Origin: Spirochaetota bacterium | GTDB lineage: Bacteria > Spirochaetota > UBA4802 > UBA5368 | NCBI GenBank assembly: GCA_035477215.1 | Contig: DATIKU010000040.1 | Span: 1 to 49,515, forward strand | Direction: 5' to 3' | DNA: 49,515 nt | Shown: positions 1 through 49,515 of the stretch, piece after piece | Layout of the letters: each line of letters begins with the position of its first letter | Numbering within the stretch: position 1 is the stretch's first letter | The notes under the pieces: model-generated | Database searches by the model: none | Seen by the model: the letters and a program-made list of their open reading frames with translations, nothing else | What the model was told of the DNA's origin: nothing | Position numbers and translations under genes: made by a program

Positions 1-1002
1 CATCGCGAAGCGCTCGTCCTTCGTCTGCTTGTGATAATAGCGGTAATAGATCTGCTGGGCGATGGCCGCAAGGCGGAAGAGGCCGAAGCAGTAATAGTAG
101 TCGAAACCGCCCACGGGTACGCCGGACTTCTCCGCGTAGCGCGCCACGAGCTCGTCGCGCGTGAGCGCCCCCTCTATATTCGTCGGCATGAGGCGGATGG
201 CTTGGAGGTTCTCGGGGTCGTTTTTCTCCACCCAGTAGGCGAGCGAGCTTCCCAGATCCATGAGCGGGTCTCCGAGCGCCGCCATCTCCCAGTCGAGCAC
301 GCCGATGATCTTCAGCGGGTTTGCGGCGTCCAGCACCACGTTGTCGAACTTGTAGTCGTTGTGCACGATGGAGTGGTGCGGCGAGTCGGGAGGCATCTTG
401 GCGGCGAGCCATCCCATCACCGCCTCGAAATCGGGCGCGTCGGGGGTGCGCGCGTCTCGGTAACGGCCGCTCCATCCCTCCACCTGCCGTTTCACGTAGC
501 CCTCGGGCTTTCCGAAATCGCCCAGGCCAACGGCCCTGTAATCGATCGAATGCAGCTCGCAGTGCACGTCGATGAGGCGCTCGCAGAGGGCGCGCGCGTC
601 CGCGGGAGAAAGCGGCATCCCCTTCGGCGGGTTCTTTCGTAAAATAATGCCCTTGATGCGCTCCATCACGTAGAAGGGGCATCCCATTACCGATTCGTCC
701 TCGGTGTAGACGAGCGGTTCAGGGCAGTACGGATAGACCGGACGCAGCGCTTTCAGAATGCGGTACTCGCGCCCCATGTCGTGCGCGGTCTTCGCCTTCT
801 TGCCGAAGGGAGGCCGGCGCAGCACCATTTCGCGATCGCCCACCGAGATGAGATAGGTGAGGTTCGAGAATCCGCTGGGGAACTGTCCGATTTCAAGCTT
901 ACCCGAAAGGCCCGGGATGCTGTCTTTAAGAAATTCCTCAACGCGCGCCAGGTCGAGCTGTTCACCCTCGCGCACGGATACCGCGCTGTCTGTCAGGTCC
1001 AT
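1..1002 (-). CDS. APH-like phosphotransferase (ACAD10/11-type kinase), C-terminus cut by window edge
   Basis: Aminoglycoside-phosphotransferase-fold kinase of the type linked to acyl-CoA dehydrogenases. 334 codons are visible and the gene continues past position 1. Seen: an N-terminal lobe with the VLRRPPFGKKAKTAHDMGRE stretch, a catalytic loop HNDYKFDN (HxDxxxxN, catalytic Asp) and a metal-binding VLDWEMAALGDPLMDLG segment. The ATG at 1002 follows a clear GGAGGG, and the first 41 nt overlap the 3' end of the upstream TetR gene, so the two are probably co-translated. Known of the family: ACAD10/11 N-terminal domains and Pseudomonas LvaA phosphorylate 4-hydroxyacyl-CoA so that a dehydrogenase-like partner can eliminate phosphate. 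Inferred: the dehydrogenase encoded two genes upstream is the partner. Antibiotic resistance is unlikely given this context. Confidence 0.85.
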   Translation of the reverse strand, partial: MDLTDSAVSVREGEQLDLARVEEFLKDSIPGLSGKLEIGQFPSGFSNLTYLISVGDREMVLRRPPFGKKAKTAHDMGREYRILKALRPVYPYCPEPLVYTEDESVMGCPFYVMERIKGIILRKNPPKGMPLSPADARALCERLIDVHCELHSIDYRAVGLGDFGKPEGYVKRQVEGWSGRYRDARTPDAPDFEAVMGWLAAKMPPDSPHHSIVHNDYKFDNVVLDAANPLKIIGVLDWEMAALGDPLMDLGSSLAYWVEKNDPENLQAIRLMPTNIEGALTRDELVARYAEKSGVPVGGFDYYYCFGLFRLAAIAQQIYYRYYHKQTKDERFAM

Positions 1003-1726
1003 TGCGTTTCCCTCCGTCTCTTTTCTTCAACCCCGGCCCCGCCGCGCCCCGGGCCAGATAGGCCTCGATGAATTCGATGATGAACGCCAAGTAGTCCTCC
1101 ACCGAAACCCCGCGCGAGGTGTACTTCCAGCGCTTGAGATACCAGTCTTGAAGCAGGGCCTTCACCGAGGCCGCGGCCAGTACGGCGTCCGTCGGGGCGA
1201 AACTCCCCGCCGCCACGCCGCTCTCGATGATCCCGGCGAAGAGCGCCTCGGTGAAGAGCTCGCCCTCGATTGCCCTGTTCCTGCGCGCGCGGTCGAGGTA
1301 GCGCGCCTCCATGTACGAAAAATAGAACCACGGCTGCAGCGATTCGCTGAGGTACAGGTGCGCGCGCACCGCCTGGCGCAGGCGTTCCGCCGGCGGCGCG
1401 GTCGCGTCGATGTGCTCGGAGAGCACGCGCACGACGATGCGCGCGCCCTGCTCCTGGATCATGTCGAGGAGGCCCTCCTTCCCGGAGAAGTACGAGTACA
1501 GCGCCCCCATCGAGAGGCCCGTCTCGCGGCCCAGGTCGCGCAGGCTCATCGCGTGGAAGCCGCGCGCGTTAGCCAGCGCGAGCGTCGCGTCGAAGATGGT
1601 TACCAGGTTCCGCACCGCGACCGCCTGCTTCTTGATCTTGATCGATGCCCGGTTCTCGGCGTATATCGCGGCGCAGATGGCCTCGCGCGAAAGGCCAACA
1701 CGCTTTTTGAAGTCGGCGTATCTCAT
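962..1726 (-). CDS. TetR/AcrR-family transcriptional regulator
   Basis: 254-residue TetR-type repressor. A helix-turn-helix lies near residues 55-85 (FHAMSLRDLGRETGLSMGAL followed by YSYFSGKEGLL). An unusually long N-terminal arm of about 40 residues precedes it, and the all-helical ligand domain runs to the end. It starts 19 nt after the acyl-CoA dehydrogenase stop and overlaps the kinase gene by 41 nt, so it is in the same minus-strand operon. Its likely effector is an acyl-CoA or related acid, by analogy with FadR/PsrA/LiuR-type members; this is inference. A perfect GAACGATCGTTC palindrome upstream of this gene block (3790-3801) is a candidate operator. The ribosome site is weak and a start slightly further in is possible. 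Confidence 0.85.
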   Translation of the reverse strand: MRYADFKKRVGLSREAICAAIYAENRASIKIKKQAVAVRNLVTIFDATLALANARGFHAMSLRDLGRETGLSMGALYSYFSGKEGLLDMIQEQGARIVVRVLSEHIDATAPPAERLRQAVRAHLYLSESLQPWFYFSYMEARYLDRARRNRAIEGELFTEALFAGIIESGVAAGSFAPTDAVLAAASVKALLQDWYLKRWKYTSRGVSVEDYLAFIIEFIEAYLARGAAGPGLKKRDGGKRNGPDRQRGIRARG

Positions 1727-1745
1727 CCCGCTTTACGTCCCCGCC

Positions 1746-2954
1746 TCAGCGCACCGTCCGCTTTTCGTAAGTGCGCAGCAGCCTTCCCGCGAACGAGGAC
1801 TTGTGCACCTCGTCGGCGCCGTCGTAGATGCGCGCCGCGCGCTCATGACGAAAGAAGAAGGCGAGTATGGTGTCGTCGGTCATGCCCAGGCCGCCGTGCA
1901 CCTGGAGCGCGCGGTCGATGACGCGCTGCATGGTATTGGCCACCACGAACTTGATGAGCCCTATGTCGTCGCGCGCCTCCTTGGCGCCGAAGCGCTCGAT
2001 CTTCCACGCGGCGTGGAGCGTCATGAGCCGCGCCGCCTGTATCTCGGCCGCGCTCTCGGCCACCCACTGCTGGATGATCTGGCGCGAGGCGAGGGTCTTG
2101 CCTTCGGGCGAGATGACGCGCTTTGCCGCGCGCGAGCACATGAGGTCGAACGAACGGTTACAGATGCCGATCCAGCGCATGCAGTGGTGGATGCGCCCCG
2201 GACCCAGGCGCTCCTGCGCAATCACGAAGCCGTGCCCCTCGGGGCCCAGCAGGTTCTCCCGCGGCACGCGGCAGTTTTGATACAGGATCTCGCCGTGGCT
2301 GAAGTAGTCGCTTCCCGAGTGGCCCATCACGGGGATGTTCCGCACCAGGTTGAAACCCTTTGTGTCGCAGGGCACGATGATCATGCTGGCGCGCATATAG
2401 GGCGCGGCCTCGGGATTGGTGATCGCCATGACGATCGCGAACTCGGCGCCGTCGGCCGCCGTGGTGTACCACTTCTGGCCGTTGATGACGTAATCACCGC
2501 CGTCCTTCACCGCGGTCGTATCCATCATGACCGGGTTCGAACCCGGCATCTCGACCTCGGTCATCGAGAAGCAGCTGCGGATATTCCCCTCTACAAGCGG
2601 GATCAGATATTTCTTCTTCTGCTCCCCGGTGCCGTATTTATGCAGGATTTCAATGTTCCCGGCGTCGGGCGCCTGGCATCCGAAAATGAAGTGCCCCAGG
2701 GGACTGCGACCCAGCTCCTCCGACACCAGGGCGTGCTCCATAAGATCGAGCCCCATGCCGCCGAACTCCACTGGATGGTTCGGCGCCCAGAGCTCCATCT
2801 TTTTCACCATCCGTCTCTTTTCCTCGAGGACCGGGAGCATCTCCCGGAAGTCCTTCGAGGTGAACTCCGGCTCGAGCGGGACAAGTTCCTTATCCACGAA
2901 CTCGCGGATCATGCCGCGTATTGCCTGCATCTTTTCGCTTATTTCAAAATCCAT
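1746..2954 (-). CDS. Acyl-CoA dehydrogenase, ACAD10/11-like
   Basis: 402-residue FAD-dependent acyl-CoA dehydrogenase, full length for the family. The start at 2954 (MDFEISEKMQ) has AGGAGG just upstream; the longer frame reading back to 2993 has no such site. Seen: the central FAD/acyl segment (CFSMTEVEMPGSNP, WYTTAADGAEFAIV) and the C-terminal LQVHGGLGMTDD and IYDGADEVHK motifs. The DGxDEVH ending, rather than the YEGT of short/medium-chain enzymes, is characteristic of the ACAD10/11 subgroup. Electrons would go to EtfAB, also encoded in this window at 14.3-16.1 kb. Followed by TetR and the APH-like kinase in one operon. Substrate unknown: medium to long acyl-CoA, or 4-phosphooxy-acyl-CoA if it works with the kinase. 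Confidence 0.9.
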   Translation of the reverse strand: MDFEISEKMQAIRGMIREFVDKELVPLEPEFTSKDFREMLPVLEEKRRMVKKMELWAPNHPVEFGGMGLDLMEHALVSEELGRSPLGHFIFGCQAPDAGNIEILHKYGTGEQKKKYLIPLVEGNIRSCFSMTEVEMPGSNPVMMDTTAVKDGGDYVINGQKWYTTAADGAEFAIVMAITNPEAAPYMRASMIIVPCDTKGFNLVRNIPVMGHSGSDYFSHGEILYQNCRVPRENLLGPEGHGFVIAQERLGPGRIHHCMRWIGICNRSFDLMCSRAAKRVISPEGKTLASRQIIQQWVAESAAEIQAARLMTLHAAWKIERFGAKEARDDIGLIKFVVANTMQRVIDRALQVHGGLGMTDDTILAFFFRHERAARIYDGADEVHKSSFAGRLLRTYEKRTVR

Positions 2955-3018
2955 AGTCTTCCTCCTGATGTGGTGATGTGCGCCCGACCGCACCTGCCTG
3001 CCGAAAGCGCCGCTGCTA

Positions 3019-3729
3019 TTACCGATACGTGATGATTTCCTTTTCGTTTTTCTCCTCGAGGTGCGGAACCGCGTTTAATGACGAGAGCGTTATGCGGTCG
3101 CCGTCGTACACGAACTTCGTTATCGAGGTGTTGACGATCTGCCAGCAGATGTGCATGGTCGTGATGTCGGGCGTGTCGACGGCGTACTGCACCGACGCCG
3201 AGATGGTGCCGCCCGAGGCCACCACCAGCACCGTTTTATTGCGGCCGTTCTCGGCCATGACCGCCGAAAGCCCCTTCGCCACGCGGGCCTTCACGCTCTT
3301 CCAGTTCTCCACTCCCGGCCTGTCGAACCTGCCGGTGACCCAGCGAACCATCACCTTCTCGAAGATGCGCTGGAAGGATTTTTTGTCGGTATAGATGTTC
3401 TCGAGCTCCCGCGACAGCGACGAATCCTCCTCAAGGAGTTCCGCAAGCTGTGACTTGATGATGGCCTTCGAATCATACTCGTTGAACTCGGGCATGACCT
3501 TGAGTTCCGGCACCTGCACGCCGCGCTCGCGGTAAAGCCCTATGATCTCGAGCGCCGTGCGCTTCTGCCGCTCGATCGCTCCGGAATACACCGCGTCGAA
3601 GCGGAGGCCCAGCCTCAGGAAATACTCCGCAAGAAGCACCGCCTGCTCGACGCCCCGTTTCGAGAGCCTGTCGTAGTTCTCCCTGCCGAACGAGGCCTGG
3701 CCGTGCCGCACCATATACATTATGCTCAT
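3019..3729 (-). CDS. Histidine phosphatase family protein (phosphoglycerate-mutase-like)
   Basis: 236-residue protein with the branch-1 histidine phosphatase signature MVRHGQASFG near the N-terminus, the catalytic His being phosphorylated during turnover. A second conserved part lies at LVVASGGTISA, where a typical member has GH; the second catalytic His appears to be replaced by Ser-Gly-Gly here, which could alter activity. The start at 3729 has AGGGGAA at good spacing; an ATG 24 nt further upstream has none. It lies 64 nt upstream of the acyl-CoA dehydrogenase gene on the same strand, so may lead that operon. Divergent from the acyl-CoA synthetase gene. Substrate not predictable. Confidence 0.75.
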   Translation of the reverse strand: MSIMYMVRHGQASFGRENYDRLSKRGVEQAVLLAEYFLRLGLRFDAVYSGAIERQKRTALEIIGLYRERGVQVPELKVMPEFNEYDSKAIIKSQLAELLEEDSSLSRELENIYTDKKSFQRIFEKVMVRWVTGRFDRPGVENWKSVKARVAKGLSAVMAENGRNKTVLVVASGGTISASVQYAVDTPDITTMHICWQIVNTSITKFVYDGDRITLSSLNAVPHLEEKNEKEIITYR

Positions 3730-3772
3730 CGCGTGTTCCCCTGGAAACAGCATCCGTGCGCATTCGAAATAA

Positions 3773-3801
3773 TGTCAAACAAAAAAATGGAACGATCGTT
3801 C
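3773..3801. promoter_or_regulatory. Divergent control region with perfect GAACGATCGTTC palindrome
   Basis: The 161-nt gap between the divergent histidine phosphatase and acyl-CoA synthetase genes holds a perfect 12-bp palindrome at 3790-3801, flanked by A7 on one side and T7 on the other. A minus-strand TTGACA (3778-3773) lies immediately beside it, with a poor GATGCT as possible -10 after 18 nt. Palindromes of this shape are typical TetR-family operators. Inferred: binding site of the TetR protein encoded at 962-1726, giving repression of both the dehydrogenase operon and the synthetase gene. Confidence 0.5.
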
Positions 3802-3890
3802 GGTTTTTTTGTTGCGAATATTCAAATAGTTTTAAATCATGGTGTCCCTGGGCGCGGCCGCGCCGGAAAACGAACAATCGGAGCGCTACG

Positions 3891-6038
3891 ATGACCACCA
3901 ATCCTCTGCACAAGCTCATGAACCCGGCCTCGATCGTAATCATCGGCGCGGGCAACAGTTTTATGAAGATGGGCACCATGCACGCCCTCAGCATCATCAA
4001 GGACGGCTACTTAGGGAAGTTCTATCCCGTGCATCCCAGGGACGAAACGGTGCTCGGTCATAAAGCATACCGCTCCGTAGAGGAGCTTCCCGAGGCGCCG
4101 GATCTCGCGCTCATCGTCATCCCCTCCAAGCACGTTATACCAATCATCGATTCGCTCGGGAAACTCGGCACCAGGCACGCCATCATCATCACCGCCGGCT
4201 TCAAGGAGACCGGAGAAAAAGGAGGAAACATGGAGCGCGAGCTCGTCGAGACCGCGCACAGGCACGGCATGCGCTTCGTCGGTCCCAACTGCATGGGGAT
4301 CGTAAACACCGCAATCTCGCTCAATACCACCGTGGTGGAGCTTCGCGACAAACCCGGGCTCCTCGGCTTCGCCTCGCAGAGCGGCACCTACATAACACAG
4401 TCACTCAAATACCTTGGGAAGCGCGGCATACGCTTCAGCAAGGCGCTCAGCGTCGGCAACGAGGCCGATATCTCGATCATCGACGCGCTCGAATACCTCG
4501 GCGAGGACGAGCAGACGAAGGCGATCGCACTCTATATCGAAGGCATCCGCGACGTGCCGCGCTTCATCGATGTGGCGCGCCGCATAACGCCGAAAAAGCC
4601 CGTCGTCGCACAGTACGTCGGGGGCTCGAAGGCCGGGGCGCGCTCCGGGAAGAGCCACACCGGCGCGATGGCTGGCCCGGACCATATCTACGACGGAATC
4701 TTCCGCCAGGCGGGCGTCATACGCGTCGACTCGGTCGAGGACCTCTACGGCCACGGCTGGGCGCTCGCCACGCAGCCCATCCTGCGGGGCAACCGCGTCG
4801 GCGTCGTCACCAACTCGGGCGGCCCCGGCACCGCCATGTCCCACGTCTGCGAGGGCGGCGGCATGGAAATACCGGTGTTCTCGGAGAAGCTCCGGCAATC
4901 CATACGGCCAATGGTGCCGCCGCACGCCCCCTGCGGCAACCCGGTCGACATCACCTTTTCGCTCGACACGAACTCGCTCACCACGGAGATCCCGCGTCTT
5001 GCCATGGAGAGCGGTGAGGTCGACGGCATCGTGCTGCACGGCGCCATGAGCTCCGGCTTCGTGAAGGCGATGTACCCGCATATCGCGGACATGCTCGGAG
5101 GCAAGACGATCGACGACGTGGTAAAGAGCCTGAGCGCCGATCTCACACAGTCGGTGGGACTGCCTCAAAAATACGGCATCCCGATGCTCCTCTCGTCATT
5201 CTTCGACCGCGACGACAGCTTCACCGAGTTCTACGAAGACAACGACATCCCCGTCTTCGACTCGCCCGAAAAGACAGCGCGCGCGATGGTAACGCTCAAC
5301 CGCTACCGGTTGGTGAGACAGCGCGAGGCGCATGCCGCGGCGGCGGCAGTCCCCCGTTCGGACAGTGCCGCCGCTATTATCGAAAAGGCGCGAAGGGCGG
5401 GCCGGAGCGCGCTCGACGAGCACGAGGCCAAACTCGTCCTCGCGGCCTACGGCGCGCCGGTCACCGATGAGCGGCTGGTCACCACGGCCAAAGACGCGGC
5501 GGCGGCGGCCGAAACGCTCGGCTACCCGGCCGTGCTCAAGGCCTGCTCGCCCGAGATTTTACATAAGACCGAGAAGGGCCTGGTGCGGCTGAACCTCATC
5601 TCCGCGGCGGCCGTTGCCGCGGCCTTCGACGATATGCAAAAGGCCGCGGGCGCCGCGGTGCCGGCGATCGTCTACCGTATGGTGGAGGGCAGTCGCGAGC
5701 TTGTTGCCGGCATGACGAGGCACGCCGGGATCGGTCCATGCGTGATGTTCGGCCTTGGCGGAGTCTACACCGAGCTGCTTCGCGACATCGCCTTCCGCGT
5801 CGCGCCGCTCACCGCCGCCGACGCGCGGGAGATGATGCACGAGATAAAGGGAAGCAGGATCCTCGGCGAATTCCGCGGCATGCCCGCCGCCGATATCGAC
5901 GCTCTCTCGAAGCTCCTGCTGGCCCTGGGCGCCGTCGCGCTCAATCACCCGGAGGTGCGCGAGATCGACATCAATCCGATTCTCATAAGCGGCGCCCGGC
6001 CGGTCGCCGTCGACGCGCTGGTGACGCTGGAGGCATAG
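3891..6038 (+). CDS. ADP-forming acyl-CoA (acetyl-CoA) synthetase, fused alpha-beta subunits
   Basis: 715-residue acetate-CoA ligase (ADP-forming) family protein, interconverting acyl-CoA + ADP + Pi and acid + CoA + ATP. Domain order: CoA-binding Rossmann (about 5-130, IVIIGAGNSFMKMG), two succinyl-CoA-synthetase-like flavodoxin domains (about 145-450), and an ATP-grasp domain (about 490-710, ending VREIDINPILISG). The phospho-histidine is H256 in KSHTGAMAG. The frame is open upstream to 3756, but the ATG at 3891 has GGAG and begins the homologous part. Divergent from the dehydrogenase operon and probably under the same control. In this neighbourhood it could activate or release the acids handled by the dehydrogenase; exact substrate cannot be read from sequence. 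Confidence 0.88.
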   Translation: MTTNPLHKLMNPASIVIIGAGNSFMKMGTMHALSIIKDGYLGKFYPVHPRDETVLGHKAYRSVEELPEAPDLALIVIPSKHVIPIIDSLGKLGTRHAIIITAGFKETGEKGGNMERELVETAHRHGMRFVGPNCMGIVNTAISLNTTVVELRDKPGLLGFASQSGTYITQSLKYLGKRGIRFSKALSVGNEADISIIDALEYLGEDEQTKAIALYIEGIRDVPRFIDVARRITPKKPVVAQYVGGSKAGARSGKSHTGAMAGPDHIYDGIFRQAGVIRVDSVEDLYGHGWALATQPILRGNRVGVVTNSGGPGTAMSHVCEGGGMEIPVFSEKLRQSIRPMVPPHAPCGNPVDITFSLDTNSLTTEIPRLAMESGEVDGIVLHGAMSSGFVKAMYPHIADMLGGKTIDDVVKSLSADLTQSVGLPQKYGIPMLLSSFFDRDDSFTEFYEDNDIPVFDSPEKTARAMVTLNRYRLVRQREAHAAAAAVPRSDSAAAIIEKARRAGRSALDEHEAKLVLAAYGAPVTDERLVTTAKDAAAAAETLGYPAVLKACSPEILHKTEKGLVRLNLISAAAVAAAFDDMQKAAGAAVPAIVYRMVEGSRELVAGMTRHAGIGPCVMFGLGGVYTELLRDIAFRVAPLTAADAREMMHEIKGSRILGEFRGMPAADIDALSKLLLALGAVALNHPEVREIDINPILISGARPVAVDALVTLEA

Positions 6039-6182
6039 GAAATCAGGACGCCCGGGGACCATCTCCGCGCGGCTTTTCGTCCCACAATATCCGAACCGTT
6101 AAATGCTTTTTATGCGCGCCCGGAATTTCCTTGCCCTCCACCATGCCGGATGGTAGTATTCGGACTGCCGGGCGAAACCGTC

Positions 6183-6842
6183 ATGAATGCGCGCATACTG
6201 ATCGCGGAGGACGAGAGCATCATCGCTCTCGATCTTTCAGGGATATTGCAAAACCTGGGCTACGAGCCCTCGGGGATAGTTTCGACCGGAGCGACGGCGG
6301 TTGAGGCGGCGCTCGCCGATCCTCCCGACCTCATCCTGATGGAAATCTACGACAGGCTCTACCGCTCGCCCGATTACCGGTCGGTCGGGGTGAAAGATTA
6401 CCTTGACAGGCTCATCGACGGCATACGGCTCGCCTATTCGCCGGGAAGCGCCATCCGCATCGAGAAATCGATCGAAGAAATACCGCTCGATTCGCGCGTA
6501 CTCTTCCCGGTCGGGATGATCGTCAACGAACTGCTTACAAACGCACTCCGGAACGCCTTCCCCGACGGGAGGGCCGGGCTGATTACGATCGGCCTTAATC
6601 GCGACGATAAACGCCGAATCGAATTGACGGTGCATGACGACGGCGCCGGGATTCCGGACTCGGTGAATCTCGATTCGGGAAAGGGATTTGGCCTGGTGCT
6701 GGTGCGGACGCTCGCCGAACAGGTCGGCGGCGAGCTTATGCTTTCACGCTCAAACTGGACCGGATGGACAATCCGATTTCAGGGAAACGACAATGCCTCA
6801 AAGGGATCAAACGGTCCCGGCCGCGGGGGCAAGGCCTTTTAA
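6183..6842 (+). CDS. Receiver/histidine-kinase hybrid with internal deletion (likely non-functional)
   Basis: About 219 residues joining two incomplete signalling domains in frame. Residues 1-50 are the first half of a receiver (ILIAEDESIIALDLSGILQN ... PPDLILM). Where the phospho-acceptor Asp should be there is Glu (LILMEI), and the text changes at once to the end of a HisKA_2-type dimerisation helix (YDRLYRSPDY). The rest is a complete HATPase: N-box NELLTNALRNAF, G1 DDGAGIPD, G2 GKGFGLVLVRTLAEQ. The second half of the receiver, any sensor domain and the phospho-His box are missing, so it cannot autophosphorylate or receive phosphate normally. Start chosen at MNARILI; an ATG at 6150 is also in frame. 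Probably a deletion remnant; a collapsed assembly is the alternative. Confidence 0.75.
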   Translation: MNARILIAEDESIIALDLSGILQNLGYEPSGIVSTGATAVEAALADPPDLILMEIYDRLYRSPDYRSVGVKDYLDRLIDGIRLAYSPGSAIRIEKSIEEIPLDSRVLFPVGMIVNELLTNALRNAFPDGRAGLITIGLNRDDKRRIELTVHDDGAGIPDSVNLDSGKGFGLVLVRTLAEQVGGELMLSRSNWTGWTIRFQGNDNASKGSNGPGRGGKAF

Positions 6843-6865
6843 ACCACTTCCATGGAGGGTCGATC

Positions 6866-7096
6866 ATGTCTAAAATTTTTGCTTTTGTCTTTATGGCGGT
6901 TTTCGCCGCCTCGTCGCTGTACGCGGGCGAAGTGAAGGAAGCCGCCTGCAAGGCGGCGTGCATGAAGAGCAGGGACAAGTGCGTTAGCGAAGCGTCGGGC
7001 AGCAGGATGAAGGAGATGGCCTGTGACCAGGCGTACAAGAAGTGCGAGAAGGATTGCGAGAAAGACGCCGAGAAGGAAAAAGGAAAAAAGAAATAG
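6866..7096 (+). CDS. Small exported six-cysteine protein
   Basis: 76 residues with a strong GGAGGG site before the ATG. An N-terminal signal peptide (MSKIFAFVFMAVFAASSLYA) is followed by a short helical, lysine-rich body. Cysteines at 28, 32, 39, 53, 60 and 64 give C-x3-C-x6-C, a 13-residue link, then C-x6-C-x3-C, an arrangement that is symmetric about its middle and suggests a disulfide-tied helical hairpin or a metal site in the periplasm. The tail is KKEKGKKK-like. Begins 23 nt after the receiver/kinase hybrid. I do not recognise the family and assign no function. Confidence 0.75.
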   Translation: MSKIFAFVFMAVFAASSLYAGEVKEAACKAACMKSRDKCVSEASGSRMKEMACDQAYKKCEKDCEKDAEKEKGKKK

Positions 7097-7109
7097 TCCG
7101 CGGTATATT

Positions 7110-7140
7110 CCCGCCCCCACGGGTCCCCCGGGGGGGCGGG
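7110..7140. terminator. GC-rich hairpin between convergent genes
   Basis: Perfect 9-bp stem (CCCGCCCCC at 7110-7118 with its complement at 7132-7140) and a 13-nt loop, between the 3' ends of the convergent cysteine-rich peptide and sugar-kinase genes. No real T run follows on either strand, so it is a weak intrinsic-terminator candidate. Confidence 0.35.
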
Positions 7141-7185
7141 GTTCTGCGCCCCGCGGGGCCGCACCGGGGTATCCATCCGCTCTGC

Positions 7186-8094
7186 TTACGCGTTTCCGGC
7201 CCTGAACAGCCCGGCGTACGGTCGATAAAAAGTATTGTCGACCGGTATGGCCCCCTCGATCGCGCAGATGCTCCGCGCGAAGGCGCCCGATGCCCGGATC
7301 AGCCTGTCGGGCGGCCATCCGCTTAAAAGCCCGGCGATGAGCATCGCGCTGTATCCGTCGCCGGCGCCGACGGTGTCGACCACGGTAACATCTCCGTTTT
7401 CCGCGGCGCGCACCCGTTCTCCCGAAACATACAGCTCGCTCCCCCTCGCGCCCCTGGTGAGCGCCAGGATCCGGATGCCGTATGTTGCCATCAGATACTC
7501 CGCGAAGGCCTGTTCGTCGCCCGCGAAGCCGAGCATCGTCTTTAGCCGTCCGAGCTCGTCGTCGTTCATCTTCACGATGTCGGCGTATTCGAGCGAAGTC
7601 AGCACGATATCGGGCGTCTCGCACCCGGGGCGGAGATTGACGTCGTAAAAGCAGAGGGCCTCGGGCGGCTTCTTCGCGACAAGCGCGCGTACGAAATCCT
7701 GGCCGTGCGCCGTGCGCTGAGCCAGCGAGCCGAAATATACGAGCCGCGCCGACGCAAGCGTTTTCTCGACGCCTTTTGAAAGCTCGAGATAATCGAAGGC
7801 GGCGTCGGGGAGAATGCTGAATGTCGCGTTGCCCGATCGATCGAGCTCGATGCTCACCTGCCCGGTCGGGTGAACGTCGTCGCGCTGCACCAGGTCGGAG
7901 GGAAAACCCACCGAGCGAAGATAGGCGAGCATCTCGCTTCCCAGCTCGTCCGTTCCCACTCGCGACGCGAGGGCGGCATTGAAACCCAGGGAGCGCAGAT
8001 GGAACGCCACGTTGAAGGGGGCACCGCCGGGACGTCTGTACGATGGAAAGATGTCGAAGAGTATTTCGCCGATTGAAAGAATCATCATATCCAT
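7186..8094 (-). CDS. PfkB-family carbohydrate kinase (fructokinase-like)
   Basis: 302-residue ribokinase/PfkB-family sugar kinase, full length. N-terminal GEILFDIFP and substrate-side PGGAPFNVAFHLRSLG are the fructokinase-type motifs. The C-terminal DTVGAGDGYSAML carries the catalytic Asp and the anion hole. ATP-dependent phosphorylation of a sugar such as fructose or 2-keto-3-deoxygluconate is expected; the sugar cannot be fixed from sequence. The gene stands alone on the minus strand. Several in-frame ATGs occur at the start (MDMMILS) and no convincing ribosome site separates them, so the start may be 6-9 nt further in. Confidence 0.85.
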   Translation of the reverse strand: MDMMILSIGEILFDIFPSYRRPGGAPFNVAFHLRSLGFNAALASRVGTDELGSEMLAYLRSVGFPSDLVQRDDVHPTGQVSIELDRSGNATFSILPDAAFDYLELSKGVEKTLASARLVYFGSLAQRTAHGQDFVRALVAKKPPEALCFYDVNLRPGCETPDIVLTSLEYADIVKMNDDELGRLKTMLGFAGDEQAFAEYLMATYGIRILALTRGARGSELYVSGERVRAAENGDVTVVDTVGAGDGYSAMLIAGLLSGWPPDRLIRASGAFARSICAIEGAIPVDNTFYRPYAGLFRAGNA

Positions 8095-8194
8095 TTTTCA
8101 ATCGATGCGCGGATGAGTCAAGGGTTTTTATGAAAAAAATTTCTGAACAGGGAAAATCGTCATTTCAAGAGTACATCGCATAACCGCACAAGCA

Positions 8195-8644
8195 TCACGC
8201 GCGGCGGATCTCGTACGCGTACTTGCCGTCTTTCGCGAACCCGAGGCGCTCGTAGAGGCCGTGGGCCTCCGCGCGCTTCCGGTTGCTTTGAAGAACGACC
8301 TTGTAGCATCCGGCCCGCCAGGCTGTATCGATCGCCTCGCGCAGCAGCGCGAACGCCAGTCCCCGGCGGCGGTGCTCCGGATGCGTGATTACGTTTTCGA
8401 CAAAGGCGATCGGCCTCCCCCCGCGAGTGAGGTTGGGAAGCAGGTAGAGACAGCAGGAGCACACGACACGGCCCTCGGACTCCACGATCATACAGCGGCA
8501 GATATCCCCGGACGAGTGAAAGAGCTCCCACGAGCGTTCGAGCCGCCGGATATCGGAGCGGTCCTCCTCCGGGCTCAAATGGCGATACAGCTCGATGATG
8601 TCGACGAGCTCGTCCGGGCGCGCGGTCCTGATCAGGGCATCCAT
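8195..8644 (-). CDS. GNAT-family N-acetyltransferase
   Basis: 149-residue GNAT acetyltransferase. The acetyl-CoA pyrophosphate loop is HPEHRRRGLAFALL at about residues 88-101. It is preceded by the beta-4 strand (AFVENVITH) and followed by the conserved C-terminal YERLGFAKDGK. Three cysteines cluster at VVCSCCLYL. It begins 3 nt after the TetR stop, so it is the second gene of a two-gene operon and probably controlled by that regulator. Acceptor unknown. Confidence 0.85.
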   Translation of the reverse strand: MDALIRTARPDELVDIIELYRHLSPEEDRSDIRRLERSWELFHSSGDICRCMIVESEGRVVCSCCLYLLPNLTRGGRPIAFVENVITHPEHRRRGLAFALLREAIDTAWRAGCYKVVLQSNRKRAEAHGLYERLGFAKDGKYAYEIRRA

Positions 8645-8647
8645 CCC

Positions 8648-9310
8648 CTACCGTTCCTTCCGGCGACCGCTTTCCATTCCGGCGAGGGCCATATCAACAG
8701 CGTGCGCCACCAGGTCGGCAAGCGGCACGCCGACAAAGCCCGTGCTCTTCTTCACTTCCAGGATAAGCACGCCGTCGATGACCCCCCACAGCGTCACCGC
8801 GGTCTTCCAAGAGTCGACCGAGCGGAACTCCCCGGATCGCACGCCTTCGTCGATAATCGAGGCTATGAGCGAAAGCAGGGCTTTCGTACGCTTCTCTATG
8901 AGCGGCACCATCTTGAGATCCGAGAAGAACTCCCGCACGCCCAGGTGGTTGACGGCTATGATGTCGTAATACTCGCGCTCGGTGGCGAAAAACCGGTAAT
9001 AGGCGCCGGCCAGCGCCCGTATCCGGTCGGATGCCGTTGTGAAAACACCTTCAAGCGTTCGGGCGATCATCCCCTCGAGGATGTCCATGCCCATGAGGCT
9101 CAGCGTCCGGTATATCTCGAGTTTGCTGTCGAAATACTGGTAAAACGATCCCGGCGTGAGGTCGGCGTCGCCGGTGATCATCCTGATTGTCGTGGCCTGG
9201 TAACCGTGCATGGAGAAATGACCTTTCGCCGACTCGAGCAGCCGCACGCGCCGCTCGGCCTTTTCGCCTTCCGATCGTGCCCTCAGCTTGTTCATCGCTT
9301 CACAACCCAT
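8648..9310 (-). CDS. TetR/AcrR-family transcriptional regulator
   Basis: About 220 residues. The DNA-binding domain lies in the first 65 residues: ERRVRLLESAKGHFSMHGYQ, then TTIRMITGDADLTPGSFYQY and FDSKLEIY. A helical ligand domain follows. Starts possible at TTG 9313, ATG 9310 or ATG 9295; none has a strong ribosome site. Transcribed with the GNAT gene 3 nt downstream, and divergent from the propeller gene at 9483, so it could control both through the AT-rich gap 9311-9400. Confidence 0.85.
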   Translation of the reverse strand: MGCEAMNKLRARSEGEKAERRVRLLESAKGHFSMHGYQATTIRMITGDADLTPGSFYQYFDSKLEIYRTLSLMGMDILEGMIARTLEGVFTTASDRIRALAGAYYRFFATEREYYDIIAVNHLGVREFFSDLKMVPLIEKRTKALLSLIASIIDEGVRSGEFRSVDSWKTAVTLWGVIDGVLILEVKKSTGFVGVPLADLVAHAVDMALAGMESGRRKER

Positions 9311-9338
9311 CAATCGCGAATTTTTTGCAAATATTAAA

Positions 9339-9368
9339 TTGACATATAATTAAACACTCATTTATTTA
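9339..9368 (+). promoter_or_regulatory. Possible sigma-70-type promoter for the propeller gene
   Basis: TTGACA at 9339-9344 with an AT-rich TATTTA at 9363-9368 after 18 nt, in the only AT-rich stretch of the TetR/propeller divergent gap. The -35 is perfect and the -10 is poor. Confidence 0.35.
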
Positions 9369-9482
9369 TCCCAGGCTGCACTTCCGGGACGGATTCGGGG
9401 CATTCCCCGGGGCAAACAGAGAAACCCGCTCCGGCCGGGGAGGCGGCCATTGGGTTTAAAAATCCCGTCATGGAGGTTTCCA

Positions 9483-12053
9483 ATGAGCTTTTTGAGCACG
9501 TATCGCTTCAGGAAATGGCATGTCGCTCCGGCGTTCGTTCTTATCCTCATCATTTATTTCATTTTCACGTCGATTCCATTCGGGACATACGCGTATACCC
9601 CCGTACCCGGCGAAAAGCACGCCGTGCCGCTCGATCCCGAAAGCCCGTGGCCCAAGTTCCGCGCGGACGCGTTGCAGAGCGGCCGGGGGCGCGTAGTCCC
9701 TGTCACCGATCCGTCACTGCGTCCCTGGATGTATAAAACCGGCAAGGGAATCTTCAGCTCTCCGGTAATCGACGCCGAGGGAACGGCCTATATCGGCTCG
9801 GCCGACCACTGGTTTTACGCCCTCGGCGCCGACGGCAGCCTTAAATGGAAATTTAAAACCGGAGAGATTATCGATTCCTCGGCGCTGCTCGACGACCGCG
9901 GGCGCGTCTACGTCGGTTCGGGGGACGCACATGTCTATTGCCTTGAGCGGTCTGACGGAAGGCCCGTCTGGAAAATGAAGGCCCATACCGTACGGGAAGT
10001 CGAAAAGGAATTCGGCCTCAAGACCTACAACCTTGACTGGTTCGAGGGTAACATCGGCATGCTCGCCGACGGCACACTCATCGCGCCGAACGACAACTAC
10101 CTGGTGTACGCCATCGACCGCGACACCGGCGCGCGAAAGACCCAGTATGTCGGCAACGAGCTCATGTGGTCGCTCCCGGCGGTGAACGCGAAGACCGGGC
10201 GCATCTTCTTCGGCTCCCAGTACATGGCGCTCGAGAACGTATACTGTTACGACACCGCCACGGGAAAAAAGCGCTGGGCGAACGGCGGCCTGGGCTCGAA
10301 CGCCGCCTCGCCGGTGCTCACCTCGGACGCGCATAACGGCGCGGTGGTGCTCGGCGGCTTCGACGGCTACGTGCGCGCCTACGCGCAGGACAGCGGCAAA
10401 CAGCTCTGGAAACGGGGGCTTCGCGACCACATCTACGCAAGCCCCGCGCAGCTCTCCGACGGCGCCATCATCCAGCCCTCGGCCGACGGGACCGTCTACG
10501 CGCTCGAACCGTCAACCGGGGATATCCGGTGGTCTTTCGACACGCTCGAACCCATACGCTCCTCGCCCGCGGTCGACGCGCATGACAGGATATATGTGGG
10601 TTCCGGAGAGGGACGCCTCTTCTGCATCAATCCCGACGGCACGCTGCGCTGGGCGTACCGCTGCATCGACGAGGACCGCAACGACCTCAACGGCTCGCCG
10701 GGCCTGGGCCGTACGGGCGTGTACATAGGCGGAGAGAACGGCGGCGTTTTCTTTGTCCCGTACGACTACCCGCTCTCGCCCGCCGGCATGCGCGACGCGC
10801 GCTGCGCGCGCGGCCCTGGCGAGGACCTCCCGGCGGAGGGCAGCCACCTCGTCTTCACCACGCACTTCGGGAAGCTCCGCACCGAAACGCCGGAGCGCAT
10901 CGACGCCAACCAGCCGCTCGCCTATACGCTTTTGGTGCGCGATAAGGGCGACACGCTGAAGTCGGCCATCGACCGCGACAGCGTCGTAGTGGAGGTGAGT
11001 GGGAGCCCGCCGATGCGCGTTGACGTTTCGGCCAACCGGCAGTTCCTGGTCGTCACCCCGCGCGAAACCTGGACCGCGCCGGCCGGGGGCGAACTCACCG
11101 TCGGCATAAAGGGCTCGTATCTCACGGGCCTTCGCCGTTTCGGACTGAAGTTCTTCGGCGGCTCGGGGGGCGGAAAATTCGAGTACCGCCACGTGTTCCA
11201 TGTCGCGCCGCGCGGCACTGCCGGCTCGCCCTACCGCGTGCCGAAACGACCGGGCGATGCCTCCACCGTGTTCGAACTCAGCCGCCTCGCCGCGCCCAAT
11301 CCGACCATGCTCCCCTCGTGGAACCAGATCGGCTTCGATTCACTGCACTATCTCTGCGGCGTGGTGGAAGGCGACGGAAAACGCATGCTCGTCTGGACGG
11401 TGGGAGGAAAGCTCCACAACGGGAAAACGTTGGTGAACCCGGCGCTCGAGGCGCGCTTTCCGCTGGTGCTCGAGTACGACGGGGGCCTTCTCACCTTCCG
11501 CAATTACGACGGCTTCAAGATCAACTTCGTGGGCTCGTGGGACATGCCCTTCGGCTCGTACCGCGTCTCCTCGAAGGCCGACCCGGCCACGGGCGCGCTT
11601 CGCGACACGGGCGCCTTCAGCGCCATCGCGCTCTGCGACGAGATCGAGTATTATGGAAGGTTCCTCAAGCTCATGGGCATGTCCGAGTTCGACACCGGCC
11701 ATATGGCGGTGTTCGGCGGCATGAACCTGGGCCTGCACGGCCGCGGCTACGCGGCCATGCCCGCGGGGGTGGGGATGGTGGCGTTCGGCGTGAACGGGAA
11801 CACGGTCCAGGCGGATATAAAGGGCGGCACGCTTAAAAAAGACGAGCACGTGTTCAGTCTCATGCTCGTCGATGACGCGACGGGGAACCCGCTCGCGCTT
11901 TATTACACGAAGCATACGACGGTCGAATCGGATGACAGGGGAGTCGTCAGGAAGATCGGCGTGCGTTTCCCGGGCGGATCGGTCAAGGGTAAGCTTCGCG
12001 TCTACTACATGGTCGACACCTACCCCGCGGCCAGAGGCGTGGTGAACCTTTAG
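9483..12053 (+). CDS. Membrane-anchored PQQ-type beta-propeller protein with unknown C-terminal domain
   Basis: 856 residues, start fixed by GGAGG before the ATG at 9483. A single membrane segment (about 15-32, APAFVLILIIYFIFTSI) would anchor it with the bulk outside. Residues about 50-420 are repeated blades of the PQQ/outer-membrane-assembly type: AYIGSADHWFYALGADGSLK, VYVGSGDAHVYCLERSDGR, IYVGSGEGRLFCINPDGTLR, each with the G-x-D/E...Y/F-x-L pattern. An Ig-like stretch follows (about 470-580), then a roughly 250-residue beta-rich domain I do not recognise. No PQQ-dehydrogenase catalytic signature is evident, so a structural or binding role is likelier than an enzyme. A perfect-stem terminator follows at 12085. 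Confidence 0.75.
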   Translation: MSFLSTYRFRKWHVAPAFVLILIIYFIFTSIPFGTYAYTPVPGEKHAVPLDPESPWPKFRADALQSGRGRVVPVTDPSLRPWMYKTGKGIFSSPVIDAEGTAYIGSADHWFYALGADGSLKWKFKTGEIIDSSALLDDRGRVYVGSGDAHVYCLERSDGRPVWKMKAHTVREVEKEFGLKTYNLDWFEGNIGMLADGTLIAPNDNYLVYAIDRDTGARKTQYVGNELMWSLPAVNAKTGRIFFGSQYMALENVYCYDTATGKKRWANGGLGSNAASPVLTSDAHNGAVVLGGFDGYVRAYAQDSGKQLWKRGLRDHIYASPAQLSDGAIIQPSADGTVYALEPSTGDIRWSFDTLEPIRSSPAVDAHDRIYVGSGEGRLFCINPDGTLRWAYRCIDEDRNDLNGSPGLGRTGVYIGGENGGVFFVPYDYPLSPAGMRDARCARGPGEDLPAEGSHLVFTTHFGKLRTETPERIDANQPLAYTLLVRDKGDTLKSAIDRDSVVVEVSGSPPMRVDVSANRQFLVVTPRETWTAPAGGELTVGIKGSYLTGLRRFGLKFFGGSGGGKFEYRHVFHVAPRGTAGSPYRVPKRPGDASTVFELSRLAAPNPTMLPSWNQIGFDSLHYLCGVVEGDGKRMLVWTVGGKLHNGKTLVNPALEARFPLVLEYDGGLLTFRNYDGFKINFVGSWDMPFGSYRVSSKADPATGALRDTGAFSAIALCDEIEYYGRFLKLMGMSEFDTGHMAVFGGMNLGLHGRGYAAMPAGVGMVAFGVNGNTVQADIKGGTLKKDEHVFSLMLVDDATGNPLALYYTKHTTVESDDRGVVRKIGVRFPGGSVKGKLRVYYMVDTYPAARGVVNL

Positions 12054-12084
12054 GCTGCGGCATATTCAACGTCCCGCGCCGGTG

Positions 12085-12131
12085 ACGAAATGCCGATTCA
12101 CGGCCGTTCAGGGAATCGGCATTTCGTTTTT
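12085..12131 (+). terminator. Strong intrinsic terminator after the propeller gene
   Basis: A perfect 15-bp stem (ACGAAATGCCGATTC at 12085-12099, complement at 12113-12127), a 13-nt loop, and a T5 run ending at 12131. It lies 32 nt after the propeller stop. Confidence 0.85.
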
Positions 12132-12233
12132 GCGTTCATCGACGGCACCGTTTTATTCTTGAACGGCCGGCGGACATACGATACACCGGCGCACGCTCGC
12201 ATGATATTCCGCGCCATAAACCGGGAGGTGACG

Positions 12234-12767
12234 ATGAAGGGCCCCATGCCCGCCTGGATGTTCCGCTTCATGGAATTCATGCTCGCGCTACGCGACCTCT
12301 TCATCAGCCCGCGCCGGCGCCTCGTCGCGGCCGGGGTGCGGGAGGGCTCGCGAGTACTCGATTTCGGCTGCGGCCCCGGCACCTACTCCATCGAGGCCGC
12401 GCGCGTTGCCGGGCCGGCCGGGCGGGTGTACGCGCTCGACATCCATCCGCTCGCCGCGCGGCGCGTGGAGGAGGTCGCCGCGCGCGAAGGACTCTCGAAC
12501 ATCAACACGATCGTTTCGGACGGCGCAACCGGCCTGGAAGAAAAAAGCGTGGACGTGATTCTCTTCTACGACACCATCCACCTCCTCGAGCGCCCGGAAA
12601 CGGTGCTTTGCGAGATGCACCGCGCGCTCGCGCCGGGCGGAACGCTTTCCGTCGCGTCGTACTTCATGCGCAAGCGCCGCATCGTGGAGGTGGTTTCGGA
12701 CGGAGGGCTTTTCGAATATCGGGGAGGGGGCCACGGGTCGCTCCTGTTCACGCGCGGTGCGGAATGA
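12234..12767 (+). CDS. Class I SAM-dependent methyltransferase
   Basis: 177 residues, start set by GGGAGGTG before the ATG at 12234; the open frame upstream to 12090 covers the terminator and is not coding. Motif I is VLDFGCGPGTYSIEAA, motif II YALDIHP, and the post-motif region VDVILFYDTIHLLERPETVL. Closest in style to the Methyltransf_11/UbiE-like group. It ends soon after the seventh-strand region, so it is on the short side. Substrate unknown. An isolated gene between a terminator and the NfeD/SPFH pair. Confidence 0.8.
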   Translation: MKGPMPAWMFRFMEFMLALRDLFISPRRRLVAAGVREGSRVLDFGCGPGTYSIEAARVAGPAGRVYALDIHPLAARRVEEVAAREGLSNINTIVSDGATGLEEKSVDVILFYDTIHLLERPETVLCEMHRALAPGGTLSVASYFMRKRRIVEVVSDGGLFEYRGGGHGSLLFTRGAE

Positions 12768-12906
12768 AGACGTAACGCCACTCGTCGCTCACCGCGGCTC
12801 GCGCCGGAGAAAGGGCGGCCCCGCGCTCGCCGCCGATTTGTATTGACTCCGTCGTCGTCCCCGTGTAGCATCGCACGGACGTTCATTGTGCGATAGGAGC
12901 ATCGAC

Positions 12907-13356
12907 ATGGAGCTTTCCCCGCTCACGTGGCTTTCAATCGGCCTCATACTCGCGGCGCTCGAGATGCTGGCGCCCGGTTTCGTCGTCTTCTGGTTCGGCA
13001 TCGGGAGCGTTCTTACCGCACTGCTGGTCCGACTGGGAATCCTGGAATCCGCCGAGGCGCAGTGGCTCTTCTTCTTTGTGTCATCGGTCTCGCTGGTGGG
13101 ACTCTGGTTCGGGGTGCTGAAAAAACGTTTCCGTCCGGATGAATCCACGGGCCTGCGCGACCCGACCATCACGGGCCTGCGCGGAAGATGTACGCGCCGC
13201 ATCACGCCGGCGGTCCCCGGGGAGGTCGAGCTCTTCGAGAGTTTCCACGGACTGCGGATATGGCGGGCAGAATCACCGGAAACGATCGAGAACGGAGATG
13301 AGGTGACCGTAAACGACGCAAAGGGCATCAAGCTCGTCGTTTCCAAAGTACGATAA
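12907..13356 (+). CDS. NfeD-like membrane protein (short form)
   Basis: 149 residues with AGGAG before the start at 12907. Two or three membrane segments fill residues 5-75 (GLILAALEMLAPGFVVFWFG; WLFFFVSSVSLVGLWFG), followed by a soluble OB-fold-like NfeD C-terminal domain (GLRGRCTRRITPAVPGEVEL). Short NfeD proteins are almost always encoded next to an SPFH/stomatin protein, as here: the SPFH gene begins 14 nt downstream. Presumed partner in a membrane microdomain or quality-control complex. Confidence 0.85.
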   Translation: MELSPLTWLSIGLILAALEMLAPGFVVFWFGIGSVLTALLVRLGILESAEAQWLFFFVSSVSLVGLWFGVLKKRFRPDESTGLRDPTITGLRGRCTRRITPAVPGEVELFESFHGLRIWRAESPETIENGDEVTVNDAKGIKLVVSKVR

Positions 13357-13370
13357 AAGGAGGAACCATC

Positions 13371-14252
13371 ATGACCGGACTCATTATCGCCGTGGCCGTA
13401 CTCGCATTGTTTCTCACCTTCAAGGGCGTCCGCATCGTGCCCCAGGCCCAGAACTGGCTGGTCGAGCGCTTCGGCAAATACGCCGCCACGCTCTCGCCCG
13501 GGCTCAACCTCATCAATCCCGTATTCTCGCGCGTGTCCGCGAAGATCGACATTCGCGAACAGGTGCTCGACCTTCAGCCGCAGGGCATCATCACCGAGGA
13601 CAACGCCGCGGTGAAGGTCGACGGCGTGCTCTTCTATAAGATTCTCGACCCGTACAAGGCCTTTTACGGCATCGAGCACCTCGAGTTCGCCATATCCAAC
13701 CTGGCGCTCACCTCGCTGCGCTCCATAATGGGCCGCATGACGCTCGACGCCTCTCTTTCGCTTCGCGAAAAGATCAACGCCGAGCTCCTCAAAATCCTTG
13801 ACGAGGCGACCGACTCGTGGGGCACCAAGATCACGCGGGTCGAGATCAAGGACATCATGCCCCCCCAGGACCTCCAGCAGGCCATGACCCTGCAGATGAA
13901 GGCCGAGCGCGAACGCCGCGCCACCGTGCTCGAAGCCGAGGCGCAGAAGGAGGCCCAGGAAAAGAAGGCGGAAGGGTTCAAGCGCGCCCAGATACTCGAG
14001 GCCGAGGCGAGGAAGGAGTCCGCGCTCCGCGACGCCGAGGCGCGCGAACGGCTGGCCCAGGCCGAGGCGAACGCCATCACCTCCGTGGCGGGGGCGCTGA
14101 AGTCCACCGGCGGCGATCCGCTTATATATCTTCTCGGGCAGGAATATGTAAAGGGCCTGGTGAGGCTCGGGGAGTCGCAGAACAGCAAGATGGTCATTCT
14201 TCCGGCCGACCTCATCGACTCGGTGCGAAGCATCTTTAAAATAAAGGGGTGA
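13371..14252 (+). CDS. SPFH/band-7 protein (stomatin/paraslipin, QmcA-like)
   Basis: 293 residues, preceded by AAAGGAGGA. One N-terminal membrane segment (GLIIAVAVLALFLTF) precedes the SPFH domain (about 25-190: VRIVPQAQNWLVERFGKYAA, then LDLQPQGIITEDNAAVKVDG). A long charged coiled coil, rich in Ala/Glu/Lys/Arg, runs from about 185 to 245 (ERRATVLEAEAQKEAQEKKA), and a short conserved tail ends the protein. These proteins form large ring or cage oligomers at the membrane. Operon with the NfeD gene just upstream. Confidence 0.9.
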   Translation: MTGLIIAVAVLALFLTFKGVRIVPQAQNWLVERFGKYAATLSPGLNLINPVFSRVSAKIDIREQVLDLQPQGIITEDNAAVKVDGVLFYKILDPYKAFYGIEHLEFAISNLALTSLRSIMGRMTLDASLSLREKINAELLKILDEATDSWGTKITRVEIKDIMPPQDLQQAMTLQMKAERERRATVLEAEAQKEAQEKKAEGFKRAQILEAEARKESALRDAEARERLAQAEANAITSVAGALKSTGGDPLIYLLGQEYVKGLVRLGESQNSKMVILPADLIDSVRSIFKIKG

Positions 14253-14295
14253 TGGGTAACCCCGCCGCGGCCCGAATGCTCCGGCCCTTCGCGCC

Positions 14296-15069
14296 ATGAA
14301 GATACTGGTCTGCGTGAAGCAGGTCGCCGACTCGGAGTCGGTGATCACGATCGATCCCTCCGGCTCGTGGATCGAGGAGGAGGGACTCGTCTTCCGAATG
14401 AACCGCTTCGACGAGTACGCCGTCGAGGAATCGCTCGTCATACGCGACGCATTCCCCGGCTCGGCGGTGACGGCGATCTCCGCGGGGCCGGAGCGCGCCG
14501 AAAGCACCGTGCGGCGCGCCATGGAGATGGGAGCGGACCGCGGCGTTCGCGTTGCGCTGGAAACGCGCGGCTACACAAGCCCCATGACCGTCGCCGCCCT
14601 CATCGCCGCGCATGCGCGCGAGGAAGGCTACGACCTCATACTCTGCGGCGCCATGGCCGAGGACGACATGCAGGCGCAGGTTGGGCCGCTTGTGGCCGAG
14701 ATGCTCAATCTTCCGTCTTCGACATCGGTGATCGCGGCAACCGTCTCAGGGGACGCATCCGCGATCAGGGTCGAGCGCGAGATCGAGGGCGGCGTGCGAG
14801 AGGCGATCGAGCTCTCGCTTCCCGCGCTCGTCTCCGTACAACCCGGCATCAATCGTCCCCGCTACCCCTCGCTCTCGAACGTGCTCCGCGCTAAGAACCA
14901 GCCGGTACCGGCGGAAGAACCGAACGCCGCGGCCCGCGCACTAATGCCCGAGCGCCTTGCACGTCTTTACGTCCCCGAACGATCGGGCGCCTGCGAAATG
15001 CTCGAGGGAAGCCCCGCGGAAAAGTCCGAAAAACTCCTCGCGATCCTCTCCGCGAAATCGCTAATATAG
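14296..15069 (+). CDS. etfB: Electron transfer flavoprotein beta subunit
   Basis: 257 residues beginning MKILVCVKQVADSE, with the AMP-binding/beta-subunit landmarks MNRFDEYAVEE, AISAGPE, GAMAEDDMQAQVGPLVAEML and the IEGGVREAIELSLPALVSVQ signature followed by PRYPSLSNVLRAK. EtfAB carries electrons from acyl-CoA dehydrogenases to the quinone pool via ETF-QO, or joins a bifurcating complex. The alpha subunit gene starts 8 nt downstream. Likely serves the acyl-CoA dehydrogenase encoded at 1746-2954. Confidence 0.92.
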   Translation: MKILVCVKQVADSESVITIDPSGSWIEEEGLVFRMNRFDEYAVEESLVIRDAFPGSAVTAISAGPERAESTVRRAMEMGADRGVRVALETRGYTSPMTVAALIAAHAREEGYDLILCGAMAEDDMQAQVGPLVAEMLNLPSSTSVIAATVSGDASAIRVEREIEGGVREAIELSLPALVSVQPGINRPRYPSLSNVLRAKNQPVPAEEPNAAARALMPERLARLYVPERSGACEMLEGSPAEKSEKLLAILSAKSLI

Positions 15070-15077
15070 GACGCCGC

Positions 15078-16058
15078 ATGAGACCGATCGTCATCATCGC
15101 CGAACTCGACAGCGGCTCGGTCCATCCTGCGAGCCTCGAGGCCGTCGCCTTCGCGCGCGCCCTTGCGCGGCTCGAACCCGGACATCTCACGATCGTCACG
15201 CTCGGTCACGCGGTACGCGAAATTGCCGGCAATCTTGCCGCGAGGACCGGCATCGACGTTATCGCGCTCGAAAACGAACACGCGGACGACTACACCGCCG
15301 GGCTCTGGAAGGAGTCGCTCGCCGCGGCGGTCGCGCCGCTCGAGGCGCGCTTCGTCGTGGTGCCGCACACGGCGCGCGGCTACGACTTCGCGCCGGGCCT
15401 CGCCGTACGCCTGGGCGCCGGCTGCGTCACCGCGGTCGAGGCCCTGCGGAAGGACGACGGCGCGATCGTGCTCACCCGCTCCGCGTTCGGCGGGAAGGCG
15501 CTCATGGACATCGCTCCGCCGGCAGGACGCACCGTACTCACCGTGCAGCCGGGCTCTTTTCCGGTCGAACCGGCCTTCGCCGCCGCGCCGGGCACGGTCA
15601 CCATCCGGCCAGACGAAGCGCGCGACGCGCGCTCCCGCGCGCTGGGGCGCACGGCCTCCGAAGCCGAAACGGCGTCGCTGAATGAAGCCGAGGTGATCGT
15701 CGCCGCCGGAAGAGGCATTGGCAAAAAGGAGAACCTGGAGCTAATCCGCGCGCTCGCCGCGCTCTTCCCCCGCTCGGCCCTCGCCGGCTCGCGCGCCGTA
15801 TGCGACGCGGGCTGGCTGGAGTACGCGCGGCAGGTCGGCGTTACCGGAAAGACCGTTTCACCGCGCCTCTACGTCGCCTGCGGCATCTCCGGCACGGCCC
15901 AGCACACGGCGGGCATGAAGAACGCGCAGACCATCGTGGCCATCAACACCGACCCCGGCGCGCCCATCTTCAACGTGGCGCACATCGGGGTCGTCGAGGA
16001 CCTCACGCGCTTCATTCCGCTCCTTATCGAATCGCGCGAAAAGTCCATGAAGGTTTGA
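15078..16058 (+). CDS. etfA: Electron transfer flavoprotein alpha subunit
   Basis: 326 residues. N-terminal alpha domain RPIVIIAELD. The C-terminal FAD domain is complete: AAGRGIGKKENLELIRALA, LAGSRAVCDAGWLEYARQVG, TGKTVSPRLYVACGISGTAQ, HTAGMKNAQTIVAINTDPGA, PIFNVAHIGVVEDL. The last motif usually reads AD(Y/L)GIVGD, so Asp to His and Gly to Glu changes are small oddities. Pairs with the EtfB encoded 8 nt upstream. No ETF-quinone oxidoreductase is present in the window. Confidence 0.92.
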   Translation: MRPIVIIAELDSGSVHPASLEAVAFARALARLEPGHLTIVTLGHAVREIAGNLAARTGIDVIALENEHADDYTAGLWKESLAAAVAPLEARFVVVPHTARGYDFAPGLAVRLGAGCVTAVEALRKDDGAIVLTRSAFGGKALMDIAPPAGRTVLTVQPGSFPVEPAFAAAPGTVTIRPDEARDARSRALGRTASEAETASLNEAEVIVAAGRGIGKKENLELIRALAALFPRSALAGSRAVCDAGWLEYARQVGVTGKTVSPRLYVACGISGTAQHTAGMKNAQTIVAINTDPGAPIFNVAHIGVVEDLTRFIPLLIESREKSMKV

Positions 16059-16197
16059 GAACGGGCCCGCGGCGGGCCTTCACATCACGCCCGGAAAAAC
16101 GGGCGCCATGGTCCAAATCCGCGAAATGCGACGATAAAAAGTAATTGTGTATTTTGACTTGGCGGTGTACTGCGGGGAATCGGCTTTTTTCGCGAAC

Positions 16198-16218
16198 TTC
16201 AATCATTTGTTCAATCAT
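16198..16218 (+). repeat. Tandem TTCAATCAT repeat before the enoyl-CoA hydratase gene
   Basis: Two direct copies of TTCAATCAT (16198-16206, 16210-16218), 12 nt start to start, immediately upstream of the AAAGGAG site of the next gene. Could be a regulator site or chance. Confidence 0.4.
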
Positions 16219-16238
16219 CTTTCAAAGGAGCGTTCATC

Positions 16239-17009
16239 ATGTCAGACGTCATTCTGTACGAGAAAAGGGAGAACATCGGCATCATCACCATCAACAGGCC
16301 CAAGGCCAACCAGCTTTCGGGCGAGGTATTCGAGGAGTTCCGCAAGGCGCTCGACGCCTGCGAGGCCGACAGCGGACTGCGCGCGATCGTCGTGACCGGT
16401 TCGGGCGACAAGATATTCAGCGCGGGCGCGGACCTCTCGGCCGGCTTCGGCGATTACGGCCCAGTGGACTTTCTGAAGCGCGGCCAGGACCTCTGCAACA
16501 AGATCGAGGACTTCCCGCGGCCGGTCATCGCCGCGCTCAACGGCCACGCCTTCGGCGGCGGCTGCGAGATCGCCATGGCCTGTCATTTCCGTTTCCTGAG
16601 CGAGGAGGGGCGTATCGGCCTCACCGAGACCAATATCGGCATCATGCCCGGCTACGGCGGCTCGCTGCGGATGCCGCGCCTGGTGGGCAGGGCGAAGGCG
16701 CTCGAGTACATCTGCTTCGCCAAGCAGATCGACGCGGCCGAGGCGTTGGCCGTCGGACTGGTGAACTACGTATTCCCCAGGGACAAAGTGCTTGCCGAGG
16801 CGATTGAATTCGCCAAAAAGCTCGCCGCGCGCCCGCCGCTTGCCGTTAGCGCCGTCCTGAAGCTCCTCTCGGCGAGCCCCGGCATCCCGCCCGAGCAGCA
16901 CCTTAAAGTAGAGCGCGAGTCGCTCGCGAAGCTCTTCGGCTCGAAGGACACCGCCGAGGGGCTGACCGCCTTCATGCAGAAGCGGCCTCCGGTCTTCACC
17001 GGCGAGTGA
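16239..17009 (+). CDS. Enoyl-CoA hydratase/isomerase (crotonase family)
   Basis: 256 residues with AAAGGAG before the ATG. Oxyanion-hole segments are SAGADLSAGF (about 61-70) and NGHAFGGGCEIAMA (101-114). The two hydratase glutamates are both present at E110 and E130 (TETNIGIMPGYGG), 20 residues apart as in rat mitochondrial crotonase (144 and 164), so true 2-enoyl-CoA hydration is likely. C-terminal region is normal. Together with the acyl-CoA dehydrogenase, EtfAB and acyl-CoA synthetase it supplies steps of an acyl-CoA degradation route; thiolase and 3-hydroxyacyl-CoA dehydrogenase are not in the window. Confidence 0.9.
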   Translation: MSDVILYEKRENIGIITINRPKANQLSGEVFEEFRKALDACEADSGLRAIVVTGSGDKIFSAGADLSAGFGDYGPVDFLKRGQDLCNKIEDFPRPVIAALNGHAFGGGCEIAMACHFRFLSEEGRIGLTETNIGIMPGYGGSLRMPRLVGRAKALEYICFAKQIDAAEALAVGLVNYVFPRDKVLAEAIEFAKKLAARPPLAVSAVLKLLSASPGIPPEQHLKVERESLAKLFGSKDTAEGLTAFMQKRPPVFTGE

Positions 17010-17019
17010 GGCCCGGCCG

Positions 17020-17048
17020 CGGCGCGCCGTTTTTATCGCGGCGCGCCG
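17020..17048. repeat. Paired palindrome forming a GC hairpin after the hydratase gene
   Basis: The self-complementary decamer CGGCGCGCCG occurs at 17020-17029 and again at 17039-17048, separated by TTTTTATCG. The two can pair as a 10-bp stem. Position just after a stop codon suggests transcript-end structure, but no T run follows it. Confidence 0.35.
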
Positions 17049-17158
17049 CCGTTCACTCCTCGATCCCTCCCTCACACCACGACCGTCCTAATCTAATTCG
17101 CGATTTTTCACGATAATTACCTGAAGGCTGAAAATCCGTCCGTACCGGAGCGCACGCA

Positions 17159-19780
17159 ATGAGCAGGCACCTTATTCCTCTCGTGTTGATCATTTTTTTC
17201 ATGGTTCCCGAACTCGGGGCCTACACCGGCCGGCGCCACGAATGGTGGAAGATCAGGCTCCGAAACCTGCGCGTAGAAAGCGCGTCCCTCGAAAAGAACG
17301 TCCTGATCGATCCGGCGGTACGGGAGCTGGTTAGAAACGATATCGAACGGGCCGGAACGGTCATACGGGCATTCGAACGGGAGCGCGGCGGCGAGGCGAT
17401 TGGCCATGAAAACAAAACATGGTCGACCGACGCGATACTGGCGCTCGCCGGACAGATCGCCGCTCCCGTATTTTCAATCTGCCTTCTCGAATACATCACG
17501 ACCTCGGCCGGGCATCGAGATAATTACCGGGCGGTGAAGGACGCCGCCGGAAATGAGGTCCGCCGGATGATGAAAACCTCCCTTGGCGCGGCCGACGACG
17601 AGCTTCTCGACACGATCGTCTCCGGGGACGTTTCGAAGGTGGAATGGCAGTACTGCGCGCTTGAGGCGTTCCTTTCCGCGGCGAAACGCGCGAGCGGAGA
17701 CCTTCGCACGCGCGTCATCTCATCCGCCGGCGAAAGCGTTGCGCCCGGGGAGTCGGCCCTGTCGCCCGCCGAGGTGCGCAGGCTCGTTGTGGAAAAGTCG
17801 CTCGCCGAATGCGCCGCGCTCATGAATCCCTCGACCATCGCCATTACACCTGACGACCTGGCCTCTGCGCCCTCCTGGCAGTCGGTGCGCTCGAGGATCG
17901 GCCATCGTCTTTCGCTCATGAAAGAGCTCAGGGAGATGGCCGATACCGGCGGCGAATTTATCGCCCCGGTAAAGCTCCGGGAACTGCTCGACAAGGCGCC
18001 CGACACCGAGCGCCTTGTCTTCTCCAGGGCCGCCCTGCGCTACTTCGACCGCCGCAACATTGACACGGCCGCGGGCGGGGAACCGTCGGGGACCGGGACG
18101 TTTATCCGGATACCGAAAAATCCGGACGGCACCATGGTCTTTCGCGACCTTGACGAAGCGCGCCGCGCCGCGGTGTCCTCGATACGCGGCGGGGATGCCC
18201 CGGAGCTTTTCACCGCAACCGAAAAGAATTTCGCGTCCATTGTCGACAGGTACACCGCCGAGACACGCACGGGTTTTTTCGCCGGGGAGGAGCGCCTGCG
18301 GAGAATAAAGAACGACGACCCGGTCGGCGGGATCGCGAACGAAAAGGAATTTATGCAGGCGAAGGCCGTTTTCGTCGACAGGATGGCGCTCGTTCAGGGG
18401 TACGTTTTCAGGTCCATGCGCTATCTCAAATGGCTATCCGCGGGGCGAAAGCTCGACGGCGAGGTGATCGTCGCATCGCTCAGGACGCGCGCCGCCGCGA
18501 ACAGGGAATACCTGTCATTCGCGGAAAGGCTCGCGGTCGAAGGGGAAGCGATCGCCATGCTCCGGCACCCCGTCCTGCACCGGCGCTACGCGCTCGCCGC
18601 GCGAAATATCGAGGGCCTTTACCGCGCCGCGGGAAATTCCATGAGCCTGGATAAGAATGCCGCGCGTTTTCAGAGCGCCGCGCAGCAGGCCGAGGTTCGC
18701 TCCCTGCGCTCGGTTTTCAGCGACGAGCTTAAAGCGGCCCGGATGGCAAACGCGGCGCGCCTTGCCGCTTTTTCGAAAAACGTCGCCGCATCGGCGAAAA
18801 AGGAAGCGGGACTCGCCGAAGCCTTCCAGGGCGCGACGGCGGATTTTGAAATGGAACAGATGCTTAAGAGGCTCGACGAATACTCGGCGCTGTACGCCCG
18901 GCTGGACTACACGGGCAGGGCGCTCGGCCGCTACGCGAAGCTGTACGGCGAAATGGAAGCCCGGCTTTCCCGCGGTGAAAAACCCGTCCGGCTCGACGAG
19001 GTCATTTCCAAAAAATCCCTGCTGGGTATGGTCGAGCATTTCGATACCGTCGCCATCCGTGCCGAACGGGCGACGGCCGGATACCTGCGCGGGGAAATAG
19101 CCACGGAGATTTCACGCCTCGCCACACTGGTCAATTACTACCGTCAACGGAAGATTGAAATACACCGCGGGCCCTCGGCCGAACAACTCGCCGAGCGCCG
19201 CAAGGCGCTTGACGTGTCCCCGTCCGTCACGGTCGCGTCGTGGACGATGAACGGCCTTAACTTTGAGGAGGTCGACCGCAAGGCGGCGCACCGGCTCACC
19301 GGGATGTACCACCGTCTTATCTGGCGGACGAAGCGGCCGCCCGAAACCGATGTCGCCGGCGCGCCGCCGACCGCCTCAACCGACGGGCACCTCCTCTCGC
19401 CGCTCATCCCCGCGGGATGGTTCGCAAGCGAACCGGCCGCGGACGAGGCGGGCGATGGGATCATCAGGCGTTACACCAGCGCCGACAAATCGGCGAGCAT
19501 CACCATCGCGCGAGTCCAGGCCGGTGGCAGAATGCTCAGCGAGATCAGCGCGCGCTGGGCGAAGGAACGCGGCGCCGGAATCGTCAGACAGCGATGGGGG
19601 AAAAAGGAGAATCTCGACTACTTCTGGACGCTGGCCCGAAGCCCCGGGAGGAACGTTATGGAGGTCTATGTGCTGGGCGAGGGCGAGGGCGCGCTTGTGG
19701 TGTCGGGCACCGCGCCGCGCGACCGCTACACGGCGTTCAAGCCCCATCTCGACGCCGTCTTCGAATCCATGGCGCGCTGA
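17159..19780 (+). CDS. Large exported, mostly helical protein of unknown function
   Basis: 873 residues. Start ATG 17159 has GGAG 9 nt upstream and leads straight into a signal peptide (LIPLVLIIFFMVPELGA) with cleavage expected near residue 21. The mature protein is largely alpha-helical and charged, with long Ala/Arg/Glu-rich stretches (about 100-700) and no membrane segment beyond a weak hydrophobic patch at ILALAGQIAAPVFSICLLEY. The last 130 residues look like a separate alpha/beta domain (LIPAGWFASEP ... SITIARVQAGG ... EVYVLGEGEGALVVSGTAPR), reminiscent of PsbP/DcrB-like lipoprotein domains. I do not recognise the family. Monocistronic; the neighbours give no clue. Confidence 0.7.
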   Translation: MSRHLIPLVLIIFFMVPELGAYTGRRHEWWKIRLRNLRVESASLEKNVLIDPAVRELVRNDIERAGTVIRAFERERGGEAIGHENKTWSTDAILALAGQIAAPVFSICLLEYITTSAGHRDNYRAVKDAAGNEVRRMMKTSLGAADDELLDTIVSGDVSKVEWQYCALEAFLSAAKRASGDLRTRVISSAGESVAPGESALSPAEVRRLVVEKSLAECAALMNPSTIAITPDDLASAPSWQSVRSRIGHRLSLMKELREMADTGGEFIAPVKLRELLDKAPDTERLVFSRAALRYFDRRNIDTAAGGEPSGTGTFIRIPKNPDGTMVFRDLDEARRAAVSSIRGGDAPELFTATEKNFASIVDRYTAETRTGFFAGEERLRRIKNDDPVGGIANEKEFMQAKAVFVDRMALVQGYVFRSMRYLKWLSAGRKLDGEVIVASLRTRAAANREYLSFAERLAVEGEAIAMLRHPVLHRRYALAARNIEGLYRAAGNSMSLDKNAARFQSAAQQAEVRSLRSVFSDELKAARMANAARLAAFSKNVAASAKKEAGLAEAFQGATADFEMEQMLKRLDEYSALYARLDYTGRALGRYAKLYGEMEARLSRGEKPVRLDEVISKKSLLGMVEHFDTVAIRAERATAGYLRGEIATEISRLATLVNYYRQRKIEIHRGPSAEQLAERRKALDVSPSVTVASWTMNGLNFEEVDRKAAHRLTGMYHRLIWRTKRPPETDVAGAPPTASTDGHLLSPLIPAGWFASEPAADEAGDGIIRRYTSADKSASITIARVQAGGRMLSEISARWAKERGAGIVRQRWGKKENLDYFWTLARSPGRNVMEVYVLGEGEGALVVSGTAPRDRYTAFKPHLDAVFESMAR

Positions 19781-19804
19781 CGGCCGGCCTTTTCGGGGCG
19801 GCGG

Positions 19805-20500
19805 CTAAGGCTCGCTCATGATCGCGCCCCAGTGTCCTCGGAGTGTCGGCATCTTCAGCGCCTCGGACAGAAGCCCCATGAATTCCGAGCGCGGTATCCC
19901 GCGCGCCCCCAGGCTCTCCAGGTGCGCCGTATGCACCTGGCAGTCGATCAGCGTAAATCCCCGGGAGTGAAGCTCCTCCACAAGCGCGATGAACGCCGCC
20001 TTCGACGCGTTGGACACCGCCGCGAACATCGACTCGCCGAAAAAGCAGCCTCCCAGCGAAACACCGTAGAGCCCGCCGGCGAGATCATCGTCCCTCCATG
20101 CCTCGGCCGAGTGGGCCAGGCCCAGTTGGTGCAGTTCGGTATAGGCCTCGAGCATGTCGTCGGTGATCCAGGTGCCCTTCTCGTGACGGCGCCGCCGGGA
20201 GCGGCAGGCCTCGATTACGCCGCGGAAGTCGCGGTCGAAGGTGATGGTGAAAATACTGCGTTTCATGATCCGGCGCATGCTGCGCGAGACTTTCAGCTCA
20301 TCGGGAAACAGGACGTATCGCGGGTCGGGCGACCACCAGATGATCGGGTCGTCGTCCGAATACCAGGGGAAGATGCCGTTACGATAGGCTTCCACGAGGC
20401 GTCGGGGAGAAAGGTCACCGCCGACCGCGAGGACCCCGCCCTCGGCGGCGAGCTCGGGCGGGGGAAAGACGATGTCCTCGCACAGGCGGTAGACCGGCAT
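19805..20500 (-). CDS. aat: Leucyl/phenylalanyl-tRNA--protein transferase
   Basis: 231 residues with all family landmarks: AVGGDLSPRRLVEAYRNGIF, IIWWSPDPRYVLFPDEL, TFDRDFRGVIEACR, GTWITDDMLEAYTELHQLG, and GVSLGGCFFGESMF. Transfers Leu or Phe from tRNA to proteins beginning with Arg or Lys, marking them for ClpS recognition. It starts 10 nt after the clpA stop, with a GAGAGGG site spanning the junction, so it is the third gene of a clpS-clpA-aat operon. Confidence 0.95.
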   Translation of the reverse strand: MPVYRLCEDIVFPPPELAAEGGVLAVGGDLSPRRLVEAYRNGIFPWYSDDDPIIWWSPDPRYVLFPDELKVSRSMRRIMKRSIFTITFDRDFRGVIEACRSRRRRHEKGTWITDDMLEAYTELHQLGLAHSAEAWRDDDLAGGLYGVSLGGCFFGESMFAAVSNASKAAFIALVEELHSRGFTLIDCQVHTAHLESLGARGIPRSEFMGLLSEALKMPTLRGHWGAIMSEP

Positions 20501-20510
20501 GGTGGCCCTC

Positions 20511-22796
20511 TCAGGCTGCGGGAGCTTTGCCCTCGACGACGCGTATCACCACCTCGTCGTTTTCGATCATCGCCTCGGCCTTTCCGCCGCCGGCAAGCCG
20601 ACCGAAAAGCACCTCGTCGACGAAGAAGCGCTTGATTTTGTCCTGCACCAGCCGCGCGATCTCGCGCGCGCCGAACTCGGGCGAATAGCCACTGTGCGCG
20701 AGCCAGCGCACGCATTCGTCGGTAATGGCGAGCTCGACGCTCTTTTCCGCAAGCTGAAGGGCGAATTCATCGACCGTCTTCTTCACGATGCTCTGCACGA
20801 TCTCCTCGGTGAGGCCGGAGAAGGTGATGACGGCGTCCAGGCGGTTGCGAAACTCAGGGGCGAAGATGCGCTCGACCGCGCTCTGCACCGCGCCGGGGTT
20901 GCCCGTCTCGTCCCCGAAGCCGATCTTTGATTTCGCCAGCTCGCGCGCGCCGGCGTTCGAGGTCATGATGATGACGACGTTCCGGAAATCGGCCTTGCGC
21001 CCGCTGTTGTCGGTGAGCGTGGCGTAATCCATCATCTGTAAAAGCGTGTTGAAAATATCGGGGTGCGCCTTCTCGATCTCGTCCAGGAGCAGCACCGCGT
21101 AGGGGTTCTTGCGGATGGCCCCGGTGAGGAGCCCTCCCTCCTCGTACCCGACATACCCGGGGGGCGCGCCGATAAGCCGGGCGACCGTATGCTTCTCCTG
21201 GTACTCGCTCATATCGAAGCGGTGAAGCGAAACGCCCATCACCGAGGCAAGCTGGCGCGAGAGCTCGGTCTTGCCGACGCCCGTGGGCCCCACGAAAAGG
21301 AAGGAGGCCACCGGCTTGTTCGGCTCGCGAAAGCCCGCACGCGCGCGCTTGATCGCCTCCACGATCATCGCTATTGCCTCGTCCTGCCCGAAAATCCGCG
21401 CCCTGAGTTCGGTCTCGAGGTTGTGCAGCTTCTCGACCTCGGTCGAGGACACGTTCTTCTCGGGGACCTTCGCCATCTTCGCCACGACGCGCTCGACATC
21501 GGCGGTCCCGATGAGGATCGACGCGTCGTCGGAGACTTTCATGCGCGCGAAGGCCCCCGCCTCGTCGATGACATCGATCGCCTTGTCGGGAAGGTGGCGG
21601 TCGTTGATGTATTTCGCCGAGAGCTCGGCGGCCGCGCAAAGCGCCTCCTCGGAATACTCGACCCCGTGGTATTCCTCATACCGCGACTTGAGCCCTTTGA
21701 TGATGAGCACAGTGTCCTCGACGGTCGGTTCGCTCACCTCTATCTTCTGGAAGCGCCGCGAGAGCGCCCCGTCCTTTTCGAAATATTTGCGGTATTCATC
21801 GTACGTGGTCGAGCCGACACAGCGAAGTTTCCCCGTGGCGAGCGCCGGCTTCAGTATGTTCGACGCGTCCATGGACCCGCCGGACACGGCCCCGGCCCCG
21901 ACGATGGTGTGGATCTCGTCGATAAAGAGTATGACGTTCTTCCGCTTTTCGAGCTCGGCGAGCACGCGTTTCATGCGCTCCTCGAAATCGCCCCGGTAAC
22001 GGGTGCCCGCCAGGATCGCTCCCATGTCGAGGGAGTAGATGCGGGCCTCGCGGAGCGCCTTGGGCACCTTGCCTTCCGCAATGAGCTGGGCAAGCCCCTC
22101 GGTAATCGCCGTCTTCCCCACGCCGGGGTCGCCCACGTGAATGGGATTGTTTTTGAAGCGCCGGCAGAGTACCTGCACGGTGCGCTCGAGGATGTCCTCG
22201 CGCCCGATGAGCGGCTCGAGCTCCCCCTTCCTCGCGCGCTCGGTGAGCTCGACGGTGAAGGCGCGCAAGACCTTGTCTTTGTCCTTTTCTTTCGTCTTCG
22301 TATCGGCATCGGCATCGGCCTCTTCGCCGGGCGCTTCGCCATCGTCCTTTTCGCCGGGATCGCGGTACCCGCCGTGCGATATATAATTGACCAGGTCGTA
22401 GCGCGTCACCCCCTCCCTGCCCAGGTAAAACGCGGCGAAGGATTCCTTTTCGTCGAAGAGCGACACCAGCACGTCGCCGAGATCCAGCACTTCCTTCTGC
22501 GCCGAGGCGGTGTGCCAGATGGCCCGCTCCAAAACGTTCTGAAAACCCAGCGACTGCATGGGCTCGGCGCCGTCGACGCCCGGCTCGATACCGGGGACCT
22601 TCTCCTCCAGATGGGATTTCAGGCTGTTCTTCAACCGCTCCACGTCGCCGCCGCAGCCCTCCACGATCTCGCGCCCCTCGTTGAAGAAGAGCGCGGCGTA
22701 GAGCAGATGTTCCGGCGTGAAGTATTCGTGCCGGCGGGTCTTCGCCTCGTTGAACGCCGCCATGATGATCTGGTTCAGTTCGTCGTTTATCTGCAT
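20511..22796 (-). CDS. clpA: ATP-dependent Clp protease ATP-binding subunit ClpA
   Basis: 761 residues (E. coli ClpA is 758). N-domain repeats (EYFTPEHLLYAALFF) are followed by an acidic linker rich in Asp/Glu/Lys near 150-175 (DDGEAPGEEADADADTKTKE). AAA-1 has Walker A GDPGVGKTAITE and Walker B VILFIDEIHT; AAA-2 has GPTGVGKTELSRQ and VLLLDEIEK. No ClpB-type middle domain, and an IGFG-like loop (SKIGFGDE) for ClpP docking is present, supporting ClpA. Starts 10 nt after the clpS stop with GAGGA overlapping that stop. Unfolds N-degron substrates delivered by ClpS; clpP is not in the window. Confidence 0.95.
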   Translation of the reverse strand: MQINDELNQIIMAAFNEAKTRRHEYFTPEHLLYAALFFNEGREIVEGCGGDVERLKNSLKSHLEEKVPGIEPGVDGAEPMQSLGFQNVLERAIWHTASAQKEVLDLGDVLVSLFDEKESFAAFYLGREGVTRYDLVNYISHGGYRDPGEKDDGEAPGEEADADADTKTKEKDKDKVLRAFTVELTERARKGELEPLIGREDILERTVQVLCRRFKNNPIHVGDPGVGKTAITEGLAQLIAEGKVPKALREARIYSLDMGAILAGTRYRGDFEERMKRVLAELEKRKNVILFIDEIHTIVGAGAVSGGSMDASNILKPALATGKLRCVGSTTYDEYRKYFEKDGALSRRFQKIEVSEPTVEDTVLIIKGLKSRYEEYHGVEYSEEALCAAAELSAKYINDRHLPDKAIDVIDEAGAFARMKVSDDASILIGTADVERVVAKMAKVPEKNVSSTEVEKLHNLETELRARIFGQDEAIAMIVEAIKRARAGFREPNKPVASFLFVGPTGVGKTELSRQLASVMGVSLHRFDMSEYQEKHTVARLIGAPPGYVGYEEGGLLTGAIRKNPYAVLLLDEIEKAHPDIFNTLLQMMDYATLTDNSGRKADFRNVVIIMTSNAGARELAKSKIGFGDETGNPGAVQSAVERIFAPEFRNRLDAVITFSGLTEEIVQSIVKKTVDEFALQLAEKSVELAITDECVRWLAHSGYSPEFGAREIARLVQDKIKRFFVDEVLFGRLAGGGKAEAMIENDEVVIRVVEGKAPAA

Positions 22797-22806
22797 CGCT
22801 CTGTCC

Positions 22807-23130
22807 TCACGCGTCTTCCATGCTGCATTTAAGCGGGAACTCCCGCGCCCGCGCCATGGAGTGCACCTGCGTCACCTTCGTCGCGGCGATGTCATAGGTA
22901 AACACCCCGCACATCCCCCTGCCCCGGCGGTGCACATCCATCATGATTTTCGTCGCCTCGGCGGCCGGCTTGCGAAATACCGAAACAAGCACCTCAACCA
23001 CGAAATCCATCGTGGTGTAGTGGTCGTTGTGAAGGATGACCCGGTACATCTTCGGCTCCCGGACCTCCGTCTCGCGGTCGACTTTCAGGCCGCCGTCGAA
23101 GACGCCGTCCCTGTCGGGATTATTCGGCAT
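22807..23130 (-). CDS. clpS: ClpS N-degron adaptor protein
   Basis: 107 residues. Core MYRVILHNDHYTTMDFVVEV contains the N-degron pocket (ND-x-Y-T-T-M-x-F-V). HRRGRGMCGVFTYDIAATKV is the second pocket side, close to the canonical H-x-x-G-x-x-x-C-G-x-(Y/F)-x-x-(D/E)-x-A-x-x-K. Delivers proteins with N-terminal Leu, Phe, Tyr or Trp to ClpA. First gene of the clpS-clpA-aat operon. The repeat element at 23162-23312 separates it from bpt upstream. Confidence 0.95.
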   Translation of the reverse strand: MPNNPDRDGVFDGGLKVDRETEVREPKMYRVILHNDHYTTMDFVVEVLVSVFRKPAAEATKIMMDVHRRGRGMCGVFTYDIAATKVTQVHSMARAREFPLKCSMEDA

Positions 23131-23161
23131 ACGGCTTCGTCCTTGATTATCAGAAAATTAT

Positions 23162-23312
23162 CAGGCTTGTTGCTTAACCCGGTGTCATTGCGGGCCCCGG
23201 CCTTATCGGGGCGCGGCAATCCCTTTTTATACCGGCTGCTTCCCGCCTTTTGGGATCGCCACGTCGCTGCGCTCCTCGCGATTACAATTTTATCAGTTTC
23301 GCAACAAGCCTG
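23162..23312. repeat. Dispersed palindromic repeat, copy 1, inside 12-bp inverted repeats
   Basis: Core at 23183-23286: two inverted half-units, TGTCATTGCGGG...CGGCAATCCC and GGGATCGCCACG...CGCGATTACA, joined by a spacer containing CTTCCCGCCTTTT. The same arrangement, spacer motif included, recurs in opposite orientation at 44467-44582. Around copy 1 sits a perfect inverted repeat, CAGGCTTGTTGC (23162-23173) and GCAACAAGCCTG (23301-23312), giving a 151-bp MITE-like block. It fills the gap between clpS and bpt. No coding capacity; no transposase nearby. Confidence 0.75.
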
Positions 23313-23356
23313 TTACCTACACATCACGTAACTGGAACGGGCGTCCGGGGCGTAAT

Positions 23357-24052
23357 TCACCGTTCCGCATCCACCCAGCGGGATTCATCCCACGAGTACC
23401 GCTGGTGCGGATTAAAACCGGACTTGTACTCCATGCGAGGGCAGCCCTTTACATGATACCCGAGATAATAATACGCAAGAGCCAGGCTTCCGGCAAGCTC
23501 AATTTCTTTAAGGACGCTATAGATACCGGGGCTGTGGTGCGCGAATTCCGATCGAAAGATGAAATAGACGCTCGAGAGCCCCCTGCTCGACCGGTCGAGA
23601 AAGCCGACCGCCAGGAGCCTTTCGTCCCGATAGTATTCCGACTGCACACCCGGGCAGGACACCTGATAAAAGTTGAAGAGAAAATCCTCGAACGCCGGAT
23701 CCCGGCCGAAACGATCCCTGCTGTGTTCTTCGTATATGGAAAAGATCTCGTGGGAGTGATGGAGCGCCCCGAAACGCACCTCGGTCTTCATGTTTTTATT
23801 GATTACTCGACGCTGGCTCTTCGACGGCCTGAAACCGGCCACGGGGACCCTGAGGGGAACGCAGCTTTTACATCCGGGGCAGTCGGGCCTGAAAAAATAC
23901 CATCCGAACTTTCTCCATCCCGTCGAAAGAAGCCTCTCGAGATCGTTGCCGTCGAGGTCGTGCGCGAAGAAATACTCAAACCTCGAGGTGCGCCCGGGGA
24001 GATAGGGGCACTCTCCCTCCTCCGAGAGCCTCCTCTCCTGTAAAATCAGCAT
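23357..24052 (-). CDS. bpt: Aspartate/glutamate leucyltransferase (Bpt; arginyltransferase family)
   Basis: 231 residues. The N-terminal Cys-rich module ECPYLPGRTSR ... WYFFRPDCPGCKSCVPLRV and the C-terminal GNAT-like ATE domain (SSVYFIFRSEFAHHSPGIYS; YYYLGYHVKGCPRMEYKSGF, then NPHQ) mark the Bpt/ATE1 family. In bacteria, Bpt moves Leu onto N-terminal Asp or Glu, creating ClpS substrates. The start at 24052 overlaps the fdhD stop by 7 nt; the frame is open much further upstream, but that part is the fdhD gene. Co-located with clpS, clpA and aat, which complete the pathway. Confidence 0.9.
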   Translation of the reverse strand: MLILQERRLSEEGECPYLPGRTSRFEYFFAHDLDGNDLERLLSTGWRKFGWYFFRPDCPGCKSCVPLRVPVAGFRPSKSQRRVINKNMKTEVRFGALHHSHEIFSIYEEHSRDRFGRDPAFEDFLFNFYQVSCPGVQSEYYRDERLLAVGFLDRSSRGLSSVYFIFRSEFAHHSPGIYSVLKEIELAGSLALAYYYLGYHVKGCPRMEYKSGFNPHQRYSWDESRWVDAER

Positions 24053-24828
24053 TCGACAAAGCCTTCCCCGCTGAAAATATAGAATCCCGAAGGGCGCACG
24101 CCGCCGATCATGAGCATGCCCGCTTGCCGGGCGAGCTCGATGCTGCGCGCGGTCGGCGCGGCGCGCGAGACGAGCACCGGCGCCGAGACGGCTATTGCCT
24201 TCATTACGATCTCGCTCGCGAGCCTCCCGGTGGAGAGGATCATCGAGCGCTCGAGCGACAGGCCGCTTTTCAGCGCATACCCCAGTATTTTGTCGATGGC
24301 ATTGTGCCGCCCAATCTCGTCGAAGAAGCACTGCCGCCGCCCCTCTACCGAGTAGAGCGCGGCGCTGTGCACGCCGTGCGTTAGTTTGTGGATCTCGGAG
24401 GCATGCAGAAATTCTCTCATGCCGGCCGTAACGACCGACGCCCTGACACGGGGGACCTCCCCTCGCGTCCGCGGGATCGCGTCCGCGGGCTGGGAGCCGG
24501 ACTGCCCACAGCCGGAAGCGATCGAGCGGATGCGGAACAGGCGCTCGAGCAGATCGTCGTTCTCCGCGGTATCGATGTTTATGGTGAAGGCCTGTTCGTC
24601 GATCTCGACTGAGTGCACCTCGTCCGCCGATCGGATGACGCCCTCGGCGGCGAGATGCCCCAGCGCCAGCTTATCGAGGTCGCTTCCCGAGCATACGATG
24701 GAGACGAAAGGATTGCCGTTTACGGAAAGCGTAAACGCGTACTCGGCGCTCACCGGAATGTCTATCGGCGCGATAGCCGACCCCGTGCACCGGTAGGCCC
24801 CTACCGTGACGTACTGCGGTAGCGCCAT
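24046..24828 (-). CDS. fdhD: FdhD, sulfur carrier for formate dehydrogenase maturation
   Basis: 260 residues, about the usual length. FdhD transfers sulfur from IscS to the molybdenum cofactor of formate dehydrogenase. Landmarks: IPVSAEYAFTLSVNGNPFVS, CSGSDLDKLALGHLAAEGVI, HSAALYS, FFDEIGRHNAIDKILGYAL, and STGRLASEIVMKA. The loop cysteine pair, CxxC in E. coli, is C107-x-x-S110 here (SGCGQSGSQP), so only the first cysteine remains. Start at 24828 follows GGAGG inside the end of the IscU-like gene; it overlaps bpt by 7 nt downstream. No formate dehydrogenase gene is in the window. Confidence 0.9.
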   Translation of the reverse strand: MALPQYVTVGAYRCTGSAIAPIDIPVSAEYAFTLSVNGNPFVSIVCSGSDLDKLALGHLAAEGVIRSADEVHSVEIDEQAFTINIDTAENDDLLERLFRIRSIASGCGQSGSQPADAIPRTRGEVPRVRASVVTAGMREFLHASEIHKLTHGVHSAALYSVEGRRQCFFDEIGRHNAIDKILGYALKSGLSLERSMILSTGRLASEIVMKAIAVSAPVLVSRAAPTARSIELARQAGMLMIGGVRPSGFYIFSGEGFVEC

Positions 24829-24829
24829 A

Positions 24830-25231
24830 TCATGCGCCTCCATCCACGGCGCGGAATATCTTTTTAAAAGCGGCAGGCGCGAGGGCCACGCATCCCCGGC
24901 TCCCCGGGGGAACCTCTCCGAGCGATTCGACGAGGGCATCGATCGTCGTCCCCGCCACCTCCGAAGCGCGCTTCCCGTGCGCAAACTCGTTGAAGTACGA
25001 TGCTCCGGCGATCGCATAGCCGCAGCCGTAGACCCGGGTCTTGATGTCTGTCACGATACCGCCGCCGTCGATACGCACAGTCATGCGCACCAGGTCGCTG
25101 CAGGTATCGCTCTTCACCAGCGCCCTTCCCGTCGGTTCATCGACCTCCCCCATGCGGCGGGGGTGGAGAAAATGGTCTTTCAGTATCGCATTTTTCACGT
25201 GTTCATCGATCGCGGGACCGCGCTCCGCCAT
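24830..25231 (-). CDS. IscU/NifU-N-like iron-sulfur scaffold protein
   Basis: 133 residues from the ATG at 25231 (a TTG at 25264 is also in frame). HFLHPRRMGEVDEPTG matches the IscU N-terminus. Three ligand cysteines are kept: C44 (TCSD), C70 (YGCGYAIAG) and C114 (RGCVALAP), spaced 26 and 44 as in IscU (26 and 43). The usual scaffold Asp position after the first Cys is present (CSD), but the LPPVK chaperone motif region reads differently (VALAPAAF). It ends 2 nt beyond the start of fdhD, so the two are coupled. Could provide a cluster or sulfur step linked to FdhD; inference. Confidence 0.8.
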   Translation of the reverse strand: MAERGPAIDEHVKNAILKDHFLHPRRMGEVDEPTGRALVKSDTCSDLVRMTVRIDGGGIVTDIKTRVYGCGYAIAGASYFNEFAHGKRASEVAGTTIDALVESLGEVPPGSRGCVALAPAAFKKIFRAVDGGA

Positions 25232-25456
25232 TCCATAAGCGTACGTATTCGACACTCGTGTCAATTAAAATATACGGAACTCCCGTTCCTCGACGAATCC
25301 CATAAAGGAATAAGGGGTTGCGCTTACCCGCTCCTTTCCCAGGGGGTTACATCATGTATCCCCGTGTTGAAATACGACACCGACCGCATTTAAGATTGAC
25401 ATTTTCATCTTTTTATGCAATTGATCAATGATCAATTCACTCCACGGAGATGCGCC

Positions 25457-27625
25457 ATGAAACTGACAGGCAGCCCAATCATCCTTGAAACCAGAGGCGG
25501 AAAAGTTTCAATAATCAGAAACGATCACGGAGTTCCCGAAATAAGCGGCAGAAGACATGAGGACGTTTACTACGGCATGGGTTGGGTGCACGCCCACGAC
25601 CGCCAGCTTCAGGCCCTGCTCACGCGGCTCCTTCTGCAGGGGCGCGCGGCCGAAAAGCTCGCCGGGGAGCCCGCTCTCATCGAAATAGACCGTTACATGC
25701 GTCGCATGCAGTTTCTCCCCGATCCGGAGAGTGAGATTAAAAAGCTGGAACCCGCTGTCCGCCGCTACCTCGAGTTTTACGCGCAGGGTTTCAACCACTA
25801 CCTCCAAACGCACGGCGCCGTGTTCGAGTTCCGCCTTCTGGGATACAGGCCGGAGCCCTGGGAGATAAAGGACTCGCTCATCCTCGGGAAGATCATGGCC
25901 TTCCTGGGCCTCGCCGACGCGCAGGGCGCCATGGAAAAATTCCTGACCCAGATGATCCGGCATGACCTCGGCGAGAGAAAGCTCCGGGAGTTGTTTCCCT
26001 ATCTCACCGAAAAGATCGACTACGATATGATGAAGAAGCTCAGCCTTGCACCGCCGCTCATTCCGGCGGCGCTCAAGTGGCTGTCGAAACTCCCGAAGAT
26101 GACGGCGAGCAACAACTGGGCCGTGTCCGGCAAGCTGACGGCCTCGGGCAAGCCCATCTATTGCAGCGATCCACACCTGGAGGTTAACCGCATCCCCGCC
26201 ATATGGCAGGAGATCGTGCTGCGGCTGCCGGACGACGTCATCATGGGGGCGAGCCTGCCGGGCGTACCCGGCATCGCCATAGGCCGGACCAGGAACCTCG
26301 CATGGGGGGCGACCTACTCCTTCATGGACATGGTCGATTACCGTATCGAGGAATGCCGGGGCGGGCGCTACCGGCGCGGAAAACAGTGGAAGCCGTTTAA
26401 GGTGCGGGAAGAGCTCATCGCGGTGAAAAAGGGCGAGCCCGTCATCGAAAAAGTCTACGAAAACGAGCTCGGCGTTTTGGAGGGCGATCCGTTCATCGAA
26501 GGACATTACCTTGTACTGTGCTGGTCGGCCGCCCGCGGATGCGGCGCCGGCGAGTTCAACGGACTTTTGACGCTCCCTCATGCCAAAAACGCGCGCGAGG
26601 CGATGGCCTGCTTCAGAAAGCTCGAGGCGCTGTCGTTTAACTGGGTAATGGCCGACTCGCTCGGAAACATCGCCTACCAGATGAGCGGTCGGCTGTACAG
26701 GCGGCCCAAGGGAGTGAGCGGCCTCGTCCCGCTTCCGGGCTGGGAGAAGAAGTACACCCCGCGCGGTTTCGTGAGCGCATCCCTGCTTCCCGCCGCATAT
26801 AACCCGCCCGAGGGAATCATCGTCACCGCCAACCAGGACCTCAACCGCCTCGGAAAGGCGAAGCCCATCAACCTCCCCATGGCCTCCTATCGCGCCGACC
26901 GCATTACGCAGCTTTTAAAAAAGAAAAAAAAGCTTACGGTCGAGGACATGAAGCGCATTCACTTCGACCTCTATTCGCTCCAGGCCGAGCGTTTCCTGAA
27001 GGTACTGCGGCCCCTGCTCCCGGATTCCGACAACGGGCGCATACTCCGCGAATGGGAGTGCACCTACAGCGCCGACTCGCGCGGCGCGACGTTGTTCGAG
27101 TCGGTGTACCGCTCCCTGCTTCGGACCGTGTTCGGCGACAACGGCATGGGGCGCGAAATCGTCGACTACGCCATGAGCGAAACGGGCCTTTTCAACGATT
27201 ATTACGGCAATTTCGACGAAATACTCATGGACCCGCGCTCGGCGTGGTTCGACGGCCGGCCGCGCGAGGAGCTTTTCAAGAAAGCCATTAAAGAAGGCCT
27301 GTCGGTCACACCGAAGCAATATGGAAAAACGCGCATGGTGACGCTTTCGCACCTCCTCTTCGGCGGCAAGCTTCCGCGCTTTCTCGGCTTCGATTACGGC
27401 CCCATATCGCTTCCCGGCGGGAGGGCGACCGTGTCCCAGGGGCAGATATTCAAAAGCTCCGGACGAGTCACCACCTTCAGTCCGTCGTATCGCATGATCG
27501 CCGACCTCGCCGAGAAGGCGCTGCATACGAACATCGCCGGAGGAAGCTCCGACCGGCGTTTCTCGCGCTGGTATATGAGCGACATGGAAAACTGGACCAG
27601 GGCGGTATACAAGGTGCTGGCATAG
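25457..27625 (+). CDS. Penicillin-acylase-family Ntn hydrolase
   Basis: 722 residues, GGAG before the ATG at 25457. Alpha-chain motif IIRNDHGVPEISGRRHEDVY plus GMGWVHAHDRQLQALLTRLL. The autoprocessing site is TASNNWAVSGKLTASGKPIY, with Ser218 as the expected new N-terminal nucleophile. The beta-chain continues CSDPHLEVNRIPAIWQEIVL and ends TTFSPSYRMIADL. Family members cleave amides of penicillins, acyl-homoserine lactones or other N-acyl compounds. No signal peptide is visible, whereas most characterised members are exported, so it may act in the cytoplasm. Isolated gene closed by the terminator at 27682. Substrate unknown. Confidence 0.9.
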   Translation: MKLTGSPIILETRGGKVSIIRNDHGVPEISGRRHEDVYYGMGWVHAHDRQLQALLTRLLLQGRAAEKLAGEPALIEIDRYMRRMQFLPDPESEIKKLEPAVRRYLEFYAQGFNHYLQTHGAVFEFRLLGYRPEPWEIKDSLILGKIMAFLGLADAQGAMEKFLTQMIRHDLGERKLRELFPYLTEKIDYDMMKKLSLAPPLIPAALKWLSKLPKMTASNNWAVSGKLTASGKPIYCSDPHLEVNRIPAIWQEIVLRLPDDVIMGASLPGVPGIAIGRTRNLAWGATYSFMDMVDYRIEECRGGRYRRGKQWKPFKVREELIAVKKGEPVIEKVYENELGVLEGDPFIEGHYLVLCWSAARGCGAGEFNGLLTLPHAKNAREAMACFRKLEALSFNWVMADSLGNIAYQMSGRLYRRPKGVSGLVPLPGWEKKYTPRGFVSASLLPAAYNPPEGIIVTANQDLNRLGKAKPINLPMASYRADRITQLLKKKKKLTVEDMKRIHFDLYSLQAERFLKVLRPLLPDSDNGRILREWECTYSADSRGATLFESVYRSLLRTVFGDNGMGREIVDYAMSETGLFNDYYGNFDEILMDPRSAWFDGRPREELFKKAIKEGLSVTPKQYGKTRMVTLSHLLFGGKLPRFLGFDYGPISLPGGRATVSQGQIFKSSGRVTTFSPSYRMIADLAEKALHTNIAGGSSDRRFSRWYMSDMENWTRAVYKVLA

Positions 27626-27681
27626 GCCGGCGCAGTTTCCACGGCCTTATACACCATTCACCAAGCGGGAATCCTCCCGCG

Positions 27682-27709
27682 AAAAAGCCGCGTGCTCGAT
27701 CGGCTTTTT
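27682..27709. terminator. Symmetric intrinsic terminator
   Basis: Perfect 9-bp stem AAAAAGCCG / CGGCTTTTT with a 10-nt loop, giving a T5 on the plus strand and also on the minus strand. It lies 56 nt after the acylase stop and separates it from the sulfur operon promoter. Confidence 0.8.
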
Positions 27710-27770
27710 GCCAGGGGAAACGCATATACAGCCAGACAAACCGGATTTTTTGAAAAAAACCGATTTTATG

Positions 27771-27800
27771 TTGACAGAATAGCCCTCACGGCAATATGCT
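27771..27800 (+). promoter_or_regulatory. Sigma-70-type promoter of the cysK operon
   Basis: Consensus TTGACA (27771-27776), 18-nt spacer, TATGCT (27795-27800). The -10 abuts the inverted repeat at 27799-27822, so a bound repressor would block it. Confidence 0.75.
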
Positions 27801-27822
27801 ACTATTACTATAACTATAGTAG
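27799..27822. promoter_or_regulatory. Putative Rrf2-family operator
   Basis: Inverted repeat CTACTAT (27799-27805), 10-nt spacer, ATAGTAG (27816-27822), with a nested ACTATAGT palindrome at 27813-27820. It overlaps the -10 and the expected transcription start. AT-rich dyads with TA-C-TA arms resemble CymR/IscR-type Rrf2 sites. The operon encodes an Rrf2 protein (29716-30150), so autoregulation is likely. Confidence 0.6.
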
Positions 27823-27892
27823 TATATAGGCGTTTCACTCTGCTTCGCTCGTCATCGTGCGGGCGTTCCATACTTCATCGAGGAGGACCATC

Positions 27893-28825
27893 ATGGCCCG
27901 GCTGCTCAACAACATCACCGAAACCATCGGCAATACTCCGCTCGTCGTCCTTAACAGGGTAATCGACGGAGCACCGGCGACGGTTGCCATCAAGCTGGAA
28001 TCATTCAACCCCCTCTCCAGCGTAAAGGACCGCATCGGCGCGGCGATGATAGAGGATGCCGAAAAGCGGGGCTTGCTGAAAAAGGATGCCACCATCATCG
28101 AGCCGACCAGCGGCAACACCGGCATCGCGCTGGCGTTTGTCGCCGCCGCGAAGGGATACCGGCTCATCCTCACAATGCCGGAGACCATGAGCGTTGAACG
28201 CAGACAGCTATTGAAGATCCTCGGCGCGGAGCTTGTTCTCACGCCCGGGCCGGAGGGCATGAAGGGCGCCATCAGGAAGGCCGAGGAGCTCCTGGCCGCG
28301 ACAGCGGGCTCCTTCATGCCCCAGCAGTTCAACAATCCGGCCAACCCGGAAATACACCGCACAACGACCGCCGAGGAGATATGGCGCGACACCGACGGCG
28401 CCGTGGATATTGTGGTCGCGGCCGTCGGGACCGGCGGAACCATCACCGGAGTATCCGAAGCCCTGAAGAAAAAGAAACCCGGATTGAAAGCGATCGCCGT
28501 CGAACCGGAGAAATCACCGGTCATCTCGGGCGGCAAGCCGGGTCCGCATAAAATCCAGGGCATCGGTGCGGGATTCATCCCGGGCGTGCTGAACCGGGAG
28601 ATTATCGACGAGATCATGACGGTCACGGAAGAGGACGCCGGCGAAACGGCGCGCAGGCTGGCCCGCGAAGAGGGAATCCTCGTCGGCATATCCGCCGGTG
28701 CGAACGTGTGGGCGGCGATACAGGTGGCCAAGAGGACCGAAAACGCGGGGAAGCTGATCGTCACCATCGGATGCGATACAGGCGAGCGCTACCTTTCAAC
28801 CTGGCTCTTTCAGGAAAGCCAGTGA
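27893..28825 (+). CDS. cysK: Cysteine synthase (O-acetylserine sulfhydrylase)
   Basis: 310 residues, AGGAGG before the [18 protein letters not shown], the PLP lysine K45 in [26 protein letters not shown], the PLP phosphate loop [15 protein letters not shown], and the C-terminal [12 protein letters not shown] are all present. Makes cysteine from O-acetylserine and sulfide. First gene of an operon with larE, rrf2, metY and tcdA, behind a strong promoter with a likely Rrf2 operator. Could also be CysM-like; the loop [20 protein letters not shown] favours CysK. Confidence 0.92.
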
Positions 28826-28915
28826 TGACGGCACATACCGACGCATTCAACCGGCCGGCACAGGCCACGCAGTTAGCCGAATTCCATCCGGATTCACAGG
28901 AGATGTCCATTCGTC

Positions 28916-29719
28916 ATGAATGAAAAACTGAGACACCTGCGGGCGATACTGGAAGAGATGGAAAGCGCTCTCGTCGCCTACTCGGGCGGTACGGACAGCG
29001 CGTTCCTCCTGAAAGTAGCGCACGACGCGCTCCATCCGCGAATTCTGGCCGTCACCGCCCGTTCGAAGACCTACCCGGCACGGGAACTGGAAGAAGCCCG
29101 GTCGATCGCCGGATCGCTCGGCGTGGAACATCTGGTCGTCGACACCGACGAGCTCGAAGACGAGCGCTACGCGGCGAATCCGCCCGAGCGCTGCTACTGG
29201 TGCAAGCGCGCGCTTTTAAAAAGGCTGATCGCGCTGGCGGCCGAACGCGGGCTCGCCTTTGTCATCGAGGGATCGAACCTCGATGACAAAGGCGACTACC
29301 GGCCGGGTGAGCGTGCCGTCCGCGAGCTCGGCGTGCGAAGCCCGCTACGCGAAGCCGGACTTACCAAGGCCGAGATTCGCGAACTCGCGCGCGCGATGGG
29401 GCTTTCCAACTGGGACAAGCCCGCCCAGGCCTGCCTTGCCTCGCGCTTCCCATATGGGACGCGCATAACGGCAGAGCGCCTTGAACTGGTGGGGCGCGCC
29501 GAGCGGGTGCTTGCCGGGATGGGCCTTTCGCAGTTCCGCGTCCGCTACCACGGGGAGATCGCGCGAATCGAGACGCTCAGGGAGGAAATGCCGCTCGTAC
29601 TCGAGGAAAGAGCGGCCGGGCTGATCGCGTCGAGATTCAGGGAGATAGGTTTCAGATACGTCGCGCTCGACATACAGGGCTACCGCATGGGAAGTCTTAA
29701 CGAGGTGCTCGAACCATGA
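28916..29719 (+). CDS. larE: LarE-type ATP-dependent sacrificial sulfur transferase
   Basis: 267 residues. PP-loop VAYSGGTDSAFLL (residues 20-32). A conserved CYWCK pair lies at C93/C96, and the family cysteine at C173 in KPAQACLASRFPYG matches C176 of Lactobacillus plantarum LarE, which gives up its own sulfur. LarE completes the nickel-pincer cofactor of lactate racemase in known systems; some homologues use C173-type plus CxxC cysteines to hold an iron-sulfur cluster instead. No larB, larC or larA is seen. Here it sits between cysK and an Rrf2 regulator, so it may serve another sulfuration. Its stop overlaps the next ATG by 4 nt. Confidence 0.88.
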   Translation: MNEKLRHLRAILEEMESALVAYSGGTDSAFLLKVAHDALHPRILAVTARSKTYPARELEEARSIAGSLGVEHLVVDTDELEDERYAANPPERCYWCKRALLKRLIALAAERGLAFVIEGSNLDDKGDYRPGERAVRELGVRSPLREAGLTKAEIRELARAMGLSNWDKPAQACLASRFPYGTRITAERLELVGRAERVLAGMGLSQFRVRYHGEIARIETLREEMPLVLEERAAGLIASRFREIGFRYVALDIQGYRMGSLNEVLEP

Positions 29720-30150
29720 AGCTCTCCACCCGCTCTCGATACGGCCTCAGGCTCCTTTTCCAGCTCGCTCTGCGCTACGGCCGGGGCCCCGTCCAGCTTT
29801 CGGATATCTCCGAGAGGGAGGACATCTCCGAGAAATACCTGGGGCAGATCATCATCCATATCCGCTCATCGGGACTGGTGGGTTCGGTCCGGGGGGCGCG
29901 GGGAGGTTACTTTCTCACGCGGCACCCGTCGCAGATCACCGTGATGGACGCTCTCACGGTGCTCGAGGGTTCACTCTGCCCGGTGGAATGCGTGGAATCG
30001 AGACAGTGCGACCGCGCCGACGAGTGCAGTACGCGGCGCGTCTGGTCGATGCTGAACGATCGGATCACCGAAACCCTCTCGGGCATCACACTGGCCGACA
30101 TGCAGGAATGGCGCGAGAAGGAGTCCGGCGCCCCTTCATACGCGATCTGA
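29716..30150 (+). CDS. Rrf2-family regulator with four clustered cysteines
   Basis: 144 residues. MKLSTRSRYGLRLLFQLALR and the winged helix EDISEKYLGQIIIHIRSSGL then VGSVRGARGGYFLTR are standard Rrf2. Cysteines C88, C92, C98 and C104 (CPVECVESRQC..C) are placed as in IscR/NsrR/RsrR-type members, so an iron-sulfur cluster or thiol sensor is likely, unlike CymR, which lacks them and works through CysK. Overlaps larE by 4 nt. Probable repressor of this operon through the dyad at 27799-27822. Confidence 0.9.
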   Translation: MKLSTRSRYGLRLLFQLALRYGRGPVQLSDISEREDISEKYLGQIIIHIRSSGLVGSVRGARGGYFLTRHPSQITVMDALTVLEGSLCPVECVESRQCDRADECSTRRVWSMLNDRITETLSGITLADMQEWREKESGAPSYAI

Positions 30151-30208
30151 CGTCCGCCGGCGCGCCGCCGCGATGCAATTTTGAAAAACCATCCGAAAGG
30201 AGAAAACG

Positions 30209-31516
30209 ATGAACGAAACAACTCTTAAAAACGCCGGATTCGAAACCAGGGCCCTGCACGCCGGCCAGATCGTCGACGAAACGATGTCGCGCGCGGTCCC
30301 CATACACCGGACGAGCTCGTACCTGTTTAAAAGCACCGAGCACGCCGCCAACCTCTTCGGGCTTAAGGAGCTGGGAAACATCTATACGCGCCTCATGAAC
30401 CCCACGCACGACGTGCTCGAGAAGCGCATGGCCTCTCTGGAGGGCGGCGCCGCGGCCGTGGCCGTCGCCTCGGGAACGGCGGCCATTTACTACTCCATCA
30501 TCAACATCGCCGAGACCGGCGACGAGATCGTCTCGGCCAACAATCTCTACGGCGGAACCTTCACCATGTTCCACGACATCCTCCCGCAGTTTAAAATAAA
30601 CGTGAACTTCGTCGATCCGCGCGAGCCGAAGAATTTCGAAAAGGCCATCACCAAAAAGACCAGGGCCCTTTTTGTCGAGACCATCGGCAATCCCGCACTG
30701 GACTTCGCCGACATCGGCGGGATCGCCGCCGTCGCTCGAAAGCACCACCTGCCGCTCATCGTCGACTCCACCTTCACGCCGCCGTCGATGCTCCGGCCGA
30801 TCGAGCACGGTGTCGATATCGTGGTGCATTCGCTCACCAAGTGGATCGGCGGCCACGGCACGGCTATCGGCGGCATCGTGGTCGATTCCGGCGGGTTCGA
30901 CTGGACCGACCCCAAATTCAGGCTCTTCAACGAGCCCGAGGCGAGCTACCACGGCCTCCGCTACGCGCACGACCTCGGGCCGCTCAACCCGGTGGCCTTC
31001 GCGCTTCGCCTGCGCACGGTGCCGCTCAGGAACCTCGGCGCCGCCATCTCGCCCGACAACGCCTGGATGTTCATACAGGGGCTGGAGACACTCGCCCTGC
31101 GCATGGAACGCCACTCGCAGAACGCCATGGCGGTCGCCGAATACCTGAAACAGCACCCCAAGGTAACCTGGGTGCGCTACCCCGGGCTTCCCGACGATCC
31201 CACGCATGCGGTCGCGGCCAACTATCTTAAAAACGGATTTGGCGGGATGGTGGTCTTCGGCATCCGGGGCGGCAAGCCGGAGGGGCAGCGCTTCATCGAG
31301 AACCTCGGGCTGTTTTCTCACCTCGCCAACGTCGGCGACGCGAAGAGCCTGGCGATCCACTCGGCGACGACCACGCACAGCCAGCTCTCCGAGGACGACC
31401 GGCTGAAGGGGGGCATCACGCCCGATCTCATCCGTCTTTCAATCGGGATCGAGACCATCGACGACATACTCGACGACCTCAACCAGGCGCTCGTAAAGGC
31501 GTGCGATGCCTGCTGA
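30209..31516 (+). CDS. metY: O-acetylhomoserine sulfhydrylase (Cys/Met metabolism PLP enzyme)
   Basis: 435 residues, GAAAGGAG before the ATG. N-terminus FETRALHAGQIVDETMSRAV PIHRTSSY, YTRLMNPTHDVLEKRMASLE, and the PLP lysine K211 in VVHSLTKWIGGHG identify the MetY branch, with IAIHSATTTHSQL-type ending (SLAIHSATTTHSQLSEDD). Makes homocysteine from O-acetylhomoserine and sulfide; a methionine gamma-lyase role is less likely. It overlaps tcdA by 11 nt. With cysK it gives the operon both direct-sulfhydrylation routes. Confidence 0.88.
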   Translation: MNETTLKNAGFETRALHAGQIVDETMSRAVPIHRTSSYLFKSTEHAANLFGLKELGNIYTRLMNPTHDVLEKRMASLEGGAAAVAVASGTAAIYYSIINIAETGDEIVSANNLYGGTFTMFHDILPQFKINVNFVDPREPKNFEKAITKKTRALFVETIGNPALDFADIGGIAAVARKHHLPLIVDSTFTPPSMLRPIEHGVDIVVHSLTKWIGGHGTAIGGIVVDSGGFDWTDPKFRLFNEPEASYHGLRYAHDLGPLNPVAFALRLRTVPLRNLGAAISPDNAWMFIQGLETLALRMERHSQNAMAVAEYLKQHPKVTWVRYPGLPDDPTHAVAANYLKNGFGGMVVFGIRGGKPEGQRFIENLGLFSHLANVGDAKSLAIHSATTTHSQLSEDDRLKGGITPDLIRLSIGIETIDDILDDLNQALVKACDAC

Positions 31517-32291
31517 CGATCCACGGGAGTACCGCGCCGCGATGACCGACCGTACGGCGCTCGTCTTGGGCGGCGACGCCGTCAGGCGCTTCGGGGAAAC
31601 GAGTGTCATCGTCTTCGGGCTGGGCGGGGTCGGAAGCTGGTGCGCCGAGGCGCTGGTGCGCACCGGTATCGGCCACCTGACGATCGTCGACCACGATGTC
31701 ATCTGCGCGGGCAACATCAACCGCCAGGCGCAGGCGACCTCGCGCACGATCGGAAAACCAAAGGCCGGGGCGCTCGGCGCGCGTCTGGCCGAAATCAACC
31801 CGCATGCGCGCGTCAACGCGCGGGCGGAACGATTCACCGCGGAGAGCGCCGGCGAATTCGGCATCGGCTCATACGATTACATCATCGACGCCATCGACAG
31901 CGTCGATGACAAGATCGTGCTCATCGAAACGGCCATCGGCGCGCGGAAAACCATCTTCTCGTCGATGGGAGCCGCCGCGCGGACCGATCCCACGCGCGTA
32001 CGTACGGCAAGGCTCGGCAAAACGCACGGATGCCCGCTTGCGCGCACGGTCAGGCGTCGGCTCAAACATGCCGGCGTCTTTGCGGACTTCATCTGCGTCT
32101 ACAGCGACGAACCAGTGGCGGAGGCGCAGCACCCGGATAAAAAAGCCACCCTCTGCGAGAACGACGCAGGACGAAGGAAGCGAATCAACGGCTCGCTCGT
32201 TCAGGTTACGGCGGTGTTCGGATTCACGCTTGCGGGACTGGTTGTGTCGGATGTCGCCGGTATTCCTTCGAACAGCAGGAGTAGGACATAG
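31506..32291 (+). CDS. tcdA: ThiF/E1-like protein, probable tRNA threonylcarbamoyladenosine dehydratase
   Basis: 261 residues. ATP-binding VFGLGGVGSWCAEALVRTGI GHLTIVDHD, the E1 arginine motif NINRQAQA, DAIDSVDDKIVLI, and ARLGKTHGCPLARTVRRRLK then KHAG match TcdA/CsdL, which cyclises t6A to ct6A in tRNA using sulfur-relay partners (CsdA/CsdE) in E. coli. The start at 31506 overlaps metY by 11 nt and has AAGG; an ATG at 31542 is a shorter alternative. A generic ThiF/MoeB-like sulfur-carrier activator is the other possibility in this sulfur operon. Confidence 0.8.
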   Translation: MPADDPREYRAAMTDRTALVLGGDAVRRFGETSVIVFGLGGVGSWCAEALVRTGIGHLTIVDHDVICAGNINRQAQATSRTIGKPKAGALGARLAEINPHARVNARAERFTAESAGEFGIGSYDYIIDAIDSVDDKIVLIETAIGARKTIFSSMGAAARTDPTRVRTARLGKTHGCPLARTVRRRLKHAGVFADFICVYSDEPVAEAQHPDKKATLCENDAGRRKRINGSLVQVTAVFGFTLAGLVVSDVAGIPSNSRSRT

Positions 32292-32312
32292 ACCATAACC
32301 CGTGAATAAAGT

Positions 32313-32341
32313 TGATTAAATCATGAATGCAGTGTATTCTA
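32313..32341 (+). promoter_or_regulatory. Sigma-70-type promoter for the copper operon
   Basis: TTGATT (32313-32318), 17-nt spacer, TATTCT (32336-32341), in the 199-nt gap before the YHS gene. It leaves a 149-nt leader in which I see no known metal-regulator box. Confidence 0.5.
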
Positions 32342-32490
32342 TAAAAACGTCGCCGAAGGCAATTGAGGCTGCCGAATCGGGGCCCCCGCGTCCTAAACCT
32401 GGCATTTCCGAATATTTTCTGATCGGTCCCGTCAGGCGAAACCGGGTACCCAACTTAATGCACATTATATTCCAACACGGGAGGAACCCC

Positions 32491-32817
32491 ATGAAGAAAA
32501 CCATCACCGCATCGATACTCATCATGAGCGTCGCACTGGCAGGATCGCTCTATGCCCAGAAGGGGGCGCCCAAAGGCAAATCAGCCGAGAAACAGCAGAC
32601 GATGTGCCCGGTAATGGGCGGCGAGGTCGATAAAAACGTTTTCGTCGACTACAAGGGCAAACGCGTCTATTTCTGCTGCACAAGCTGCGTCGAAGAGTTC
32701 AACAAGAATCCCGAGAAGTATATGAACAAGATGAGGAAGGAGGGTGTCGTCCCGGGGAACTCCCCCGGCGGCGCGAAAGCGCCGAAGCGGCAGGACCACA
32801 GAGGGCATAACCATTAG
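32491..32817 (+). CDS. Exported YHS-domain metal-binding protein
   Basis: 108 residues, GGGAGGAA before the ATG at 32491. Signal peptide ITASILIMSVALAGSLYAQ, then a YHS domain (about 36-85) with CPVMGGEVDKNVFVDYKGKR and YFCCTSCVEEFNKNPEKYM. The cysteines are typical of the copper-linked YHS/TRASH group, and a His/Lys-rich tail (DHRGHNH) adds ligands. First gene of the operon leading to TolC, CusB and CusA, so likely a periplasmic copper or silver chaperone or buffer in place of CusF. Confidence 0.85.
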   Translation: MKKTITASILIMSVALAGSLYAQKGAPKGKSAEKQQTMCPVMGGEVDKNVFVDYKGKRVYFCCTSCVEEFNKNPEKYMNKMRKEGVVPGNSPGGAKAPKRQDHRGHNH

Positions 32818-32841
32818 AGCCCGTGGCGCACACTGAATCCG

Positions 32842-34131
32842 ATGAGCGGAGATACGGGACATCCAATAAGCGGGCGCTTCGTTCCGATTGCGGGGGGCAT
32901 GGTCGCGCTGGCGGTCACTCTTTTTTCAGCGCACACCACCCGCGCCATGAGCCTCGCCGCGCTTGAAGCCTTCGCGATCGCAAACAGCCCGCGCATAAAG
33001 GCCATGGAGGGCGAGGTCGCCATGGCGCAGAAGCGTCTTAAGCCCTCCGGCGCGTTTGACGACCCGCGCCTGAAATTCGGCGCGAACAACCTTCCGGCCT
33101 CGGACCCGAATTTCCGCGACTCGGACATGACAACAAAAGAGATCGGCGTATCGCAGATGGTTCAGCTCGGAGGAAAGCTTTCCGCGCGCGAGGCCATCGC
33201 CCTGAGCGAATACCGACAGGCGCGCGAACGGCTTCGCGGGGAAAAGATCGGGCTTATCACCGCCATCCGGGCGGCCTCGTACGAGCTCGCCTTCGTCCGG
33301 GAATCGGTCGCGATCGCGAACGACATTAAAACGCAGATCAGGCTGGTCATCGACGGCGAAATCGCCGCGAGCAAGGCGGGCACCGGAAGCCTCACCGGCG
33401 TCATAAAGGCGAACCTCGAACACTCGATGATCGAGGAGGATATCATTACGCTCGCACAAAAAGAGGCGGAAATCGTGCATACAATCCGCTACCTCGCCGG
33501 CGGCAAGGTGCTGCCCGACACCACAGGATTGCTGTCGGAAGGCTTTGCGCGCCTGGATCGTGAGGCGGTGGAAGCGGAAATTCTCGCGTCGAACCACGAT
33601 CTGGCAATCCTGCGCCTCGAGCATGCCAGGGCTACCGACGAGGTGCGCCTTAGCGAACGGGGACTTGTTCCCGACCTGGAGCTCGGCCTCTCGTATATGC
33701 AGCGCGACAGCGGGCCAATGGGAAAGCGCGACGACATGGTTTCCGGCATGGCTTCGTTCAACCTGCCCCTGTATTTCGCATCGAAGAACGTCCCGATGAT
33801 CGACGAAGCAAAGCTCCGCCGTGAGACCGTTCAGCGCCTGTACGATGACCGGCGAAACGAAACGACGTCGAAGGCGCTCACCCTCGTCGACTCGCTCGCA
33901 CGATGGGAAGCGCTTCATCGGCTCTACACCACGCAGATCATACCGCAGAGCGCCCTGGCCTTCGAGGCGGCGCTTGCGCGCTACCGCACCGGCGCGGTGG
34001 AGTTCATGCCCCTGGTCGACACCCTACGCATGCTGCTTCGCTACCGCAGGGAGGCGTTTATGGCCAAGAAGGAATACCTCACCGAGCTCGCCGAGCTCAA
34101 AGCGCTCACCGGAGAGGAGGTCGCCCAATGA
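32842..34131 (+). CDS. TolC-family outer-membrane efflux channel (CusC/CzcC-like)
   Basis: 429 residues with a signal segment at about 12-36 (FVPIAGGMVALAVTLFSAHT). Two OEP repeats are visible, starting LAALEAFAIANSPRIKAMEG and, in the second half, EAEILASNHDLAILRLEHAR, each followed by a long coiled coil. PRLKFGANNLPASDPNFRDS resembles the CzcC type. Forms the outer-membrane exit of the RND pump encoded next. Stop and next start overlap as ATGA (34128-34131). Confidence 0.88.
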   Translation: MSGDTGHPISGRFVPIAGGMVALAVTLFSAHTTRAMSLAALEAFAIANSPRIKAMEGEVAMAQKRLKPSGAFDDPRLKFGANNLPASDPNFRDSDMTTKEIGVSQMVQLGGKLSAREAIALSEYRQARERLRGEKIGLITAIRAASYELAFVRESVAIANDIKTQIRLVIDGEIAASKAGTGSLTGVIKANLEHSMIEEDIITLAQKEAEIVHTIRYLAGGKVLPDTTGLLSEGFARLDREAVEAEILASNHDLAILRLEHARATDEVRLSERGLVPDLELGLSYMQRDSGPMGKRDDMVSGMASFNLPLYFASKNVPMIDEAKLRRETVQRLYDDRRNETTSKALTLVDSLARWEALHRLYTTQIIPQSALAFEAALARYRTGAVEFMPLVDTLRMLLRYRREAFMAKKEYLTELAELKALTGEEVAQ

Positions 34132-35450
34132 AACGGTCGCGCATACTCATACTCACGACGGTCCTCATCGCCGCGGGCGTCTTCGGTTACCTGTATTTCG
34201 GCACGCACCTCTTCCACAACCATGCTCCGGCGGACCCGACACAGTACACCTGCCCCATGCACCCGCAGATCGTCAGCGACCGGCCCGGCGACTGTCCCAT
34301 CTGCGGCATGAAGCTGGTGCCCCTGAAGAAAGAGGATAAAACCGCCACGCCGGAAAAGGGCGCTCACGCCGGACACGATACCGGCGACGTCCCCGGCCTT
34401 GCGCCCATCACGCTTTCTTCAGCGTCACGCGAAACGCTGGGGCTCACGTTCGGCAAGGCCGAGCGCCGCGCCATACGCAGGGAAATCCGCGCCTCGGCGC
34501 GCATTGTCCCCGACGAAACGCGCCTCCACCGGGTGACCGTCAAGGTGAGCGGCTGGGTCGAGAAGCTCAACGTCAACCAGACGGGCCAGTTTGTGCGGCG
34601 CGGCGATCCGCTGCTTTCAATTTACAGCCCGGAGATCCTCGCCGCCCAGCAGGAGTACCTTTCCACCCTGCGGGCCGTCGAGCGGAGCCGGTCGATGGAG
34701 AATGAAAACTTCAAATCGAGCATCGAGGAGGTCAAAAACTCCTCACGCGATCGCTTGCGCCTGCTCGATTTCACCGAAGCGCAGATATCCCGTCTCGAGA
34801 ATGAGCGAAAATACGAGCGCACCATCGTTCTCCACTCTCCCGCCACCGGCTTCGTAGTCGACAAAGCGGTGCTTCCGGGACAGAAAATCATGATGAACGA
34901 ACCGCTCATGACCATCGCCGATCTCACCACGGTGTGGGGCGAGGCCGAGGTATTCGAGTCCGACCTGCCTTATATAAAGATGGGGATGCCGGTCGAGATC
35001 GGGCTCCCGTACTGGCCGGGCAAGGTCTTTCGCGGCCGCGTCGGCTTCATCTATCCGTCGCTCTCCGAGGAGACGCGCACGCTGAAGGTGCGCATGGACA
35101 TCGCCAACCCCGGCCTGGTGCTCAAAACCGGCATGTACGCCGACGCGCGCATGCTCTACAGCCCCGGCAGGCGACTTGCCGTGCCCGGGGGCGCGGTGAT
35201 GCGCACCGGCGTGCGCGATTACGTTTTCGTCGACGCCGGCAACGACCGGATCGTCCCGCGCGAGGTGTCGCTCGGCATTCACGGCAGTGACGGCTATTAC
35301 GAAATTGTACGGGGGCTTTCGGGCGGTGAGCGCGTGGTGACCTCGGCGAACTTCCTGGTCGATTCGGAGTCGTCGCTGCGGGCGGCCTTCCAGTCAGTGC
35401 AGGATAAGGGCGGCCCAAAAGACAAGCTTCCCGGTGAGCACGCACATTGA
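34128..35450 (+). CDS. cusB: RND efflux periplasmic adaptor with heavy-metal-binding domain (CusB-like)
   Basis: 440 residues, GGAGG before the ATG at 34128. An N-terminal membrane anchor or signal (ILILTTVLIAAGVFGYLYF) precedes a heavy-metal-binding module TCPMHPQIVSDRPGDC PICGMKLVP (about 41-65; C42, C56, C59). Barrel-sandwich and hairpin regions follow (VSGWVEKLNVNQTGQFVRRG DPLLSIYSPEIL; a charged hairpin near 190-235; HSPATGFVVDKAVLPGQKI), then beta-barrel and membrane-proximal domains. Links the inner-membrane pump to the TolC channel and can pass Cu(I)/Ag(I). Ends with a His-rich EHAH; its stop overlaps the cusA TTG start. Confidence 0.88.
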   Translation: MKRSRILILTTVLIAAGVFGYLYFGTHLFHNHAPADPTQYTCPMHPQIVSDRPGDCPICGMKLVPLKKEDKTATPEKGAHAGHDTGDVPGLAPITLSSASRETLGLTFGKAERRAIRREIRASARIVPDETRLHRVTVKVSGWVEKLNVNQTGQFVRRGDPLLSIYSPEILAAQQEYLSTLRAVERSRSMENENFKSSIEEVKNSSRDRLRLLDFTEAQISRLENERKYERTIVLHSPATGFVVDKAVLPGQKIMMNEPLMTIADLTTVWGEAEVFESDLPYIKMGMPVEIGLPYWPGKVFRGRVGFIYPSLSEETRTLKVRMDIANPGLVLKTGMYADARMLYSPGRRLAVPGGAVMRTGVRDYVFVDAGNDRIVPREVSLGIHGSDGYYEIVRGLSGGERVVTSANFLVDSESSLRAAFQSVQDKGGPKDKLPGEHAH

Positions 35451-38400
35451 TCAAAAAGCTCATACATTTCTCGGCGCACAACCGGCTGCTCGTCATCTTC
35501 GTCGTTGCCGCGGCGATCGTCTATTCGGTCTACGCCATGAAGAACATTCCGCTCGACGCCATCCCGGACCTCAGCGACACGCAGGTGATCATCTACTCGC
35601 GCTGGGACCGCAGCCCCGACATCATCGAAGACCAGGTGACCTACCCAATCATCTCCTCGCTCCTGGGTGCGCCGGAGGTCAAGACCATCCGCGGCTTTTC
35701 GGACTTCGGCTTCTCGTACGTCTACGTCATCTTCGAGGACGGCACCGACCTCTACTGGGCGCGAAGCCGCGTCATCGAGTACCTCTCGAAGATACAGGGT
35801 TCGCTCCCGCCGGGCGTAAAGACCGAGATGGGCCCCGACGCCACCGGAGTCGGGTGGGTGTACCAGTACGCGCTTGTGGATAAAACCGGCGCCCACGACC
35901 TCTCGAAGATCCGCGCCTATCAGGACTGGTACCTGCGCCCGGCGCTGCAGAGCGTGCAGGGCGTCGCCGAGGTCGCCACGATCGGCGGCTTCGAGAAGCA
36001 GTACCAGGTGATCGTCGACCCCAACCGGCTGCAGAGCTTCGGCGTCTCGCTCATGGACGTGATGGAGGCCATCAGGAACAACAACAACGAGGCGGGCGGG
36101 CGGCTCGTCGAGTTCAGCGGGCGCGAGTTCATGGTGCGCGCCCGGGGCTACATAAAGAGTACGGACGAGCTCTCGCGCGTCGCCGTGAAGACGGGGCCTG
36201 GCGCCACTCCGGTGCTTCTGGGTAGCGTGGCCACGGTGACGACCGGGCCGCAGCTGCGTCGCGGGGTGGCCGACTTCAACGGCATGGGCGACACTGTCGG
36301 CGGCATCGTCGTTATCCGCCATAAAGAAAACGCGCTCAACGTCATCGAGCGCGTCAAAAAAAAGATCGAGGAGACGAAACCCTCCTTCCCCGAAGGCTTG
36401 GAGCTTGTCACCGTGTACGACCGTTCGGAGCTAATCCTGCGCTCGATCGACACGCTCAAACATGAACTCATTCTGATGATGATCATCGTGTCGCTGGCCA
36501 TCCTCCTTTTTCTCTGGCACATACCGTCGGCGCTGGTGCCCATCATCACGATACCCGTGGCGGTGGTGCTCGCCTTCATTCCCATGTATCACGCGAACAT
36601 CACTTCGAACATCATGAGCCTCTCGGGCATCGCCATCTCCATCGGGGTGCTCGTCGACGGCGCGATCATCGAGGTCGAGAACGCGTACAAGAAGATCGAG
36701 CTGTGGATCGAAAACGGGCGGAAAGGCGACTTCCACGAAGTGCGCCTCGAGGCGCTCATGGAGGTCGGGCCCTCGGTGTTTTTCTCGCTCCTGGTGATAG
36801 CGGTTTCGTTTCTTCCCATATTCACCCTGGTCGACCAGGAGGGAAGGCTCTTCACGCCGCTCGCCTGGACCAAGACGCTTACCATAGCGCTCGCGGCGCT
36901 CCTGGTGGTGACGCTCGACCCGGCGGTGCGCATGCTCTTCTCGCGCGTTGACCCGTTCAAATTCCGCTCGCGCCGCCTCTCCGGGGCGGTGAACGCCGTA
37001 TTCGTCGGGACCTATTATCCCGAAGAAAAACATCCCGTCAGCAAAATACTTTTCCGCCTCTACGAAGGGCCCTGCCGCTGGGTGCTCGCACATCCGCTGA
37101 AGACCATCGGCGCGGCCTTCCTGATGCTGGCCGTTTCCATTCCGGTCTATTTTAAACTCGGATCGGAGTTCATGCCCCCGCTCAACGAGGGCACGATCCT
37201 TTACATGCCCACCACGCTTCCCGGCATCTCGGTCACCGAGACCTACCGCCTGCTCGTAACGCAGGACCGGCTGCTGGCCGCCTTCCCCGAGGTGCAAAGC
37301 GTATACGGCAAGGCCGGACGCGCCGAGACCTCGACCGACCCGGCACCCTTCTCGATGATGGAGACGACCGTGGTGCTGAAGCCGCGGGACCAGTGGCGCG
37401 AGAAAAAACGCTGGTATTCGTCGTGGGCGCCCGCGCCGCTCAAGGCCCTGCTCAGGCCGGTCTGGCACGACCGCATCTCGTACGAGGAGCTCATCGCCGA
37501 GATGGACACGACGCTCCGCATACCGGGAGTCTCCAACGCCTGGACCATGCCCATCAAGGGACGCATCGACATGCTCACCACGGGCGTTCGCACGCCCATC
37601 GGCGTAAAGGTGTTCGGGCCCGATCTCAACGAAATCCAGCGGATCGGCGAGGCGATCGAGAACCGACTGCTCAACCTGCGCGGCACACGCAGCGTCTTTG
37701 CCGAGCGTGTGGGAGGCGGCTATTACCTCGACATCGAACCGAAACGCGAGGCGCTCGCGCGCTACGGCCTCTCAATCGCCGACGTTCAGGACGTGGTGAT
37801 GAACGGAATCGGCGGCGACACCATTTCGGTCGCGATCGAGGGGCGCGAGCGCTATTCCATCAACCTGCGCTACCCGCGCGAGCTCAGGAGCGACCTCGAG
37901 GGCATGGGCCGCGTTCTCGTAACGACGAAAGGGGGCGTGCACGTGCCGCTTCGGGAGCTCGCCGAGCTCAGGCTGAGCTACGGCCCGTCGATGATACGCA
38001 ACGAAAACGGCATGCTCGCCGGTTACGTGTACGTGGACGTGGCCGGGCGCGATATCGGCTCGTACGTGGACGAGGCCAGGAAAATCGTATCAGACTCGGT
38101 GAAACTTCCCACCGGCTACTCGCTGGCGTGGAGCGGGCAGTACGAAAACATGCAGCGGGTTCGCGAACGGCTTATGGTCATCATCCCCATCACGCTCTTT
38201 CTCATATTACTGCTCCTCTACCTCAACACGCGCTCGATGGTGAAGACCGGCCTCGTCATGCTCGCCGTCCCGTTTTCTGTAATCGGTGCCGTGTGGCTGA
38301 TGTACTTTCTCGGCTATAATATCTCCATCGCCGCATGGGTGGGCATTATCGCGCTCATGGGGCTCGACGCCGAGACCGGCGTCTTCATGCTGCTTTTCCT

Positions 38401-38689
38401 GGATCTCTCGTACAAAGACGCGAAACAGGCCGGGAGGCTTCGCACGCGCGCCGAACTCGAGGAGGCGATCATCCACGGCGCGGTCAAGCGCATCCGCCCG
38501 AAGATCATGACTGTCGGCTCGGCCATGGTGGGCCTCATGCCGATCATGTGGTCCATGGGCACCGGCTCCGACGTGATGAAGCGCATCGCCGCGCCGATGG
38601 TGGGGGGACTCGCCACGTCGTTTCTGCTTGAACTGCTCGTCTATCCGGCGGTGTATCTGCTGTGGAGGAAACGACAGTTGCGGCTGTAG
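35447..38689 (+). CDS. cusA: Cu(I)/Ag(I) RND efflux pump (CusA-like)
   Basis: 1080 residues, full length for heavy-metal RND pumps. Starts at TTG 35447, which overlaps the cusB stop (TTGA); the frame begins MIKKLIHFSAHNRLLVIFVV. Signature DAIPDLSDTQVII and WDRSPDIIEDQVTYPI, twelve membrane helices in two halves, and GSEFMPPLNEGTILYMPTTL. The three methionines that bind Cu/Ag in E. coli CusA (M573, M623, M672) are matched by M587 (LYMPTTLPG), M637 (FSMMETT) and M709 (RIDMLTTG). This argues for monovalent copper or silver rather than Co/Zn/Cd. A roughly 23-residue insertion lies between the second and third. Confidence 0.92.
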   Translation: MIKKLIHFSAHNRLLVIFVVAAAIVYSVYAMKNIPLDAIPDLSDTQVIIYSRWDRSPDIIEDQVTYPIISSLLGAPEVKTIRGFSDFGFSYVYVIFEDGTDLYWARSRVIEYLSKIQGSLPPGVKTEMGPDATGVGWVYQYALVDKTGAHDLSKIRAYQDWYLRPALQSVQGVAEVATIGGFEKQYQVIVDPNRLQSFGVSLMDVMEAIRNNNNEAGGRLVEFSGREFMVRARGYIKSTDELSRVAVKTGPGATPVLLGSVATVTTGPQLRRGVADFNGMGDTVGGIVVIRHKENALNVIERVKKKIEETKPSFPEGLELVTVYDRSELILRSIDTLKHELILMMIIVSLAILLFLWHIPSALVPIITIPVAVVLAFIPMYHANITSNIMSLSGIAISIGVLVDGAIIEVENAYKKIELWIENGRKGDFHEVRLEALMEVGPSVFFSLLVIAVSFLPIFTLVDQEGRLFTPLAWTKTLTIALAALLVVTLDPAVRMLFSRVDPFKFRSRRLSGAVNAVFVGTYYPEEKHPVSKILFRLYEGPCRWVLAHPLKTIGAAFLMLAVSIPVYFKLGSEFMPPLNEGTILYMPTTLPGISVTETYRLLVTQDRLLAAFPEVQSVYGKAGRAETSTDPAPFSMMETTVVLKPRDQWREKKRWYSSWAPAPLKALLRPVWHDRISYEELIAEMDTTLRIPGVSNAWTMPIKGRIDMLTTGVRTPIGVKVFGPDLNEIQRIGEAIENRLLNLRGTRSVFAERVGGGYYLDIEPKREALARYGLSIADVQDVVMNGIGGDTISVAIEGRERYSINLRYPRELRSDLEGMGRVLVTTKGGVHVPLRELAELRLSYGPSMIRNENGMLAGYVYVDVAGRDIGSYVDEARKIVSDSVKLPTGYSLAWSGQYENMQRVRERLMVIIPITLFLILLLLYLNTRSMVKTGLVMLAVPFSVIGAVWLMYFLGYNISIAAWVGIIALMGLDAETGVFMLLFLDLSYKDAKQAGRLRTRAELEEAIIHGAVKRIRPKIMTVGSAMVGLMPIMWSMGTGSDVMKRIAAPMVGGLATSFLLELLVYPAVYLLWRKRQLRL

Positions 38690-38875
38690 CGGCGTTCGAG
38701 ACCGGCAGTAACGGCACGGCCGGGATTACCCCCCGGTCATTGAACACGTGTGGTATCGTTAAATCAATTCCTGATTGATTCTTCCACTCCGCCCCCTGAT
38801 ATTTATTCCCGGCACCGGCGTACGCCTCGTGCGCCCTGTCACCATCACCGACAGTATCTCGAGGGAGGGATCAAC

Positions 38876-39244
38876 ATGAGAACATTGCCTGTTATCTTCC
38901 TGTGCTTTTTCACAATTGCCGTCGCAGCCTGCGGCGGGAAGCCCGCACCGCCGAAAGGCGAAAAGTGGGGCGCATATCGTACGGCCATACTCGAGAAGCA
39001 TGCCGTCGATATCGATAACTTCAGGGACCAGCTTCCCGGCGGGCTCGCCGACGGGCAGGACATCACGAAGTACGATCTCGACCAGCTCCTCCTGGGCATA
39101 AAAATCGAGATGGAACACACCTCGGAGAAGCTTAAGGCGCTCGAGATCGCGACCGACCACCTCGAGGAAATACCCGACTACTACACGCGCCTGGAGGAGA
39201 TGGAAGAGCAGTACGAGCGCGAAGTTAAGGCCGCGAAGAAATAA
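38876..39244 (+). CDS. DUF5661-like lipoprotein
   Basis: 122 residues, GGAGGG before the ATG at 38876. Lipoprotein signal LPVIFLCFFTIAVAAC with the lipobox Cys at about 18. The body matches the DUF5661 style: LLLGIKIEMEHTSEKLKALE, then ATDHLEEIPDYYTRLEEMEE. In the usual family the ELEHG and AxxHLxEfPDYYxRL motifs are separated as here; the acidic/His residues may bind metal. Function unknown. Follows the copper operon by 186 nt with no promoter I can defend, so the link to metal efflux is positional only. Confidence 0.7.
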   Translation: MRTLPVIFLCFFTIAVAACGGKPAPPKGEKWGAYRTAILEKHAVDIDNFRDQLPGGLADGQDITKYDLDQLLLGIKIEMEHTSEKLKALEIATDHLEEIPDYYTRLEEMEEQYEREVKAAKK

Positions 39245-39386
39245 TGCCGAGTCGAACAGACCGATGATGTATTCCATCTGTCGCACGTACAGGCTCGCGC
39301 CTCCGATCAAAGTGCTGGTGCCGCAGTACCTGCGCATGAAGGGCCGGGCCGATTGAACGAACCCACAAACAGGAGGACCGTCCGCC

Positions 39387-39677
39387 ATGTTCCAGTCACT
39401 GCGCGATCTCGAGGCGACCCTTGGCGAGTTCGAACGCGCCATAGGGCAGAAACGCGTTGAGCCCGACGACATCTTTATCCGGCTCAACAAGTACGTTCGC
39501 GCCGTATTTTCATCCGGTGTAAAATCCAATAAAGGCGACGCGCTCACCGTACCGCTCGACGCCGCGTTCAATATCGCAATCCGGCTATTCAGGATGATCG
39601 ACGCCGGCGGGGAAGGCCTCGACGACAGAATGGCCGAAGAGTTCGAGAATATCCGAGCGAAGAATCTTGTATCCTAA
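39387..39677 (+). CDS. Small hypothetical protein
   Basis: 96 residues, preceded by ACAGGAGGA. Predominantly helical and soluble (MFQSLRDLEATLGEFERAIG; FENIRAKNLVS), no cysteines, no signal peptide. Its TAA shares one base with an ATG of the next gene, so they are likely co-transcribed. Not recognised. Confidence 0.6.
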   Translation: MFQSLRDLEATLGEFERAIGQKRVEPDDIFIRLNKYVRAVFSSGVKSNKGDALTVPLDAAFNIAIRLFRMIDAGGEGLDDRMAEEFENIRAKNLVS

Positions 39678-39688
39678 TGAGGGTGCAT

Positions 39689-40810
39689 ATGTTGACCAGA
39701 GAACACATCATTGAAGAAGCGCATCGCCTCGGATTCGTCGACATCGGATTTACGACCGCCGAACCCTTCGACAGCCATCTCGAATGCCTCGAGAAAAACC
39801 GCGAGGCCTACGAATGGGCGCCGAAGCTCGGACTGGATCTTTTCAAAGGCACCGATCCGCGCACGGGAATGCCGGAGGCGAAAAGCATTATTGTTCTCAT
39901 TGAGGCCTATTATCGCGAGTCGTTTCCATCCTCGCTCGAGGGCCATTTCGGACGCTGTTATCTCGACGACGACCGCGTCACCAGGGACGGCCTCACCGTG
40001 CGCATGAAGGCCTTTCGCTCGTTTCTGAAAGAGAACGGCGTGGCCTCCAAAGCGCCCTTCGATATACCGCACCGCATGGCCGCCGCGCGCGCGGGGACCG
40101 GCACGTTCGGAAAAAACTGCCTGCTCTACTCGAACAAAGCCGTGCGCGGAAGTTCGTGGATACTCCCGCTTGCCTTCCTGGTCGATCGCGAGTTCTCCCC
40201 TGACAGGCCCACTGTCGGCATCGACTGCCCCTCCTGGTGCAGGAACGCGTGCATCGCCGCCTGTCCCACCCGCGCGCTCAAGGGCGACGGCACCATCGAC
40301 CCGCGACGCTGTATCTCCTACCTCAGCTACTTCGGGGACGGCATCACGCCCGTCGAACTTCGGGAACCCATGGGGATGTACATCTACGGCTGCGACCGCT
40401 GTCAGAACGTCTGCCCGCGGAATGCCGCCTGGTCCGCACAGGAGCTTCCGCCCAACCCGCGCGTGGCGGCGAAATCGAAGGACTTCGACCTCGTCGCGCT
40501 GCTGCACATGGACCGCGCGCACTTCGAACGGCGGATATGGCCGCACATGTTTTACATGTCCGCCGACGATCTCTGGCGGTGGAAGATGAACGTCGCGCGC
40601 GTCATGGGAAACAGCGGCGACACGCGCTACACGACGGAACTGGCGCGGGCCTTCGGCGAAACCGGCGACTTGCGCGTGCGGGGAATGATCGCCTGGGCGC
40701 TCGGCAGAATCGGCGGCGGCGAAGCGCGCGCCGCGCTCGAACGTCTGCACCCGGCGGAGGACGGACCGGTGCGAGCGGAATTCGTCGCGGCGCTTGGAGC
40801 AATTCGGTAA
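39689..40810 (+). CDS. QueG-like iron-sulfur protein (4Fe-4S double-cluster, HEAT-tail)
   Basis: 373 residues from the ATG at 39689, which has GAGGG; an ATG at 39677 is also in frame. The layout resembles epoxyqueuosine reductase: an N-terminal cobalamin-type domain, a two-cluster ferredoxin domain with DCPSWCRNACIAACPTRAL and YGCDRCQNVCPRN, the conserved CISYLSYFGDGITPVELREP MG between them, and a C-terminal HEAT-like tail (LARAFGETGDLRVRGMIAWA). The first cluster motif is CxxxCxxxCxxxCP, not the usual CxxCxxxCxxxCP, and the N-terminal half matches QueG less well. It could be a relative with another substrate. Confidence 0.65.
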   Translation: MLTREHIIEEAHRLGFVDIGFTTAEPFDSHLECLEKNREAYEWAPKLGLDLFKGTDPRTGMPEAKSIIVLIEAYYRESFPSSLEGHFGRCYLDDDRVTRDGLTVRMKAFRSFLKENGVASKAPFDIPHRMAAARAGTGTFGKNCLLYSNKAVRGSSWILPLAFLVDREFSPDRPTVGIDCPSWCRNACIAACPTRALKGDGTIDPRRCISYLSYFGDGITPVELREPMGMYIYGCDRCQNVCPRNAAWSAQELPPNPRVAAKSKDFDLVALLHMDRAHFERRIWPHMFYMSADDLWRWKMNVARVMGNSGDTRYTTELARAFGETGDLRVRGMIAWALGRIGGGEARAALERLHPAEDGPVRAEFVAALGAIR

Positions 40811-40874
40811 AATTGCCGACGGGAGCGTATCCACCCGCCGCCAACAGGCCCGGGATGCCGGCAATGGCGCGCGG

Positions 40875-41777
40875 TCAATAGATGACGATTACGCCCCTTT
40901 TCATGAGGTTCTCCACCGTGCGCATGTCGGCAAGGGGATTCCCCAGAACGTTAACGTAAACCAGTCCCTCCATCTTCTCGAGGACGGAGATGTCCTCGAT
41001 CCGGTTGAAGGAGATATCGAGCTCGCGCAGGTTCGCGAGCTCGGCCAGGCACTCGATATTCTCGATCTCATTGTCGGAGAGGAAGAGGGACGAGAGGCGG
41101 CGAAGGAGCGCGAGCGGTCCGATTCCCCGCAGGTTGTTTCCCGAGAGATTCAGCACGCTGATATTCACGCAGTATTCGATACCGGCGAGGTCGGCTATCT
41201 CGAAATCGGAGAGGTCGAGTTCGCCCTCGAGTCCGGCGAGGTCGTTGCCGTCCACCCTGAAGTCGAGGTTCCCGAACAAAAGCCCGTTCACCGCGTCGAT
41301 GAAACCGTAGCCCTCGGAGTTCTCCGCCTCATCGAGTTCTTCCTCGTACTCGTAACCGGCCGGCGCATCCTCGTCGCATTCCGACTTCTCGGTATACCCG
41401 AAGTCGTCGCTCTCGAAGGAAAACTCCTCCTCGTACTCGAAATCGTCGAAACGATCGATACGTGCCGGACGGACTTCCGACAGGTAAATCTCACGCATCA
41501 GGACAAGTCCGTCGAGATTCCCCGCGGCGCGCAGCGATTCCATCTCGCGCCGCACCATGGCGATCTTGTCTGGATGATACCGCTGAATCACGGCGGCAAA
41601 AAGCCTTCCGGCATCCAGACCTCCATCCCCGATATTGATGAGCGCGGCATACCTGCGCAACCCGTCCAGGTCTTTACGCTTGTATCTGTCGATGATGTCC
41701 ACGCTGAGCTCTTTCAGCAGCTCGCGGGTCACCCCTCCGGCAAGCTCACCATACAGATCTTCGATCCGTACATCCAT
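40875..41777 (-). CDS. J-domain-like/leucine-rich-repeat fusion protein
   Basis: About 300 residues (ATG 41777; ATG 41792 also possible). Residues 38-85 read like a divergent J-domain: YAALINIGDGGLDAGRLFAA then VIQRYHPDKIAMVRREMESL, with HPD at 68-70. A very acidic linker at about 112-160 (DDFEYEEEFSFESDDFGYTE) follows. Residues about 185-285 are SDS22-type leucine-rich repeats: ISVLNLSGNNLRGIGPLALL, LSSLFLSDNEIENIECLAEL, LRELDISFNRIEDISVLEKM, capped by VYVNVLGNPL. No signal peptide. Suggests a DnaK-linked adaptor that binds a protein through the LRR; inference. Convergent with the QueG-like gene. Confidence 0.75.
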   Translation of the reverse strand: MDVRIEDLYGELAGGVTRELLKELSVDIIDRYKRKDLDGLRRYAALINIGDGGLDAGRLFAAVIQRYHPDKIAMVRREMESLRAAGNLDGLVLMREIYLSEVRPARIDRFDDFEYEEEFSFESDDFGYTEKSECDEDAPAGYEYEEELDEAENSEGYGFIDAVNGLLFGNLDFRVDGNDLAGLEGELDLSDFEIADLAGIEYCVNISVLNLSGNNLRGIGPLALLRRLSSLFLSDNEIENIECLAELANLRELDISFNRIEDISVLEKMEGLVYVNVLGNPLADMRTVENLMKRGVIVIY

Positions 41778-42059
41778 CGCCCGCTCTCGCATGGTGCGGG
41801 TGCATCGTCGAGCATTATTTTTATTTAATTCGCACGCATCCCTTTGATCCGCGACCGATTAACGGTAAAATGCTTGACGCGGCGCCACAATCGATTTTGT
41901 TGATACATAATTCGTAGAATTACCGAGATATTCAATCACATGGGATTTCGTCGCTTTAATGCCGGTAGAGCCTGAAAGCTCCTGCCGTCGCATCCGTGCT
42001 GTAAACGCGCGATCCCCGATTGGCATCACCAACACACCATGCAATAAAAGGGAGAGAGT

Positions 42060-42440
42060 ATGGCAAGGGAAAACGGCAGCAAGACGGTGAAGAAGGACGC
42101 GATCAAGGCAAAGGTTAAATACCCCGAGAAGTACACCGCGCAGGCAATCGTAAACTACATATCGGAAAAGCACGACATCCCCCGCGCGCGCGCGAAAGAG
42201 GTCGTCGAGGACGTATTCGACGTTATCAACGCCGGCGTGATGAAGGGAGAGCGGGTACCGGTCGGGAAGATCGGGAAAATGTACGTAAAGGTCCGTCCGG
42301 CCACCAAGTCGCGAATGGGAAGGAACCCCATCACGGGCGAGGAGATCAGGATCGCCGCGAAGAAGGCGACGAAGGTTCCCAAATTCACGTTCGGCAAGGG
42401 CTACAAGGAACTCGCCCTCAAGGCTACCGTAAAAAAATAG
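42060..42440 (+). CDS. HU/IHF-family DNA-binding protein
   Basis: 126 residues, AAAAGGGAGAGAG before the ATG. An N-terminal Lys-rich extension of about 25 residues precedes the HU fold (YTAQAIVNYISEKHDIPRAR AKEVVEDVFDVI). The DNA-arm signature is SRMGRNPITGEEIRIAAKKA. A second Lys-rich tail ends it. Nucleoid protein, DNA bending. Followed by a clear terminator at 42445. The 282-nt stretch upstream (41778-42059) is more AT-rich and probably holds its promoter, but I cannot pick one with confidence. Confidence 0.9.
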   Translation: MARENGSKTVKKDAIKAKVKYPEKYTAQAIVNYISEKHDIPRARAKEVVEDVFDVINAGVMKGERVPVGKIGKMYVKVRPATKSRMGRNPITGEEIRIAAKKATKVPKFTFGKGYKELALKATVKK

Positions 42441-42444
42441 CGTA

Positions 42445-42469
42445 AGGCCGCGCCCGGTCGCGGCTTTTT
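42445..42469 (+). terminator. Intrinsic terminator after HU
   Basis: GCCGCG (42447-42452), 6-nt loop, CGCGGC (42459-42464), T5 (42465-42469), flanked by AA upstream. It lies 5 nt before the 3' end of the convergent nadA. Confidence 0.8.
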
Positions 42470-42474
42470 CGTTC

Positions 42475-43395
42475 CTATCGCGAAAGCTCGAACATGCGCC
42501 GCAGGCATCCGAGCGACTTTTCGCGCACATCGGCACTCACGGTCACCACCGGGCTCTCGTTCGCGAGGGCCGCGCGGACCTTCTCCAGCGTGGTCTTTTT
42601 CATGTTGGGGCAGACAAGCGCCTCCGAGGCGAGTATGTATTCCCTCTCCGGCGCGACGCTTCGCAGCTTGTGGATCATCCCCTCCTCGGTGCCGACGATG
42701 ATCTTCGCGCGGTCGGTTTCCCTCACGAACTTCACCATCTGACCCGTGGAGAACACCTCGTCGGCCATGTCGATCACTTCCGGCCTGCACTCCGGGTGCA
42801 CCATGACGAGCGCGTCGGGGTGCGCGCGCTTCGCTTCGGCGAGGTCTTCGGCGCTGAATCGCTCGTGGATGGGACAGAAACCATTCCACTGGATTATCTC
42901 CTTGTCGGTGAAGCGCTGCACCCATCGGCCCAGGTTGCGGTCGGGAACGAAGATGACGCGCCGTGCGTCGACGCGCTGTACGATCTTCACCGCGTTCGCC
43001 GACGTGCAGCAGACGTCCGAGAGGGCCTTTACCTCGGCGGAAGAGTTGATGTAGGTCACCACCATCGCGTCCGGGTGGCGCTCGCGCATGGCGACGAGGT
43101 CTTCCGGGCCAGCCATGTCGGCCATGGGGCAGCCCGCGGTCGGGTCGGGGATCAGCACCTTCTTTTCGGGAGAGAGTATCGCCGCGGACTCGGCCATGAA
43201 GTGCACGCCGCAGAACACGATTATCTCCGCCGCGTTGTCGGCCGCGATGCGCGCGAGCTCCAGCGAATCGCCGGTGTGGTCCGCCACCGCCTGCACCTCC
43301 GCGCGCTGGTAGTTGTGCGCGAGGATGAGCGCGTTTTTCTCGCCGGCGAGCCTGCGTATTTCAGCGGCAAGCGTTTCGGTTTTTTCGACCGTCAT
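42475..43395 (-). CDS. nadA: Quinolinate synthase NadA
   Basis: 306 residues from ATG 43395, whose A is the last base of the upstream corA-like stop (TGATG) and which has GGAAG; in-frame GTG 43410 and ATG 43401 are alternatives. Conserved ILAHNYQRAEVQAVADHTGD, FCGVHFMAESAAIL, and MVVTYINSSAEVKALSDVCC. Cluster cysteines C89 (AGCPMAD), C174 (GFCPIH) and C262 (LVCPNM) have the spacing of the Thermotoga maritima enzyme. Condenses iminoaspartate with dihydroxyacetone phosphate using a [4Fe-4S] cluster. nadB and nadC are not in the window. Confidence 0.93.
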   Translation of the reverse strand: MTVEKTETLAAEIRRLAGEKNALILAHNYQRAEVQAVADHTGDSLELARIAADNAAEIIVFCGVHFMAESAAILSPEKKVLIPDPTAGCPMADMAGPEDLVAMRERHPDAMVVTYINSSAEVKALSDVCCTSANAVKIVQRVDARRVIFVPDRNLGRWVQRFTDKEIIQWNGFCPIHERFSAEDLAEAKRAHPDALVMVHPECRPEVIDMADEVFSTGQMVKFVRETDRAKIIVGTEEGMIHKLRSVAPEREYILASEALVCPNMKKTTLEKVRAALANESPVVTVSADVREKSLGCLRRMFELSR

Positions 43396-44309
43396 CACCA
43401 TTTCTTCCACTTCCAGAAAGAATAGACCACGATCATCGAGAGGAGCGCAAGTCCTATCACCAGATAAAAGGCGTCATGAAGGCCCGACATGGGTATGCGC
43501 ACGTTCATGGAGAACGCGCTCACCACGAAAGTCGGCACCATGATGGCTATGGTGATGATGTTCAGGGTATTCATGAGCACGTTGAGGTTGTTGCTCACGA
43601 TCGAAACGCGCGCGTCCATCATGCTGGCGAGAATATTGGAGTATATCTCCGCCTGCCGGTAGCACTGGGTGTTCTCGATGCCGATGTCGTCGAGGAGTTC
43701 GCGGTTTTCGGTGCTGAGTGTGAGCTTTTCCGCGTGATTGCGTATGCGGTCGATGACGACCGCGTTCGAGTTGATGGCATTAAGATAGTACACAAGGCTC
43801 TTTTCGAGGCTGAAGAGGTTGAGGAGGTACTTGTTCTCGAGCGAGGCGTTGATTTTCTGCTCGAGCGACTCGGAAACCATGTTGATCGCCTTGAGGTGGT
43901 CCAGGTAATGGAAGATCGTGCGGTACAGGATCTTGAGCAACACGTCGTGGAGCGATCTCACATTGTTGAACACCTTCCCGCTGAAAAGCTGGATGTCGTC
44001 CGGAATCACGATAACCAGGCGCTCCTTGAAAAGGAAGAGCCCCATGGAGTTCACCTTGAACAGGAACTCGTCCTCGGTCGAATAGTTTTTCGGCTTCTTG
44101 AAAATGACGGCCAGATGCTCCGGCTCGAACTCCAGCCGCGAGAGCTCGTCGGGGTCGAGCGCGGAGTTCAGGGTGTGTTCGTCGAGGAGAAGGTCGCTCA
44201 CGAGAAAGCGTTTTTCGTCCTCGGTGGGATTGACGTATACAAGAACCGACCCTTGCCCCGGTTCACAGGGAGCGACCCTGGAGGTGCTTATGGAATACTC
44301 TTTCAGCAT
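43395..44309 (-). CDS. CorA-like divalent cation transporter with SMN in place of GMN
   Basis: 304 residues, GAGGAA before the ATG at 44309. The N-terminal cytoplasmic funnel domain (VLVYVNPTEDEKRFLVSDLL) and a long stalk helix (TQCYRQAEIYSNILASMMDA RVSIVSNNLN) precede two C-terminal membrane helices (about 242-262 and 280-298) and a basic KWKKW tail. The pore signature GMN is S267-M-N (FSMNVRIPMSG). Most CorA proteins require GMN for hydrated Mg2+; variants occur in the wider family, so the ion is uncertain. Overlaps nadA by one base. Confidence 0.82.
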   Translation of the reverse strand: MLKEYSISTSRVAPCEPGQGSVLVYVNPTEDEKRFLVSDLLLDEHTLNSALDPDELSRLEFEPEHLAVIFKKPKNYSTEDEFLFKVNSMGLFLFKERLVIVIPDDIQLFSGKVFNNVRSLHDVLLKILYRTIFHYLDHLKAINMVSESLEQKINASLENKYLLNLFSLEKSLVYYLNAINSNAVVIDRIRNHAEKLTLSTENRELLDDIGIENTQCYRQAEIYSNILASMMDARVSIVSNNLNVLMNTLNIITIAIMVPTFVVSAFSMNVRIPMSGLHDAFYLVIGLALLSMIVVYSFWKWKKW

Positions 44310-44466
44310 GGCATGTTCCTCATTCCGCAAGGGGACGATCACAAATCGCCCGGCACTCCCTTTCCGATTAAACGCCGATTCAGAGGATATGAAAATACTT
44401 ATTGTTAAATTTACAATTATTATTTTAATGGAAGCGGAAATGGGGGAGAATCGAGTTTCGGGGGGA

Positions 44467-44582
44467 TGTCATCGCGGGGAGTGCGGAGACGCGGCGATCT
44501 AAAAAAGGCGGGAAGTGTATCTAAATAGCCTGGCATTAAAAGAGATTGCCACGCCCCGATAAGGCCGGGGCTCGCAATGACA
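44467..44582. repeat. Dispersed palindromic repeat, copy 2
   Basis: Same element as 23183-23286, in opposite orientation: half-unit TGTCATCGCGGG...GGCGATCT, spacer beginning AAAAAAGGCGGGAAG, then GATTGCCACGCCCCGATAAG GCC...CGCAATGACA. The 339-nt gap 44310-44648 holds this repeat, an AT-rich stretch at about 44390-44435 that may contain promoters, and the mnmA leader. The right end of the repeat contains an in-frame ATG (44577) of the mnmA frame. The 12-bp flanking inverted repeat of copy 1 is not shared; instead a weaker CGGGG/CCCCG flank exists. Confidence 0.75.
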
Positions 44583-44648
44583 GACCATTCCCCGACATTT
44601 AATTCTCACCCATCGGAACATCGTGAAAAATCCGTTGGAGATGAGAGC

Positions 44649-45725
44649 GTGAAAATCGCGGTCGCAATGAGCGGCGGGGTGGATTCATCCGTCGCCGCCA
44701 TCTTTTTAAAGAACATGGGCCACGATGTGGTGGGGATCACGGCCAAGATCCTCCTGTGCGCCGACATGGACGGATGCGAAAGGCGCTACGATGTCTGCTG
44801 TTCGCCCGAGTCCATGAACGCCGCGCGCGAGATCGCCCGCTCGTTCTCGTTCCCCCACGTGCTCGTCGACGTCGAGGAGGACTTCTCGCGCGAGATCATA
44901 GACCCCTTCTGCCGCGAGTACCTGGCCGGGCGCACCCCCAGCCCCTGTATCCACTGCAACGCGCGGGTCAAGTTCAGGAAACTTATCGAATTCGCCGCCT
45001 CCATCGGCTGCGAAAAACTCGCCACCGGGCACTACGCCCGCCTCGGCGTCACGGAATCGGGCCGTCATTACGTTTCCGCGGGCGTCGACGGCGACAAGGA
45101 CCAGTCCTACTTCCTTTTCATGCTGGGCCAGGACATCCTGCGCAGCACCATCTTCCCCCTGGGCGATCGGCGAAAAGAGGAGATTCGCGTGATGGCCTCC
45201 GACCTCGGCCTCGCGGTGGCGGACCGGCCCGAAAGCCAGGAGATATGCTTCGTCCAGGACAACGACTACCCGCGCTACATCGAGCGGCGCACCGGTTGCA
45301 TCCCGCCGCCGGGCGAGATCGTCTCCACTGACGGGAAGATTCTCGGGCGGCACAGGGGCATACACCGATACACGATCGGCCAGCGCCGGGGCCTGGGCAT
45401 CGCCGCCGAGCGGCCGCTGTATGTCGTGGAGATTGACGCGGCGCGAAACGTCGTCGTCGCGGGCTTTCGCGAGGACCTCTTCAAACACGGCCTCTACGCG
45501 CGCGAAATCACGCTTATGAAAAGCGAATCGCTCGACAAAGTTCGCGCCTTCGTCAAGACGCGCTCCACACAGCAGCCGTTCGCGGCCGCACTTTCCGCCC
45601 GTGGCGACGGTATCGAAGCCCGCTTTACGGGGCCGCAGGCTGGCATCACACCAGGGCAGGCCGCTGTCTTCTACGATGAATCAGGCGATGTCCTCGGTGG
45701 CGGCTGGATCGAGTCGGCGTTGTGA
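44649..45725 (+). CDS. mnmA: tRNA-specific 2-thiouridylase MnmA
   Basis: 358 residues from GTG 44649, which has GGAG and begins VKIAVAMSGGVDSSVAAIFL at the usual place. The frame stays open to an ATG at 44577, but that ATG lies inside the repeat. PP-loop SGGVDSS. The catalytic cysteines lie in PSPCIHCNARVKFRKLIEFA and in ESQEICFVQDNDYPRYIE. Also YFLFMLGQDILRSTIFPLGD and the C-terminal barrel (GQRRGLGIAAERPLYVVEID). Thiolates U34 of Lys, Glu and Gln tRNAs. Confidence 0.93.
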   Translation: MKIAVAMSGGVDSSVAAIFLKNMGHDVVGITAKILLCADMDGCERRYDVCCSPESMNAAREIARSFSFPHVLVDVEEDFSREIIDPFCREYLAGRTPSPCIHCNARVKFRKLIEFAASIGCEKLATGHYARLGVTESGRHYVSAGVDGDKDQSYFLFMLGQDILRSTIFPLGDRRKEEIRVMASDLGLAVADRPESQEICFVQDNDYPRYIERRTGCIPPPGEIVSTDGKILGRHRGIHRYTIGQRRGLGIAAERPLYVVEIDAARNVVVAGFREDLFKHGLYAREITLMKSESLDKVRAFVKTRSTQQPFAAALSARGDGIEARFTGPQAGITPGQAAVFYDESGDVLGGGWIESAL

Positions 45726-45745
45726 AGGGGGTATAGCTGTCTTAT

Positions 45746-45978
45746 CTACCATATCTTTATATCTCCCGGTATCGCACCATCCCAGAACGCATTGATTGCC
45801 TTGTACATGTTCCCGACGTTTGCCTCTTCCCGCTCATAAAAAAAATCCACATCCCCCGTCAGCCGCGCGTGTCCATGGTAAATGACGCTTCGCCGCCGAC
45901 TATCAGGTACCGCACCTTGAATTCATGCAGAAGATGCATGAACTCCAGCGTGTCCGGAGAGAAATGGGATGATTTCAT
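45746..45978 (-). pseudogene. Frameshifted, truncated nucleotidyltransferase-like gene (toxin-side partner)
   Basis: Starts at ATG 45978, overlapping the stop of the small gene upstream as ATGA. Frame 1 reads MKSSHFSPDTLEFMHLLHEF, then KVRYLIVGGEA, and ends after a few residues. If one base is restored near 45886 the reading continues VIYHGHARLTGDVDFFYERE and AFWDGAIPGDIKIW, to a TAG at 45748-45746. The GG(x)...H-R-x-T-x-DVDF pattern is that of the minimal nucleotidyltransferase fold found in DUF6036/AbiEii-like proteins. About 77 residues remain where relatives are much longer, so it is both frameshifted and cut short. Confidence 0.7.
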
Positions 45979-46145
45979 TTTTTGGGAGAGGCTGACCTGA
46001 CATCAGGACATTTCTCCCCGAAATATTTCCGTTTCAAGGCGCGCGCGGCTTTTTGCCGCTCCTCAACGCTCATGGAAATTTCCTGCTCGACTTCCCACGT
46101 TGAAGCTTCCTTAAAGCTTTTAGCGATATGAACGATTCGTTTCAT
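45975..46145 (-). CDS. Small antitoxin-like protein paired with the broken nucleotidyltransferase
   Basis: 56 residues: MKRIVHIAKSFKEASTWEVE then QEISMSVEERQKAARALKRK and CPDVR near the end. The K-S-F-x-E-A-x-x-W-(D/E) opening and S-x-E-E-R-Q-K-A-A centre are features I associate with small proteins encoded directly before nucleotidyltransferases, probably as antitoxin or regulator; this is from memory and not a searched match. The longer open frame to 46313 has no homologous sense. No ribosome site precedes the ATG; a near-consensus promoter ends 8 nt upstream, suggesting a leaderless message. Confidence 0.6.
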   Translation of the reverse strand: MKRIVHIAKSFKEASTWEVEQEISMSVEERQKAARALKRKYFGEKCPDVRSASPKK

Positions 46146-46153
46146 GATTATTG

Positions 46154-46181
46154 AGTATACTATCACATTAGTTTTTGTCAA
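46154..46181 (-). promoter_or_regulatory. Near-consensus promoter giving a probable leaderless transcript
   Basis: On the minus strand TTGACA (46181-46176), 16-nt spacer, TATACT (46159-46154). A start about 6-8 nt downstream would fall at or next to the ATG at 46145, which lacks a ribosome site. Confidence 0.7.
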
Positions 46182-46322
46182 CCATGAATAACCGGCAGTA
46201 CACTTTCCCCTCATACCCATCACCTCCTCAACCGGTAATCCAGCGCACATCCTCGCCGGCAATTCAACGATCCTCCCTCGCCGCCCTCGCACGGAAGCGG
46301 GAAGCATCACCACATTTTCTTG

Positions 46323-46351
46323 TTGAAATGCCGGACGGCGGATGCGACAAT
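46323..46351 (+). promoter_or_regulatory. Possible promoter for the MlaF-like gene
   Basis: TTGAAA (46323-46328), 17-nt spacer, GACAAT (46346-46351), 57 nt before the GTG start of the ABC gene. The -10 is imperfect. Confidence 0.3.
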
Positions 46352-46408
46352 TCCCTGCGCCGAAACGCGCGTACAGTACAATCCATGCCGCCGGTATAGG
46401 TTCGCCCC

Positions 46409-47158
46409 GTGAGAGAAAAAATACAGATCGAGGATCTCCGGAAAAGCTTCGCCGATAAGGTCGTGCTCGCGGGGGTCGACCTCTCCGTGCGCGAAGGCGA
46501 GGTACTGTGCGTTATCGGCCGCAGCGGCTCGGGAAAGTCGGTCATCCTCAAGCACCTCATCGGCCTGCTCGCGCCCGACTCGGGCACCATCCATATCGAC
46601 GGCCTCGAGTTCACCGGCGCAAACGAACGCGAGCGACATGCGGCCCTTGCGAAAATCGGCGTGCTCTTTCAGTGGGCGGCGCTCTTCGATTCCATGAACA
46701 TATTCGACAACGTCGCCTTCGGCCTTCGCAGGCGCGGCATACCCGAGGATGAGATTTCCCGAACAGTGCCCGAGATGCTCTCGCTCGTTGGGCTTCGCGG
46801 CATCAACGAGCGCATGCCCTCGGAAATTTCTGGGGGGATGCAGAAGCGCGTGGGCCTTGCCCGGGCCGTTGCGCTCAAACCGCAGATCGTGCTCTACGAC
46901 GAGCCCACAACCGGCGTGGACCCCATCACCGCCGGGGCCGTCGACCGCCTCATCCTTAAAATGCGCGACACCCTCGGCGTTACCAGCGTCGTCGTGACTC
47001 ACGATATGAAATCAGCCTGGCACATCGCCGACCGTATCGCCATGCTCCTCGACGGGCGCATCGCCTTTTTGGGCACCGTGGACGAGCTCAGGGCCGCGGA
47101 GGACCCGTTTATAACGCAGTTCATCGAAGGGAGGGCCAATGGACCACGGGTTACGTAG
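46409..47158 (+). CDS. ABC-transporter ATPase, MlaF-like
   Basis: 249 residues, GTG start at 46409. Walker A IGRSGSGKSVILKHLIGLL, Q-loop VLFQWAALFDSMNIFDNVAF, signature ISGGMQKRVGLARAVA, Walker B IVLYDEPTTGVDP, and H-loop VVVTHD. The ALFDS-x-x-(V/I)-x-x-N-V-A-F region is typical of MlaF/Ttg2A, the ATPase of retrograde phospholipid transport. The expected permease (MlaE) and MCE protein (MlaD) are not adjacent. The gene instead overlaps a lipoprotein amidase gene by 20 nt, and upstream is the decayed nucleotidyltransferase locus. Confidence 0.85.
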   Translation: MREKIQIEDLRKSFADKVVLAGVDLSVREGEVLCVIGRSGSGKSVILKHLIGLLAPDSGTIHIDGLEFTGANERERHAALAKIGVLFQWAALFDSMNIFDNVAFGLRRRGIPEDEISRTVPEMLSLVGLRGINERMPSEISGGMQKRVGLARAVALKPQIVLYDEPTTGVDPITAGAVDRLILKMRDTLGVTSVVVTHDMKSAWHIADRIAMLLDGRIAFLGTVDELRAAEDPFITQFIEGRANGPRVT

Positions 47159-48623
47159 CGTCATTATTCCGTTTCTGTGCGTGTGCGGGCTCGCCGCGGG
47201 CTGCGGCGTCCCGGCCGTAGAAAAAACGCATGCTGGCGTCAGGGAATTCGTGCATGGCATAGCGGCGCGTATCGCGCAGGCCGGGCCGTGGACGTTTGGC
47301 TGCGGCATCATGAGTAAAAAATACGACGGAGACCTCAGGCTTATAGAGTACCCGTGGCTCGCCGGCAAACGCATTTTCATCGACCCCGGCCACGGCGGCC
47401 TTGGCAAAAAAGACCTCTTCCGCATCGGGCCCGGCGGCATCACCGAGGAGGAGGTCAACCTCCGCGTCGCGCTCATCCTCGCCTCCATGCTCCGCGATGC
47501 GGGCGTCGAGATCAAACTCGCCCGCACACGCGACGCCGACATTCCGCTCAAAAAGCGCGTGGAGATGGCCGAAGATTTCGGGCCCGATTTGTTGATCTCC
47601 ATTCATCATAATGGCTCGGTACGGCGGAGCGACGGCGTGAACTATCCGTGCGTGCTCGCCTGGGGAAGCGACGAGGTGAACCCCGCGAGCTTCGACTTCG
47701 CGCGGATGCTCCTCGAGCGCCTGCACGGCATCATGGATGGAAGAGGCGCGGTGCTTTCCGATTTCGCGGTGTTTCCCGAAACCGGAGCGCACATCCTCCG
47801 CGAGACGCGCTACCTATGCCCGGGCGTCATCGGCGAGGCCGGATTCTTCTCGGACGAGGCGCACGCGCGGCACCTTTCGGAGCGGCTCTACAACCGCGAG
47901 GAGGCCGAAGCATACTTCCTCGCCGTGGCCGAATACTTCAAACGCGGACTTCCCTCCGCGACGGTGAAGATATCCTCGAAGGTCGACAATTCAGGATATC
48001 AGCAAAACCTGATCGTCGACCGTTCGCCCGGCATCTACGTTTTCGCCGACAGCGGGGCTTACGGCGTGGACGTCGACGCGAAGTCATTCCGCGCGACGCT
48101 CGACGGCCTGCCGGTAAAAATCGTCCCCATTACGAAGAATATCTTCCGTGTCGAGTACGGCCCGAGCCTCCACCCAGGAAGTCACGCCCTGCGCTTTTTC
48201 TTCGAAAACGCGCGCGCGCAGAGAAGCCCCGTGTTTCTGGCATCGTTTAACGTGCTCGTCGAAAAGGGCGATTACGCGCGGCTTGTGAAGGAGGGTACGC
48301 GCCTCATCTCGTCGCATTGGACGGCGCGCGAGGGAGTGCTCATGCTCCGCGCGGCCCTCTCCATGGGGACCACCGACCCGGCGGCCGACGCGCTTTTATG
48401 GAAGCTCGCGCGCGCCTGCGAACTCATCGGGGAGCGCTCCCAGGCCTGGTACCTATACGCGCGGTTGTACTACTTCTATCCGGACAGCCCATACCGAAAA
48501 AAGCTCGCCGGAAAATTTGTGGGGCACCGCTACCCGGTGGAGTTCCTCGGGAAGAAGGTGAAGGTGGAGTTCGATCCGGCCCTTGGGTACGCCGGGAAAC
48601 CGGACGCGGAAAAAGAGAAATGA
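47139..48623 (+). CDS. Lipoprotein N-acetylmuramoyl-L-alanine amidase (Amidase_3) with C-terminal extension
   Basis: 494 residues, GGGAGGG before the ATG, which lies inside the ABC gene. Signal with lipobox LAAGC (Cys22). The amidase domain spans about 75-270: zinc ligands H85 (IDPGHGG), E103 (GITEEEVNL) and H156 (ISIHHNGS), catalytic Glu E233 (GEAGFFSDEAHARHL). This set predicts an active enzyme cutting the MurNAc-L-Ala bond. Residues about 275-390 form a beta-rich domain (VDNSGYQQNLIVDRSPGIYV) and the rest is helical and TPR-like (LARACELIGERSQAWYLYAR). A lipid-anchored, chromosomally coupled envelope enzyme. Confidence 0.85.
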   Translation: MDHGLRSVIIPFLCVCGLAAGCGVPAVEKTHAGVREFVHGIAARIAQAGPWTFGCGIMSKKYDGDLRLIEYPWLAGKRIFIDPGHGGLGKKDLFRIGPGGITEEEVNLRVALILASMLRDAGVEIKLARTRDADIPLKKRVEMAEDFGPDLLISIHHNGSVRRSDGVNYPCVLAWGSDEVNPASFDFARMLLERLHGIMDGRGAVLSDFAVFPETGAHILRETRYLCPGVIGEAGFFSDEAHARHLSERLYNREEAEAYFLAVAEYFKRGLPSATVKISSKVDNSGYQQNLIVDRSPGIYVFADSGAYGVDVDAKSFRATLDGLPVKIVPITKNIFRVEYGPSLHPGSHALRFFFENARAQRSPVFLASFNVLVEKGDYARLVKEGTRLISSHWTAREGVLMLRAALSMGTTDPAADALLWKLARACELIGERSQAWYLYARLYYFYPDSPYRKKLAGKFVGHRYPVEFLGKKVKVEFDPALGYAGKPDAEKEK

Positions 48624-48636
48624 CAAAGAATAAACT

Positions 48637-49395
48637 CTACAGCGCCAGCCCCGCGGCGAGGTAGAGGAACACGCCCGTGAAGCTCGCTTCGTCATCCGTT
48701 TTAATGCTGTCGTAATCGAAATCGTTATAGCTGTCGAACACCACGTAGCGAGCCATCACCCCCGCCGTCAGCCCGACGGGACCGAGGACGTAGGTGTAGT
48801 CCGCTTTTATATGATAGCCTATGGCGAGGTCTTCCCATGTCTCCTCCTCCATATACTCCAGTGAAGACGGGAGTGGCATGTTCGATTCGAATGTATCGTT
48901 TACCTGCGAATAATAAAGCCCCGCACCAACGCCGAGGGCGAAAAAGCTCTTTTCAGTCGCTTTCTTCCGGTAATAGACCGTCAGCAGGCCCTGGAGCGAG
49001 ATAAGACTCAGCGAGTACTCGAATTTATCCGGATAATTCGGGCTCGTAATTTCCGATTCGTAGGTTATCCCGTTCATTCCTCCGTCTATACCGAAACCCC
49101 ATTCGCCGAAATACTTTCTTATTCCCAGTTCGAAACCGTAAGCGATAGATGGTGTGCTGGTTTTGTCGACCCTAAACCCCTGAAGCGGATAACCGGCATC
49201 AGCGTTATACTCATCGGCAAACCACCGCGCGCTGTCTTTAAGAGCATTCTCGATGTCTGAATTGCCGGTAACATAGCCCACGTTACCACCGATCATCAAT
49301 TGGAAATCGGGCAGCGAGGCGAGGCTTTCTTCTTTTGTCGATCCCGTTTCGGTCTGTGCGAAAAGGGCGGCCGACAGGACACCAGGGCGGGCCAT
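48637..49395 (-). CDS. Outer-membrane beta-barrel protein with a disrupted 5' end
   Basis: About 252 residues, mostly alternating beta strands with aromatic girdles (FQLMIGGNVGYVTGNSD, WGFGIDGGMNGITYES, FALGVGAGLYYSQVND, GLTAGVMARYVVFDS) and the ending GVFLYLAAGLAL, all typical of small outer-membrane barrels. The N-terminus MARPGVLSAALFAQT retains only the last part of a signal peptide (SAALFA before QT) and has no positive start or ribosome site. Just upstream the opposite strand reads as an internal part of an IS256-type transposase, so the true 5' end has been lost. Probably silent now. Confidence 0.7.
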   Translation of the reverse strand: MARPGVLSAALFAQTETGSTKEESLASLPDFQLMIGGNVGYVTGNSDIENALKDSARWFADEYNADAGYPLQGFRVDKTSTPSIAYGFELGIRKYFGEWGFGIDGGMNGITYESEITSPNYPDKFEYSLSLISLQGLLTVYYRKKATEKSFFALGVGAGLYYSQVNDTFESNMPLPSSLEYMEEETWEDLAIGYHIKADYTYVLGPVGLTAGVMARYVVFDSYNDFDYDSIKTDDEASFTGVFLYLAAGLAL

Positions 49396-49515
49396 TATGG
49401 GCGAAAATTACATACGGTGGCGGGAGAAGTGAATCTAAAGGTTCCTAAGTTGAGGAAGCTGCCCTTCGAATCTGCGGTAATAGAGCGCTACAAGAGAAGG
49501 GAAATATCGGTTGAG
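49378..49515 (+). mobile_element. Internal fragment of an IS256-family transposase, running off the window
   Basis: Plus-strand reading from about 49378: DTRAGHYGRKLHTVAGEVNL then KVPKLRKLPFESAVIERYKR and REISVE, continuing past the last base. This is characteristic of the middle N-terminal part of IS256 (mutator) transposases. There is no upstream start codon, terminal inverted repeat or 8-9 bp duplication before it: it begins inside the reading frame, fused to the signal-peptide region of the outer-membrane gene on the other strand. Confidence 0.75.

Follow-up and report, generated by a model that had tools for sequence, protein, structure and literature searches.

The contig DATIKU010000040.1 (C40), whose entire 49,515 bases constitute the window analysed here, most likely stops within IS256 transposase sequence that has another upstream neighbour in the sequenced sample, as counting 141 bases back from the contig terminus at position 49515 leads to 49375, inside the zone where a probable outer-membrane β-barrel gene passes into transposase. 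That C40 ends one k-mer into transposon sequence present elsewhere in the sample is given a probability of roughly 0.8. Overall, the arrangement can mostly be read as a routine end of assembly within a mobile element, possibly with a real truncation beneath. The source genome is a 3.57-Mb draft of 62 contigs with a completeness of 95.5%, and the features of C40 discussed below are the following.

47139 to 48623, plus strand: N-acetylmuramoyl-L-alanine amidase-like gene (profile matches below the cut-offs of the models), convergent with the barrel gene and used for the comparison of gene order.
48637 to 49380, minus strand: probable outer-membrane β-barrel gene lacking a promoter and its initial codons (supported by relatives; OMP_b-brl_2 gives 0.014, which is below cut-off).
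49372 to 49380, no strand: join zone, nine bases whose codons can be read as signal peptide on the minus strand and equally as transposase on the plus strand.
49372 to 49515, plus strand: transposase homology, starting at about codon 53 (congener numbering; 51-58 in other copies) and open to the contig end.
49375 to 49515, plus strand: presumed repeat overlap of one k-mer, coding for an internal IS256-type transposase piece (final 141 bases of the contig; exact 141-base overlaps among the other ends of the assembly; PF00872 4.1e-10).

The terminal stretch of C40 is free of stop codons on the plus strand and encodes 46-48 residues of an IS256/Mutator transposase. The 46 amino acids from 49378 to the end match the Pfam family PF00872 (Transposase_mut) at 39.5 bits (cut-off 21), which assigns the tail, on a fragment alone, to the IS256 family transposases. 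With the IS256 model of NCBIfam they reach 3.8e-8 and 32.7 bits, under its whole-protein cut-off of 150. Over 46 residues, the piece shares 78% identity with a full-length congener transposase. In tblastx comparisons with six relatives, four extend the transposase homology leftwards as far as the R codon at 49372 and a fifth extends it to 49369, with the sequence L186 being identical to L184.

On the minus strand, the barrel gene starts abruptly with the retained residues VLSAALFAQ, the rest of the N-terminus being gone, and its frame continues open to an ATG at 49395, within the transposase sequence. By comparison with barrel relatives, seven of nine of which upon inspection by eye carry an ordinary signal peptide at their start, VLSAALFAQ reads as the end of a signal peptide, and if the join is real, roughly 10-14 codons would be missing. 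Such a gene, devoid of start and promoter, would probably be silent. Concerning the identity of the protein, the match to OMP_b-brl_2 is weak, and the same family is found at up to 0.1 in three of the nine aligned barrel proteins, with 7.8e-5 as the best value. Besides one close orthologue (94% over 50 residues), the other relatives show 28-35% identity and occur in 8 of the 59 searched genomes, the own genome included. A search for relatives of solved structure gave none that was credible, and a single-sequence structure model was uninformative (pLDDT 30.5). The frames of both strands bear out the original prediction that the barrel gene loses its start, mid-gene, where the other strand turns into transposase, and place this transition at about 49372-49380.

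Related complete elements indicate where an element end is to be expected. Genome G156 has two identical IS256 copies, from which the element is 1,341 bases long with imperfect terminal repeats (20/24), and 8-base duplications, read from the flanks, bound both copies; in G055, two copies match over 1,328 bases, possibly including a few flanking bases. The IS256-family features used for comparison stem from PMC7780238, which reports a target duplication of about 8 bases for ISCth4. The codon at the C40 join corresponds to a position 254-261 bases inside the elements of G156 and G055, and because the element end in complete copies sits that much farther out, the join is not an insertion border. 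In agreement with the original prediction, which had noted the lack of terminal repeats and held that this is not a simple insertion, no terminal inverted repeat was found near the join (49301-49515) with three element ends tried, the best match covering 14 of 26 bases. C40 holds only one border side of the IS256 piece, with the other border lying outside the contig. A hairpin-driven join was rejected, as folding of the region 49330-49430 is no better than that of shuffled sequences (z 0.02).

The position of the join relative to the contig end coincides with a property of the assembly. Terminal stretches of 1,500 bases were taken from either side of each of the 61 further contigs and, with those of C40, made up 124 ends; 10 of them gave N and were set aside, leaving 114 without N. 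Exact overlaps of 141 bases connect 17 pairs of these ends, and two more pairs terminate in identical 141 bases, so that 38 of the 114 ends take part. Where two ends share their tail, they already differ at the base next to it, and the preceding 141 bases are unrelated (equal at 35/141 and 33/141). In the range of 20-599 bases, the other exact overlaps are one of 88 bases and one self-overlap of 142 bases; the latter concerns the right end of contig C57, which overlaps its own reverse complement and represents a palindromic end. Exact 141-base overlaps are what de Bruijn assembly at k = 141 characteristically leaves. This value is a setting in use with MEGAHIT; none of the records consulted for the present genome names its assembler. 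Counted from the join zone as defined by homology, the C40 tail is 136-144 bases long, a range that includes the exact overlap length of 141 and with it a start at 49375; as an arithmetic scale of chance for this fit, nine out of about 1,090 positions remaining in such an element would give it. A Pfam scan of the longest frames at 112 other contig ends gave 69 families.

To account for the contig end, the assembler would have left single-copy sequence, the barrel gene, and entered IS256 transposase sequence that follows a different neighbour elsewhere in the sample as well, and assembly on a de Bruijn graph would halt one k-mer, i.e. 141 bases, beyond such a meeting point. The contig-terminal place together with the exact overlap length explains why the reading stops at 49515. 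A second IS256 copy with another neighbour should accordingly be present in the sample. Several observations count against this reading of a repeat end: for 76 of the 114 ends, among them the one at 49515, an exact partner over 141 bases is missing, longer inexact matches link some ends instead, e.g. 410 bases at 95%, and a second copy of the 141-base tail was not found in any other contig of the own bin. Multi-copy elements are often lost in binning. Neither an IS256 family member above cut-off elsewhere in the bin nor an intact IS256 copy, reciprocal piece or other border in the bin was detected. Beyond the own bin, the 141 bases have no copy other than that of the stretch itself in 46 genomes of the class, and in a 392-genome sample of the phylum two other genomes possess copies, at 70-71%. 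The 141 bases gave no match in plasmids or phages at E 1e-5, and a 30-base piece of the tail gave no exact match in viral contigs.

An end of the contig in repeated sequence is compatible with different origins of the join itself. Nested within the main reading is a genuine change of the chromosome, in which a deletion or illegitimate recombination would have taken away the 5' part of IS256 and the beginning of the barrel gene with it. It is somewhat more likely that at least some cells carry a 5'-truncated IS256 fused to the barrel gene within its signal-peptide part than that the join is artificial, because a join normally survives up to k = 141 only if overlapping reads cross it at several offsets. 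In line with a rearrangement are also the location of the join at about codon 53, far inside the related complete elements, the nine bases compatible with both sides and the presence of another broken IS256 piece in the genome, on contig C32. On the other hand, neither a complete copy nor a reciprocal piece or second border was found in the bin.

A misjoin or chimera of the barrel gene with an IS256 copy, possibly from another organism of the sample, is the less likely alternative. The position at the contig edge, mid-gene and without an element end, would suit such an artefact, as would a bin otherwise without related transposase except for the decayed 5' piece, but a tail of just k bases suggests a branch of the graph rather than a stray read end. 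Recombination between an insertion sequence and the gene or mis-assembly at a repeat were the two explanations offered by the original prediction and both persist as live readings, whereas the contig-terminal position and the 141-base overlap had been missed.

The other IS256 piece of the genome lies on the minus strand of C32 at about 54,116-54,381 (L189 1487-1752) and is a decayed 5' end of an element with a frameshift and a stop. As read from translations, it is flanked by an oxidoreductase gene and a chemotaxis-receptor-type gene. In the sister genome G002, homology to the C32 locus starts at most 2 bases from the outer edge of the element end, and the oxidoreductase side found no match at that locus in G002. 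The C32 piece codes up to a codon between 47 and 59, and the C40 piece begins at about that codon. One IS256 copy might conceivably have been split, with the 5' part now residing on C32, the 3' part as the tail of C40 and the ends exchanged with the barrel gene. The only two IS256 pieces in the bin are indeed complementary, with breaks that nearly coincide (codon about 47-59 versus 53), and both are similarly distant from the congener copy (tail 96/144 bases), but the frameshift and stop are absent from the C40 piece and no start of the barrel gene is seen beside the C32 piece in the three frames inspected. Because of the latter, the two pieces are not read as halves of one event; the C32 piece is not supported as the reciprocal half, and a split copy is highly improbable despite the coincidence of the breaks. 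That a complete IS256 inserted cleanly into the barrel gene, as a clean element end in the orthologous gene of a sister species might suggest, can be dismissed, as the join lies about 255 bases inside the element (254-261 bases separate the 5' end from the join codon in complete relatives) and no terminal repeat is present there.

This sister-species contig, JAGODA010000333.1 (identical to contig C427 of G002), carries the orthologous barrel gene likewise at a contig end and shows homology to the C40 stretch from its base 124 onwards (85.8% over 2,562 aligned columns). Its first 127 bases (L026 1-127) equal the end of an element of the congener G004 at 124/127 positions, an element with a PF00872 transposase (1.5e-66) and terminal repeats that match at 21/24. 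A second copy of the 127-base tail was not found in the bin of G002. For the repeat-end reading of C40, the sister contig's stop inside a transposon end is a point in favour, and the missing second copy a point against. The two contigs have in common an orthologous gene at the contig end and a tail in an element with a PF00872 transposase, whereas in the sister species a different element is involved, which interrupts the gene at about codon 201 of 252 and meets it with a proper terminus. The sister-species contig is a clean case of what C40 shows untidily. Repeated hits of elements on the barrel gene, in two sister species, constitute a modest lead and the sole biological one, with G002 being a fragmented draft of about 450 contigs and two hits in one gene possibly reflecting selection or chance. 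It seems rather improbable that the surface barrel protein is repeatedly switched off by Mutator-type elements in the genus, by IS256 in C40 and by a different one in the sister species, e.g. under phage pressure, with IS256 copies in the C40 genome tending to break near codon 53.

Gene order in other genomes was compared starting from the amidase-like gene. In neither G001 nor G004 did the region behind the amidase show a barrel gene; the contig of G003 ends too soon to tell. On contig C71 of G004 (L044 2130-10640), a TolB-like gene and an AMP-ligase, as read from translations, replace the barrel gene behind the amidase. Most of this G004 block sits in contig C44 of the own genome: two parts of the 7.1-kb stretch behind the amidase match C44 at 12.2-19.5 kb of 133.8 kb, which is not an end, and the first kilobase of the stretch has no match in C44. 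What follows the amidase in G001 and G004 matches the own contig ends only over 18-30 bases at E 0.2-0.7, and no continuation was found.

Compared with the IS256 family of Mutator-type insertion sequences (Pfam PF00872), the C40 tail shares a transposase segment above the Pfam cut-off, but comprises an internal segment only, without element ends or target duplication. As in contig termini at insertion sequences in short-read genome and metagenome assemblies, C40 ends in a transposase with a tail of the exact-overlap length of its assembly; unlike those, it enters the repeat mid-element and the partner copy is absent from the bin. No new kind of system is needed. As the case shows, the exact overlap length of an assembly, for which the contig ends alone suffice, allows a striking mid-gene join to be identified from sequence as the end of a contig.
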